Positions 1 to 64,000 of a stretch of DNA of 64,000 bases are shown one piece after another (within the stretch, counting starts at the first letter, position 1; each line of letters starts with the position of its first letter). The stretch is from contig JAWQUS010000025.1 in assembly GCA_036365455.1 (NCBI GenBank), positions 21,364,001 to 21,428,000 on the forward strand, in the 5' to 3' direction. Position numbers and translations under genes: made by a program. The notes beneath the pieces were generated by a model that saw nothing but the letters and a program-made list of their open reading frames with translations, did not search any database and was not told the origin of the DNA. The DNA is from Macrosoma leucophasiata (Eukaryota; Arthropoda; Insecta; Lepidoptera; Hedylidae).

Positions 1-376
1 ATCTATCATAACTAAACTTTTTGCCATTCATCCACCGTAGAATCTAGAAGCTCATTGCAAATCTCATCCTAATCCCATAATATATTCACCAAACTTGATC
101 GAAACGATCGTTATTCATTACTTGTTTTTGGTCGCGCTGCAACTCAATCCATACCAATCAGGAATAAATAAGTCTCCATGGTTACCGTGAAAGTTTACAG
201 CGCTGCGAGAGTGAAGCTATATTTTATTCCCTTTTAAGTGTGGTCGTATCACTTAGTTTAATTTATTTTGTGAAAAACAAAAGTTGGATTTAAAAAATTG
301 TTGAAATACATTTGACTTTTTCACCCGTTACTTTACTGTACGTCCTGTATAATTTGATACATATAAATAAATAATA
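1..376. other. AT-rich sequence without recognised features
   Basis: No gene, RNA or repeat could be supported here. Confidence 0.5.
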
Positions 377-578
377 AAATACGCTTACACTCACAGCTCC
401 ACAGTAGGCATAAACCTGTGTCGTGGGTGCCGTTGTGCACATGCAACACGTACACAAATACCCAGACCCGAAACAAATATCTGTAGGCCATACAAATATT
501 TGTTCCGGTGCGGGGATCGAACCCGCGACCCTTCGAATCATACGGTGGTTTCGCACCGCTGGACTAACCGGGTCGTCA
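377..578 (-). mobile_element. tRNA-derived SINE (GACGACCCGG head)
   Basis: Read on the minus strand, the element opens with gacgacccggttagtcc (a Pol III A-box-like stretch) and has a near-perfect B box, gggttcgatcccc, followed by an unrelated body ending near tgtgagtgtaagcg. Closely similar copies are at 35703-35910 and 53392-53608, with partial ones at 699-870 and 42893-42990. The tRNA-like head plus dispersed copies make it a SINE. The parent tRNA is not identified. Confidence 0.75.
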
Positions 579-698
579 ATTAGTAGCACACCTATTGATA
601 TTCGGCTATTGGGAATCTCTTCTTATGCAAAAACCAGCCAAGTGAAACACGTGTTTCGTTGTTTTTTAGAATGTTTCTTTCTATCTTTTATTTCTTTC

Positions 699-870
699 AT
701 GAACCAGTTAGTCCAGGGTGCGATCCCCGCATCGGGCGAAGTATTTGTATGGCCTACAGATATGTGTTTCGGGTCTGGGTATTTGTGTATGTGTTGTACA
801 ATGGTAGGTACTCACAATACAGGTTTATACGTAGTGTAGGGCTGTGAGTGCAAACGTATTTGTTTATTTA
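699..870 (+). mobile_element. diverged SINE copy (GACGACCCGG family)
   Basis: Matches the copy at 377-578 in opposite orientation. The middle of the tRNA-like head is deleted: the A-box side (ccagttagtccag) runs directly into the B-box side (gcgatccccgc). The body is recognisable to about 870. It forms an inverted pair with the copy at 377-578. Confidence 0.6.
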
Positions 871-1371
871 TATTCAGACGCAGTCGAATATATATAAAAT
901 GATCCCCGCATATCCCTAAAATGTATTAATGGACAAAAACGATGAGGCAAAAGGCTTTAATTAATAATTTCCGATAAATATTTCGAAGCATTTTAACATA
1001 CTGCCATTTTTTGACATTCACTTGTGAGAAAATTAATAAAATGTTATTAGATACTTTTATTAAAGTCACTTTCATCGTCTACGTTTCAAGGAATATTAAC
1101 CCGTATTTCAATCTGTTAAAGTTATTTATGCCAAACCGCCAAAATTAAGCGACTTGATTGCTAAATTTAACAATGGCTTCTTGAAAATGGCGGTCTAAAA
1201 TGCACACATTAAAATATGAAACCGCTGCCGGTGGGCAACAAGCTAAAGATATTATACCTGCCGCAGTTCGAACACTAGCGAAGAAATATTTTCTATCTAA
1301 AGAAATATGATACGTTTTTTAATTTACGAAGGTTGTAAACAAGCATGGATTTCTTCTTCTTTTTTTCTTCT
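871..1371. other. no recognised features
   Basis: AT-rich; ends in a pyrimidine-rich run (ttcttcttc) at 1348-1378. No gene supported. Confidence 0.4.
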
Positions 1372-1684
1372 TCTTCTTTACGGGCGCGGTCGGGTATGTG
1401 ATGGGTGACTACTTCTGGAAAATTAAAATGCGCGTTTGCAATGCTTCGGAGGGCACCTTAAGCCGTCGGTCCCAGTTGCTATCGATAGATGGCAGTTGTT
1501 AAACCTTGTCAGAGGCCTTATGGGTTTACGGTTTGAAAACATCCGACAGCGGGTTGGCCACTAACCCACCCACATCCACCAATCCGCATTGGAGCAGCGT
1601 GGTGGAGTAAGTTCCAGGCCTCCCCCCAAAAAGGGGAGAAACTCGTGCCTAGCAGTGGGACGTATAATATGTTGCCATTATAAA
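1372..1684 (+). mobile_element. retroposon-like repeat with (ATT)n tail family, copy 1
   Basis: Shares colinear blocks with 45627-45985 and 33718-34020 (opposite strand) and a piece at 18840-18945: the tcggtcccagttgctatcgat block, the agaggccttatggg block and the terminal cagtgggacgtataat block. In the full copy at 45627-45985 the 3' end runs into (ATT)n, which is why I treat it as a retroposon. It has no obvious Pol III boxes. Confidence 0.6.
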
Positions 1685-1873
1685 CAAGTATGCAGTTCAC
1701 ATCGATGTTAAGCAAGACTGTAGCCTAAAGATATCTACAAAAACCAGAAGTCAAAATGTTGATGCGTTGCCACCTAAGACCTAAGTTGTTATTCATCTGT
1801 GATAGTTATGACGGGGCCATACATTACCATTTAACCGGAACACGATAGTGCTTAACACCATTTGGCGGCAGGT
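1682..1873 (-). mobile_element. poly(A)-tailed SINE-like family (ACGGAGCTCG head), 5'-truncated copy
   Basis: Minus-strand copy of the commonest repeat in the window, which has about 20 copies. The full-length form is about 285 bases. It starts ggtggtagagctccagtgac and passes through tgttccggtcaggtggtaat, aggcataacaccttaggcc and ctgcagtcatcacttaacat. It ends in a poly(A) tail after cacttccattaca. It has no clear A and B boxes, so a tRNA origin is not shown. This copy is diverged and lacks the head. Confidence 0.6.
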
Positions 1874-1875
1874 AG

Positions 1876-2550
1876 ACTGATGAAATTGTATATCTTGGAT
1901 GTGCTTTTAGCAAGGATGGTAGGTACACCACTGACATAGAAAGAAGAGTGCTTGCTGGGAATTGCGTGAATGGAGCGTTGGGTAAGCTGCTAGAATCGAA
2001 ACATCTCAGCCAGCGGGCTCGACTAGCCGTACATAATGCTGTACTTACTCCAACGCTTTTATATGGAAGCGAGAGCTGGGTATGTAGGAAAGAGCATGAA
2101 AGTAAGTTGAACGCGGTCGAGATGAGATCTTTGCGCAAGATCTGCGGTGTATCACTCACCGATCGCGTTCGTAATGAAGATGTAAGAAAGAGACTTTGTA
2201 TGAATGATAGTATCGGTGTAAAAATGAAAAAAGGCATGCTCCGATGGTTCGGGCATATAGAAAGAATGTCGAATGAGCGAATGACTAAACAGATATACAA
2301 TGCGAATGTGGATGGTTGCAGAGGCCCAGGAAGACCAAGACTGACCTACCATGACCAAATAGGTCGAGTTCTGTCTGATGGTGGGGTCAAAAGTCTTAGG
2401 AATCGGCGTGCATGTATGAAGAGAATGATGAAGGTAGACGAGGCACGAGAGGTTTGTCAGAACCGGGATATCTGGCGCTCTACACTCTCTGCCTACCCCG
2501 TTAGGGACCTGGCGTGAAGATACATATATAGACTAGATAATTTAGTGGTG
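1876..2550 (+). pseudogene. non-LTR retrotransposon fragment, C-terminus of the reverse transcriptase ORF
   Basis: An open frame from 1876 to the stop at 2515-2517 encodes about 213 residues. It begins EIVYLGC..FSKDG, then ERRVLAGNCVNGALG, the LLYGSESWV block, MRSLRKICGVSLTDRVRN, MLRWFGHIERMS, and RNRRACMKRMMKVDEAREVCQ, ending at YPVRDLA. This is the conserved region after the RT domain of lepidopteran LINEs. The catalytic RT motifs and endonuclease are missing, so it is a 5'-truncated dead copy, although the remaining frame is open. A reverse piece of the same 3' end is at 52605-52722. Confidence 0.85.
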
Positions 2551-2667
2551 CCTACGCCCTCAACTCCTACCCTACTACCACATAAACATATATTATAATA
2601 CTTTTTCAAAATAAACTGGTAATATTAAAAGGATTTAAAACAAATAATGTGTAGAAAGGGGAGTAAC

Positions 2668-2752
2668 GTAGTGCTCAACAATAAATATTGCACATCGAGC
2701 CTAGGAAGGCGACTTCGGCTTATTTCGGATTTGTAGAGCGTTATCGGGATAG
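2668..2752 (+). repeat. left-end fragment of the Tc1-like MITE
   Basis: Starts gtagtgctcaacaataaata and matches the first about 85 bases of the element at 39870-40121, then breaks off. Confidence 0.55.
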
Positions 2753-3564
2753 CGGGATGTTAGTAGATCGATACCGAACCCAAATATGTGATTAGCAAAT
2801 TTTTTGTCTGTCTGTCTGTCTGTTTGTTCAAGCATCACAGAAAAACTACTGGTCCAATTACAATGAAACTTGGTATGAATATACTTTAACTTTTGGCGCA
2901 CAACACTGTACTTTTTATCCCGGAAAAATGTCTATTTGTCTGGGTGTTTGTGCATCCCGGAAAAATGTCTGTTTGTCTGTGTGTTTGTGCACGCTAATAT
3001 CAGAAACGGTTTATTCGATTTGCGGTTTTCACTAATATGTTGTGGTAAGTTTTTCTTAACATTTAGTGTTTGTTTCATGTAAATTGGTTCAGAAATAAAA
3101 AAAAATGTCAATTTAAAGAATCATAATTATATCGAATATTTTTAAGTTCTATCTTTTAGGGGGTTTCGTACCTAAAAGGTAAAAACGGACCCTACGGATT
3201 ACTAATCTTCCGCTGTCTATCAGTCTGTCTGTCCGTCCGTGCGTCTGTCTGTCACCAGCCTGTATCTCATAAATAGATATGATAATGATAGCTAGAAAGC
3301 TAACATTTTCACAAATTATGTATTTCCGATACCGCTGTAAAGACAAAATTAATTAACAAAAATAAGAAAACGAAAATGTTTAGGGGTCCAAGGAAGCATA
3401 CAATACACGTGCTTTTTTTTCGTATATGTTTTGCTCGATAATAATATCGGTAGCAAGTAGACGCTTAAAAATTTCACAGAATTTTTAGGTCTTATGTTGT
3501 ATATTACCTTCCATAGTAAATCTATTCATCTATACAAATAAATTAAATTGGAGTGTCTGTTTGT

Positions 3565-3576
3565 AATATTCAAATA
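3565..3576 (+). repeat. target-site duplication, left
   Basis: aatattcaaata, repeated exactly at 4366-4377 on the other side of the inserted tRNA-like element. Confidence 0.8.
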
Positions 3577-3613
3577 TATTTGTATTTTAAAGAAAAATGG
3601 AAATAAAAGTTTG

Positions 3614-3687
3614 ACTTCAGGCGAGACTCGAACTCGCGGTCTACTGGGAATCTAGTCCAGCCGCTCTTCCAATTGAGCTACTGAAGT
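3614..3687 (-). ncRNA. tRNA-like sequence
   Basis: 74 bases folding as a tRNA: a 7-bp acceptor stem (ACTTCAG with CTGAAGT), a D arm GCTC/GAGC around an AATTGG loop, and a 5-bp T stem GCGAG/CTCGC with loop TTCGAGT. The anticodon arm is irregular, with two bases too many for a normal 17-base arm. A-box (TAGCTCAATTGG) and B-box (GAGTTCGAGTC) Pol III signals are present. It is a retroposed tRNA-like element rather than a normal tRNA gene. Confidence 0.65.
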
Positions 3688-3908
3688 CCTGCCCGATTTG
3701 TCAAATCTTTCCTTCACTTATGGTAGCAGCAGCGCCATCTATTGCCAACTATGCTAGTTAGGCAACCGATATAATAGACTTTGCAGTTTATTGAATATCG
3801 TAAAGAAGTCGCTTTTACCCTTAATAATTGTTTGATATTATTTCGCATTAACACATGCTTGTGAAATATATTTTATTTAAAGAAACATGGAAAGAAAAAT
3901 TGGGCAGG

Positions 3909-3982
3909 ACTTCAGTAGCTCAATTGGAAGAGAGGCTGGACTAGATTCCCAGTAGGTCGCGAGTTCGAGTCTCGCCTGAAGT
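3909..3982 (+). ncRNA. tRNA-like sequence
   Basis: Same fold as the copy at 3614-3687. One D-stem base is changed (GAGC to GAGA at about 3930-3933), which weakens the D arm. Confidence 0.6.
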
Positions 3983-4215
3983 CAAATTTTTCTTTCCATT
4001 TTTCTTTAAAATACAAATATATTTCACAAGCATGTGTTAATGCGAAATAATATAAAACAGTTATTAAGGGTAAAAGCGACTTCTTTACGATATTCAATAA
4101 ACTGCAAAGTCTATTATATCGGTTGCCTAACTAGCATAGTTGGCAATAGATGGCGCTGCTGCTACCATAAAGCAATGCAATAAATGTGAATGAAAGATTC
4201 GACAAATCGGGTAGG

Positions 4216-4289
4216 ACTTCAGTAGCTCAATTGGAAGAGCGGCTGGACTAGATTCCCAGTAGGCCGCGAGTTCGAGTCTCGCCTGAAGT
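4216..4289 (+). ncRNA. tRNA-like sequence
   Basis: Same family, with acceptor, D and T arms intact; ggtcg in the variable region is read ggccg here. It is followed by an aaatttttctttcc tail. Confidence 0.6.
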
Positions 4290-4895
4290 CAAATTTTTCT
4301 TTCCATTTTTCTTTAAAATTCAAATATATTTCACAAGCATGTGAATGTGCGAAATAATATAAAACAATATTCAAATAACCTCTTTTTACTAAATGCCTAT
4401 GTATGTGGTGTATAGGTGTATACGTGTACACGGTACATATGCAAAAACTACATTTTTTACAATTTTTGTCTGTCTGTCTGTCTGTCTGTTTGGCGGGGCT
4501 AATCGGACTGGACTTTCACTGGTAGATAGCTGATGTGATAAGGAGTAACTTAGGCTACTTTTATCTCCATACATCCGTACATACATACCTACATCCAAAT
4601 AATTAGAATAGGAGTGTATACGACTTTGACGGGACTTCCACGGGTACGTAGCTGATGTAATAAGGAGTAACTTAGGCTACTTTTATTTCCATACATATAT
4701 ACATACATACCTACATACAAATACATAGAATTTGAGTGAATCCGATTTTGACGGGACTTTCACTGGTAGATAGCTGATGTGATAAGGAGTAACTTAGGCT
4801 ACTTTTATACTAGCTGCGCCCATGACTTCGTCCGGGTAGATACTAAACAACTTTATTTTTTCTCACGTGGACGAAGTCGCGGGCACCGCTAGTCA

Positions 4896-5240
4896 ATACA
4901 TATAATTAGACAGTAACAATCGAGTGTCTATACATTAAATTTTTTTTCAAAAAAACTGATAGGATTAGCGATTAAAGAAGAGTAACCAAAAACAATTAAA
5001 ACAATTTTTGGAATTTTGTCTGTCTGGTACGTTATAACTTCGAAAGTTCTCAACGAATTTGAATGCGGTTTCACAAGTGGATAACATATAACTAGGAGCG
5101 TTGTCAAAACTTGTTTCGTCAAAATCGGTTAAGCGAAAATGAAGTAATGTTCAATTGAAAAATTACTTCAATCACTGCTTCAAATAAACTGGATAATTGA
5201 AATTTCCATAGGTTACGCTACAACAGCTACAGCTAGTAAT
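4896..5240 (+). repeat. further dispersed-repeat sequence, ending in an acagctagt-type terminus
   Basis: Contains ttttgtctgtctgg and a line of text typical of lepidopteran non-coding repeats, ending at cagctacagctagtaa, which resembles a Helitron 3' end (CTAG followed by T). Boundaries are uncertain. Confidence 0.35.
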
Positions 5241-6108
5241 AATATTATGAACTAATTAACAAACTACAGGCACACAAAATAAAACATCTAGAAGGCTTCT
5301 AGAAAATTCGTTTCAGAAGCCACAAAAGCAACTGCATTCGCTTCTCGCTACGACAATATCCTAAAGGATATTACGTATAAACGGACGTTGCATCTATCTT
5401 AATAATTTCCCAAACAGCTACGTCTGTCTTCTGTTAAGTTTGACCTACAAAGCTGAAATTTTGCTCCGAGCCTTTGAAATCACGCTCGAAAAGGAGCCTC
5501 ACCAAATTAGTTAACTTCCTTTAGAATGCGGTGGAATATACTTGCAAGGTATTTTCCGTTTTCATTCAATTTCACCATCACGTTTAAATTATGTATCACA
5601 TTCTAAGGATTTTTAGTTAGACTACACTAGAAATTTTAAATGATATGGTTAGCCAAATTTTATAACTTAATTTTTTATAGATACCTACACATGTCATGTG
5701 TGTTATTTATGACAAATAAATGAAACACAAAGATCTTTTTTTATTTTAAATTAAAGTATTACAAACCGCAAGTTAAAAAAACTGCAAACAAGTATATATT
5801 TTTTTAAATAGACTTCAAAAAAAGAGGAGATTCTCAATTCTTCCGATAATTTGAAAACGACTGTACCGATTTGGATATTTTTTTTTTGTTTGAAAGGGTA
5901 TGCTTCACAGTTGGTTCCATTGTAACCATGTCAATATGTGATGATAGGATCCTGGAGAAATCGAGGGAAATCTTCAAATTTCATAGCACACTTGAAAGGT
6001 TTTCGACATTTTTATAATAATGTTCCGTGCCGTGTATCCGTATACCTCACCGGTGGTCAATATGTCGTCTTGTAAAGATGTGATTTTACTGATGGTTAAT
6101 GTGTTTTT
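5241..6108. other. non-genic; dispersed-repeat remnant at about 5810-5945
   Basis: The part at 5810-5945 (agacttcaaaaaaagaggag, gattctcaattc) resembles 56265-56400. The rest has no recognised features. Confidence 0.35.
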
Positions 6109-6109
6109 A

Positions 6110-6275
6110 CTGATGGTAGAGCTCTAGCGACGGCGCTCGCGGGCGTAGGTACCACCGCATTACCTAATATACTTGCCGCGAAATGGTAGTGTTTAGCACT
6201 ATCCTGTTCCGGTTAGGTGGTAATGTACGGCCCTGTAACTTCCGGCACAGAGGCATAACACCTTAGGCATTAGGC
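6110..6275 (+). mobile_element. poly(A)-tailed SINE-like family, 3'-truncated copy
   Basis: Starts ctgatggtagagctctagcg and covers the 5' half to ccttaggc, then runs into unrelated sequence at about 6275. Confidence 0.6.
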
Positions 6276-6711
6276 ACCTTACATTATAAAAAGCGTTCCA
6301 TGTTATGAGCCTAATAGCATTCATGAAGCACATTAATTCCAAAGACATTATTGGCAATCGGACATCTTCTAAAATCCCAAAAGTACTTTCCCATCTAGTA
6401 ATTGAACCAGGGCTATTAACCACCAAGAAGCCTACCACCACAATGCCGCCGAGGCAGGATAGACATCATGGTTCCATACCTATAATTATTACAATCTTTT
6501 ATTCAGGTAAAGCTTCTTTAAAAGTGACAGTTGCTGATAAAATATAGGTCGCGAATGCTTTTTAGCTGCAACATATTTCTTCCGTGTCATCCTGGTTTCG
6601 ACAGTGACTCCACTGGCTCACAAGAGGCGCACCCAATGTAAATAAATCACAAACAAATTGACAACGCTGCAGGGGGAAATGATAAATAGACTAAAATGTT
6701 GTTTGATTTTT
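6276..6711. other. no gene; unclassified
   Basis: Short overlapping open frames on both strands have no recognisable motifs. No repeat partner was seen in the window. Confidence 0.35.
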
Positions 6712-7002
6712 TTCTACCGATCCAACATGGTTTCTAATAGGTAAAGGTACATTAATGCGGTACTTTATAGTAACGCCATGTCTGTTCGTTCGTTTGTCTG
6801 TAGCTTAGCTCAGAGACTGACAGAAACGGCTAATACTCCTCCAGAACGGCTCAACCGATTATTTCGAAACTTTGTGTGTTTTTGGTAGGTATGAGAATTG
6901 GTTGAAGTCTAGTTTTTATATCCCGGAATGGTAAGGCTGATTCATTTTTTTGGACATTAAATTTTCTATATCTCTAAGGCGATACGAAGGTCGTCGGGTT
7001 AG
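6712..7002 (+). mobile_element. diverged Helitron-like non-autonomous element
   Basis: Its 3' part (ggcgatacgaaggtcgtcgg then gttag) matches, in sense, the 3' terminus of the element at 43011-43976 (there ending in CTAG). It also has the gtctgttcgttcgtttgtctg and ccggaatgg blocks common in such elements. The ends are degraded. Confidence 0.4.
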
Positions 7003-7515
7003 TTATTACAGTTAGTTAGTAGTTTACATCGCACTAGGGTTTTGTTCTGTCTAAGCTATTTAAGACCAGGCTGAACATCGTCGAATTAGTCTGCCCGTGA
7101 CCACGTTAGCTGGAAAACGCCAAAACGTCGGGTATAAGAAAAAGTTCGGGAGTGTTGAATACGCGACAAGATCCGCAAATTTAATTTCTACAACATAAAA
7201 TTTAATTTCAGAAATCATAATACCAACTGTTATTACGTCCACAAAACATCGTATACAATATCATAACGCTGCAACTAATCCCGCAACCAGGCCGGACCCG
7301 GGTAAGCTTCGCCTTAATTAACCAACTCTGTCCCTCCGAAGATTCCAATTAAAGGCACGAGATACAGGATTTACATTGAACAGAATGTATATACTGCGTG
7401 TTGAATGTTTTTCAGCTTAAATTTGTTTTTAGGATCTTAACTATGACAGATATCGGTAGACTTAATAAAGTATATTGTCATTAAATGTGAAAGAATCTGG
7501 AGAGCGTACTTATAC
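7003..7515. other. no recognised features
   Basis: No gene or nameable repeat. Confidence 0.35.
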
Positions 7516-7817
7516 TTGTTAACACGGGCCACTGGCCGCGGCGGACTGGAGGGTAGTAGCCATAGCGTTTATTACCGATGCAAAAAAACAGTCTGCAATT
7601 TTTTGCGGGGGGAAAAGCGTGCGACACACATGCACACTACGGAAATCGTCTATTACTACGAAACTCACACCTTGACTTTAACAAAATACAGAAACAATTT
7701 CACGCACACATTTAAACATCTAGGCGACAGGTATAGGCCTATTTGGGCTTGTACTTTGACAGAGGGGAAAGCTTGCATATGGTTACTCCCCTCCGGTGTT
7801 GCTCTATGTTGTCAACA
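7516..7817 (+). mobile_element. hAT-like MITE, copy with damaged left end
   Basis: Same family as 38496-38779. The right end is ggtgttgctctatg, but the left terminal catagagcaac is missing and the element begins acacgggccactggcc. A possible 8-base duplication is ttgttaac on the left and ttgtcaac on the right. Confidence 0.7.
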
Positions 7818-8099
7818 TACAAAGTAGAACACAAAACTTAACACTCATTTATCTTAGCTCTTTCTCTCAATTCATTTAATTACGGGGACCGTATATCAGA
7901 ATTGTGCTGCAATTTAAAATTGCTAAGAATATCTCATACCAAATATCTGACCTGCGGTTTGTCTGCTTATGATAAAAATAATCAGATACGTCGGGTTAGG
8001 TTACTAGGTAGTCATAATTCCTCACATAAAAAGACTTTATCCAAATCTGATATGATTATAATTTGACGTAAATATGATTGCATTGATGTCTGGGGGGCA

Positions 8100-8255
8100 C
8101 GGTGCAATGTTAGGCGGTTTATCCGTTTGGAAAGCCGCCAATATTCCGTGTTCAGTTTCATAACATTTTGCAGGTGTTCGACAAAAGTTTGGTACGTATA
8201 ATTTTGAAAATTGATATTTCTTACGAACTATTTGTGCGGCTGCTAATAACTTTAA
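8100..8255 (+). repeat. direct repeat, copy 1 (partner at 9293-9425)
   Basis: Shares the blocks ggtttatccgtttggaaag, ttccgtgt, gtgttc and attttgaaaat in order with 9293-9425. About 1.2 kb separates the copies. Non-coding. Confidence 0.55.
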
Positions 8256-9090
8256 AGCATTGTAACACCATACTGTCGATCCATAATCGGATTTACTAGC
8301 TAATGAAATATGAGTAAAACAGTAACTTAAACGAAACGATCCATCATACTCTTGTTTTTATAAGTGTGCCAGCTATATTGGAACCCAATGCAAACATTTT
8401 CGCCACACGGTAGAAATAGAGGGGGATGCTTCCTCTCCTACGCCCCGCTGGCGGTTTACACTCCCTCCGTCTTACGAATTTTCGATCAGGTCACGTGCTC
8501 TGACGCGAGTATTACCCATTAATATTTTAACGTTTTTTACCCATTACAAAAAATGCACAACGCCGCTAAAAAAGGTTACACTTCAAAAATATCACCACAA
8601 GGCAAGTGATCCAAATATGAAAATCGGTCAAGTGCACGTCGGGCCACGAGCAATGTAGGGTTTCGAAGTTTTTAGGTTTGAATAATGTAATGAAATAAAT
8701 ATTTTCTATGCAGTTCTTCAAAATTTTGGAGTAAAATTCATTTGGTCGACTATTACTCGCAAATTTGTTAAGTCAACTTAAGTGTGATAGTTTTCCTTTT
8801 AATTTCGTTACATGTGTCTAGTTTTGCCGTGACGTTTGAATGTCTAACAACAATCGTTTAGTTGGTAGACGAGGGAAAAATTTACACTTTTAAGCTTAAT
8901 AAATCTCGAACAGTTAACTAAAACGAAACATGATATTAGCACACCCTTACATTTTTGAAACACCTATCTAACGATATTCCAGAAAACGAAACACAAAAAA
9001 AAATATCCGCGCATTACATGTAGGGCAGGTACCCTAAATATTTTTTTTTTCACGTTCTTATTCTTTACGTTCTACCACTTTGTCGGCGTG
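8256..9090. other. no recognised features
   Basis: No gene or nameable repeat. Confidence 0.3.
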
Positions 9091-9200
9091 ATTTAGGTGT
9101 ATACTTGTGTGCCAAATTTAAAGTCACTAGTACCAATAGATTTTGCGCTAAACCGCAGATCGACAGACAGATAGACAGACGGACATGGCGAAACTCTAAG

Positions 9201-9226
9201 GGTTCCTTATTTAATAAGGAACCTGA
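9201..9226. repeat. short perfect palindrome
   Basis: ggttccttatt and its exact reverse complement aataaggaacc, separated by a single base. Lies within a gacagacag-type dispersed repeat. Confidence 0.6.
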
Positions 9227-9292
9227 AAAAGAATTCGACGTGAATATGATTCGATATCTGTCAGTCAGACACGGCGAAATAATGGACGGTTT

Positions 9293-9425
9293 CATACGGT
9301 TTATCCGTTTGGAAAGCTGCCAATGTTCCGTGTCCTATTTCATATAATTTTGCAAGGTGTTCAACAAAATTTTCGTTCCTTTTAATTTTGAAAATGCTCA
9401 TGAACTGTTTCTGAGGCTGCTTACA
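9293..9425 (+). repeat. direct repeat, copy 2 (partner at 8100-8255)
   Basis: Colinear with 8100-8255. Immediately followed by the target duplication of the tRNA-like insertion at 9445. Confidence 0.55.
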
Positions 9426-9432
9426 ATTTGAG

Positions 9433-9860
9433 AGAATTATAACAAGAGTTGGTAATAGATGGCGCTGCTGCTACCATAAAGCAATGAGTTTGACTCTCGC
9501 CTAAGGTCAATTTTTTCTTTCCATTTTTCTTTAAAAATAAAATATATTTCACAAGCATGTGTTAATGCGAAATAATATAAAACAATTATTAAGGGTAAAA
9601 GCGACTTCTTTACGATATTCAATAAACTGAAAAGTCTTATATCGGTTGCCTAACTAGCATAGTTGGTAATAGATGGCGCTGCTGCTACCATAAAGCAATG
9701 CAATAGATGTGAAGCAAAGATTTGACAAATCGGGCAGGGCTTCAGTAGCTCAATTGGAAGAGCGGCTGGACTAGATTCCCAGTAGGTCGCGAGTTCGAGT
9801 CTCGCCTGAAGTCAATTTTTTCTTTCCATTTTTCTTTAAAAATAAAATAGAATTATAACA
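9433..9860 (+). mobile_element. tRNA-like 307-bp-unit element, direct 5'-truncated copy with 12-bp target-site duplication
   Basis: agaattataaca occurs at 9433-9444 and again at 9849-9860. The insert (9445-9848) starts in the middle of the unit (ggtaatagatggcgctgctg). It has an internal deletion joining aagcaatg to the end of a tRNA-like sequence, then one whole unit with a complete tRNA-like sequence at 9739-9812, and ends ctttaaaaataaaat. It is all in one orientation, unlike the other three insertions. Truncation at the 5' side with a short duplication fits LINE-driven retroposition. Confidence 0.8.
9739..9812 (+). ncRNA. tRNA-like sequence
   Basis: Same fold as 3614-3687. The first acceptor base is G instead of A, pairing as G-T. 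Confidence 0.6.
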
Positions 9861-10083
9861 CTTACAGTTTTTATAGCTAATTGTACAGGTATAGGCTCAA
9901 TGATACCTCTTTTCTACTCTACACGGTTAGTCAACTTATTTATTTTTGTCTTTTGTCACTATAAAAGGTCACTTAAAGGGGAGGCTTTGGCTCATCAAGA
10001 CCAACACTTTTGTAATACAACTTTTTCTAATTCATTTTTTTTTACCATACAAAAAATAATCAATAGAATTTGCAGTTCTAATT

Positions 10084-10200
10084 TATTTATTTATTTATTT
10101 AAACTTTAATGCACATTTAGGTACATTAGGCGGACTTAATGCCATAAGGCATTCTCTACCAGTCGACCTAGTGGTAGTGGATCCATATTGTGGGGGTGCA
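10084..10200 (-). repeat. probable LINE 3'-end remnant
   Basis: (ttta)n at 10084-10105, then a block with cattctctaccagtcgacc, similar to lepidopteran LINE 3' ends as I remember them. No coding sequence adjoins it. Confidence 0.35.
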
Positions 10201-10394
10201 ATATAAAAAAAAAATAAAAATAAAAAACCATAGAGAAACAGAAATCATAGGAAAATAAAAAAAAATAACAAACACTTCTTAACTTCTTAACTTCACGTTA
10301 CGTAAGCAGCTGACGTCTGTACCTATGTTAAAATATACCTATGAAACGTAGTATGTAACAACAATTGATAGAAGTCCCATTTGAAACGATTTTA

Positions 10395-11545
10395 TTTCTT
10401 ACTAGCTGTGCCAGCGACTTTGTCTACGTGAGAAAAAGTATGATTGTTCAGTATCTACCCGGACGAAGTCGTGGGCGCAGCTAGTATAAAAGTAGCCTAA
10501 GTTACTCCTTACTACATCAGCTATCTGCCAGTGCAAGTCCCGTCAAAATCGGAGACACTCAAATTCTGTTTATTTGTATGTAGGTATGTATGTATGGATG
10601 TATGGAGATAATAGTAGCCTAAGTTACTCCTTGTTACATCAGCTACCTTCCCATGGAAGTCCCGTCAAAGTCGGATACTCTCCAATTCTACTTATTTGTA
10701 TGTAGGTATGTATGTATGTATGGATGTATGGAGATAAAGGTAGCCTTAGTTACTCCTTATCACATCAGCTATCTGCCAGTGAAAGTCCCGTCAAAATCGG
10801 CCAAGCCGTTCCCAAGATTAGCCCCGCCAAACAGACAGACAGACAAAAATTGAAAAAAATGTTGTTTTGGTATATGTACCGTGTACACATACATATGCGT
10901 TTAGTAAAAAGCGGTTATTTTAATATTACAAACAGAGACTCCAATTTTATGTATTTGTATGTATATAGATTTATTATGGAAGCTACAATACAACATAAGA
11001 CCTAAAAATTCTGTGTAAATTTTAAGCGTCTTCATTATAGCGGTAACAGAAATACATAATTTGTGAAAATGTTAGCTTTCTAGCTATCACTATTTATGAG
11101 ATACAGCCTGGTGACAGACAGACGGACGGATGGACAGACAGACAGACAGCGGAGGATAAGATATCCGTAGGGTCCATTTTTATCTATTAGGTAAGAAACT
11201 TCCTAAAAGATAGAACTAAGATACAGATAAGCTTAAAAATATTCGATACGATTCTTTAAATGGACATAACTTTTTTATTTCTTAACCGATTCACATGAAA
11301 CAAACACTAAATGTTAAGTGAAACTTACCACAAAATACCGCAAATAAGCCGTTTCTGATATTAGCGTGCACTAACACACAGACAAACAGACATTTTTCCG
11401 GAATAAAAAGTACCCAGTGTTGTGCGCCAAGGGTTAAAGTATAATCATACCAAGTTTCATTGTAATCGGACCAGTAGTTTTAATGTGATGCTTGAACAAA
11501 CAGACAGACAGACAAAAAATTTTCTAATCACATATTTGTGTTCGG
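10395..11545 (-). repeat. composite dispersed repeat block, inverted copy
   Basis: Reverse complement of most of 2755-4895, including the threefold tandem of about 125 bases (10490-10810) and the actagctg-type terminal pair at 10402-10482. It lacks the tRNA-like insertion: at 10913-10930 the sequence reads straight through the site that is interrupted at 3565-4377, giving an empty-site paralogue. Confidence 0.65.
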
Positions 11546-11879
11546 TATCGATCTAATAACATCCACTGGTATTTATTTTTTCAATATTTTTAATGTACAG
11601 AATTTACACTTCTACAGATTTATTATAAGTATAGATCACTACAGATTTATTATAAGTATAGATCATGTGATGTACTGCGTTTTGGCAAAAGTCATAAAAC
11701 AAAAATATATAGTTTTAACGTACCTAACTCACCTTTGACGACTTATGCGTTAGATATATTTAACCCTGTATAGCACATGCTGTCATGATGGTTGATGTTG
11801 ATCACAATTTTATCTTCAATGACTCTCGCAAGTTCAAGATCAATAGATTGATATATTTTATGAATAATGATAATTTTTC

Positions 11880-12130
11880 TGGCTGTAGAGCTCCAGTGAC
11901 GGAGCTCGCGGCCGTAGACACCCGCACCGCACCCGTATTACCTAATATACTTGCCACTAAATGGTACTTAGTGTTCAGAACTATTGTGTTCCGGTCAGGT
12001 GGTAATGTACGGCTCTGTAATTTCCGACACAGAGGCATAAGTGGTAACGCATCTGCATTTTGACCTTGGTCTTTGTGTGGGTGTCTATAGGCTGCAGTCA
12101 TCACTTAACATCAATGTGAACTGCATGCTT
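11880..12130 (+). mobile_element. poly(A)-tailed SINE-like family, left arm of a tail-to-tail pair
   Basis: Full-length apart from a few bases, from ctgtagagctccagtgacgg to gtgaactgcatgc, ending at the T-rich run 12129-12143. Confidence 0.75.
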
Positions 12131-12418
12131 TTTTTTTTTTTTTCTTTTAATAAAAGTGGCAAACAAGCATGCAGTTCACATTGATGTTAAGTGATGACTG
12201 CAGCCAATAGACACCCACACAATGACCAGAGGTCAAAATGCAGATGCGCTGCCACTCCTGAGGCATTAGGTGATATGCCTCTGTGCCTGAAATTACAGGG
12301 CCGTACATTACCACCTGACCGGAACACGATAGTGCTGAACACTATCATTTAGCGGCAAGTATATTAGGTAATGCGGTGGTGCCTACGCCCGCGAGCTCCG
12401 TCACTGGAACTCTACCAA
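12131..12418 (-). mobile_element. poly(A)-tailed SINE-like family, right arm of a tail-to-tail pair
   Basis: Inverted neighbour of 11880-12130. The two 3' ends meet, so 11880-12418 forms a palindrome with arms of about 250 bases. Confidence 0.75.
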
Positions 12419-12439
12419 TGCTTGTTTACCACTTCCGTA

Positions 12440-12545
12440 TTACATTAAAAAAAAAAGTTGAAGGTTTTCAAACCCTTATCTCTGATAAAACCCTTATCTC
12501 TGATAGCCCCCAATCGAACCCAGGACCTCTAGCGTGGTAATAGTA
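12440..12545 (-). mobile_element. fragment of the tRNA-derived SINE with perfect B box (family of 60812-61170)
   Basis: Reverse-strand match: a duplicated cccttatctctgata block, then the B-box region caatcgaacccaggacct. Confidence 0.6.
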
Positions 12546-12823
12546 TAAGTATCGTCATGATATATAAGTTCGCATGAAATCTAAGAATTATTTTTTGCCT
12601 CAAGCTTTGGGTTTGCGTGAGTTAATGAGTTGTACCGGCCCATGTTAGCCGGCGGCATAGATTTGTCACTGTCACAAAAACGTGTTGACGCACACACGGG
12701 TTGAGTCCCTAAAACATACTAATTCTATCGTAGCTAAACATATCTCACATGTAAGGGAAATCTGTTTTAATATCTGAAATAAAGAAATAAATTATATAAA
12801 ACTAGAACTTAACTTCTTTTTTT

Positions 12824-13170
12824 GGTGGTAGAGCTCCAGTAACAGAGCTCGCGGGCGTAGGCTCTTTCCGTTTTTTCTTTATTTTCTTAAGTTCACTCGC
12901 ATGTGTTATTGTGATAAATAAATAGTGCAATTACCTACCTTCTATTGTTTGGTACCTAAATGGTAGTGTTCAGCACTATCGTGTTCCGGTCAGGTGGTAA
13001 TGTACGGCAATGTAATTTCCGGCACAGAGGTATAACACCTTAGGCCCCAGGAGTGGTAACGCATCTACATTATGACCTTGGTCATTGTGTGGTGTTGGTG
13101 TCTATAGGCTGCAGTCATCACTTAACATCAACTTGTGAACTGCACGCTTGTTTGCCACTTCCATCACATA
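12824..13170 (+). mobile_element. poly(A)-tailed SINE-like copy with an internal insertion
   Basis: The head at 12824-12862 (ggtggtagagctccagtaac) and the body from 12958 (taaatggtagtgttcagcac) to a poly(A) at 13170 are separated by about 95 extra bases that also replace part of the element. Confidence 0.7.
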
Positions 13171-13179
13171 AAAAAAAAG

Positions 13180-13256
13180 ATAAAGGATTTTTCACCGTTA
13201 TCTCTGATAACCCCAGAGTAGCAGTAGTAGCCTGCTACCACTAGGCTACTGAGGCA
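13180..13256 (-). mobile_element. fragment of the tRNA-derived SINE with deleted B box
   Basis: The reverse strand gives cctcagtagcctagtggtag and the ttatctctgataac block; the region between, with the B box, is missing. Confidence 0.55.
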
Positions 13257-13267
13257 ATATAAATAAA

Positions 13268-13470
13268 AAACTGGTTGCCTGTAAAGTCGGTTTTACGGGC
13301 GAAGATTTTACGTGACAACGTCTTTTTCTCGGTAGAAAGGCATTCGCCGGTCCGGCAGGCCTCTCTCTCGTTCGGTGACTCATCGTTACGTTACCGGGCG
13401 TTACACTTTTTCATGAGTGACTCCGAGCCGCAACCTAATTTAAGACGTTGTCATGTCAAAAAAAAAATTG
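13268..13470 (+). mobile_element. MITE-like repeat with acgtgacaacgtctt inverted motif, copy 1
   Basis: Nearly identical to 36430-36636 on the opposite strand. acgtgacaacgtctt near the left and aagacgttgtcatgt near the right form an inverted pair of about 15 bases. An open frame across it is a by-product; it is present in both copies because they are near identical. Confidence 0.6.
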
Positions 13471-14034
13471 TGCCCTCAAAATGATATAACTTATCACAAA
13501 TCCCAATGAACCCTAAAATTCGTAGACGTGAAATAACGTTATTGTCACATCCATGTGAACCCTCAAATTGAACACATGGGTCGTATTTGCATAAGGTGAC
13601 ACATGTCAATAAAAATATCCAATTTTAAGTTCATTTCCTCCGAAGAAAAACGGAATATTCGGGGTAAATTTAATATTGAGATTGACTTCCTTTTTACGGC
13701 GTATTTGCTTTGAACGTTAGCCTCTTATGTGAAGCTTTTTTTATTTGCGCACCCGTGCAAAGCCGGGGCGGACCGCTAGTTAAGAATTAAGGTAGCGAGC
13801 CCAACGTCACGTACGCTTGTAGATTAGATACGAGGAAAGCATGTGTCAACATATTGAAAGTTTTTTATTCTAAGAAGTGGTTTATAACTACATTTACCTC
13901 AAGCAGTCTGGAGAGACAGGTGTTCTTAGAATAAAATATACTTTCAATGTATGAATAATCATTATAAAGTGTTTTATTACGAAAAACACAATAACTTAGT
14001 CTGTGGATATAAGATAGAAAGATTTTTTTGTTTT
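13471..14034. other. no gene; Helitron-like terminus at 13740-13782
   Basis: The part 13740-13782 (gtgcaaagccggggcgg, then accgctagt) is the 3' end of a Helitron-like repeat. The remainder has nothing I can name. Confidence 0.35.
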
Positions 14035-14280
14035 TACTGGTGGGAGATTTCCAGTGCAGGAGCTCGAGACCGTAGGCACCACCGCATTACCTAAACTATC
14101 TGCCACCAAATGGTAGTATTCAGCACTATCGTGTCTCGGTAACATGGTAATGTATGGCCCCGTAACACAGAGACATAACAACTTAGGTCTCAGGGTGGCA
14201 ACGCATCTGTATTTTGACCTCTGGTTTTCGTGTATATGTCTATAGGCTGCAGTCATCACTTACCATCAATGTGAACTGAA
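14035..14280 (+). mobile_element. poly(A)-tailed SINE-like family, diverged copy
   Basis: Starts ctggtgggagatttccagtg and keeps all landmarks with many substitutions. The most diverged nearly full copy, with 62660-62945. Confidence 0.6.
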
Positions 14281-14331
14281 TTCAGATTTTCCAGAAATAT
14301 CGTCAATAAATAAAAAATACGCTTTATAAAA

Positions 14332-14515
14332 ATGCTAGCGGCCCGCCCCGGCGTCGCCTGCGCTGCTCTGCTCCTATTAAAATAGCGTGATGTAAGCTAT
14401 CCTATCTGTTTAGTTGGATCAAACTGCACGCGGTGTGCAAATTTCATTAAAATGGGTTAAGTAGTTTAGTCCATCGCGGACAAACACCGTGACACGTGAT
14501 TTATCTATACCTACC
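14332..14515 (-). mobile_element. Helitron-like fragment (CTAGCGGCCCGCCCCGG terminus)
   Basis: The reverse-strand 3' terminus ends in CTAG preceded by a GC-rich segment. Same terminus as 46360-46710. Confidence 0.45.
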
Positions 14516-14517
14516 TA

Positions 14518-14794
14518 CTAGTTGACCCAGCAAATTTCGTATTGCCTCAGGATGAAGTAATGTGTCAAAAGTTTGATAGATACGGACTATTTGTATGGGA
14601 AAATGAAATCGTGGTTTTTACTATTTCCCTTCAATTTTGTCATATTTTCTTACCTTTTATATCTTCCCTGGACTTCCAAAAATCATTTAAAACCAATATT
14701 AGCCAAATCGGTCCAGCCGTTCTCGAGTTTTAGCGAGACTACACAGATTGATGATTGACAGCAACGAACAGCAATTGATTTTTATATATATAGA
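14518..14794 (-). mobile_element. Helitron-like non-autonomous element, about 275 bp
   Basis: On the minus strand the element runs from TCTATATATATAAAAATC to a 3' end with hairpin GGCAATACGAAATTTGCT, then gggtcaactag followed by T. A 5' TC, a 3' hairpin about 10 bases before CTAG, and no target duplication are the Helitron hallmarks. The same family is at 43994-44262, 37687-38095 and (deleted) 59899-59958. Confidence 0.65.
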
Positions 14795-15439
14795 AGAAGA
14801 AGAAGACTAAAAAAACATTTAATTTCCGTATGAAATTCTGAAAATAAAAGCTTTGTCTTTGAGTACCGCTCGTGTCGGCCGCAAAATGCACTCCACAATG
14901 CATTAAATTTTCATTTCATACAGTATAGTTTAAGATGCTCTGAAAGGAATGTTTCGCTCGTGTATTACTTGGAACATATTACATTGTCGTGTGCACAGAT
15001 AGCTGAGAAGATCTAAAAATATATTTAATGTTGAGGTAGGAATTGTTTTTCCTTTTATATTCTTTCATTGGCATAAGTATTTCTGTTATGTCATTGCTTT
15101 GTGATACTGATTGGATGCTACGCTGATTTATGATATAGATTCTCGAGGATTTGAAGTTACTAGATCTGTCAGTAGTCTTGTGGACTACCTAATTATGTAG
15201 TCTATAGGTTCAGAGTCAAAAATTTATTTTATAAATATTAAAAAATAAGTACTGTGGTTATTTGGTTTTGAAGTCGGTACATTTTTTGTACAAGATTTGT
15301 TTTGCTTGACAGATATGGAACCCTAAAAGCAAAAAGTCTCTGTACAGATTAGGTCCTAATTAATTAATTATTATCGACGTTTGTGATCACGACGATTTTG
15401 CCACAAATCCGATAAATCGTATTCTTGTCTCTAGTCATA
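14795..15439. other. no recognised features
   Basis: No gene or nameable repeat. Confidence 0.3.
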
Positions 15440-15725
15440 CTTACGTCCATACTTATGTCCGGTCGCGGCGGACCGGAGGGGAGTAGCCATAGCATTTAGT
15501 ACCGATGCAAAACAGTCTGTCATTTTTTGCGGGGGGAAATATGTGTGACACACACTCACACTACAAAAGTCGTCTATTACTACGAAACTAACACCTTGAC
15601 TTTTACAAAATACATAAACAATTTCACGCACACATTTAAATATCTGGGCGACAAGCATAGGACCATCTGGTCTTGTTTTCCGCCGCGGCCGCGGCCGGTG
15701 GCCCGTGTTGCTCTATGCTTACGTT
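15440..15725 (+). mobile_element. hAT-like MITE with near-perfect 8-bp duplication
   Basis: Element 15448-15717; flanks are cttacgtc (15440-15447) and cttacgtt (15718-15725). The right half differs from the other copies: a block of cgcggccgcggcc replaces the usual right subterminal region, so the ends are a GC-rich inverted pair. Confidence 0.75.
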
Positions 15726-15779
15726 TTCCAAGCTCCACCATTAAGGTTCGGTTTCATTACAATATTTGTAACTTTTGTT

Positions 15780-16731
15780 GGAGTTTTGGCGGGAACCTTG
15801 AAAGAGGCGTATGGTTCTCTTATTTTATTTCATTTTCTGGCTGTATTTTTAAGTTATATTGAATAAAATTGGTGGCCTTTTGGTTTGATATAGGTTTATT
15901 ACAGTGCCCGTGTATAGTGAAATAGAATAACAGTGCGAAAACACGACCTTTCAGGTTGCCTCCAAAACTTCATTGTAAATGTTCTGGTAAAGTAGCCATC
16001 GCTTTACTCGAATAACTTGATTGTAACTCACTTGACGGACATATTATACTTGATAACTTTTATACTTGATACTTACATATTATACTTGATGACTATATTA
16101 TGCTAACTTTTACGCTGCTTAAATAAATATGAAATATCGTTTTACTTGACACTGGCAATATGCGAGTGCCAGATGGCACTGGCATATTGCACTGGCAGAT
16201 GACATTAAAAAAAAAAGTTATGGTTTTTGTCAAATTGAACCATAATAGTAACATTTACTAGCAGTGACTACCAAATGAATCGCACCAGCTTATTTTTTGT
16301 CTTTAGTAGTTAAAGGCTCAGGGTTGACAGATTTGCTTACTAGTGAATTAGAAAAGTGAAGTTTTTTTTTAATAATATGGCATTGCTATCACGCATATTG
16401 CCCGTAAAACGATATTCCGTATTCGTAATAAGCAGCGTAAAAGTCAGAGTCAGTCAGTCAATTTATCAGTCCGTCAGTCAGTCACAGTCACAGTAGGTAA
16501 TTCGAGTAAAGTTACGGCTATTTTACCAGAACATTTATAATGAAGTTTCGGAGGCAACCCGAAAGGACGTGTTTTCGCACTATTATTCTATTTCACTATA
16601 CACGGGCACTGTAATAAGCCTATATCAAACAAATTGCCACCAACTTTATTTAATATAACTCAAAAATACACCAAGAAATGAAATAAAATAAAAGAACCAC
16701 ACGCCTCTTTCAAGGTTCCCGCCAAAACTCC
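15780..16731. mobile_element. foldback-type element with long inverted arms
   Basis: ggagttttggcgggaacctt opens the left arm and its exact complement closes the right. The arms (15780-16015 and 16496-16731, about 236 bases each) match along their length with some substitutions. The 480-base core has short local repeats (tatacttgat, cagtcagtc) and no coding sequence. Target duplication not resolved. Non-autonomous. Confidence 0.7.
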
Positions 16732-16844
16732 AAAAGTGAGGTTAGCTGTAACATTCAACAGCGCGCAAGGCCAGTGTTTGCACTTAAAGTTATGAAGTCA
16801 TTTAACAATTTGCCAATGATGTAACTCTTTTTTATCTTAACCGG

Positions 16845-17380
16845 TACTTTAACAAAGGAGATGTTATGAGCTCGGCTCTAGTTCGTACACGTCCTCAAAA
16901 AATGAATAAATTAAAGAAAAATCCGAAAAAAATACAATTAATTTATTCAAGAATATATTTTAGAGTTACTACCACATTTAATTCAAACGATTTTATCATT
17001 TTCAACCATATTCAACATGGCGGCGATACAGCCGACGCTTCTTTAAATTGGAAATCGATTAGTTTAAGTTCTAAGCATTAACACATGAAATCGATTTCGA
17101 TAGTATTTAGAAAATATTACTTTTTTCTCCAAGTACTATATAATCCAAAAACAATTAAAAAAATTAAAATGTCAAAATGACATTGTCCGCCATATTCGTC
17201 ATGTTGGTTTGAGTTGCAATTCTAACTACAAATAATATTTTGTAACTGCATACAAGGCGAAATTAGTGAAAATATGCAGTAAAAAACGTTTTTATATTGA
17301 TTTTGTCTGATAATGATATTGTGTACAATACATGGCCGGAGGTCCATACATTTTTGCAACATCTCCTTTGCCAAAATTAA
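16845..17380. repeat. possible short-TIR element
   Basis: tactttaacaaaggagatgtt near 16845 and the inverse aacatctcctttgcc...taaagta ending near 17380 form an inverted pair of about 20 bases. The interior is AT-rich and non-coding. Only the ends support this. Confidence 0.4.
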
Positions 17381-17401
17381 AGTAAGATGATTTAACCACC
17401 C

Positions 17402-17558
17402 CTAGTCAGGGTTGCACCACGACTTTTTTAAAAATAAAAGTTATTTTAACATTTCGCATCCTGCTCTAACTTTAACAGATTTCTTTAAGTTAGAAGGGGA
17501 TATAAAATATTACAATAGCTTTAACTTTAACAAAAGTCGTGGTGCAACCCCGGCTTAG
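17402..17558. mobile_element. short MITE (GGGTTGCACCACG ends), copy 1
   Basis: Inverted ends gggttgcaccacgactttt and aaaagtcgtggtgcaaccc. The interior has a second inverted pair (ctctaactttaac and gttagaa). The partner copy is at 52723-52876. Confidence 0.75.
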
Positions 17559-17677
17559 TGTTTGTTTGGTACAATTTTTACTTTATGCTCAAACAGTAGC
17601 CATTTCAGATAGTGTTCAATCAGCTTTATTACCAAAAAATCTGTAGGCAGACAGTTTAAAATGGAATGCAACTACAG

Positions 17678-17706
17678 GTGGTAGAGCTCCAATGATAGAG
17701 CTCGGA
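17678..17706 (+). repeat. head fragment of the poly(A)-tailed SINE-like family
   Basis: ggtggtagagctccaatgat followed by agagctcgg only. Too short to say more. Confidence 0.45.
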
Positions 17707-18840
17707 TTCGGTCATTCAATCGAACGTTTCTTCCACGACGTTACATGATCATAATATAATATCTACTATCAAATATAACTTTGTATCATTTTGACTTGAA
17801 CCAACGACAGAAATGGGATTAAGTGAATAAAAAAATATCACGATCAAATCGGTTTATTCAAATCAATGAATATTATTCACATAAATATACGAAAGATTAC
17901 ATTTCTATTTACATCCATAATGTTTTTCCATATTTTATTTATTTATAGTTACTTACGTTTACAATATTTATTATTTATATTTACATCAGTATATACATAG
18001 TACACATATATTTATAATTTATTTATATTGACTTAGAATATTTATTAATATATCATTTCAACACCAAATTTTATTTGATAAGTCTCTAATATTTTTTTAA
18101 TGTTTTACCATAATATTAAAAATAATGAACAATGGTCTATTATAACATTAAATAGCATGTTTCTCTAAATGCAGGCATTGTATACTTGAACCCCTTTTAA
18201 GTATACAATGCCTGCGCTAAGACAAGCGTGATAATAACGTAAATATTTTACATGTATGTTTAATATAAGTTTTATGTATGGAAAATTGCGATAATAGACA
18301 TTTTCATTCGGCACTCTCATACGTTTGAGTGCTCTTGACTGTTAAACTTTAAAGTTTTCACCAAAGCTTTAAAACATTAACAAACTTTTCGGCAAATATA
18401 AGTAAAGGTCTTGTTTTATAAAAATATTGATCGATAATAATTGGATAAATCGGTTCTAGTCCTCACAACAACATTAGGGTCACGCTTTCGAGATTACCGC
18501 GCTTATTTTTTAATGGACCGAGAGATACCGTGCTGCAGCAATTATGGTAGGTACCTAATCACAGAACCCTAAATAGCAAGACAATAGAAGTACCATGATA
18601 GCGTGAACTTATTGCCACAAATTGGTATCTTATTGACAGTATTCGACACCAATTTCAGTGATCTGTCAAATTTTGTTATATACACAAATGTCGGCAAGCA
18701 AAACATAGTAGAATTTTTGAACCTTTATCAACGCATTGACGTTTCTATTTTTGTTAATAACCTATTAAGATATTGATTATTTAGATTAAGTATTTGTAAA
18801 TAAATAAATAAATAAATATTATTATAATAATGCCACTGCT
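17707..18840. other. AT-rich, no gene; contains a perfect hairpin at 18171-18215
   Basis: Low-complexity AT stretches at 17920-18130. No coding or RNA gene recognised apart from the hairpin listed separately. Confidence 0.4.
18171..18215. repeat. perfect 17-bp inverted repeat (hairpin)
   Basis: gcaggcattgtatactt at 18171-18187 and aagtatacaatgcctgc at 18199-18215 are exact complements, separated by 11 bases. Allowing a G-T pair, the stem grows to 20 bp with a 5-base loop. No second copy seen in the window. Confidence 0.85.
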
Positions 18841-18945
18841 GGGCACGATTCTCTCCCCTTTTTGCAGGGAGGCCTAGAGCTTACTCCAACACGCTGCTCC
18901 AATGCGGGTTGGAGATAAGGGTTAGTGGCCAACCCGCACGCACAA
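18840..18945 (-). mobile_element. fragment of the (ATT)n-tailed retroposon-like family
   Basis: An (aat)n-rich start, then ccactgctgggcacgattct and ggaggcctagagcttactcc; stops at aacccgc. Confidence 0.55.
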
Positions 18946-19112
18946 TATACGGCCCTGTAATTGCCGGCACAGAGGCATAACACCTAAGGCCTCAGGAGTG
19001 GTAACGCATTTACATTTTGATCTTGATCTTTGTGTGGGTGTCTGTAAACTGCAGTCATCACTTAACATCAATGTGAACAGCATGCTTGTTTGACACTTCC
19101 ACTACATAAAAA
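18946..19112 (+). mobile_element. poly(A)-tailed SINE-like family, 5'-truncated copy
   Basis: From acggccctgtaattgccggc to the poly(A) at 19112; abuts the fragment at 18840-18945. Confidence 0.65.
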
Positions 19113-19119
19113 AAAACAA

Positions 19120-21631
19120 TATCGTATTGATAAGCTGAATTAACTTGTACGAAGTTAATATCCGTGAATATACCTACATAACGGCGACATGTTTAACTGA
19201 CCCCTTTTGGCAGCATGCCATTTCTATTGTCTTGATATACAGATGTCTGTGGACTTAATACTAAAGTATTCGACTCATGCTGGATTTCAAAGTTTATTTT
19301 TGCAATACAATATAGAATAATTGCACCTTCACGCCGTTTGATCTACAATGCTGCAAACACATTAAAACTAACGAGGAATTACAAAATGTATATCCACTGA
19401 CTGACGCTTGTAAACTGAAAAAAAAGAGTTTCAATCGTTTCTGTATGGAGAATTTTTTATTCTAATCACAGTCTAAATAAAACGAACGTGTTAATTGTGT
19501 TCTAATTGATAAGATATATCATAATTTTCAAGACACATTATACAAAGTAATATTCATTCTCCATTTAATTTTTTTAAGTCGACATAATGTGTTTTAGAAA
19601 CGACAAAATAGCTTAGGTTAGGAATGGTGCTTAAGTAATGCAGGACTAGAATAAAGAGAGTAGGACTATGTCCTGTTTCATTCATATAGCCAATTACATA
19701 AGTTTATGTAACTGAATGGCCTCCGCTTCTACTATAACTTATTATCGCAGAATTCATAATATAATGTGGCAATTTGATTCCAGAATACTCATAGAAGCTG
19801 ATAATATCTAATAATATGGAACTCTAAATATTCGGTTTGTTGCGGTTGCCTGGACAGTAATCAATCAAAATCTCACGCTCTCTGTCTACCTTATGAGAGT
19901 CTTGGCATGATAATATATACAAAATCTGACGAGGAGTTTGCGCACTTCAATGTGTGAAGCATTATTATAATACTTGATAAGCCTCTGATTTAGTCCAAGC
20001 GATATCTGTAATGTGGTTGCACAGCAGAAAGAATTTCGTTCATTGACCTTTGATAATCCGTCTCTTTCCCTTCCGTGTAAATTTCTTGCCTCGCGATCGT
20101 ACATTGCACCTATGCGAGCGTAACGCAAGACGTAGGTACATGAGAGCGACAGAGATAGGTTTTGAGGTCAATATACGAATTTCTTCCTGGTTCGCGACCA
20201 TAATTATGGTGGAAGTGATCAACCAATCATTAACACAATAATTTACATAATAGTAAATATTTCATTCGTACATTATTTTTATTGACAATCTTCAATTATA
20301 ATAACATACACTAATGACAAACTAATGATATACTTGATATTCATAATATTTCGCGACTCATTTGTATGTACATGATAAGATTATTTTAAGCTTATGATTC
20401 GTTAATGAAAAAACAATCAAACTGTTTTTATTATTGTACTCAATATTCTATTTTGTAAAACATTAATAAAATAACGAGAAGATGAAAGTATAAGACAGCA
20501 GGCAACCAAGCAGTCGCATTTTTACTAGTTTTAGTACTCGGTAGACCGTGGCATTGATAAGAAAGAAGAGCCTTGCCTATTAAAAAAGTAAAAAAAAACA
20601 CCCTTGCGCAAAAAGAAAGGCTAAGAGTCTAAGTCAAAAGATTTCTTTTCATTGTAGAAAAACCATGACGATTTAAGAATAAAAAATACTTTAACATGAG
20701 TACAACAATTAACTAGTTAAGAAAGTTGTATATACCTATAAGGTACTTGAATCATGTTTACATAATGCTAATAAATAACCCACAAAAACTCGAGTAACCA
20801 TTTTCAATTTAAGCTTGACTAGTATTGCAATTTCAATTTGCTGCAACCCCGCAAGTAAATCTACTCTGAAAAAACGAACAACGAAAGAGGAAATCGAAAC
20901 GTTCTCGTCTTACTAATAGCTAAATTTGAATAATCAAAAAGACATCTGAAACTTTAAAACTAAATTTTTGCTAATATCGGCCACACAAATACGTTTGGTT
21001 TGCGCAATTTTAGATAGATTAGAATGCTGTTTTGCCTCCGAGAATTTAGATAAAAAAATCCTTTTTAACCGCTTTGACGACGCGATCATACTCGTATATT
21101 TAAAAAATATTAAGTTTTTTTTTTAAGAAAGTATAAGTATGACTTTATGTTAAAGGATTAGGTATTTAAAAGATGATCATAACAAAACTAAGTTTGTATT
21201 AAAATGCAACATGTGTTTGAGTACCTCAAATAGTAGGCGCCTCAATACTAAATCGAATAAATAAATTATCTAGGTATAACAATTACAAAGTAAGAAACAA
21301 TTATCACAATGTACGATAAATCATCAAGAAAAGTACTCAAACAGCTAAACAAAATATACTAACTAACTATTCTTATAAAGACAAGTTGATGTGAGATTTT
21401 CCATAGTAAAAAAATATTCAGTCTTAAAATGAAGCCTATACTAGTAACAAAACTTTGTAGAAATTAATTTCTACAATTTATGAAGCTCGCGAAAATCTAC
21501 GAAAACAAAACTTTGGTTAAACAGGTACAAATTGAGGTCAGAATTAAAAAAGATCTATTTGTGCGCTGTATGCTTAACATTGCACGGTAAAAAATATACA
21601 TCCATCCTACTAAGACTAAGCTAAAAGCGTA
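19120..21631. other. repeat-poor AT-rich downstream region, possible extended 3' UTR
   Basis: No supported gene and no dispersed repeat that I recognise. Small open frames in all directions have no recognisable motifs. Its freedom from repeats contrasts sharply with everything to its left and is what a conserved long 3' UTR or regulatory region would look like. This is inference only. Confidence 0.35.
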
Positions 21632-21651
21632 TTTATTTAAAGCTCTTTATT
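21632..21651 (-). promoter_or_regulatory. candidate poly(A) signals of the receptor gene
   Basis: Read on the minus strand, two AATAAA hexamers lie at 21651-21646 and 21637-21632, about 95-115 bases after the stop codon. They would give a short 3' UTR. Many other AT-rich hexamers occur between 19100 and 21600, a stretch free of recognised repeats that could be a long 3' UTR, so the true cleavage site cannot be decided from sequence alone. Confidence 0.4.
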
Positions 21652-21745
21652 GAGTTCACACAAACTGAGATCTAATGTTTCGATTGACTGAGAGCGCACC
21701 GAGACCCGGATCCGAGGTTGGACGGACGCGCTCCCAGGGTGCTGG

Positions 21746-22649
21746 CTACCTCCTTGTCTTGCAGTACTGGCACATCAAAACTCTCTTGAAGGCCTGCCTG
21801 AACACCTTATTGAATATGGTATAGAATATCGGATTCACCATCGAACTGGCATATCCCAGCCACAACACAAAATCGAATACCCAATTAGCAATTCTTCGCT
21901 CACATTCCGGACATACGGCAGGCACCATGTTCAGAATAAAAAAGGGTGCCCACAATACAACAAATGTGAAAAAAACTACTCCGAGAACTTTCGTCGCTTT
22001 TTGTTCTAGACGTAGAATGCGACCGTGGCGAGAAGAGTTTCGGGATATTACACTCGAGGTTCTTGAATGATGGGTTCTTGGTGTTTGACGTTGCGGGCTA
22101 GGATTGACTGTTTGCTGAGGTGGTCGGGTGTTAATAGATCTATGGTTTCTAATGTTTCTCGAGGGAGTGGATAGAGTTGTACGGGCACCACCAAAACTCG
22201 ATCCTCGTCTGAACCTTCTTGCCTCCTCCCAAGTGACCATAGAAGATGCTCCGCGACTGGAGCGTCTGAAGAAAGGAGTAGATTGTTCTTCCTTCATATT
22301 ACCGTTACGAGGGTAACCGTTGCAGCCGTTGATGTCGCCACCTGGTACAATTATAACTTCTGTAGTCCTCCTTGGTGGAGTTGACTCAGAACCAAAGTAA
22401 GGGCAGGTGCAAGGTGGTGGAAGGAGTAGACCGTCTTCTGAACTACGAGATTTTGCGGTTAAAGTTGCTGGGGCAAGAAGACCGTCGTTACCTTCATCGT
22501 CTGATACACTTCTGGGTCTATGTAAAGGGGTGTTGGGGTCACATGTAGAGGATGGTCGTCGTTTGTCTTGGAGCATAGAAGATGGTGAACTGGATGAGAC
22601 ACTGAGAGATCCAGGAGTGAGTAGACCACCGCGCTCTGAGACGTTTGTC
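21746..22649 (-). CDS. 5-HT2B: 5-HT2-type serotonin receptor, terminal coding exon (rest of loop 3, TM6, TM7, C-tail, stop)
   Basis: Seen: acceptor aaatttacag, one base completing an Arg codon, then 300 codons and TAG. Residues 1 to about 209 are a Ser/Arg/Pro-rich intracellular loop containing many basophilic-kinase-like RxxS sites (RRSS, RRGSS, RHGR). TM6 (about 216-239) starts after EQKATKVLG and carries the toggle motif VLWAPFF, with Leu where many receptors have Cys. A short extracellular loop with CPEC follows. TM7 (about 253-277) has [11 protein letters not shown] and the NPxxY motif as NPIFY. Helix 8 ([12 protein letters not shown]) ends in MCQYCKTRR, with two cysteines that could be palmitoylated. 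The loop is far longer than in vertebrate 5-HT2 receptors, which is usual for insect orthologues. With the two upstream exons, 408 residues are covered. No stop or frameshift is seen, so the gene looks intact. Confidence 0.9.
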
Positions 22650-23294
22650 CTGTAAATTTAAATGAGGTTAGTTTGTGTCTTTATTTTAGATCTCGAGAAG
22701 AGAAATAACTACGATTTTATAATTATAAAATGTGACGGTGGTCATTTCAAACTATACAATTTTTTTTTGTTACACAGTTATTATTTTTATAATTTGGCAG
22801 ACTTTTATGTTTGTCACTGCCTACTTTAAACCTAAAACGAAATAAAATTTTACGTAACATAAGGTAAGTAACTCAAGGTCTCAAAGTTTTTGAAAGGGGA
22901 CTCATATATTTGTGAAACCAAGACAAATTTATATCGAATGCGCTCGAACAATGTCTTTATTTAAATGACAAGCCTCGTACAATAAGTACGCAATTTACAT
23001 TCGAATATCTGGTACCAGACTAAGCCTACAAATGAAATTAGGGACTGGTTAAGACGGATGTAGGCGTAGGGATATGCAAAGAGGCTTAATAACGTTGTAA
23101 CATTACATCCTTAAACCTCAATCAACGTGAATAAATGGCTGGAACAATTGTCAAACAGTACCCTTTACTAATTAAGTATTTTACATGACAACGCTTTGAA
23201 TGTATACTTTTCAACCAATATTACCTTTCAACATAAGATATTAGCTTTAATATCGATATATACCTATATTACTCTTTGTTATCAGTTTGTAAAG

Positions 23295-23512
23295 GGGAAA
23301 TGAGACATTCTACTGATGTACTTTTTACATAAGTTTATTACATTTAGTTTTATCTTAGTGATATTCTTGACTTTACATATATTTTTTTATCTTGTTTGAC
23401 ATGCATATCAATTGTTGTTCACTTTAATTTATTTTGTTTGTTTTTGACGTGTCATAAGAGGTGCCTGTCACCCTAAATGAATAAATGAGTTTCTGATTCT
23501 GATTATTTAAAT
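23295..23512 (+). repeat. LINE or SINE 3' end with TTCTGATTCTGATT tail
   Basis: Colinear with the reverse complement of 61609-61815, from gagacattctactgatgtac to gtttctgattctgatt. A shared fixed 3' end with a short tandem tail is a retrotransposon trait. Non-coding. Confidence 0.6.
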
Positions 23513-23554
23513 AAAATATTAAAATGTACAATTTAAATGTATTTAAATGTACAT

Positions 23555-23672
23555 AACACCATAGGTCTAAGGAGGGGCAACGTATCTGCTTTTTGTGTAG
23601 ATGTCTATAGGCTGCAGTCATCATTTAACATCTATGAGATCTGCATGTTTTTTTTTGGCACTTTCCTTGCAT
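23555..23672 (+). mobile_element. poly(A)-tailed SINE-like family, 3' fragment
   Basis: acataacaccataggtctaa to the poly(A)-like run at 23672, diverged. Confidence 0.55.
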
Positions 23673-24545
23673 AAAAAAAAGCTAAAAACAGCTCAACTCG
23701 ACCTATTTCAAAACTGACAACGATTATTATCCAGCTTTCTAGTGGAATTTCTCTTGCAATCGCCAATCCCACATCCTAAGTTCATTACGAGTGTTGCTCT
23801 AGTTCTCTTCAATAGCAGATTTCATACATACATACATCTCTAATTGCATATCGAAGCAGCGGTAAATCCAGGCTTAAAATTTAATGCCCGGGGAAAAATT
23901 ATTTAACAGATGTTTCGAAGAATTGCGATTTCAAATTCATTATTTTACTAAACAGGGTGTAATCGTCAAGTATGCGCAGGCGATTATTCCGTAACTATTA
24001 CAGATATCAAAAAACTTTAAACTGATAGTATTTTACCTAATGAGTAAAATGACAATAATAACTTTTAAAAAACAAAATGAGAAATATCCAAAAATTTTAC
24101 ATTTTACACTCCCATACATTTTATTTTTAGTAAGTACAAAACTTTGTATTCAAAGCATTTTATAAATTGTTTTACGGCCACGGATTCAAGTCCCTAACAG
24201 CCAATTTTCAGTATTTTTTTTTGTCTTCATTTCATATGATAATGAATATCCTCATAGAAGATGACAATGATTGGATGCGTTCATGTGGGATATGATGAGA
24301 TGGCTCCAGTAAAGTGATGGGGACTTTACTAGAAAATTTTGCAAAGTTTTGGATGCGTATTCAAAGCAGATGTTCGAAGTGACGTTCTCGTTGTGAAACA
24401 CCGGACCTCAAAAATACACAAATTAACAATTTCAAGTGCCTAAACATATATACAACTTTTAAAAATGCACACAAAATATTTTTGAGATCCAAATATAATA
24501 TAAAGAAAATAGATATTTTGGAAAGTTCTAAGAAAAAATTCCAAA

Positions 24546-24558
24546 AATACTTACTATA
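24546..24558 (+). repeat. target-site duplication, left, of the tRNA-like array
   Basis: aatacttactata, repeated exactly at 28682-28694 on the far side of the 4.1-kb array. Confidence 0.75.
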
Positions 24559-24593
24559 TTTTATTTTTAAAGAAAAATGGAAAGAAAAAATTG

Positions 24594-24667
24594 ACTTCAG
24601 GCGAGGCTCGAACTCGCGACCTACTGGGAATCTAGTCCAGCCGCTCTTCCAATTGAGCTACTGAAGC
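24594..24667 (-). ncRNA. tRNA-like sequence, first of five minus-strand array copies
   Basis: Acceptor GCTTCAG/CTGAAGT, D arm GCTC/GAGC, T arm GCGAG-TTCGAGC-CTCGC, all intact. The anticodon arm can be drawn as CTGGA/CCCAG with loop CTAGATT (one A-C mismatch; nominal anticodon AGA) or as GCTGG/CCAGT with a nine-base loop. Sister copies: 24901-24974, 25208-25281, 25515-25588, 25822-25895. No CCA is encoded, as normal in animals. Confidence 0.65.
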
Positions 24668-26075
24668 CCTGCCCGATTTGTCAAATTTTTCCTTCACATC
24701 TATTGCATTGCTTTATGGTAGCAGTAGCGCCATCTATTACCAACTATGCTAGTTAGGCAACCGATATAATAGACTTTTCAGTTTATTGAATATCGTAAAG
24801 AAGTCGCTTTTACCCTTAATAATTGTTTTATATTATTTCGCATTAACACATGCTTGTGAAATATATTTTATTTTTAAAGAAAAATGGAAAGAAAAAATTG
24901 ACTTCAGGCGAGGCTCGAACTCGCGACCTACTGGGAATCTAGTCCAGCCGCTCTTCCAATTGAGCTACTGAAGCCCTGCCCGATTTGTCAAATTTTTCCT
25001 TCACATCTATTGCATTGCTTTATGGTAGCAGTAGCGCCATCTATTACCAACTATGCTAGTTAGGCAACCGATATAATAGACTTTTCAGTTTATTGAATAT
25101 CGTAAAGAAGTCGCTTTTACCCTTAATAATTGTTTTATATTATTTCGCATTAACACATGCTTGTGAAATATATTTTATTTTTAAAGAAAAATGGAAAGAA
25201 AAAATTGACTTCAGGCGAGGCTCGAACTCGCGACCTACTGGGAATCTAGTCCAGCCGCTCTTCCAATTGAGCTACTGAAGCCCTGCCCGATTTGTCAAAT
25301 TTTTCCTTCACATCTATTGCATTGCTTTATGGTAGCAGTAGCGCCATCTATTACCAACTATGCTAGTTAGGCAACCGATATAATAGACTTTTCAGTTTAT
25401 TGAATATCGTAAAGAAGTCGCTTTTACCCTTAATAATTGTTTTATATTATTTCGCATTAACACATGCTTGTGAAATATATTTTATTTTTAAAGAAAAATG
25501 GAAAGAAAAAATTGACTTCAGGCGAGGCTCGAACTCGCGACCTACTGGGAATCTAGTCCAGCCGCTCTTCCAATTGAGCTACTGAAGCCCTGCCCGATTT
25601 GTCAAATTTTTCCTTCACATCTATTGCATTGCTTTATGGTAGCAGTAGCGCCATCTATTACCAACTATGCTAGTTAGGCAACCGATATAATAGACTTTTC
25701 AGTTTATTGAATATCGTAAAGAAGTCGCTTTTACCCTTAATAATTGTTTTATATTATTTCGCATTAACACATGCTTGTGAAATATATTTTATTTTTAAAG
25801 AAAAATGGAAAGAAAAAATTGACTTCAGGCGAGGCTCGAACTCGCGACCTACTGGGAATCTAGTCCAGCCGCTCTTCCAATTGAGCTACTGAAGCCCTGC
25901 CCGATTTGTCAAATTTTTCCTTCACAAGGGTAAAAGCGACTTCTTTACGATATTCAATAAACTGAAAAGTCTATTATATCGGTTGCCTAACTAGCATAGT
26001 TGGTAATAGATGGCGCTACTGCTACCATAAAGCAATGCAATAGATGTGAAGGAAAAATTTGACAAATCGGGCAGG

Positions 26076-26149
26076 GCTTCAGTAGCTCAATTGGAAGAGC
26101 GGCTGGACTAGATTCCCAGTAGGTCGCGAGTTCGAGCCTCGCCTGAAGT
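26076..26149 (+). ncRNA. tRNA-like sequence, first of nine plus-strand array copies
   Basis: Identical to the minus-strand array copies. Sister copies: 26383-26456, 26690-26763, 26997-27070, 27304-27377, 27611-27684, 27918-27991, 28225-28298, 28532-28605. All share the array-specific base in the T loop (TTCGAGC, against TTCGAGT in the complete dispersed copies at 3614, 3909, 4216 and 9739; the copy at 44907 is deleted there). A T-run of six (caattttttc) starts two bases after the tRNA-like sequence and would act as a Pol III terminator. Confidence 0.65.
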
Positions 26150-28681
26150 CAATTTTTTCTTTCCATTTTTCTTTAAAAATAAAATATATTTCACAAGCAT
26201 GTGTTAATGCGAAATAATATAAAACAATTATTAAGGGTAAAAGCGACTTCTTTACGATATTCAATAAACTGAAAAGTCTATTATATCGGTTGCCTAACTA
26301 GCATAGTTGGTAATAGATGGCGCTACTGCTACCATAAAGCAATGCAATAGATGTGAAGGAAAAATTTGACAAATCGGGCAGGGCTTCAGTAGCTCAATTG
26401 GAAGAGCGGCTGGACTAGATTCCCAGTAGGTCGCGAGTTCGAGCCTCGCCTGAAGTCAATTTTTTCTTTCCATTTTTCTTTAAAAATAAAATATATTTCA
26501 CAAGCATGTGTTAATGCGAAATAATATAAAACAATTATTAAGGGTAAAAGCGACTTCTTTACGATATTCAATAAACTGAAAAGTCTATTATATCGGTTGC
26601 CTAACTAGCATAGTTGGTAATAGATGGCGCTACTGCTACCATAAAGCAATGCAATAGATGTGAAGGAAAAATTTGACAAATCGGGCAGGGCTTCAGTAGC
26701 TCAATTGGAAGAGCGGCTGGACTAGATTCCCAGTAGGTCGCGAGTTCGAGCCTCGCCTGAAGTCAATTTTTTCTTTCCATTTTTCTTTAAAAATAAAATA
26801 TATTTCACAAGCATGTGTTAATGCGAAATAATATAAAACAATTATTAAGGGTAAAAGCGACTTCTTTACGATATTCAATAAACTGAAAAGTCTATTATAT
26901 CGGTTGCCTAACTAGCATAGTTGGTAATAGATGGCGCTACTGCTACCATAAAGCAATGCAATAGATGTGAAGGAAAAATTTGACAAATCGGGCAGGGCTT
27001 CAGTAGCTCAATTGGAAGAGCGGCTGGACTAGATTCCCAGTAGGTCGCGAGTTCGAGCCTCGCCTGAAGTCAATTTTTTCTTTCCATTTTTCTTTAAAAA
27101 TAAAATATATTTCACAAGCATGTGTTAATGCGAAATAATATAAAACAATTATTAAGGGTAAAAGCGACTTCTTTACGATATTCAATAAACTGAAAAGTCT
27201 ATTATATCGGTTGCCTAACTAGCATAGTTGGTAATAGATGGCGCTACTGCTACCATAAAGCAATGCAATAGATGTGAAGGAAAAATTTGACAAATCGGGC
27301 AGGGCTTCAGTAGCTCAATTGGAAGAGCGGCTGGACTAGATTCCCAGTAGGTCGCGAGTTCGAGCCTCGCCTGAAGTCAATTTTTTCTTTCCATTTTTCT
27401 TTAAAAATAAAATATATTTCACAAGCATGTGTTAATGCGAAATAATATAAAACAATTATTAAGGGTAAAAGCGACTTCTTTACGATATTCAATAAACTGA
27501 AAAGTCTATTATATCGGTTGCCTAACTAGCATAGTTGGTAATAGATGGCGCTACTGCTACCATAAAGCAATGCAATAGATGTGAAGGAAAAATTTGACAA
27601 ATCGGGCAGGGCTTCAGTAGCTCAATTGGAAGAGCGGCTGGACTAGATTCCCAGTAGGTCGCGAGTTCGAGCCTCGCCTGAAGTCAATTTTTTCTTTCCA
27701 TTTTTCTTTAAAAATAAAATATATTTCACAAGCATGTGTTAATGCGAAATAATATAAAACAATTATTAAGGGTATAAGCGACTTCTTTACGATATTCAAT
27801 AAACTGAAAAGTCTATTATATCGGTTGCCTAACTAGCATAGTTGGTAATAGATGGCGCTACTGCTACCATAAAGCAATGCAATAGATGTGAAGGAAAAAT
27901 TTGACAAATCGGGCAGGGCTTCAGTAGCTCAATTGGAAGAGCGGCTGGACTAGATTCCCAGTAGGTCGCGAGTTCGAGCCTCGCCTGAAGTCAATTTTTT
28001 CTTTCCATTTTTCTTTAAAAATAAAATATATTTCACAAGCATGTGTTAATGCGAAATAATATAAAACAATTATTAAGGGTAAAAGCGACTTCTTTACGAT
28101 ATTCAATAAACTGAAAAGTCTATTATATCGGTTGCCTAACTAGCATAGTTGGTAATAGATGGCGCTACTGCTACCATAAAGCAATGCAATAGATGTGAAG
28201 GAAAAATTTGACAAATCGGGCAGGGCTTCAGTAGCTCAATTGGAAGAGCGGCTGGACTAGATTCCCAGTAGGTCGCGAGTTCGAGCCTCGCCTGAAGTCA
28301 ATTTTTTCTTTCCATTTTTCTTTAAAAATAAAATATATTTCACAAGCATGTGTTAATGCGAAATAATATAAAACAATTATTAAGGGTAAAAGCGACTTCT
28401 TTACGATATTCAATAAACTGAAAAGTCTATTATATCGGTTGCCTAACTAGCATAGTTGGTAATAGATGGCGCTACTGCTACCATAAAGCAATGCAATAGA
28501 TGTGAAGGAAAAATTTGACAAATCGGGCAGGGCTTCAGTAGCTCAATTGGAAGAGCGGCTGGACTAGATTCCCAGTAGGTCGCGAGTTCGAGCCTCGCCT
28601 GAAGTCAATTTTTTCTTTCCATTTTTCTTTAAAAATAAAATATATTTCACAAGCATGTGTTAATGCGAAATAATATAAAAC

Positions 28682-28694
28682 AATACTTACTATA
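28682..28694 (+). repeat. target-site duplication, right, of the tRNA-like array
   Basis: aatacttactata; see 24546-24558. Confidence 0.75.
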
Positions 28695-31230
28695 CTTACT
28701 TAGAGATTATATGTACTTCCATTGCTATGAATTATTTCATAAATGTTAAAACATTTAACAATACCAACACAAATATGACCTTGAAACATAAATAACACAT
28801 AAACAGACAAGGACCCTATTCAAAATTTAATAGTGTTAACACAAAGACATTAGAAGAAATAGATCGACTATACAAACTCTTACTATGAAATTTAGTTCAA
28901 AACACCAATAACGGCCTAAGCAATCTTTTTCACTGTATAGTCTTAGTAGGTTTATCTCCATTGGAAATATGTTTAAACGCAAAAGTATTATTATTGCTTA
29001 ATCTATTAAAAGTTGGGAGCAGTAAACAATTACATTTACTCGAGATATATGTTTATTTCACATTTTAGCGTTTAGGTGGACTTGAATTTAGTTAGGCCAT
29101 CCATACGATCAAATGTGTTACCAAATTAATTAATGGCCGTTCTTGCTCGCAAAGACTTTAAATCTCCCTCAACCACTATAAATAGTGGGCGAAATCGTGT
29201 CGAAACAAAGACCAATCAGGAGCTTTTGTTATCACGCCATATAACGGCCCGAACACTGAACAAACATTTTTTGCTGCGTGGGCAGACGACACCTACGCTG
29301 AATGAAACGCTGAGCATACGTACCACAGAAACGTACGTTCCACGAAATAACAAGAAAATAGAAACGGCATATTGCTAAAAGTCATCTGGAAGGCATATCG
29401 CATGTTTGTATAAGCATTACTAAACACACGCTTAATATCGTACTCAAGTTAACAGAGGAAATTAAATTATTGAGAAATATTAAGTCGTAAAGGTCCATGC
29501 ATGCATTCGTGTAGGTTCAAAATATATTCTATTGTTTTGCTTACCGGCATCAAATCTTATATTTGTGTATATGACAACATTTGACAGATCACTGAAATGG
29601 GTGTCGAAGGCTGTCGAAGCGACACCAATTTTTTAACGACAATTTCACGCACTCGTAGCACTTCTATGCCCTTATTATTTATATTTCTGTGGTGCATAAA
29701 GTCGGTTTATTTCCTATGTCTTTGCGTTCAAATATGCCAATTGAGAATACCCTCGGAATGACGATTTGGTTGCAGCGGAAGCTTCAAGGCCGCGTGACAG
29801 GCGCAACATCTCCGCTCCAAAGTGGTGCAGTGCGCTCATGGCTGACGGAGCAGGCTCACTGTGCAACAACACATATATTGACAACACAACATGGAACACA
29901 CATTCGACAAGCAAGCATATGCACATGGAACATTGTAATGGTGTGTAACATTCTGCGATTCAATTTCGGAACAATTCAATTTTGTTTCATGCGTTTATAT
30001 GATAGCGTGTGTCAATGAACAAGACAAAATATTCAGATTCGTTACTGAATAGCAGTAAGAGAAAATGGTTCGGGGTCTGACCAGAACACATTGTGACTTA
30101 TATTCTCCTTGTGTTCCTTGCCTGTGTACTTTGCCACGAAGGCAATATAAACTAAAGAAATAGTACTGGACATAAGTCAAAATGTGTTTTGATATTCTTA
30201 ACATTAAATGTCTTATTAATATATCGGATAAGAATCTATTATATCAACAAAACAGGCCTAAAGTCAATTTGTGCTTACCTTCATCAGTGATAATTTTAAT
30301 GCTCCTCAATTTTTTTAAGTAAATTGAGCAAATCGTGCGTCTATTTCGTAAAAGGTCTTAAAAAAAAATAAACATAATATTTATTAAGCTATAAGAATAA
30401 TACGTCTATTTCGTGCGTTTAAAAAAAATGTTTAACAATAATAATTAATTATATAAAATAATAAAAAAAAGGCAGATGTTGCATTAAAAAAATGCCAGTA
30501 TAGTAAAAAAGCAACCTATATTGTTAGGTATTGCAGTTAAAAATACACTTCATATAACATATAAAGTGTACCATTTTCTCCCATGTTATATCGTATAAAT
30601 TTATGTGTCTATCTTTATTTACGGTCAGTTTTTCGTTTCAAATAACAACAATGCTAAAAGTTTTAACTTCAAAAGACTATTACAAACAATTACGTTGACC
30701 ACGTGGGTATGAACCTTAACCTTCTATTTGAGAAATCCTGTAATTGAAAAAATAATTAATATTTTTACCGTTGTTATGGAAAAAGCTACATATTTTAACA
30801 AGCACGCGTAACAAAATATTATACACATTGTTGACAACACAATCATAATGAAAGCGAAAGAGTCGAATATTGTTCAAAAATAAAATAATGAGCATTTTTT
30901 TATCACGTCGGTCACGCACATATAAGAATAGAAACAAAAATACAAGTACTAGTTCAGTATGGTGGCGATGTTTCGTTGCAAATGAATTCAAACTTTATTC
31001 ATCGCCATAGGCATCCCACTGCAGAATCTATTCGATCATCCAGATATGCTGCAAACTTAATTTTTACACATATTTATAATCTAGAGAATATATCCACTAG
31101 GTTGCCTATAATTTTTTTTGCGATTTTTTTTATCCTGGTTTTTTTAAATTCTGTTTCACGGAAATATGTATAAGGACCGAAAAATTATAGCTGCCGTTGC
31201 GCACTTGGCCGCCCCTACATATTTTCGGCC

Positions 31231-31490
31231 GCTAACAAGCATGCAGTTCACATTGGTGTTAAGTGATGACTGCAGCCTATAGATACCCACACAGAGACCA
31301 AGGTTAAAATGCCGATGCGTTACCACTCCTGAGGCCTAAGGTGTTATGCCTCTGTGGCGGAAATTACAGGGCCGTACATTACCACCTGACCGGAACACGA
31401 TAGTGCTGAACACTACCATTTAGCGGCAAGTATATTAGGTAATACGGTGGTGCCTACGCCCGCGAACTCCGTCACTAGAACTCTACCACC
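31231..31490 (-). mobile_element. poly(A)-tailed SINE-like family, nearly full copy
   Basis: Minus strand, from the head ggtggtagagttctagtgac (31490) to gaactgcatgcttgtt (31231). No poly(A) remains. Confidence 0.7.
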
Positions 31491-31744
31491 AGTAAGTGAG
31501 AGTAAAGTGTGCCAAGTATGTACTTTACATTTTGCCAGTTTTGCAAATTGAACAAAAGCAACTAGCTACTGAACAATCCAACGTTGCCTTGAATTATAAT
31601 TCAGAGCGTTATCTATACGTGTTAAATTATCATCATAATAACTTTACTGGTGGTAGAGGTGGTGTATCAAAAGCGTAGACACCACATAATCTAATTCTTT
31701 TTTTGTTATTTCGTTAAGCACTACCTTGTAGGTATGGGTCAGAT

Positions 31745-32550
31745 AATAAATCATCATCTTTCAGCCACAAGACGTCCACTTCTAAACAAAGGCCTCTCCC
31801 AAAGAATGCCACAACGAACGGTCCTGTGCCGCCCTCATCCAGCGATTGCTTTCGATCTTCACCAGGTCGTCGGTCTCCCTCGTGGGGGGCCTGCCTACGC
31901 TTCGTCTTCTGGTACGCGGTCGCCACTCCAGAACTCTTCTGCCCCAACGGCCGTCAGTTCTGCGAGCTATGTGCCCTGCCCACTGCCACTTCAGTTTCGC
32001 TATTCGGTGGGCTATGTCGGTTACTTTGGTTCTCATGCGGATCTCCTCATTTCTGATTCGATCTCGCAGAGAAACTCCGCATAGCCTTCTCCATTGCTAC
32101 CTGAGTGACCTTCAGCTTCCTTATGAGGCCCATAATGAGCGACCACGTTTCGGTTCCGTATGTCATCACTGGCAACACACACAGGTCAAGGACCTTCTTC
32201 TTCAGACACTGCGGTAAATTGGACGAGAAGATATAACGCAGCTTCCCGAACACTGCCCATCCGATTTGGATTCTGCGATTGACCTCTTTCTCGAAGTTGG
32301 ACCTACCTAACTGGGCCGTTTGTCCCAGGTATACGTAATTGTCAACAACTTCGAGTATAGTACCCTCGACCATAACAGGAGTGGGCGTAACGAGTTTAAG
32401 GCCCAGTCGTAGGGAGGCCGTACCGAGGCCATTGAGCATTGTGCCAAGGTCTTCCAGGGTCTCAACCATGACTACGATATCATCCGCAAATCGGATCTGG
32501 GAGATGTACTCGCCGTTAATGTTGATGAATAAATCATAGGCACAGTCAAA
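31745..32550 (-). pseudogene. non-LTR retrotransposon (RTE-like) 3' part with reverse transcriptase motif C, frameshifted
   Basis: Minus strand. The 5' cut is near 32550. The catalytic box is RFADDIVVM (near 32495), followed by MVETLEDLGTML, the VDNYVYLGQT thumb-side block, KEVNRRIQIGWAVFGKLR, and VLPVMTYGTETWSL. The frame then shifts near 32080 and continues as VSLRDRIRNEEIRMRTKVTD, the LKWQWAGHIARR block and GRPPTR, ending near 31750. The 3' end carries the ccacttctaaacaaaggcct block common to lepidopteran LINEs. Truncation, at least one frameshift and a premature stop mean it is dead. It is a different lineage from 1876-2550. Confidence 0.85.
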
Positions 32551-33261
32551 TCAGCGTGGGTCTTCCTATAACCATTAATACAAACTGCGTCTACTTACTA
32601 CTTGGCTGCCACTTATATAATGAAAATTATTTTTTGCTTGTGTTCAAATCTTACTTAACTAACTTTTCAGCGAATCTTGTCACAAATGATGATGAAGAAC
32701 CGCTTCAACTAACATAGAAGTGATTGTTTCTCTAAACGTTGGAATAATTGATATATTATTGACATTTAGAGACCACAAAGCGGCCTCAGTCTACATGCAA
32801 TTACATAATAGGTCGATGTTTTCATGTTAATTGGAACGTAACCTTTTCTCATTAGGGGTGGTGAATCAAAAATTTGCTGTATTGATTGCAAATAAACCTT
32901 TATGCCTAGTTTATACAGTGTTAATGTCAAGTTAGTGACTAGTAGATAGTTACTCGCCTTCCGAACAATAGTAGATATGATAGTCTTAATAATGTATTGA
33001 CAAAGAATGTGTCATATTCTATCTTGTCCATTTATAAAAGAAAATGGAACAATCTGTTAATACATATTCTCATTTTAACAATTTTTGGACGATTATTTAT
33101 TTTATTTTTAGGTTTCCTTTGACATATCAATCAATTCATCAATTGTTATTCACCAAAATTCTATTATTTTGCTATTTTTTTTAGTTCGTTGAAAACAATT
33201 GTCTTTTCTCATTTATTTTTATAATATGCCATTAATCTGCCCGGGAATATATAACTACAAG

Positions 33262-33560
33262 CGATTTTGGAATTCACGTGCGCGGGATGCTAGGCTGTAG
33301 CAGAAAATATGTAATAATACTACGTATACGTATAATAATTCGACGTCCCGCCCGATTTCCCCGCCTTAACCAACCTCCTCCTCTTGTATGGGCAACGTTT
33401 GGTATTTTCTACGCGCTACGCACACAGGTACACCTGTAAATATACGTCACTGATTGATGTCTGTGTAATAGAGACCAAAATTAAGCGTTTGTATGGAATT
33501 TTGGCAGTGTCCGCTGCGTGGCTGTAGTAAAGCGAGAACGAACGCCCAGTGGACCCCTTC
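33262..33560 (+). repeat. dispersed repeat (TCGACGTCCCGCCCGATT family), copy 1
   Basis: Colinear with 58945-59215: shared aatactacgtata, cgacgtcccgcccgatttcc, acctcctc, gtttggtatt and taagcgtttgtatggaattt blocks. Non-coding; class unknown. Confidence 0.6.
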
Positions 33561-33714
33561 ATGAGTCACCTACACTGACATATCGTTCATGTACACAAGT
33601 CTAACCATAACTAGGTGCCGATTTATTTCATTGATCATTAACAGAGACCATGATGTCTTATTTCGATTCAATAAAGATACTGAACACATTTTATTTATAA
33701 AATAAATAATAATG

Positions 33715-34020
33715 GCAACCCATTATACCGATGTACGAGTCTCTACCATTTTTTGGGGGGAGGCCTGGAGCTTACTCCACCACGCTACTCCAATGCGGGT
33801 TGGTGGAGATACGGGTTAGTGGCCAACTTGCTGATTTCAAACCGCCCGACCCAAAATAAGGCCTCCGACAAGGTTTAACGACTGCTATCTATCGATAGCA
33901 ACCGGGACCGATTTTTAATTTGCCACTTGCGGTCACCCATCACACACCCGACCGCGGCCGTATCGCTTGACCGAGTTAATCGCTACCGATCTACACCAGC
34001 CGCGAGGCCATTATACATTT
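33715..34020 (-). mobile_element. (ATT)n-tailed retroposon-like family, copy
   Basis: Starts with aataataatggcaaccc and includes caatgcgggttggtggagat, tctatcgatagcaaccggga and ctacaccagccgcgaggcc, which is the reverse of the element's 5' end. Confidence 0.65.
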
Positions 34021-34959
34021 TATTTAATTTGTCCTATATAACAGCACATATGTAGAAAAGAGACAAAGCTAAAAGTAACTCTGTTTACTACGTAAGTCGA
34101 CTAACAGCCTAACTCGCATTGTATAACCATAGGTTGGTCTGGTCTAGTGAAGTGCCCCCTTCATTAGCTCTATTGTGGAATTACTCTCGAATAGGAAGTT
34201 GAATTTAATTTGCATCATAAAGTGGACTTCATAAATTGTCCTTTGTCGGCTAAATATATGGATCCGAGAGGCGTATACCTTTTATCCAGTGATAAAAGCA
34301 AAAGTTTCATGGTAAAATTATTTAAAAGCGTAACTTTACGCCTGTGTTCCCGGAAAGCAGAATTATGTATGCAAACCAAGTATAATTTTCTTCACTCACA
34401 CATCGAATATAAAATGAGCTATTACCTATTTGGTTAGAAAATATGTATCGATACTTAATTTTTGACGTCGGCACTTGACGACTAGGGATTTCAATCCCGC
34501 AAAATGGGCTCCACCGTCCCCGCGGGATCCCGCACCCCTTATCAATCTGGTGGATCCCGCAACTTAAAAACGCGAATCCGTGGATTCCGCTAATTAATTT
34601 GCTGCTAAAACGTGAAGTTTCGCGAGAAAGCAGTAGTTCACTCTTAATCTCATGTTTAATGAGATTGATTATCTTATCTGTTTTTAGATGTAACGTTTAA
34701 ATTAAACGGAACTAGATGCGAAACATTAAACAAATTTAGGTCATTTAAATCTGATTTGATTACTAATTATTCTTACTTACTTAACTATAGTTTTATTAAT
34801 ATTTTTTCAGAAAACAAATAGTTTTACACACAACATGTGAAACAAATTTTATTAAAAAACACTTTAAGGTCCCTATTGACTTTTTTCTACTGAAAGAGAA
34901 TTCTTCCACTCTAATAAACTCAATAAACTGTGAAGGCAAAATTAGACAGTGAGGTGTGG

Positions 34960-35034
34960 ACTTCGGTAGCTCAGTAGGTGAGAGCGACTGGACTAGTAAT
35001 CCCAGTGGTCGCAGATTCAAGTTCCGTATTAAGT
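34960..35034 (+). mobile_element. diverged tRNA-like head of the ACTTCAG family
   Basis: acttcggtagctcagtaggtg and gactggactagtaatcccag match the tRNA-like unit with many substitutions. The acceptor 3' side is ttaagt, and the tail aaaattttatttccatttta resembles that of the 307-bp unit, but the rest of the unit is absent. An older, solitary SINE form. Confidence 0.6.
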
Positions 35035-35162
35035 CAAAATTTTATTTCCATTTTATTTTCAAAATTGTATCTATTGTTCTTAGCTTTATATTTTTTTGTA
35101 GCTTGTCGTAAATAGACAAGTCTGGAATTTCAAAAAACCAAACAAATTTAAAATTTTAATAC

Positions 35163-35338
35163 CTACTTATATTATAAATACGAACGTAACTCTGTCTGTC
35201 TGTCGGTTACCTTTTCACGCCCAAACGACTGAACAGATTTTAATGAAATTTGGTACAGAGATAGAGTTGACTTTGAGAAAAAATATAGGCTACTTTTTAA
35301 ACGACATCCACGCGGGCGAAGCCGCGGGAAACAGCTAG
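35163..35338 (+). mobile_element. Helitron-like non-autonomous element, about 175 bp
   Basis: Starts near tatattataaatacgaacgt and ends with a strong hairpin (gcgggcgaagccgcggg), then aaacagctag followed by T. The hairpin and CTAG/T terminus are Helitron traits. gtctgtctgtc at 35194-35205. Confidence 0.5.
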
Positions 35339-35702
35339 TTTCAAATATGTTACAATGTAGACCGATCTTCTTAATCCACATTTCAACTCTAGCTACTTTT
35401 ATTTCAAAAAATAACAATTAATTTTGCAAAACATTTGTTAACCACCAAGATAACAATTATGCTAATTCAATGACACCACAAACCCATACATGCAAATGTA
35501 ATGAAAACTAGCACATTTAATGTAAAACTTGCATTCGTACAAATTGCATACAATTCATAGAATCCCCATAATGTTGCCGTGGCGTGCGATTGCAATCATA
35601 CATTCTCTATAATTTAGCGATTTGAAAGCAATTTTAAAAGGCATGCATATTATGGCGTACACACAAATATGATACCTTTATGGTACTAAAATACAAAAAA
35701 AA

Positions 35703-35910
35703 TAAAAATACGCTTACACTCACAGCCCCACAGTAGGTATAAACCTGTGTCGTGGGTGCCGTTGAAACATACAACACATACACAAACACCCAGACCCGAA
35801 ACAAATATCTGTAGGCCATACAAATCTTTGTTCCGGAGCGGGGATCGAACCCGCAACCCTTCGAATCAAACGGTGGTTTCGCACCGCTGGACTAACCGGG
35901 TCGTCAAATA
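35703..35910 (-). mobile_element. tRNA-derived SINE (GACGACCCGG head)
   Basis: Nearly identical to 377-578, with B box gggttcgatcccc on the minus strand. The tRNA-like head ends at 35910. Confidence 0.75.
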
Positions 35911-35989
35911 CTGTACTGGTACTGTAGGATAATTGCGCTACTTTTTGAAATCGGCCTAAAATGTACAGAAGATCATATACAGAAAGAAT

Positions 35990-36330
35990 CATGGCATGTT
36001 TCATACATAGATTTGTACAAAAAAAGTTAGAAAAAATTACAAGATAAAACGAATTGGGAATACTATCTAGGAAATCTGATGAACATTTTCTGGTATTTAA
36101 AATATTTTTAAATCACCGGAATAAAAATCGTCTTTCCTAGCAACAGTAGAAGCACTCCATACTAAAGTTCAATTTCAATATTTTATTCCGGAGAGTTAAA
36201 AATATTTTAATTATCAGGAAATGTTGTTTAGGTTCGCTGGATAATATTTCCATGCTGTTTTACCGTGTACCTTTTTTTCTTTTTTTCTGTACAAATGTTG
36301 GCATGATCCTTTGAAACTTCTGAGATTATT
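35990..36330. mobile_element. MITE with long AT-rich inverted ends, copy 1 (inverted relative to 40630)
   Basis: Left end tttgtacaaaaaaagttag; right end tttttttctgtacaaatg. Subterminal inverted blocks are tatctaggaaat and gctggataatatt, and ggaataaaaat and attttattccgg. The whole element matches 40630-40960 in the opposite orientation. Confidence 0.7.
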
Positions 36331-36429
36331 TCCAGAGTGAGTAATAGATTATTTCAATGTTTAATCTTTGACCATTAAGTATTATACCTATATTAAAAAT
36401 AAAATATTACGTTACCTACTTTGATATTT

Positions 36430-36636
36430 CTTATTTCTTTTGACGTGACAACGTCTTAAATTAGGTTGCGGCTCGGAGTCACTCATGAAAAAGTGTAACG
36501 CCCGGTAACGTAACGATGAGTCACCGAACGAGGGAGAGGCCTGCCGGACCGGCGAATGCCTTTCTACCGAGAAAAAGACGTTGTCACGTAAAATCTTCGC
36601 CCGTAAAACCGACTTTACAGGTAACCAGTTTTTTTT
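36430..36636 (-). mobile_element. MITE-like repeat with acgtgacaacgtctt inverted motif, copy 2
   Basis: Very close to 13268-13470 in reverse, so recently active or conserved. Confidence 0.6.
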
Positions 36637-36639
36637 CAA

Positions 36640-36722
36640 ATATTTTTTTATGTAATGGAAGTGGCAAACAAATATGCAGTTCACATTGATGTTAAGCGAT
36701 GACTGCAGCCTATAAGCATCCT
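36640..36722 (-). repeat. poly(A)-tailed SINE-like family, 3' fragment
   Basis: ttttttatgtaatggaagtg, then gcagttcacattgatgttaa and ctgcagcctata; stops at 36722. Confidence 0.55.
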
Positions 36723-37686
36723 ATAGCTAAGTTAAAGTTAAAACAGATGATGCAAGCCGAAAAGTAATTGCTGAGTTGCTAAGCGCAAATCTCGTGAACT
36801 GATTTCGAGAAGGGTTATATGAAAGAAAAATATATAAATAAATGCACGAAAAATTCACCTTTAAGAATATTAAACGACCATATTGATGTTTCTAATATAA
36901 ACCTTACTATGCTTTACATAACGGTCAATATCGTTTGGTACAATAATATCGATTGACAGCAGGTACAATAGATGTGCAATAGCATGCGCGCTGCAATTAC
37001 GGTTTCAAACAGATAAATCTGTGATAAAAATGAATAGATAAAATTAGGTACCCACCTACATTACAAGTATTGCAACCTAAATTGTACCCGCACGAAGCCA
37101 GGGCGGGTCGTTAGTCTTAACCCATTCCCTGTCCCATCTCAAATACAATTCAAAAGTTTAAAATAATGCAAATAATAAATACTTTAAGATAGCTCACATG
37201 TGATTCGTGGGACGAGAAACCTGTTAATATTATTGAACTATACATATTGATATAACTGTCTTACCGGATATACCGCAGCATTTAACGCAAGCACTTAGAA
37301 ACTGATAGATTATGTAAAGTGATGTTGACCACACACGGATTTGAGCATGCAACATGAAACATACAACCAAATTCAGTTTTGATTCCATCTCAGCCCAGAG
37401 ATCAGGAACCCGTTTAGGGCGTATGTGTTTCCATGACTTACACACGAGCATTCTATTGCAGTATCAGCCCATTAATACTAAACCGGCTGGGTGATGCCGC
37501 AAATACCATAACCACATAACCACAACGTATACAAATGAAGAGAGAAAATGACGAAAGAAACTAAAATTAAGCGTTTCGCTATGTAAAGCCAAGGAAAATG
37601 GCACCTTTATCAGCTATTTGTTACAGCAATTGCTGCAACGCTGATATTCTAAAGTTAAATTCAATTAATTTAATATTGTATTCCTA

Positions 37687-38095
37687 CTAGCTGACCCGGT
37701 GGACGGGCCACGTAGGTAGTGTTATTACTTTTAGGAGTCACAGCGACAGCTCCTCTCTTTCTAACACCTATGCGTCCGATAAATTGCATATTATGATCCA
37801 GTGACGAAATGACCGCTGTCGCGTACGCACGTAATTAGCGAGTGCCTTGTGATTAACAATATAACATTACGGATCCCGAAGATAAGCGCAAGGGATAATC
37901 CAGGAGGCCTCCTGTAAATAAAACTGTGTTTTTTACTGATTCCCTTCAATTCCTTCATATTTTCTTTCTCATTTTAAACCTTCCCTGGACTTTCACAAAT
38001 CATTCAAAACCAAAATTAGTCAATTCGGTAAAGCCGTTCTCGAGTTTTAGCGAGACTAAAGAACAGCAATTGATTTTTATATGTATTACCTTCAA
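37687..38095 (-). mobile_element. Helitron-like non-autonomous element, longer relative
   Basis: The minus-strand 5' part (aaaaatcaattgctgttc, gctaaaactcgagaacggc) is that of 43994-44262, and the 3' end is gggtcagctag followed by T (37687). The 3' portion is different, indicating a sequence swap or end capture. Confidence 0.5.
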
Positions 38096-38384
38096 AACTT
38101 ATGAACTGTATAATGTCGCTGAGCTAAACATTAATAAAAAAGCAAAAGCGGATACAAATGACGGACAAAACTATACTAAAGTTGGCTGCAATCCTAAATC
38201 TAGTATTGTTTCGTGTTACAAATTGCATCCATTACACGATATGAAAGACAATATTAAAAGAACAGCATTCACGATTTGCAGAATTTAATTTGGCAGAATT
38301 AGGCATACATTACAGCGTGTTCTAAGAAGCTAAACATAGTATAACAACATGTTTACTTTTATTTATTAAAACCTATTGTAATAT

Positions 38385-38495
38385 TCATCATCCCAGCCGA
38401 AAAACGTCGACCGCTGGACAAAGTCTTCCCCACAGACTCCCACAACAGTGATGTGTGTCATTAGGGCAAAATATGCCATAATCGCCAGGCTTGGC
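38385..38495 (+). repeat. dispersed repeat (cagccgaaa..cgctggacaaag), left part
   Basis: Colinear with 58705-58815; continues after the hAT-like MITE at 38788-38880 (gacgctgctgcccatcc). A reverse copy is at 60303-60465. The MITE therefore landed in an older repeat. Confidence 0.6.
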
Positions 38496-38787
38496 CATAG
38501 AGCAACACGGGCCACCGGCCGCGGCGGACTGGAGGGGAGTAGTCATAGCGTTTATTACCGATGCAAAATAGTCTGTCATTTTTCGCGGGGGGAAATGCGT
38601 GCGACACACACACAAATCGTCTAATACTACGAAACTCACACCTTGACTTTAACAAAAATACAGAAACAATTTCACGCACACATTTAAACATCTAGGCGAC
38701 AGGTATAGGCCCATTTGGGCTTGTACTTTGACAGAGGGAAAGCCTGCATATGGATACTCCCCTCCGGTGTTGCTCTATGGGCTTGGC
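38488..38787 (+). mobile_element. hAT-like MITE with perfect 8-bp target duplication
   Basis: Element 38496-38779 (284 bp) starts catagagcaacac and ends gtgttgctctatg. ggcttggc flanks both sides (38488-38495 and 38780-38787). Eight-base duplications and CA...TG short inverted ends are typical of hAT. There is no transposase, so it depends on another element. It lies 560 bases from the receptor exon at 39340. Confidence 0.88.
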
Positions 38788-39339
38788 AGGCAGTAGCGGT
38801 AGTTTTTTCGCGAGACGCTGCTGCCCATCCCGCGTTGTTATATTTACCTACTATCGCCTTATTGATATGGATTGACCACCATTGTTCAGTTGACAGTGAA
38901 TTGTTATACAGTAATACCCCGACTTATACTACCTCGTTTTACGCGAATTCTGAGATACCTACGCGGATTTCTTTGAATAATACCGCACGCATCGGTTTCT
39001 TCGCTCCGCTCGGTCAGTTTGTTCCGCTTTGTTCTGAAGTTCGCGTATGCATATTAAAATGTCATACGAAAGATCAAAAATGGGAAATTTGAACCTAGTA
39101 TTTATTTGCAAATCTGAACCCCGACTTACACGTTTTCGACTTACACTGCTATCGCTGGGTCCCACCTACTTAAGTCTGAGGTATTCAAATAAAAAATAAT
39201 AATAATGCATCAACATGCAGCATTAAAATGAATTTTCTGCTAACAAAAAATAAAAACGTGAACATTTAGACAACCAGTATATTATTATCAATCACCAATG
39301 TTCCAATTTGCAGCCAATCTAAGATCTAATAACACTTAC

Positions 39340-39463
39340 CTCGAATCCTGAAGCCAAAGATCTCTCGTGTCTATTGGAGGCAGTTCGGTTTCCGTTGAAG
39401 CCGCCGAATGCTGAGGGGTCCCTCCTCTGGCGCCGAGAAATCTTCGCCACGTGCAACGACGTT
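39340..39463 (-). CDS. 5-HT2B: 5-HT2-type serotonin receptor, third-intracellular-loop exon
   Basis: Seen: 124 bases between a consensus acceptor (acaattcacag) and a strong donor (GAG|GTAAGT). The first two bases complete a Glu codon with the G left by the exon at 58152. Forty codons follow, and two bases remain to complete an Arg codon with the exon at 22649. The peptide is basic, then Ser/Thr-rich: RRCTWRRFLGAR, then a stretch with STETE, then DTRDLWLQDS. The RRCTWRR motif is the recognisable part of loop 3 in insect 5-HT2B-type receptors as I remember them. The other two frames contain stops or give no receptor match, so phase fixes the reading. Loop 3 is where G proteins, kinases and arrestins act, so this small exon is a plausible regulatory cassette. 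It is enclosed by two nested pairs of inverted MITEs (see findings). Confidence 0.8.
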
Positions 39464-39544
39464 CTGTGAATTGTTTTGTTATTAATGTCACAGAAATCTA
39501 AATAATCATTTAAATGCATAAAAGCAAAAGGTCACGTGATACAA

Positions 39545-39775
39545 AATTTCTGTTTTTATGTCTAAAGGTTGACGAATAGGTGAACGGGCCACTTGAAAGT
39601 GGCCCGGATCGCCTATGAACATTTGCAACACCAGGGGAGTTGACGCAACTTTTGAAGAACCCCATAATTATTGTAGCACCGAGGGAAGAGAAAGAACACT
39701 TCAGAGAGAAGTTCGTTCCACAATTTACACGTTCTAGGCAGAAACTGTTGCGAAAACCGACGACGTATTGTGCTA
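39545..39775 (-). pseudogene. LINE 3' fragment (same family as 57000-57440)
   Basis: Reverse strand: gttcgttccacaatttacac, catttgcaacaccagggg and gcctatgaac blocks match 57000-57220. The coding frame is disrupted. Confidence 0.55.
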
Positions 39776-39867
39776 TTTTTGGTTGCTTTATTTCGTCAAA
39801 AGAATACAGATTTTAAAGATAGGTATTTCGCTTTAAAATCTTCCAGATTAAAAAAGATCACAATAAG

Positions 39868-40123
39868 TACAGTGCTCAACAATAAATATTGCACATAGAG
39901 CCCAGGAAGGAGACTTCGGCTTATATCGGGTCTGTAGAGCGTTATCTCTTACGCACCGTACCTATTTGACGTTTATCGAACATTTTGGTCAAGTATTGAC
40001 CAATACCGGACTGTCAGTGCTTACGTAGGCAGTTTGCAAGAGAGATAACGCTCTACGAAGTCGAAACGAGCCGATCGTCTCTTTCGCAAATCCGATGTGC
40101 AATATTAATCATTGAGTACTGTA
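39868..40123. mobile_element. Tc1/mariner-type MITE
   Basis: The 252-bp element (39870-40121) runs from CAGTGCTCAACAATAAATAT to the imperfect inverse ATATTAATCATTGAGTACTG and is flanked by TA on both sides (39868-39869, 40122-40123). Inner inverted blocks gtagagcgttatctctt and gagataacgctctac add to the hairpin. It has no coding capacity. Confidence 0.75.
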
Positions 40124-40158
40124 TGTATCTATTATTAACTAAGCTCTCTCGGTTATCT

Positions 40159-40467
40159 AGTAGAACCATAGAGCAACACCGGAGGGGAGTAGCCATATGC
40201 AGGCTTTTCCCTCTGCCAAAGTACAAGCCCAGATCGTCCTGTAGCTGTCGCCTAGATGTTTAAATGTATGCGTGAAATTGTTTCTGTATTTTGTTAAAGT
40301 CAAGGTATGAGTTTCGTAGTAATAGACGATTATTGTAGTGTGCGTGTGTGTCGCAAGCCTTTCCCCCCGCAAAAAATGACAGACTGTTTTGCATCGGTAA
40401 TACACGCTATGGCTACTCCCCTCCGGTCCGCCGCGACCGGTGGGCCGCGTTGCTCTATGAGTAGAAC
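40159..40467 (-). mobile_element. hAT-like MITE, inverted copy with perfect 8-bp duplication
   Basis: Element 40167-40459 (293 bp), flanked by agtagaac at 40159-40166 and 40460-40467. Opposite orientation to the copy at 38496-38779, with the receptor exon between them. Confidence 0.88.
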
Positions 40468-40629
40468 TAGCTATAATTGTTTCGCTCAGTTATCTTCACT
40501 GATCGGGTGTAGGTGCTATTAGGATTTGTCTTGTCCATAATATATTCAGACCCCTGCAATTTGGTAATGTGTCGCCGATGACCACAGTGGACTTGTCGTC
40601 TATTTAAAACTGGCAAACAGAATTTGCAA

Positions 40630-40960
40630 AGGATCATGGCAAGATTTGTACAGAAAAAAAGAAAAAAAGGTACACGGTAAAACAGCATGGAAATATTATC
40701 CAGTGAACCTAAACAACATTTTCTGATACTTAAAATATTTTTAACTCTCCGGAATAAAAATGTTGAAAATGAACTTTAGTATGGAGTGCTTCTACTGTTG
40801 TTAGGAAAGACGATTTTTATTCCGGTGATTTAAAAATAATTTACATACCAAAAAATGTTCTTTAGGTTCCCTAGATAATATTTCTAATCCGTTTTACCTT
40901 GTAACTTTTTCTAACTTTTTTTGTACAAATCAATGTATGAAACTTGCCATGATTCTTTCA
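40630..40960. mobile_element. MITE with long AT-rich inverted ends, copy 2
   Basis: atttgtacagaaaaaaag to ctttttttgtacaaat; the inverse of 35990-36330 with scattered substitutions. Confidence 0.7.
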
Positions 40961-41394
40961 TTACATAATAACATCTTTAGCTTACTTATATTTACTTTTT
41001 TATGAGTATTTAATATAAAAACATAACACTAAACATATTTTACCAAGTTAGTTTAAATGTCTTCAATTATAATCTTTAAAACTGTGTGATAAATACTTTA
41101 ATCAAATGATAAAATTAAACAAAATTTCGACCTGTCTTTATTGTGAATTTTAGTCAATGGGAAATTAAAATGACTTCAGAACTTTTGGGTATTCTCTTCC
41201 GTCTAACTAAATTTAATTAACATTTGGGTATACATCTGTCACGGTTCTCGTGTCCCATGAAATATTCCATGGAGTTATTCAAACTTATTATTTAAAATTA
41301 TACAGTTGGGAAATTGTACGAATATAATATGTTATGGACCCAGTAATAAAGGGACAATTTTCATGTCCGTGCTTTACGAATAATGATAAGATAT

Positions 41395-41515
41395 TTTTTT
41401 ATGTCATGAAGTGGCAAGCAAGCATAAAGTTTACATTGATGGTAAGTTCTAGTATGGTAGTTCTAAGTACCCAGCGGTGGGACGTATAATAGGTTGCCAT
41501 TATTATTATTATTAT
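41395..41515 (-). repeat. fused fragments of the poly(A)-tailed and (ATT)n-tailed families
   Basis: 41395-41450 (tatgtcatgaagtggcaagc) is the tail of the SINE-like family in reverse. 41468-41515 (cagcggtgggacgtataat, then gttgccattattatt) is the forward 3' end and (ATT)n tail of the other family. Confidence 0.5.
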
Positions 41516-42091
41516 TAAGGAGTAATGTGAAGCGAAATACAACCACTAATATCTCACTCTATATAGCAGCAAAACTGTTCCCTTCATCGGAAGACCTAAC
41601 AATTCGATTCTCCACTTAGCGTTCTCATAGAAAACCAATACAGTTAGAAAGGCAATATTTATTAAACCCTCCATTCACCATCGCGACCATCAAGAACTCA
41701 AACTCATTCACTTAGCTACCATAAGTCAAGAACACAATCAATATTGTTTTTATTATTAATATCCTACTTGATAGAAATACAAGGCGACATATTCATAGAC
41801 GTAGCTGGCTTGAAAGCAAATATTGGTGAACCCTCGACCTCAACGACATTTTGGTGAGACAATATATCAAACGTGAAAGCTTTTAAGGGATTACTATTGA
41901 ACATAATCTAAGTGTCCGGCGAAATAACGGACTATCCTGGAATATTGAGTTATGGCGATGAATGGGGATCGGTTAAGGGTATAATCGGGTCGACTTTGGA
42001 TGCCTTAACTTGCTCAGGGTTTGTGAAGATCAATGCAAAATTGTAATCAGCATAATATTGGTTTAATTCTGATAAAGTTTATGTTTTTTTT

Positions 42092-42308
42092 AATGTAATG
42101 GAAGTGGTAAACAAGCATGCAGTTTACATTGATGTTGAGTGATGACTTCAGCCTATAGACCCCCACACAAAGGCCAAGATCAAAATGCAGATGCGTTACC
42201 ACTCCTGAGGCTTAAAGTGTTATGCCTCTGTGCCGGAAATTACAGGGTCGTACATTACCACTTGGCTGGAACACGAGAGTGCTGAACACTACCATTTACC
42301 GGCAAGTA
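42092..42308 (-). mobile_element. poly(A)-tailed SINE-like family, head-truncated copy
   Basis: From the reverse poly(A) at about 42092 (tttaatgtaatggaagtgg) to accggcaagtatatt. Forms a head-to-head inverted pair with 42398-42632 across about 90 unrelated bases. Confidence 0.7.
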
Positions 42309-42397
42309 TATTAACGTTAAATGTTACATAATGTATCTAATTTCATAATAATATATTGGCATAAACCAAAGTTAAACTTGGAGACTTTATTTTTATA

Positions 42398-42632
42398 CAC
42401 CGCATTACCTAATATACTTCCCGCTAAATGGTAGTGTTCAGCACTATCGTGTTCCGGTCAGGTGGTAATGTACGGCCCTGTAATTTCCGACACAGAGGCA
42501 TAACACCTTAGGCCTCAGAAGTGGTAAGGTATCTGCATTTTGACCTCTGGTCATTGTGTGGGTGTCTATAGGCTGCAGTCATCACTTAACATCAATGTGA
42601 ACTGCATGCTTGTTTCCACTTTTAAAACATAA
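42398..42632 (+). mobile_element. poly(A)-tailed SINE-like family, head-truncated copy
   Basis: From caccgcattacctaatatac to the poly(A) at 42632. It starts at nearly the same internal point at which 42092-42308 stops, suggesting a single longer inverted structure. Confidence 0.7.
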
Positions 42633-42892
42633 AAAAACAAAAAAAAATTGTTCTAATTACATGTGTTAATTAATATCCGTGTAAACTCTGGACACTGGAC
42701 AACAAGCTAATGTAACTCGTTTCTTTTTAAAAAAAGGTGTAGGTACGACATAGTTATGAATAAGTTTCTATTTGTTTGTGAACCGATATTTCCTTGTTCC
42801 CTTTTTATTTCGTGCATCAACGAGTTTTGATGATTCAAATAACAACAAAGGACATAGGAGCAGAAAAACAAATTTATAACGTATATAAAAAA

Positions 42893-42992
42893 GTACGCTT
42901 ACACTCACAGCCCCACAGTAGGAATAAACCTGTGTCGTGGGTGCTGTTGTACACAAACAATACATACACAAACACCCAGACCCGAAACAAAT
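42893..42992 (-). mobile_element. tRNA-derived SINE fragment (GACGACCCGG family)
   Basis: Only the 3' body remains (acgcttacactcacagcccc to gacccgaaacaaata); the tRNA-like head is missing. Confidence 0.65.
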
Positions 42993-43010
42993 AGTATTTT
43001 ATAACATAAA

Positions 43011-43976
43011 CTAGCTGCCCCGACGAACTTCGTATCGCCTTGGAAATATTTTAAAAAAAGGGTAAAGAATTGCTTAAAAAAAAATTTTTGAGTATGATCC
43101 TACCGCAGAATCATTTCGTTCATCCAGAAGCCTACCTATAAAATTATTATAATAATAATTAAATTTTTATAGTTTTTTATATTGATTTTTTATTTTTTGT
43201 AGTAATTTCGCGTGACGTGCTGCAGTTTTGTTACGATATTTCCTAAGTTTTTACATTTTTCTTCATTAAAAATTAAAATTATCAAACATAACGAAAATGC
43301 AATAAAACATTTTTTAGAGTGAAAATAAGTGACAGAGCTTTATTTTCTATGAATTTTAATTTTCCTTTTTTTTAATAAATGTTTTATTAATTTTATTATT
43401 TTATTATTACCTCAATTTTGTCCAAATATTTGAAAAACGCCGGGCGGTCACTTATCCCTGGCACACATTGTATATCAAATTAAAACCAATTTTGTTTTCT
43501 CGTTATTATGATATACAGGAGCCAAATTAAATCGGCGGCAAACAAGAGTTGCTGGCTGTTAAAGATAAAAAAAAATAATTAAACGTAATTGCATCCAAAT
43601 TTTGATTGGCAACCTAGTGGATATACTCGTATATTCTCTAGATTATAAATATGCATAAAAAACAGCATCCATCCGTTCATAAAGTATAATGACTAAATTT
43701 TGCATGGGAATTAGTGATTTTTCCCGCAGTCAAAAGTTCTTGCGTCTAAATATTGGCCAGGCTTAGTATTTATACACCACAAAAAGTTTCATTCGAATCC
43801 GTCCAGTAGTTTCGGCGATTAACTTGGACAAACAGACAAACAGACAGACAAAAAAAATAAAAAAACATTTAAAAGTGTTCTAATACTATTTTAACGTCGC
43901 CCCCAATTAGTATTTCGTAAATATATTCGATGTACAGACACACGGGTTTTCCTGTTTTATTATACATATATATAGA
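43011..43976 (-). mobile_element. Helitron-like element, about 965 bp
   Basis: Minus strand: 5' TCTATATATATGTATAATAA (43976) and 3' end with hairpin-forming ggcgatacgaagttcgtc, then ggggcagctag, preceded and followed by A/T as Helitrons require (A|TC...CTAG|T). Internal blocks gtctgtttgtctgtttgtcc and cgaatgaaactttttgtgg. No helicase or Rep coding sequence, so non-autonomous. Confidence 0.6.
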
Positions 43977-43993
43977 TTACGATATCGATTCTA

Positions 43994-44262
43994 TCTATAT
44001 ATATAAAAATCAATTGCTGTTCGTTAGTCTCGCTAAAACTCGAGAACGGCTGGACCAATTTGGATAATTCTGGTTTTGATGATTTTTGCAAGTCCAGGGA
44101 AAGTTTTAAGGGTAAGAAAATATGAAAAAATTGAAGGGTAGTTAGGAATAGTTAAAACCACAATTTCATTTTCCCATACAAATAGTCCGTATTAATCAAA
44201 CTTTTGAGTCTTGACACATTATTTCATTGTAAGGCAATACGAAGTTTGCCGCGACAGCTAGT
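43994..44262 (+). mobile_element. Helitron-like non-autonomous element, about 270 bp
   Basis: A|TCTATATATATAAAAATC at the start; hairpin GGCAATACGAAGTTTGCC, 11 bases, then CTAG|T at the end. The best-preserved member of its family here (see 14518-14794). Confidence 0.7.
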
Positions 44263-44562
44263 AACATATAAAAGAAGTGCCTCTCTTAAACCCAACAGCT
44301 ACAGTAACCGAAATAAATATAAATCTGACAAAACCGTTAGTGTACACTAAGCCCACGGCTTTCAAACGACCATCGAATACGAAAAGCCGATAGACGCAGC
44401 TGGTAGGTAAAATGCAATATTACGACTGTTGTTTTTTCCATGAATAAATGGCTGCCATTCAATCCAATGTTGATGGTTGTTTTTAAGTGATGAAAGTAAT
44501 AAACGGGCATACATCAATAAAATATTCACTCATTTCATATTATGTGTCAATTAAAGTGAACT

Positions 44563-45366
44563 GGTGGTAGAGCTCCAGTGACGGAGCTCACGGGAGTAAG
44601 CACCACCGCATTACCTAATATACTATTTGCTAAATGGTAGTGATCAGCACTGTAATTTCCGGCACACAGGCATAACACCTTAGGCCTCGGGCGCTGTAGG
44701 TAACGCATCTGCATTTTGACTTCTGGTCTTCGCGTGGGTGTCTATAGGCTGCAATCGTCACTTAACATGTTTCATTGTTTTTATTTATTTATTCAATAAC
44801 AATTTACATTGTGTTTAAAATGACAGCTAGGTATAAAATAATTAATTACAAATGCAATTATACAAAATGTTTTTTATGCTTAAAGAAAATTGGAAATAAA
44901 AATTTGACTTCAGGCGAGTTCGACTCGCGACCTACTGGGAATCTAGTCCAGCCGCTCTTCCAATTGAGCTACTGAAGCCCTGCCCGATTTGTCAAATCTT
45001 TCCTTCACATCTATTGCATTGCTTTATGGTAGCAGCAGCGCCATCTATTACCAACTATGCTAGTTAGGCAACCGATATAATAGACTTTTTGCAGTTTATT
45101 GAATATCGTAAAGAAGTCGCTTTTACCCTTAATAATTGTTTTATATTATTTCGCATTAACACATGCTTGTGAAATATATTTTATTTTTAGAGAAAAATGG
45201 AAAGAAATAAGCCTGAAGACAAATTTTTCTTTTCATTTTTCTTTAAAAATAAAATATATTTCACAAGCATGTGTTAATGCGAAATAATATAAAACAAAAT
45301 GTTTTTGTATATGTATATTATTAAATGAACTGCTTGCTTGTTTGCCACTTCCATTACATAAAAAAA
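44563..45366 (+). mobile_element. poly(A)-tailed SINE-like copy split by a 560-bp insertion
   Basis: The 5' part is 44563-44769 (ggtggtagagctccagtgac to gtcacttaacat) and the 3' part is 45328-45366 (gaactgcttgcttgtttgcc plus poly(A)). Between them is an unrelated AT-rich segment that itself carries the tRNA-like element at 44875-45293, so three layers of insertion are visible. Confidence 0.75.
44862..45306 (-). mobile_element. tRNA-like 307-bp-unit element, inverted short form with target duplication
   Basis: acaaaatgttttt at 44862-44874 and 45294-45306 (11-13 bases, depending on whether the first two belong to the element). The left arm is a full minus-strand unit with tRNA-like sequence 44907-44978, which lacks two bases in the T arm. 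At about 45208 it switches to a short forward arm (cctgaagac to gcgaaataatataaaac). The right end is the same as in the 3577 and 24559 insertions. Confidence 0.8.
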
Positions 45367-45585
45367 ACGTATGGACGCTAAAATGAACATAGACAAGACA
45401 AAGATAATGTCTAATGTCCATGTTACACCCACAACTTATAGTTGAGGGTGCTTTGCTCGAAGTTGTTGACGATTGTGACATGTGTACCTGGGACGAACAG
45501 TCCAGCTAGGTAGGTATAACCTCGAGACTCGAGTTTTCTTAAAAATGTCATCATTTAACGTAAAATAATAAGTTTTGGGGTTTCT

Positions 45586-46190
45586 TATAGCTCGCGGGCG
45601 TAGGCACCACCGCTTTACCTAATATAATAATAAATAATAATGGCAACCCATTATACGTCCCACTGCTGGGCACGAGTCTCTCCCTTTTTTTTTTGGGGAG
45701 GCCTGGAGCTTATTCTACCACGCTGCTCCAATGCAGATTGGTGGAGATACGGGTTAGTGGCCAACCCGATGTCAGATGTTTTCAAACCGCCCATAAGGCC
45801 TCCGACAAGGTTTAACGACGGCTATCTATCGATAGCAACCGGGACCGACGGCTTAACGTACCCTCCGAAGCACGGAAACGCGCATTTTAATTTGCCACTA
45901 GCGGTCACCCATCACACATCCGACCACGCCCGTAATGCGTAACCGAGTAGATCGTTTACGATCTACGCCAGCCGCTGGGCCATGCGCACTTCGCACTTAC
46001 ATAATATACTTGCCGCTACATAGTAGTGTTCAGCACTACGAGTTCCAGTCAGGTGGTAATGTACGGCCCTGTAAGTTCCGGCACAGAGGCATAACACCTT
46101 AGGCCTCAAGAGTGGTAACGCATCTGCATTTGACCTTGGTCTTTGTGTGGGTGAACTGTGTCTGTTTGCCACATCCACTACACAAAAAAA
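45586..46190 (+). mobile_element. poly(A)-tailed SINE-like copy split by the (ATT)n-tailed retroposon
   Basis: 45586-45624 (gctcgcgggcgtaggcacca to acctaatata) continues at 46005 (cttgccgctacatagtagtg) to the poly(A) near 46190. The target duplication is ttacctaatata on one side and ttacataatata on the other. Confidence 0.75.
45627..45985 (-). mobile_element. (ATT)n-tailed retroposon-like element, most complete copy
   Basis: Minus strand: from ggcccagcggctggcgtaga (45985) to the (ATT)n tail at 45627. The near-perfect 12-base duplication of its SINE-like target shows it moves by itself. No ORF and no clear Pol III B box; length about 350 bases. Confidence 0.7.
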
Positions 46191-46229
46191 AAATTTGTCA
46201 ATTTGACGCAACCACTTTCCACCGCAATT

Positions 46230-46350
46230 GAGGACAACTGAAAAACGTTACATATGTAGTGTGTGACAGTGATAATGCTCTACGAAGCCGAAACTAACCG
46301 ATTGCCTCTTTTTTAAACTCGATACGCAATATTTATACATGGGCAATGTA
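46230..46350 (+). repeat. diverged right-half fragment of the Tc1-like MITE
   Basis: gctctacgaagccgaaac, cgcaatatttat and a final gggcaatgtat correspond to the right half of 39870-40121. Confidence 0.4.
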
Positions 46351-46357
46351 TATGTTA

Positions 46358-46710
46358 CTAGCGGCCCGCCCCGGCTTCGCACGGTGCAATGTTGCCTACC
46401 CTCTCCTATTCGTCTTAGCGTGATGATCATACATAGATATAGCCTAAAGCCTTCCTCAATATCTTTATAGTTTAGGCAGCGTACCTAATAAGTAACTTTT
46501 CTGGCTGTTATTTTTTACACCTTGTGTCTGAAAAACCCAAATATCTAACGGAACCCTATTTTTTCAAAATAAAATATAGCTTTTGTTACCCGTGGATAAT
46601 ATAGCTTTCGAATAGTGAAAGAATTTTTAAAATCGGTCCAGTAGTTATTGAGCCTATTCATTACAAACAAACAAACAAAAAATATTACCTCTTTATAATA
46701 TTAGTTTAGA
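46358..46710 (-). mobile_element. Helitron-like repeat with CTAGCGGCCCGCCCCGG terminus
   Basis: The minus-strand 3' end is ccgtgcgaagccggggcg, then ggccgctag; the body has ccagtagttattgagcc and caaacaaacaaacaa. Related to 14332-14515. Confidence 0.5.
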
Positions 46711-46787
46711 TTACATACCCATCTTACAAATACCGAGTGTGTATAATACACATACCCCGTTGCTGGTTTCAATGTAAGGAAAATAAA

Positions 46788-46987
46788 TATACCAAAAGGT
46801 CATTAGTTGCTCTGACATTTTTCGATAGCTACATCATTCTTACTACGATAAATCTCTTTTATGTTTATTATCAAGGTATTATAGAAAAGGTAAATGAAAT
46901 AGATACCTACGTAGTCAAGGTATGCGTATAATATTTCATGAATTTCATTGAATTGTGAAGAAAGTACCTTTTATTGTTCCATTTATT
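46788..46987 (+). repeat. 200-bp direct repeat, left copy
   Basis: From tataccaaaaggtcattag to tattgttccatttatt. Matches 49160-49359 without gaps and with about two substitutions (gatagctac against gatagcttc; tatagaaaagg against tataggaaagg). They bracket the LINE plus mariner insertion exactly. Confidence 0.85.
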
Positions 46988-47184
46988 AATAATAATAATA
47001 ATATAATCATTTATTGACAAAAACATTTTTACAATGGTTAATATTGAATCCATAGATTCCCGAACTAGTCTACACTGTATTTCGGGAATCAGTGGCTTCT
47101 CCGAGTTATAACTTCACTTAAAATTATTTTGTCATTAAACATTAAACAAGGTAGATATATCAAGTAATCAAAAATTTTACAAAG

Positions 47185-47188
<4 letters not shown>

Positions 47189-47237
<49 letters not shown>

Positions 47238-47262
47238 TGTGTGTATGTGTGTGTGTGTGTGT
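47189..47262 (+). repeat. (GT)n microsatellite
   Basis: About 37 GT units with two interruptions (gtggg, gtatg). It lies in the 3' UTR of the LINE remnant; the reverse-strand open frame through it (THTHTH) is an artefact. Confidence 0.95.
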
Positions 47263-47601
47263 AATAACTGTGTGTATCAGAAATCGTGTACGTCTATACT
47301 TCGCCATATCATGAAAAAAACAAATTTGCTAACATAACTTCAATACCATCATAGTCAAAATTCCTGAGCCATGCTGAAATAATCTTCTTAAACTCATTAT
47401 TATTTGTATTTTTTATGTTTTTATTTTTATTTATAGGAGTTTTAAGTAATTTATTGTACAATTGTGTAGTAACTATATCATACTGCTTTTGAGCAAATCT
47501 AGTCTTTGCCCTCGGAACATGTATTCGGTCTACTCTTTTTAATGAAGTTGGTAGATAGGGTACTTGTTGACGATGAAAACGACGCAGACTTTCATATAAT
47601 A

Positions 47602-48879
47602 GGTTGGGGAAAAAGTCTTTTCGCATTATAGTATGTATGAACTTGTAATAAAATCTCTTTGGCTGTAGTTTTTGTATCTGGCTGGTTTTTAATATCATTG
47701 AAAGTTAAAATTTTAAAGAACATAATTCCAAATTCAAATTAGGCAAATGTGTGATTTTCATTTGTTTTTCGTACTGTCAAGATGAGTGAATCTAATGAAG
47801 AAATTGGATACATTTTAAAATTTTACTACAAAAAAGGTAAAAATGCAATGCAAGTCGCGAAAAAAATTTGCGATGTTTATGGACCTTGTGCAGTGTCTGT
47901 GAGAGTAGCACAAATTTGGTTTAAGCGTTTTCAATCCGGAAATTTTGATGTCAAAGATGCACCTCGCTCTGGTCGCCCTATTACGGATAAAATGGATGCC
48001 ATTTTTGAAAAAGTGGAGCAAGATCGACATATCAGTAGTTACGACGTAGCTGAAGAACTGAGAATTGATCACAAAACAGTTTTGGCGCATTTGAAAAAAG
48101 CTGGGTACAAAAAAAAGATCGATATTTGGGTACCTCACAAGCTCACTGAAAGAAACCTAATGAACCGTGTACTCATTTGTGATTCTTTATTACGACGTAA
48201 TGAAACCGAATCATTTTTGAAGAAGCTGATAACTGGTGATGAAACGTGGATCACGTACGATAAGAACGTGCGAAAAAGGTCGTGGTCAAAGGCCGGTCAG
48301 GCTTCACAGACTGTGGCGAAACCCGGGTTAACTCGCAATAAGGTGATGTTGTGTGTGTGGTGGGATTGGAAGGGCATTATTCATTATGAGCTATTACCAC
48401 CAGGCAGGACTATCGATTCTGAACTCTACTGCGAACAACTGATGAGATTAAAGCAAGAAGTTGAGAGAAAGCGGCCGGAATTGATCAACAGAAGGGGTGT
48501 AGTGTTTCATCATGATAACGCTAGACCTCACACATCTATAGCCACTCAGCAAAAATTAAGAGAGTTTGGCTGGGAGGTGTTATTGCATCCGCCGTATAGT
48601 CCTGACCTTGCACCTTCAGATTTCCACCTGTTTCGGTCTCTTCAGAATTCTTTATGCAATGTTAGGTTAACATCACATCATCTGTCAAATCCACTTGTCG
48701 CGGTATTTTGATGAGAAGTCCCAAAATTTTTATAGCAATGGGATCATGTCCCTACCTACAAGATGGCAAAAGGTTATCGAACAAAATGGTACATACATAC
48801 TTTAGTTAAATTTAAATAAACTATATTAAAAAATGTTTTGAATTATTTTAAAAAATGCGAAGAAACTTTTTCCCCAACC
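47602..48879 (+). mobile_element. mariner transposon, full length with TIRs and TA duplication
   Basis: 1278 bp. Left end ggttgggg, aaaaagtc, ttttcgcat. The right end is its near-inverse: atgcgaagaaac, tttttccccaacc. TA at 47600-47601 and 48880-48881. The TIRs are about 25 bp with about two mismatches. It inserted into the LINE remnant, splitting its coding sequence. Confidence 0.92.
47782..48711 (+). pseudogene. mariner transposase, D,D34D, disrupted at the C-terminus
   Basis: The 309-residue frame starts MSESNEEIGYIL. An N-terminal HTH region (IWFKRFQSGNFDVKDAPRSG, residues about 46-65) and a second HTH (RIDHKTVLAHLKKAGYKKK) are followed by WVPHKLTERN. Catalytic residues are Asp in ITGDETWI, Asp in HHDNARPHTS, and the third Asp exactly 34 intervening residues later in YSPDLAPSDFHLF; all three are present. 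Normal mariners are about 345 residues. Here a shift of frame after NVRLTS gives an early stop, and the usual C-terminal text (FYSNGI, RWQKVIEQNG) is still readable in another frame up to a stop near 48807. The copy is therefore young but probably inactive. Subfamily not determined. Confidence 0.88.
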
Positions 48880-49159
48880 TAATATATACAGCTTGCGTAC
48901 TGTAAATACTTTAGCTTTTTCATATAAATCTGTGGTGGGATGTTTAAAAGGAAGGTAGAGCAATACTTTTAATACAGCACGTTGGGCACGTTCTAGAGGG
49001 TTAATGTTAATTTTAGCCGCGCAGCCCCAAGCACATATGCAATATCTAATGAGACACTCGCATAGAGCTTTATATGTTAGAATAAGTAGCTCATAATCCG
49101 CTATGGTTCGAAGAATTTTGAATACATATTATATGAGTTTTCGTACTCTAGAAGCTAAT

Positions 49160-49359
49160 TATACCAAAAGGTCATTAGTTGCTCTGACATTTTTCGATAG
49201 CTTCATCATTCTTACTACGATAAATCTCTTTTATGTTTATTATCAAGGTATTATAGGAAAGGTAAATGAAATAGATACCTACGTAGTCAAGGTATGCGTA
49301 TAATATTTCATGAATTTCATTGAATTGTGAAGAAAGTACCTTTTATTGTTCCATTTATT
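49160..49359 (+). repeat. 200-bp direct repeat, right copy
   Basis: See 46788-46987. Confidence 0.85.
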
Positions 49360-50284
49360 TGTTACATAACTTTCCCTTTGCTTCGACTCCTTTTTTATAT
49401 ATTGTGACATTAATGTTGGTACTTTGATATACAACTTGTAACAGGATTGAATGTACAACCCGAGACTAGTTTGTTCAGAATCGATAACCGAATCGATTTC
49501 AGGCATTTTTGATATAGGTACATTTTGTCCTAAAATTAATTACCTAGGAAGTTATGGTCACCTATTTGGTAAAAAGTCATCAAACGAAAATTAGACTAAC
49601 GTCTATCCAAAATAAAATGCTAGTCTCAACAAGCTCATTAGAACTAGTTGAGACGTGCTTTTTACTACCAAAAAAAATAATTTTAGAAATAAAATACTGG
49701 AAATTAATCTTATTACTAGCGAGTTTTGAATAAGGCTTACGCTACATCCCATTGCAACAGTGTGCGTGTGTGAGTAGGTTCGTGTTTTGTATGCGGCCGT
49801 AGGTAGAGGTAGGGTAAGTATGCATACTATTCGTACAAATGGATGACAACTTATTTCTTAAATAAAAAATATTAAATACATAAAATGTAATTTCATTTCA
49901 CTAATTTTACGAACCGGGTCGTGACGCGATATAGATATTGGGTAAAAACACCTTTAAAAGTTATATGTAATTTCAGTTCAAGTATTATGTAGTACTCGAT
50001 TTTCTAATCAGGGTGTTAGAGAGTGTACATCATTCCCGTTACATGTTGTATAACAATATTCGTATTTATCTCGATCCAAGAATCTGGCACAGACTCATAA
50101 AAAAATTTTGTCTCCGATTTTTTTTGTTGGTTTTTACATGTAAATTTTAGTGTCATTCATTGTAGAAATTGTTTTTGAATAATATTAATAATTATTACTA
50201 TACCGACAGATTTCGATATCTTACGTTATTGGCCTGTCGCAGTCTCATAGAAATAAAATATTATTGAAAGACTTTAGTAATATC

Positions 50285-50525
50285 CAAATGTTTGACAGCC
50301 AGGAATATAGTAGTTTGTGTGATAAAAGTTGAGGGCAAACGATCTCGTGGACGCTCACCGACCAGATGGACAGACCTCATAAAATCTGTGACGCACTCCA
50401 GCATCAATGACTGCTCTCACTCTGCCAGACATCGAGCTACATGGCGACGCATTGCGATCACGACGGAGACAGATAAAGTGACCGATACATGACCACGATC
50501 ACTCTGCCAAGAGTGCACGACTAAG
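50285..50525 (+). pseudogene. LINE fragment, extreme C-terminal ORF remnant
   Basis: Reads VEGKRSRGRSPTRWTDLIK, then SARHRATWRRI, the tail motif (G.RSRGR..TRW.D....WR) found at the end of several lepidopteran LINE ORFs. About 60 codons only; ends in a run of aagaagaag-like sequence near 50525. Confidence 0.65.
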
Positions 50526-50705
50526 AAGAAGTGATAAAAAAATATAGTATTTACTATTTTCCTCATCTTTTAAAAGTTTTTTCTCTCCATAAGAACCTTT
50601 CTCAGACTTAATCAAACATAACAAAAATAAATCCGACAAATCGGTTCAGCCGTTGAGTTTTGCGCTTAGCAAACACATTAAGTGATTAATTTTTATTTGT
50701 ATAGA
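50526..50705 (+). repeat. diverged dispersed repeat end
   Basis: aatccgacaaatcggttcag and tttttatttgtatagat are of the Helitron-like kind; ends not clear. Confidence 0.35.
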
Positions 50706-51253
50706 TCATGCTCAACAACTGGAATAAAATAAATAAGCGTTTCGCCTTAGTGTCATCCTCATTGTGTCGCAGCCCTTAACCTTGTATCAATAGCAACCGA
50801 CCAATTCCGTCAGATATTGCAGAGTTTACCCTTTTTCTAATGGAACTGCCATTCAAAGGGAACCCTGTGTACACGCCCACTAAATAAAGGGAGGAAAAAT
50901 AAGCAATAAATAGAACAACCCTTCATCAAAAAGTGTCAACCTTAATCTTCACCTGGTACGAGATTAATCCGAAGGTCCCATGAAGATTTTTACTAAGATT
51001 TTTTGGTTTATAGTGTTGATTTTTATAACCAACATTCAATTGGAGGACCAAAATAAATCAAACTCAAGCAGTTTAATTGTAATATTTTTATTTTTGCTAT
51101 GTGAATTTGGAAATTTAAAAAAATGGACAGAAAAATTTGACTGCTGGCAGGAATCTAAACTTCAACCGCAGGATATACTATACCGCTAGATTTTAAAATG
51201 TTTTTATTTCAACGTAGGTACAATTCACAGGTTTTACCTCAAACGTGACCTCC

Positions 51254-51695
51254 TAAAGGCGCGGGCCTACCGCGGCGCACGGAGAGGCTGCGCTCGTGTA
51301 TTAAGCTTTGCTTTGTATGAAAAAATTTGTGGTAGTGTCCACTGCAACCCACGAAGAGGCTACACATGAATTGACTTCATTGACACGTGCGTGGCTAGCT
51401 TGAATAGGCGGTTACATAGCTCAACGCTATCAACGTGAGTCTACGTTTCCACTGGGACCGCACGGGGGTACACGATTATGGCCCACGACCATGTACAGCT
51501 CGCTTATCTATCCTCAAATTGCAGTGGGACGTACGTAACCTCCGTGCGCCGTGCCACGCCACGCTATAAATTATTCGTGGGTCTTCATGTACTGCAGTGG
51601 AAACATTAACTCACGCTGTCAAAAAAATTAATACACGCAGCTAAAATGCGCCGCGTGTCCGTGCACAGCATGCGTCTCGGTGGGCCCGCGCCTTA
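51254..51695. mobile_element. GC-rich TIR element, about 440 bp
   Basis: The left end taaaggcgcgggcc and the right end ggcccgcgccttaa are inverse. The interior is much richer in GC than its surroundings (gcgccgtgccacgccacgct) and non-coding. Superfamily unknown. Confidence 0.6.
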
Positions 51696-52604
51696 ATGTC
51701 TGGGCACTTTATAATATGAGTGATTTTGAGTCACTTACAACTCGTAACTATTCGAATGTTTTGGATCGTTATATGTTAAAAATATTTTTGAAATATATAT
51801 ATTAAATGTAATCTTTATAAATCTTTAGCGAAAGCAAAACAATAAAAATTCTAATGCAGTTTCCTGAACTCATGCCTGAACCCCGTCTGTACATCACTTA
51901 CTTCTAGCGACATCTATGATGTATGGCAAGTCTGATATTTCATGGCACTCGTTACAATCCCTAATAGTCTGGCTTAAGTGACTAAGCGACATTTGACGAA
52001 GGTTCGTATCTGGGTTATCGCGAATATTTGAGCAATCGTAAAGTTAACGAGCAACAATAATTCAGCGATATGACAAACTCTCTCTGTTTTATGGAATGTA
52101 AAACAAGACACAGTAGAAACGCCCCAACCATCTACACATAGGAAATAAAACTTTAAAAACAATAACAGTAGTGGTACCTATTAGTTTCCTTTTCCTTATA
52201 TTCTATTTGGTTTATTTTATGTTTCATTTCTTTTAAAATTATATACTTGTCATTTTTTTACTGTGTCATACAATGGGAGAGGGCGCTGACTTGTGTAACA
52301 CAGGTTTACCACCTAGACTTTCACATAAAATGTATATCTTTTTACGAAATAAAGATTATTATTATTTATTATTTATCCTTGTACAAATACCAACAATTTT
52401 TACTGAGACATACAGAGAACATACAGTCTACAGAAACGCAATGTTAACGAAGATATTTGAAGATTTCTTGAATTCGTCGATCGAACAGCATGGATCTCGT
52501 AAGTGTACCTATACAAGCATTTGACGTCACAAGCCTGTACAATTTTATATGAGCCGTTTGAGATCATTTCATATTTTGCATTTTTCGTATGGTATTTATA
52601 TATG

Positions 52605-52722
52605 TATCTTCACGCCAGGTCCCTAACGGGGTAGGCAGAGAGTGTGGAGCGCCAGATATCCCGGTCCTGACACACCTCCCGTGCCTCATCTACCTTCATC
52701 ATTCTCTCATGCACGCCTATTC
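52605..52722 (-). pseudogene. LINE 3' fragment, same family as 1876-2550
   Basis: The reverse strand encodes the MMKVDEAREVCQDRDIW segment and YPVRDLA, then the 3' UTR start. Cut at the left edge of the MITE at 52723. Confidence 0.75.
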
Positions 52723-52876
52723 CTAAGCCGTTGTTGCACCACAATATTTGTAAAAGTTAAAGTAATTGTAACATTTCACATCTTGCTCTAACTTTAACAC
52801 ATTTCTTAAAGTTAGAGAAGGATGTGAAATGTTATAATTTTAACTTTCACAAATACCGTGGTGCAACCCAGGCTTA
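52723..52876. mobile_element. short MITE (GGGTTGCACCACG ends), copy 2
   Basis: gttgttgcaccacaatattt to ggtggtgcaacccaggctta-type ends (here accgtggtgcaacccagg). Clear match to 17402-17558 with the same internal inverted block (ctctaactttaac, gttagag). Confidence 0.75.
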
Positions 52877-52911
52877 GATTTTTGACTTTTGACTTTGTTA
52901 GGAAATATTGA

Positions 52912-53160
52912 TGGTGGCAAGCGAACATACAGTTCTCGTGGATTGTAAGTGAAAACAACAGCCTATAGACACAGTATAGATACAAAACTGTGCTATAGAC
53001 ATCTACACAAAAACCGGAGGTCATCATGCAGATATGCTGCCACCTTCGCTGGCTGGGCTCTCATGGATGGTTGGAACGCAACCCGGATTTGCCTGCCAGG
53101 GGCATCCAAGTCAGTCTGAGTTGACTTCGGTATGCCGAATCAAGACTGGGATGACCTTTT
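52912..53160 (-). repeat. dispersed repeat (GGCATCCAAGTCAGTCTGAG), uninterrupted copy
   Basis: Partly shares its tail with the poly(A)-tailed SINE-like family (ggtggcaagcgaacatacag, acagcctatagac), then continues in gctgccaccttcgctggctg and gggcatccaagtcagtctga. Provides the empty site for the SINE at 53392. Confidence 0.55.
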
Positions 53161-53274
53161 ATACCTAAAATTAAAATAGCAATGTATATCTGTAAAAGTA
53201 CTCTCAAAATATTCACGACAAAAACTTCATCTGAAATCCGAATAAATTGGATAAATGTATTTGTAGTAGTAATG

Positions 53275-53720
53275 GTAGCAAACGATCATTCAGTTCAAGT
53301 ATATTTTAAGTGAATACATCAACCACTAAACCCGGAGATCATCATGCAGATATGCTGCCACCTTCGCTGGCTGAGCTCTCATAATAAATAAAAAATAAAA
53401 TAAAATACGCTTACACTCACAGCCCCACAGTAGGTATAAACCTGTGTTGTGGGTGCCGTTGTACACATACAATACATACACAAACACCCAGACCCGAAAC
53501 AAATATCTGTAGGCCATACAAATATTTGTCCCGGTGCGTTTTGGGGATCGAACCCGCGACCCTTCGAATCAAACGGTCATCTCACACCGCTGGACTAACC
53601 GGGTCGTCATGGATGGATGGAACGCAACCGGACACGGACTTGCCTGTCAAGGGCATCCATGTCAGTCTGAGTCGACTTGAGTATGTGGAAGGAGTACATC
53701 AAGACATTATTATTACATTG
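53275..53720 (-). repeat. same dispersed repeat, interrupted by a tRNA-derived SINE
   Basis: 53275-53391 and 53609-53720 align with 52912-53160 but are separated at gctctcat|ggatgg by the SINE. Confidence 0.6.
53392..53608 (-). mobile_element. tRNA-derived SINE (GACGACCCGG head), nested
   Basis: Copy with an A/T-rich tail (aataaataaaaaataaaata) and a small insertion (gttttg) beside the B box. Inserted into the repeat at 53275-53720. Confidence 0.75.
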
Positions 53721-53736
53721 TTGCATTACCTTACTG

Positions 53737-54022
53737 GGTGGTAGAGCTCCAGTGATGGAGCTCGAAGGCGTAGGCACCCCCGCATTACCTAATCTATCTG
53801 CCGCCAAATGGTAGTGTTGAGCACTATCGTGTTCCGGTTAGATGGTAATGTATGGCCCCGTAATAACTATCACAAAGGCAAAAGATCTTAGTCCTCAGGG
53901 GTGTCAACGCATCTGCACTTTGACCACTGGTTATTGCGTAGATGTCTATAGGCTGCAGTCGTCACTTAACATCCATGTGAACTGCATGCTTGTTTGCCAC
54001 CACCATCAAATAAAAAAAAAAA
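53737..54022 (+). mobile_element. poly(A)-tailed SINE-like family, full-length copy
   Basis: ggtggtagagctccagtgat to an 18-base poly(A) at about 54011-54028. Confidence 0.75.
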
Positions 54023-54514
54023 AAAAAAACCTGCTGCCGCATTATAAGCCCGCACTTTCTTACCGGCTGATGTTCCCTCAAGGCCCTTAACGATTGCCTT
54101 ATGTTGCTCTCGCGTACTTCTATTATTTATATTTTTTCTCTCATCGGCACGGGGTCCAATTTGAACCCCTGGATCTTTGTCAGGCTTGCGCGGGGCATGT
54201 GGGGTCCAACAACACGTAGAGGCCCATTCGGGAATTTTGATCTTCTTTGTAATGGGTTATATTCGGCGGGACCTCTCTCTGACTCTATCAATAGTTAATG
54301 CAGACACAGACAGACCCCGCAGAATACATGGGACTATTGTAATGAAAAATGACTTGCCAAACTTTGGGCTATGTGGATGAACTGGGGGACTAGCTGGCTG
54401 GGCATATGGAGTAAGATCCGGCATCTGCCTATATTCAACATCTCGCATTATTGAATCCTACTTTAGGCAGGTGGTAACTACTTTATATTAATATTTTATA
54501 TTATTACTATTGGA

Positions 54515-54590
54515 TTTCTCAGTTGAGAGAGCGGTTGGACTAGTTTCCAGAGTTCGAGGGTTTCAAGTCCTGCCTGAAGTCAAATTTTTC
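54515..54590 (+). mobile_element. degenerate tRNA-like head of the ACTTCAG family
   Basis: tctcagttgagagagcggtt, gactagtttcc, then tcctgcctgaagtc and the tail aaatttttctttcc. Acceptor 5' side lost. No 307-bp unit follows. Confidence 0.55.
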
Positions 54591-55074
54591 TTTCCACATT
54601 TTTTACAAATAGCAATTTATGACAGATCTGTAATGTAATTAACTGACTAAAACTTATAAATTATTCAGAACCCAAAAACTGTATTTCAAATCCGAATAAA
54701 TTGGATAAATATATTTATTTGGCATACAATTCACTTTAGGGTTGCCTCCAAATCTGGCTTACAGTTTGAATTAAACTCGTTTCAAGTGGTTTTTAATCTC
54801 AAGCGACCCTTTTCTGGTTGTTATGATGAATAGTCCAAACGCCTTTTATTAAATTCTCATAATTAATTTCACTTTACTGAGTTAGGAATGTTTTTGTTAG
54901 GATGATGGAGTGTTTAGCTATTTATTTTTAATGTTCTCGAGTAAATGAAGTTTGTTTTATGAATCCCGTGCCTGGTCCTTAGTTTAAGTACCTAAGGGAA
55001 TAAAGGTTGTTAATAAAAACCAACTAATGGCCTTGCCACATAATTGACGTAATAAACGTGTATCTTTTCAGGGT

Positions 55075-55605
55075 TACCGAGTACCTTCAAAAGACAACAA
55101 AACGAAATTCTTCTTGAATCTCCCGTGTCTGTCTGTATATCTGTGAACCAACAAACTACATCTATAGGGTTCCGTACAATTAAGTAATGGATTTCCTATC
55201 TTATCATATTATAGATTGCTTAAATATCTTTTCAAAGATAAAAATCTTTACTGTTTTTTTTTTTAAACATTTATGGTTTTAGAGATAAAGGTCATTTTTG
55301 TAGATTTTCTTGAAAAACTAAAAGAGTATAAAAATAAACTATTATCTCACGAAACTCACGATATATCACTTAATCTATTTTAATAGTATAGTTAAATACC
55401 GCAATTTATCCCCCAAATGTGGTCTTTTTGTTGAAAATTCGTTTGCTTTTATTATATGTTCATATTAAGATCACTGATGTGTACCAAATTTCAGCTCAGT
55501 CAAGTACTTTTGGAGAAAATTGGATGTTACAGACGGACAGACAGACAAATGATTGAGCATGAGTGATCTTGTAAGGGTTTTAATTTTTTTTCTGTTGAAG
55601 AACCC
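55075..55605 (+). repeat. old dispersed repeat remnant
   Basis: gtgtctgtctgtatatctgtg, tagggttccgtacaa and gacggacagacagacaaatg are wording shared with the composite block family, but no long alignment is possible by eye. Confidence 0.3.
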
Positions 55606-56264
55606 CAAAATACCTATTTTTAATACAAGCGTGTTCGCCATTTTCACAACATAAAACCTGTTTTTCTCTTCACTAATGAGTGAAGCTATAAATCAAGTGC
55701 AACCAACGTCACATTCAAGCTGTCTCAAAAAGAGTCCATTAATCTTATTTTAAACTGAACTCAGAGATTCAAGACAATTTCATCTCATTGCTCTACCCAC
55801 AACTTTGGTTTTGCAAGGGGACTGATGGTTTTAATAGAGGAAATTAGTCTGTGGTGAGCTAATGGATTAATAAATCTTCCCTTTACGGGAGGTCTTTGTG
55901 CCAATTTTAAAAAAGTAAGTTGAACTGTACCTTGGAGTTCTTATCTCTGCTGCATACCTACTGCCTAAGTAAGCACTGAAAGTGCGGCATTGGTCAATGT
56001 CTTGTTCATAATGCTCAACAAACGTCACCACACAGGTAAGGTGTGAAATAGATAACGCATTACAGTCCCAAAATAAACCGAAGTCTCCTAAGGTGGATAT
56101 GCAATATTTTTTATTAGATACTGTAGGAGTATTTTTGATTAGAGGTAATGGATGTTATGGACATGACATTTCAAATCTGGATATGTATATGAATATAATT
56201 ACTGGTTTCGATTATGGTTAAGCTAAGTGAATGATGTTAATGACGAATAGATTTTTCTTTGTAA

Positions 56265-56400
56265 CCGACTTTGAAAAAAGGAAGGGGTTCTCAATTCGTC
56301 CGGATCTTTTTTTTATGTCTGTTCACCCATACTATGAGAACGCCTGCACCGATTTAGATATTTTTTTTTGTTCGAAAGGATATATTGTTCTTCTATGAAG
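56265..56400 (+). repeat. dispersed repeat remnant similar to 5810-5945
   Basis: accgactttgaaaaaaggaa, ggttctcaattcg and accgatttagatattttt blocks correspond. Confidence 0.4.
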
Positions 56401-56999
56401 GAATTCAAAGATTTGATGATTTATCGGTTATTATTCAATTGATAACTATTAATACCAATTGAATTATTATTTTCACTCATTCACTACAGCTAGCTTGCAA
56501 CCTGACAAAAGTGTCCTTGTAAACTCAATTTGAAATAAATATTCGAAGTTTGATTGTTGGTTATGGAATGAAATTACTTATTATCCATTAGTTTCAGATA
56601 AATTTGGTTACGTATACCTACCTACATTTTTATTTATTTATTGAAAAATGCCGAATAGTTTATTTTAATTAATTAAAATCAGTTATTTAAATTGGATTTC
56701 CTGTTTAAAAATCAAATCTGGTTAAATATATAATGGTTTAATTTTTATTCGTATGCCGATGCATTTTAAGCACACTACTTCCTGGTACTTTCCTATATCA
56801 AATTCACGTATAAATTGAACATGTCTTGCCATCGCAATATGTCCTCCAAATATTGCATGGGGACTTTGCGATACGCATGAGTGTCAGGGGAGCGTCAGTA
56901 GCTCAATATTAGATATAATACTGAAATCTTGGAAATAGTGAAAATAACATTTCATCTTTTTTCCCACTTTATCACTTTTTGTATGGCCCCGCAATATTT

Positions 57000-57440
57000 T
57001 TTTTTTATGTCTGAAGGTTGACAGACACGCAAACGGGCCACCTGATGGATAGTGGTCACCGTCGCCTATGAACATTTGCAACACCAGGTGAGTTGCCAAG
57101 GTGTTGCCAGCCCTGAAGGACTCTTTTGACGCCATTTTTGAAGGACCCCATATTGTAGCACGTAGGGAACATGTCAGAGGGAAGTTCGTTCCACAATTTG
57201 CACGTTCTGGGCAGGAACGAATCTGAAAACCGCACCGTTGAGCACTGCCAGGTATCCAGTCGGTGAGGGTAGAACTTCTCTCTTCGGCGGGTAGTACGGT
57301 GTACGAAAAGAGACGGTGGCAACAGTTCAGCAAATCATTCACTATCATAGAGACGGTACAACACGCACAGACATCCAATGTCTCTTCGTAGGCTCAAATG
57401 TTCGAGCCTGTCAGTAAGTCCTGGATAGTTAACAATACGA
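57000..57440 (-). pseudogene. non-LTR retrotransposon 3' part, RT ORF C-terminus
   Basis: The minus-strand frame 57322-57056 reads SLFVHRTTRRREKFYPHRL, then the FLPRTCKLWNELPSDMFP motif and MGSFKNGVKRVLQGW, the classic end of a lepidopteran LINE RT ORF. The 3' UTR follows to a poly(A)-like T-run at 57000 (plus strand). Coding sequence upstream of about 57440 is lost. Confidence 0.75.
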
Positions 57441-57479
57441 ACGGCGCGTTTTAAGATAATCTTAAGATTTTTTCATTTT

Positions 57480-57572
57480 CATCTCTGGTCTTTATATGGG
57501 TCTATAGGCTGCAGTCATCACTTAACATCAACGTGAACTGCATGCTTGTTTTCCACTTTCGTTACATAAAAA
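57480..57572 (+). mobile_element. poly(A)-tailed SINE-like family, 3' fragment
   Basis: catctctggtctttatatgg to the poly(A) at 57572. Confidence 0.65.
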
Positions 57573-57767
57573 AAAGAAAAAATAAATCGCACACCAACTT
57601 GTTTTTAAGGTACCGTAGTAGGCTATGGAACACTCGAGCTCCACCATTGGAACTCTACCATCTAGTAAGCTTTGATTACTTCATTTTCATCTTGGCTTAA
57701 TTGTTATTTTTTCTTTTTTTATCTTATTTTTCAATCGTTTTACATTTAAACCCAATTCCCAGGTGTA

Positions 57768-58042
57768 TTTTTTTTATGTAATGGAAGTGGCAAACAAGCA
57801 TGCAGTTCATTTTGATGTTAAGTGATAACTGCAGACTATAGACACCCACACAAAGACCAAGGTCAAAATGCAGATGCGTTACCACTTCTGAGGCCTAAGG
57901 TTTTATGCCTCTGTGCCGGAACCGTACATAACCACCAGACCGGAACACGATAGCACTGAACACTACCATTTAGTGGCAAGTATTGGGTAATGCGGTGGTG
58001 CCTACGCCCGCAAGCTCCATCACTCGACCTCTACCACCAGTA
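57768..58042 (-). mobile_element. poly(A)-tailed SINE-like family, full-length copy next to a receptor exon
   Basis: Reverse poly(A) at 57769-57777; head at 58042 (ctggtggtagaggtcgagtg). It ends about 110 bases from the donor of exon 58152-58350. Confidence 0.75.
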
Positions 58043-58151
58043 AGAATTGTCCGTATTGGTTCAACTCAAAGCCAATCTCATTTATGATCCGTTTCAAAAC
58101 AAAGGCAAACAAAACATAAACCCACACATAATCTAATCATGCCATAAATAC

Positions 58152-58350
58152 CGATTGGGAGCCCACCGAGCCAGCCAGCCGCCCATCCTTGTCCCAGGCC
58201 CTTCCTCTGCTGCGCCAGCAACTGCACCGTCAGAGCGTAGGTCAGCAGCATCACGCCGAGTGGTATGTAGAAGGATATAACGGAGCCGATGGCCTTGTAG
58301 AGGGGGTCTGGGATCTGGCAGGAGCCACTTATGAGCACGGATTCTGCGTT
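58152..58350 (-). CDS. 5-HT2B: 5-HT2-type serotonin receptor, exon with extracellular loop 2 and TM5 (internal exon)
   Basis: Seen: an open exon of 66 codons plus one base. It follows a good acceptor (cttcttcacag) and ends at a GTATTT donor. Encoded residues 1-12 are the end of extracellular loop 2 with its conserved disulphide cysteine (Cys11, in SGSCQ). TM5 spans about residues 20-42, with the family proline (FYIP) and serines four and seven residues before it, at the positions where amine receptors contact the ligand hydroxyl. The cytoplasmic start of loop 3 follows (LLAQQRKGLGQG, then GWAAGWLGG). Known: insect 5-HT2 receptors couple to Gq and phospholipase C in the plasma membrane of neurons and other tissues. 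The phase-1 end joins exactly to the exon at 39340-39463. An alternative in-frame donor lies 15 bases upstream. The subtype call (5-HT2B rather than 5-HT2A) rests on remembered resemblance. Another amine receptor is less likely. Confidence 0.85.
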
Positions 58351-58689
58351 CTGTGAAGAAGTAAAAACTAAGTTTAAAAAATCACCCTTTGTCCCTTAAA
58401 TTAGTGGTTATTTATATCGAACTTTGGTCAATTTTCAACATTTATGTCGGGTCCATACGTTGGCCCCAACATTGGCTGTTGATAGTAGGTAGGAATATAT
58501 AAATATACATTCATTATGATACTGAAATAATATTTTTGCAAGTATTCTCTTGAGATTCAATTTCAACAGCACAAAGTCTTCAAAGGCATTCCTCTCACGT
58601 AAAACACATTAGCATGTCTACAATACAGACCCATAGAACTAACAAACAGGAAATTTTTGTTTAGTAGAAAGTAACAGACAGGTGTATCG

Positions 58690-58935
58690 TCTTCATCATC
58701 ATCATTCCAGCCGAAACAAACGTTCACTGCTGGACAAAGCCTTCCCCAAAGACGCCCACAATAGTGTTGTGCGTCATTAGGAGAGAATATGCCATAATCG
58801 CCACCCTTGGAAGGCGGATTGACGATCGCAGTGCCTGTAGTTTTTAGCGCAGGACGCTGCTGCCCATTCCGCGTTGTTATTTTTACTACCGCCCTATGGG
58901 AATGGTTTGACCGCCATTTTCCGGTTGACTGACTG
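58690..58935 (+). repeat. dispersed repeat (cagccgaaac..ctggacaaagcc)
   Basis: Uninterrupted counterpart of 38385-38880; immediately followed by the 58945-59215 repeat, so the two may be parts of one element. Confidence 0.55.
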
Positions 58936-58944
58936 CGCTAGTGG

Positions 58945-59215
58945 AAGAGAAATTTTAAAAGGTGTATAAGCAGAGAATATGTTATAATACTACGTATAGA
59001 ATGGACACTTCGACGTCCCGCCCGATTTCCCCGCATCACCCAACCTCCTCCCGTCTTATGGACGACGTTTGGTATTCTCTACGTGACACGCACACACGTG
59101 CACGTGTAAATACACGTCACTGCAATCAGTGTGACATCAATATGTCTGTGTAATAGAGACCAAATTAAGCGTTTGTATGGAATTTTGGCGGAGTGTCCGC
59201 GGTGTGGTCATATTT
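58945..59215 (+). repeat. dispersed repeat (TCGACGTCCCGCCCGATT family), copy 2
   Basis: See 33262-33560. Confidence 0.6.
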
Positions 59216-59562
59216 AATTGTCGTTATGATATTCATTGCCTTTCAGTGTACCTAAAACAAATTGAAAATCATGCAATGTTTTTTCGATTTGTTCATTCAA
59301 CGTCAAGATATGAAAAAACAATCCGTTGAGTAGATCATTATTAGAATCGTAGATCACAGTAATTGAGCTGTCAACGCGCTAGGCCGTGATACTCGCGAGC
59401 ATGTATAAATGTGGGCGAACATGTCTCGGTAAACGATATGACAGGCTCGGACGAAAACGGATGACACTGAAAAATACGTAGTGAGTTTTTTGGGTATTCA
59501 ACTTCATTATGCTTACAACAACGATTTATGTGCAGTATCTACAAACAGAGAATTATCTATAT

Positions 59563-59893
59563 CTATACAAATAAATAAAATTGGAGTGTCTGTTTGTAAT
59601 ATAAAAATAACCGCTTTTTACAAAATGATAAATATGTATGCATACGCGGTACATACACCAAAACAATTTTTTTTTTCAATTTTTGTCTGTCTGTCTCTCT
59701 GTCTGTCTGTTTGGCGGAGCTAATCTTGGGAACGGCTATACTGATTTTGACGGGACTTTCACTGGCGGATAGCTGATGTAATAAGGAGTAACTTAGGCTA
59801 CTTTTATACTAGCTGCGCCCACGACTTCGTTCGGGTAGATACTGAACAATCATAAATTCTCACGGGGGTGAAGTCGCGGGCACAGCTAGTATA
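59563..59893 (+). repeat. composite dispersed repeat block, short copy with empty site
   Basis: aaattggagtgtctgtttgt at 59577, reading straight through the site interrupted at 3565, then ggcggagctaatcttggg, one aaggagtaacttaggctact unit, and the inverted actagctgcgcc ends at 59809-59891. Confidence 0.65.
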
Positions 59894-59898
59894 TATGT

Positions 59899-59958
59899 AT
59901 ATAAAATTCAATTGCTGTTCGTTAGTCATTGAATATGAAGTTTGCCGGGTCAGCTAGT
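59899..59958 (+). mobile_element. internally deleted Helitron-like element, about 60 bp
   Basis: tatataaaattcaattgctg joined to gaagtttgccgggtcagctag: both ends of the 43994-44262 family with nearly all the interior missing. Confidence 0.55.
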
Positions 59959-60302
59959 GCAATAAATCTCAACTCAATCGGCCCAGTAGTTTTTAACTGA
60001 TCGTATAAGGATTTTTCAGTTACTTACTTTTCAGGTGCGGATCCCTAAAAATGGTTGAAAAAATTGCTCGTGATTTTATTTTGTTTTTATGTCACACAAT
60101 ATCGAATATATTTTTGTTGATTCGTTATATGAAACAAATAAACAATATTCGATACAGTTTGGATGATAACGTTTATTTTTCAATCTGTTTTTGTTTTTTT
60201 TCTTCATTTTTTAAAAATATCAGTAACCAAATGTATCAACCGTTTTTATGTAAACAAAGTGGAAAATTGTAAATATTCCCATTTAATGTTATGATAATAT
60301 TG

Positions 60303-60465
60303 TTTATTGGCATTGGGACGTGACGACCCACCGCCCACTAGCGGAAGAATTTTTTTCTACTGGAAGATAATTCTTCCACTATTGCAGCCAGTCAATCGAA
60401 CAATGGTGGTCAAACCATTTCAATAGGGCGGTAGTAAGTGCAATAACGTAGGATGGGCAGCAGCG
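60303..60465 (-). repeat. dispersed repeat, reverse copy of the 58690-58935 type
   Basis: atgggcagcagcgtcc and caatggtggtcaaaccattt are the reverse of the blocks at 58850-58930. Confidence 0.55.
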
Positions 60466-60811
60466 TCCACTACTACTACGCTGGAGGTCCTGGGTTCGAT
60501 TCCCGGGTCGAGGGCTATCAGAGATAACGGTTTAAAATCCTTTATCTCTGGTTCTATTGGATTTTTTCCATTTTCTTAAGGTTTCCTCGGACCACGACCT
60601 CGGAGTTTGGATATGCCCCGAGATGGCAACAGGTTCGCCACCTGTTACATGGGCCAAAACGTAACCGGCGAGTCGTGGGTGTTTGCATGTATGCTTGAAT
60701 ACATGCATTTACTTCTGCCTACCCCTTCGGGGATTACAGGCATGAAGTTACGCTTACGTTTAATATTATCACTAAGTGACAGGATTAGGTGAGGCTAGGT
60801 AGCCTAGTTAA
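60466..60811 (+). mobile_element. tRNA-derived SINE with perfect B box, head-truncated copy
   Basis: tacgctggaggtcctggg, B box ggttcgattcc, body ttatctctggttctattgg, and a 3' part identical to the next copy (ctgcctaccccttcgggg, aggattaggtgaggctaggt). A-box half missing. Confidence 0.75.
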
Positions 60812-61172
60812 CTGCCTCGGTAGCCTAGTGGTAGCAGGCCACTACTACTACGCTGAGGTCCTGGGTTCGATTCCCGGGTAGGGGGTTATCAGAGATAATG
60901 GTGAAAAAGCCTTTGTCTCTGGTTCTATTGGGATTTTTCCATTTTCTGGAAATTTCCCAGTACCTCAAAGTTTGGTAATGTGCCCGGAGATGTCAACAGG
61001 CTCGCCACCTGTTACATGGGCCAAAACGTAACCGGCGAGTCGTGGGTGTTTGCATGTATGCTTGAATACATGCATTTACTTCTGCCTACCCCTTCGGGGA
61101 TTACAGGCATGAAGTTACGTTTACGTTTAATATTATCACTAAGTGACAGGATTAGGTGAGGCTAGGTAGCCT
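60812..61172 (+). mobile_element. tRNA-derived SINE with A and B boxes, full copy
   Basis: tgcctcggtagcctagtgg contains an A box (TAGCCTAGTGG), and ggttcgattcc is an exact B box, 40 bases apart, so Pol III could transcribe it. It is arranged in tandem with 60466-60811, and the last about 150 bases of the two copies are almost identical, which points to local duplication. Parent tRNA not identified. Confidence 0.8.
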
Positions 61173-61379
61173 AACCCTTGAGTTCCATCACAAGACAACT
61201 ACTAATGAGAGTACTGTCTTTAAAATAAATTATAAGTGATTAAGTTGTCAAGACAGAGGCCAATGTAATCGCTATTATAATTCTGGTTCTTGTTGCTCAC
61301 GTCGTCTTGAAAGTGTGCATTTTGCCTAAAGTAGACTTGGATTCTTTTAAGATAGACGTAACTTCACACCTGTAGTCAC

Positions 61380-61890
61380 CGAAGTGTTAGGCAGAGGTAA
61401 ATGCATACATTCAAATGTACTTAAACACCTTCGATTCGGCGTTTACGTTTTGAGTATTTTTGACCCATGTAACAGGTGGCAAGCCTGTTGATATCAAAGG
61501 GCACATTACCAAACTTCTGAATAGTTAGAAATTTAGAAAATTTCAGAAAATGGAACAATCTCAATAGAAACAGAGAAGGATTTTACATTGTTATCTCTGA
61601 TAGGCCCAGAATCAGAATCAGAAAATAATTTATTCATTTAGGGCGACAGGCACCTCTTGTGACACGTCAAAAACAAACAAAATAAATTAAAGTGAATAAC
61701 AATTGATATACATGTCAAACAAGATAAAAAATATATGTATAGTCAAGAATATCACTAAGATGAAACTAAATGTAATATACCTACTAATGTAAAAAGTATA
61801 TCAGTAGAATGTCTCATTCGCCCGATCCGGGAATCGAACCCAAGACAGCGTAGTAGTAGTGGCTCGCTACCACTAGATTACCGAGGGAGT
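61380..61890 (-). mobile_element. tRNA-derived SINE, reverse copy interrupted by a LINE/SINE tail
   Basis: The 3' body is 61380-61608 in reverse and the tRNA-like head is 61816-61890 in reverse (gggaatcgaacccaag, gctaccactagattaccgag). The interruption is between the head and the ttatctctgata block. Confidence 0.7.
61609..61815 (-). repeat. retrotransposon 3' end with TTCTGATTCTGATT tail, nested
   Basis: Reverse counterpart of 23295-23512, inserted into the SINE at 61380-61890. Confidence 0.65.
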
Positions 61891-62309
61891 TCTTTTGAAA
61901 TATATTTTATTTTAGACAGTTCATATTTTTCCTTTTTTCGATATGCTATATCAAGCCTTCTTGCTGAGCGAAAGTTTTTGCTGGGCATTGTCATATTTAT
62001 GCTCACAGCTGCGTTGTGTAGTCGATTTGCTCACCATAATACAATGTCATTGAAAATTTTCCCCAGACTCCAATACAATTTCCTGAGAGGCAAAAGGTAT
62101 AAACTATCAACGCGATGCCACCATCAATAATGCAACATGATACCTAATAAGCAATGTATAGGGACCCCATTCCCTTAAATAATTGAATTGTTCCCAACAA
62201 CAAAGGTCTGATCAATAACTTGAATACCAACTCGTTAACGTGGGTAAACAATTAATGAATGAGTTATTGTTTATAACAGAATAGACTTATGCTACTGGTG
62301 TTCTTTCCT

Positions 62310-62590
62310 GGTAGTACAACTCCAGTGACGGAGCTCGCGGGCGTAGGCACCACCGCATTACCTAATATACTTGCCGCTAAATGGTAGTGTTCAGCACTAT
62401 CGTGTTCCGATCAGATGGTAATGTACGGCCCTGTAATTTCCGGCACAGATGCATAACACCTTAGGCCTCAGGAGTGGTAACGCATTTGCATTTTAACCTT
62501 GGTCTTTGCGTAAGTGTCTATGGGCTGCAGTCATCACTTAACATCAATCTGAACTGCATGCTTGTTTGCCACTTCCATTACATAAAAAAA
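62310..62590 (+). mobile_element. poly(A)-tailed SINE-like family, full-length copy
   Basis: tggtagtacaactccagtga to the poly(A) at 62590. Among the least diverged copies. Confidence 0.78.
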
Positions 62591-62659
62591 ATGGTAATTG
62601 AAACTTTGATTATTCTGTATTGCGTGGTAAGTCATTAATTCCTATAATATGTAAAGAAT

Positions 62660-62945
62660 CGTTTTTACTGGAGAGTTTCAGTGCAGGAACTCGAGGGCGT
62701 AAGCACCACCACGTAACCTAATCTATCTGCAGATGGTAGTGTACAGGACTATCGTGTTCCGGTTGGATAGTATGGATGGATGGTGTATGGCCCCGTAGTA
62801 ACTATCACAGAGACATAACAACTAAAGTCTCCGGGATGACAAAGCATCTGCTTGATGACTTCTGGTTTTCGTGTTAATGTCATCACATAACATCTATGAG
62901 AACTGCAAGCTTGATTGCCACATTCGTTACATTAAAAAAAAACTT
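62660..62945 (+). mobile_element. poly(A)-tailed SINE-like family, diverged copy
   Basis: ctggagagtttcagtgcagg to a poly(A) at 62932-62941, with several indels and an expanded atggatggatgg. Belongs with 14035-14280 as an older subfamily. Confidence 0.6.
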
Positions 62946-63548
62946 GCGTATGGGAAAATAGCGAAATATGAATCGATTTGTATTTTAGTATACTAACATA
63001 TAATTAAGTAATATTGTTACTAACATTATGATGAACCTTGTTGCTTTATTAAATAAAAAATAAATAAAAGTCAAGTGTCCATTTTTTTTTCAATATGCTG
63101 ATATGTCATATGATGTGATATTCTGAAGTTTTGGAAGCTTTGCACTCGTTAGATACCGTATGATTTAACGGAGGACCGAAAAGGATGTCTGTAATATCTT
63201 GACAGGTACGAAATCCGGGACGTGATTGGTTTGAACCGGATATAATACATTCCTTTCTAAGATTGATTAAATGTCTGTTTCTTCAGTAGTTTGAGAAAAT
63301 GTTGAATCCCTGCTAGAACAAAATACTATGACGTTGTAATTTTGTAATAACTTAACATCTTTGCCATAAAATCTTAGACTGGTATTATAAAACACAACTC
63401 TTATTATAATTTGACTGCATAGGGCAATTTCAGTTCAGACATTTTTACAACCACCGTTTAGTGCCGACAAAATTACTTTGACAAACAATGCGTTGTTTAT
63501 GATTTATTATTATAATAACTACATTGAACTAGGTACGTTGAATTGATC

Positions 63549-64000
63549 GGGCGTCGGGACGCTGGGCGTCGGGACGCTGGGCGTCGGGACGCTGGGCGTC
63601 GGGACGCTGGGCGTCGGGACGCTTGGCGTCGGGACGATGGGCTTCGGGACGCTGGGCTTCGGGACGCTGGGCGTCGGGACGCTGGGCGTCGGGAGGCTGG
63701 GCGTCGGGACGCTGGGCGTCGGGACGCTGGGCGTCGGGACGCTGGGCGTCGGGACGCTGGGCGTCGGGACGCTGGGCGTCGGGACGCTGGGCGTCGGGAC
63801 GCTGGGCGTCGGGACGCTGGGCGTCGGGACGCTGGGCGTCGGGACGCTGGGCGTCGGGACGCTGGGCGTCGGGACGCTGGGCGTCGGGACGCTGGGCGTC
63901 GGGACGCTGGGCGTCGGGACGCTGGGCGTCGGGACGCTGGGCGTCGGGTCGCTGGGCGTCGGGACGCTTGACGTTGGGACGCTTGGCGTCGGCACACTGG
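63549..64000 (+). repeat. GC-rich 15-bp minisatellite, at least 30 units, running off the window
   Basis: Unit gggcgtcgggacgct, repeated almost perfectly, with variants clustered at both ends (gcttcgggacg near 63630-63660, gggaggct at about 63690, gggtcgct at about 63947, and degraded units after 63960). Because 15 is divisible by three, three frames stay open throughout, giving PTPSV, RRPAS and RRDAG peptides on the two strands; these are by-products, not genes. Confidence 0.95.

What the first reader, a model, noticed from the sequence alone, without database searches (positions are those of the whole stretch)
24546..28694. Inverted tandem array of fourteen near-identical 307-bp tRNA-like units, flanked by a 13-bp target duplication
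Seen: five units in one direction and nine in the other, with exact 307-base spacing, almost no differences between units, and aatacttactata immediately outside both ends. tRNA-derived SINEs normally insert as single copies. A homogeneous multi-unit retroposon-like block with a target duplication, in an intron, is unusual. The dispersed copies elsewhere carry other bases (gcgctgctgc, TTCGAGT), so the array-specific bases (gcgctactgc, TTCGAGC) indicate local amplification or concerted evolution. The outer flanks differ from each other, which argues against a simple hairpin-read assembly artefact.
Basis: partly seen in the sequence, partly recalled or inferred. Interest (0 to 1): 0.88.

Follow-up and report, generated by a model that had tools for sequence, protein, structure and literature searches.

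The report
Penelope-style inverted tRNA-repeat insertion
In an intron of a moth or butterfly serotonin-receptor-like gene, a short jumping element that carries a tRNA copy appears to have been pasted in as a two-way string of about thirteen nearly identical units in one event, apparently because a reverse transcriptase started from both ends of the cut and ran repeatedly over one small template.

Summary
A 13-bp duplication (24546-24558 / 28682-28694) encloses a (-) arm of 4.45 and a (+) arm of 8.98 units of 307 bp. They carry 5 + 9 tRNA-like domains and differ at one base. The array is not an exception among single copies: the three other clear loci in the window (A, B, C) are also multimeric with 12-13 bp duplications, and A and C have the same (-)(+) head-to-head form. 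In each of the three inverted loci one arm ends at unit position 260-265 and the other at 302-304, 39-42 bp apart. This resembles Penelope-like elements (PLEs): priming on both strands, two adjacent internal start sites, a 30-40 bp 'tail'. Best reading: one insertion by PLE-type enzymes copying a circular or multimeric RNA. It works like a PLE/retrozyme; membership is not shown. No hammerhead ribozyme was found; a tRNA-like domain lies upstream of the start sites. The partner PLE, the circle and genome-wide copies are untested, because the genome search did not complete (16 attempts). New variant of a known kind.

The parts
24546..24558 (.). left copy of 13-bp target-site duplication AATACTTACTATA
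   Evidence: exact word shared by the two edges; read
24559..25925 (-). (-) arm, 4.45 units of 307 bp; its outer end (RNA 3' side) lies at unit position about 263 (site alpha)
25926..28681 (+). (+) arm, 8.98 units of 307 bp; its outer end lies at unit position about 304 (site beta)
25925..25926 (.). head-to-head junction: (-) arm broken at unit position 124, (+) arm at unit position 5, one-base overlap
   Evidence: BLAST coordinates
28682..28694 (.). right copy of 13-bp target-site duplication
26076..26150 (+). one of 14 tRNA-like domains (unit positions about 154-230), followed within a few bases by a T6 run (unit 232-237)
   Evidence: ARAGORN; Rfam tRNA RF00005 49.4 bits; T6 position
27775..27775 (+). 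the only base that differs between units of the array (A to T)
3565..4377 (.). locus A: inverted (-)(+) copy of the same unit with 12-bp duplication AATATTCAAATA (3565-3576 / 4366-4377)
9433..9860 (+). locus B: direct partial tandem, 5' truncated, with an internal jump from unit 116 to 207; 12-bp duplication AGAATTATAACA (9433-9444 / 9849-9860); ends at site alpha
44862..45306 (.). locus C: inverted (-)(+) copy with 13-bp duplication ACAAAATGTTTTT (44862-44874 / 45294-45306)
34896..35066 (+). divergent relative, apparently single (74.7% identity over unit 117-259)
54500..54625 (+). second divergent relative, apparently single (79.4% identity over unit 165-260)

Best explanation
This is a recent insertion of a short non-coding retroelement by Penelope-type (PLE) machinery acting in trans. 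Both target strands were cut 12-13 nt apart. Each freed 3' end primed reverse transcription inside the element RNA, one at site alpha (unit about 260-265) and one at site beta (unit about 302-304). Each polymerase went repeatedly through a 307-nt unit, either round a small circular RNA or along a homogeneous multimeric RNA. The two cDNAs then met and joined head to head, giving (-)4.45 and (+)8.98 units inside a target duplication. Shown here: anatomy, duplications, recurrent end sites, orientation, homogeneity. Inferred: that the enzyme is a PLE, that the event was single, and the form of the template (circle about 50%, homogeneous linear multimer about 35%).
For: Head-to-head (-)(+) order in 3 of 3 inverted loci (the array, A, C), as priming from both target 3' ends predicts. 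12-13 bp AT-rich duplications in 4 of 4 multimeric loci. Arms end at alpha (263, 265, 260) and beta (304, 304, 302) in 3 of 3 inverted loci, and locus B ends at alpha (about 264) (worked out). Published PLE traits match: a purified PLE cuts and extends both strands, prefers AT-rich DNA and starts at two adjacent internal sites whose interval is the 30-40 bp 'tail'; rotifer Penelope copies show inverted pLTRs, 8-10 bp duplications and a 31-bp tail optionally at the 3' end of one inverted pLTR. Bases private to a locus are shared by its two arms: locus A unit 44, 83, 155; this array 97, 135, 216. Period exactly 307 throughout the array. Short nonautonomous Penelope elements are reported in butterflies.
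Against: No partner PLE was found; the genome search did not complete. No hammerhead, a motif described as conserved in PLEs. Only 4 multimeric loci were seen. The left arm uses alpha and the right beta in all three inverted loci, whereas the purified PLE showed no difference in start site between strands; with n = 3 this may be chance. The purified PLE starts at sites not homologous to the cut DNA, while the ends here share a few bases with the target. Uncut RNA was its dominant template and the authors picture a multi-copy mRNA, which favours a linear multimer over a circle. Units within the older loci differ: A 6 of 36 and C 9 of 39 bases between the alpha-terminal unit and the next, B 6 of 62, against a single-monomer circle there. 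Some rotifer copies have no duplication. T6 just after the tRNA-like domain should stop RNA polymerase III (recalled), so the source of a full-length RNA is unexplained. The predicted hairpin between alpha and beta is not significant (24 of 500 and 44 of 500 shuffles as stable).
Confidence: 0.57

Rival explanations
1. A small inverted insertion (like loci A or C) landed here first and was later expanded in each arm by unequal crossing-over or replication slippage, with gene conversion keeping units alike.
For: Tandem arrays commonly change unit number (general knowledge); A and C show that small inverted inserts exist.
Against: Both arms would need separate expansion within the time of about one substitution in 4123 bp; the single variant at 27775 did not spread to a neighbouring unit; both edges and the duplication are intact.
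Confidence: 0.18
2. An ordinary LINE mobilised a tRNA-derived SINE: twin priming, plus template jumping or a concatemeric RNA, made the inverted tandem.
For: tRNA-like domain with good box A and box B (consensus recalled); duplication length within the 5-17 bp range reported for truncated HaSE1 SINEs; the lepidopteran SINE HaSE2 also lacks a poly(A) or repeat tail and has ATAAAAA near its 3' end, like the ATAAAA at alpha and beta here; twin priming also gives head-to-head inversion (recalled).
Against: Two recurrent start sites, one of each in every inverted locus (3 of 3); multimers at 4 of 4 clear loci; exact unit junctions in the array; T6 right after the tRNA rather than at the 3' end.
Confidence: 0.11
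3. Self-priming: one cDNA is made from one target end, folds back and copies itself, so the second arm is a DNA copy of the first. The rotifer paper's authors explain head-to-head Penelope inversions in this way, on an antisense template.
For: A 1372-nt perfect inverted repeat with a 118-nt spacer looks like a snap-back; published interpretation.
Against: The outer end of the second arm would fall anywhere, but it lies at alpha in 3 of 3 inverted loci.
Confidence: 0.06
4. A foldback-like DNA transposon with internal repeats.
For: Recurrent left and right ends and target duplications; inverted repetitive arms.
Against: Locus B ends at alpha on the right and is truncated in mid-unit on the left, yet has a duplication; the inner junction differs in every locus; the two ends share only a weak TTTTAT likeness (my reading).
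Confidence: 0.04
5. Assembly artefact (hairpin read, or wrong unit number).
For: Long perfect palindromes are prone to it (general knowledge), and reads could not be seen.
Against: Unequal arms, 118-nt spacer, different flanks, a duplication at the edges, and the same architecture in two more diverged loci. A wrong unit count remains possible.
Confidence: 0.04

Closest known systems
Penelope-like elements (Penelope/Poseidon) and their short nonautonomous derivatives
   Same: Partial tandems, head-to-head inverted ends, target duplications, a 30-40 bp optional tail between two RT start sites, AT-rich targets; short nonautonomous Penelope elements occur in butterflies.
   Different: No coding sequence, no hammerhead found, a tRNA-like domain in the unit, many whole-unit repeats, duplications of 12-13 rather than the 8-10 bp quoted for rotifer copies (some of which have none), a fixed alpha/beta split between the strands in the three loci seen.
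Animal (non-LTR) retrozymes
   Same: About 300-bp units of low GC (36%) in dimers to large multimers, target duplications longer than 4 bp, a strongly self-paired unit (circular-fold z -4.0, 0 of 200 shuffles); proposed reverse transcription of RNA circles into multimers.
   Different: The defining type I hammerhead was not found; a tRNA-like domain is present; RNA circles not tested here.
tRNA-derived lepidopteran SINEs (HaSE1/2, PxSE1-3)
   Same: tRNA-like domain with Pol III boxes, non-coding, about 300 bp.
   Different: Those are described with a tRNA-related head at the 5' end and, except HaSE2, a LINE-type or simple-repeat 3' tail (passages); here the tRNA lies mid-unit with T6 behind it, and inserts are multimeric and mostly inverted.
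Helenus (TRIM with tRNA-like LTRs)
   Same: tRNA-like sequence inside a directly repeated unit; tandem arrays reported for one family.
   Different: Animal Helenus makes 4-bp duplications; here 12-13 bp, inverted, with variable ends.

Membership tests
Penelope-like element (nonautonomous) | two adjacent internal RT start sites giving a 30-40 bp tail on a fraction of ends | tested here: met
   Ends at alpha or beta in 4 of 4 multimeric loci; interval 39-42 bp in 3 of 3 inverted ones (worked out); published trait. Genomic ends only, no enzyme tested
Penelope-like element (nonautonomous) | inverted/partial-tandem insertion flanked by target duplication | tested here: met
   published trait
Penelope-like element (nonautonomous) | minimal type I hammerhead, described as conserved in PLEs | tested here: not met
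   so I say 'works like a PLE insertion', not 'is a PLE'
Penelope-like element (nonautonomous) | sequence shared with an autonomous GIY-YIG/RT element of the same genome | not tested
   The genome search unanswered in all 16 attempts
Animal retrozyme | type I hammerhead ribozyme in the unit | tested here: not met
   no hammerhead hit to E 10 in Rfam at 25600-26900 or locus A; three 7-mers within one mismatch of the core (CTGAAAA, CTGAAGT, CTGAAGC) but 0 arrangements with the three stems, either strand of a unit dimer (type I only, no positive control run)
Animal retrozyme | multimers of 150-450 bp units, low GC | tested here: met
   307 bp, GC 0.365
Animal retrozyme | abundant circular RNA | not testable with these tools
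   no RNA data
tRNA-derived SINE (LINE-mobilised) | tRNA head at the 5' end of the inserted copy, no Pol III terminator before the 3' end | tested here: not met
   T6 at unit 232-237, just after the tRNA-like domain (154-230); copies start and end elsewhere. Transcription itself not tested
tRNA-derived SINE (LINE-mobilised) | 3' tail shared with a partner LINE or poly(A)/simple repeat | tested here: inconclusive
   no poly(A) or simple-repeat tail seen in the 4 loci, but HaSE2 lacks one too; LINE comparison not possible without the genome
Helenus TRIM | 4-bp target duplication in animals | tested here: not met
   12-13 bp at 4 of 4 loci; 4 bp

The most novel reading that the evidence does not exclude
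A ribozyme-free retrozyme: a 307-nt RNA circle whose tRNA-like domain has taken over the processing or enzyme-docking job of the hammerhead, hitch-hiking on a PLE reverse transcriptase that loads on both target ends at two fixed sites and laps the circle several times. The insert then forms a 1.37-kb perfect hairpin in the host gene's pre-mRNA.
Probability: 0.3. Interest if true: 0.75.

Novelty: new variant of a known kind. Interest (0 to 1): 0.55.

Why it matters
How PLEs insert is still poorly known: the active protein studied in the paper I read cuts and extends both strands and starts at two internal sites in vitro. This locus looks like the genomic record of that reaction carried through: two arms, one from each target end, one from each start site, inside an intact duplication, young enough to read almost without mutation. 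It also offers a test of whether a circular template made the repeats, and of whether a tRNA can stand in for a ribozyme.

Tried and rejected
Hammerhead and other known ribozymes: none in Rfam to E 10 at 25600-26900 or locus A. A script scan for type I hammerheads on both strands of a unit dimer found three 7-mers one mismatch from the core but 0 full arrangements (no positive control was run). miRNA, snoRNA and sRNA hits score far below their gathering scores; I read those that span the inverted junctions as effects of the palindrome. A hairpin between the two start sites was looked for; its stability is not significant.

Exact scans for unit pieces gave 0 matches in viral contigs and 0 in genome contigs; those collections are not insect genomes, so this says little. 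Pfam on 10 of the 57 ORFs listed found a mariner transposase and the receptor domain, no PLE reverse transcriptase.

LTR/TRIM (Helenus) rejected on duplication length. Foldback DNA transposon rejected on locus B and on variable inner junctions. Self-priming, the rotifer authors' explanation, disfavoured on the recurrent outer end. Two further short BLAST matches to the unit (51114-51148, 61892-61913) were not pursued. Literature: ten paper searches showed no tRNA-bearing inverted PLE-type element among the titles and abstract starts listed. Of the papers opened I saw parts 1-3 of 6 of PMC7229834, parts 1-2 of 4 of PMC11167929, passages only of PMC3846280, PMC7761336, PMC4918198, PMC6685494, PMC8010984, PMC12910113 and PMC10886601, and passages plus abstract of PMC3272025. 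So this is not proof of absence. Two PLE papers are not held.
Full report
Observation. The array is as described. The 13-bp word AATACTTACTATA lies at 24546-24558 and 28682-28694. Between them are a (-) arm, 24559-25925, and a (+) arm, 25926-28681, of 4.45 and 8.98 units of exactly 307 bp. ARAGORN finds 5 (-) and 9 (+) tRNA-like domains in it and 4 elsewhere in the window; Rfam scores the four array domains in 25600-26900 at 49.4 bits each. The 'Ser (AGA)' label is ARAGORN's; I give it no weight, since the domain lacks the long variable arm of a tRNA-Ser (recalled). Only one base differs in the array, A to T at 27775. The longest perfect inverted repeat is 1372 nt with 118 nt between arms.

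Setting. The host is a lepidopteran: the exon at 22654-21749 matches a 5-HT-receptor-like protein of Ostrinia furnacalis at 89% and a Chilo suppressalis protein at 88%. Minus-strand matches at 58251-58153 (Ostrinia protein), 39464-39339 (both, Chilo to within a few bases to two dozen) and 29881-29750 (Chilo only) put the array in an intron of that gene.

The rest of the family. BLAST of one unit against the window finds three other clear loci. Locus A (3565-4377) is (-)(+), about 1.1 plus 1.5 units, with 12-bp duplication AATATTCAAATA. Locus C (44862-45306) is (-)(+), about 1.1 plus 0.3 units, with 13-bp duplication ACAAAATGTTTTT. Locus B (9433-9860) is a direct partial tandem with 12-bp duplication AGAATTATAACA. 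So 4 of 4 loci counting the array are multimeric and 3 of 4 are head-to-head. Left out of these counts: two more distant relatives at 34896-35066 and 54500-54625, which look single, and two short matches at 51114-51148 and 61892-61913, not pursued.

The ends recur. Combining, the outer end of the (-) arm lies at unit position 263 (array), 265 (A) and 260 (C); that of the (+) arm at 304, 304 and 302. Locus B ends at about 264. Microhomology leaves each uncertain by a few bases. There are thus two end sites, alpha and beta, 39-42 bp apart, and each inverted locus uses one of each. The inner junctions differ: array 124|5, A about 233|140, C 232|220, with a 116-to-207 jump in B. In A, B and C one break lies at 207-233, at or just beyond the 3' side of the tRNA-like domain (154-230), as if the polymerase stalled there; the array does not share this.

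Mechanism. Left arm (-) and right arm (+) is the order expected if each target 3' end primes its own cDNA: the top-strand end is extended rightward as antisense, the bottom-strand end leftward, and the two meet head to head. A purified PLE protein cuts and extends both strands, starts at two adjacent sites inside the RNA, and the interval equals the 'tail' seen on some genomic copies (parts 1 and 2 of 4 read). Rotifer Penelope copies show inverted pLTRs, 8-10 bp duplications (some copies none), and a 31-bp tail optionally at the 3' end of one inverted pLTR (passages). The match in order, two sites, interval and duplication is why I assign PLE-type machinery; no PLE was seen in this genome. Three published points do not fit as well. 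The purified PLE showed no strand difference in start site, while here left is alpha and right is beta in 3 of 3. Its start sites were not homologous to the cut DNA, while the ends here share a few bases with the target. And the rotifer authors explain the inversion by self-priming on an antisense template; I disfavour that because the second arm's outer end would not then be fixed.

Why many units. The same monomer, with array-private bases at 97, 135 and 216, fills both arms. A circular template, or a homogeneous multimer, gives this in one event. Animal retrozymes have this look (about 300 bp, low GC, dimers to large multimers, passages in 40). The unit is predicted to fold strongly as a circle (z -4.0, 0 of 200 shuffles, against z -2.3, 4 of 200, for the other strand), but unit 117-262, with the tRNA-like domain and its flanks, alone gives z -4.6, so most of the signal may be the tRNA region; the predicted fold partly competes with the cloverleaf. 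I draw no structure-function claim from it. Against a circle: the purified PLE mainly used uncut RNA and its authors picture a multi-copy mRNA. The alpha-terminal units of A and C differ from the next unit of the same arm at 6 of 36 and 9 of 39 bases, and B's two pieces at 6 of 62; these are short, edge-affected stretches. Divergence within a locus is not always lower than between loci: A's long units differ at 7 of 255, 10 of 163 and 6 of 126, while array and B differ at 6 of 266. So the one-monomer argument is clean only for the young array and for A's private sites 44, 83 and 155.

What is missing. No hammerhead. The tRNA-like domain lies upstream of the start sites, roughly where PLEs have their hammerhead (position inferred). 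T6 directly behind it should end Pol III transcripts (recalled), so a full unit must come from another promoter or read-through. Whether the domain helps processing, ligation or enzyme binding is open.

Rivals. Later expansion (0.18), LINE-driven twin priming of a SINE (0.11), self-priming (0.06), foldback DNA element (0.04) and artefact (0.04) are weighed in their sections.

Novelty. The heliconiine butterfly TE paper mentions 'short, nonautonomous Penelope elements' (passage), so the kind is known in the order; what I did not find in ten paper searches (listed in Tried and rejected) is the tRNA-bearing, hammerhead-less, many-unit two-armed form.

Limits. The genome search was unanswered in all 16 attempts, so everything rests on one 64-kb window, four multimeric loci and no reads.

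Noticed in passing
window 60467-61173: Tandem dimer (period 367, about 90% alike) of another element with a box-B-like GGTTCGATTCC; an inverted, diverged relative lies at 61357-61606. Could be the same insertion style.
   Followed up: partly
window 24555-27416: The two arms form a perfect 1372-bp inverted repeat in an intron; if transcribed it would make a long hairpin RNA, a possible siRNA source against its own family (inference).
   Followed up: no
unit positions 207-233 in loci A (3565-4377), B (9433-9860) and C (44862-45306): Breaks cluster at or just beyond the 3' side of the tRNA-like domain in three of four loci, as if reverse transcription stalls there.
   Followed up: partly
window 4506-4808 and 10486-10800: Two arrays of a 122-bp repeat in opposite orientations.
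   Followed up: no
window 63549-64000: 15-bp minisatellite GGGCGTCGGGACGCT, about 30 copies, running to the window end, open in one frame as a GRRDA repeat.
   Followed up: no
window 47755-48711: Mariner-type transposase ORF, 318 codons without a stop (Pfam Transposase_1).
   Followed up: no
window 1-64000: Whole-window Rfam at gathering listed 3 tRNAs against ARAGORN's 18; short-stretch runs scored missed domains at 45-49 bits, above the gathering score of 29, so the whole-window scan passed over them.
   Followed up: partly
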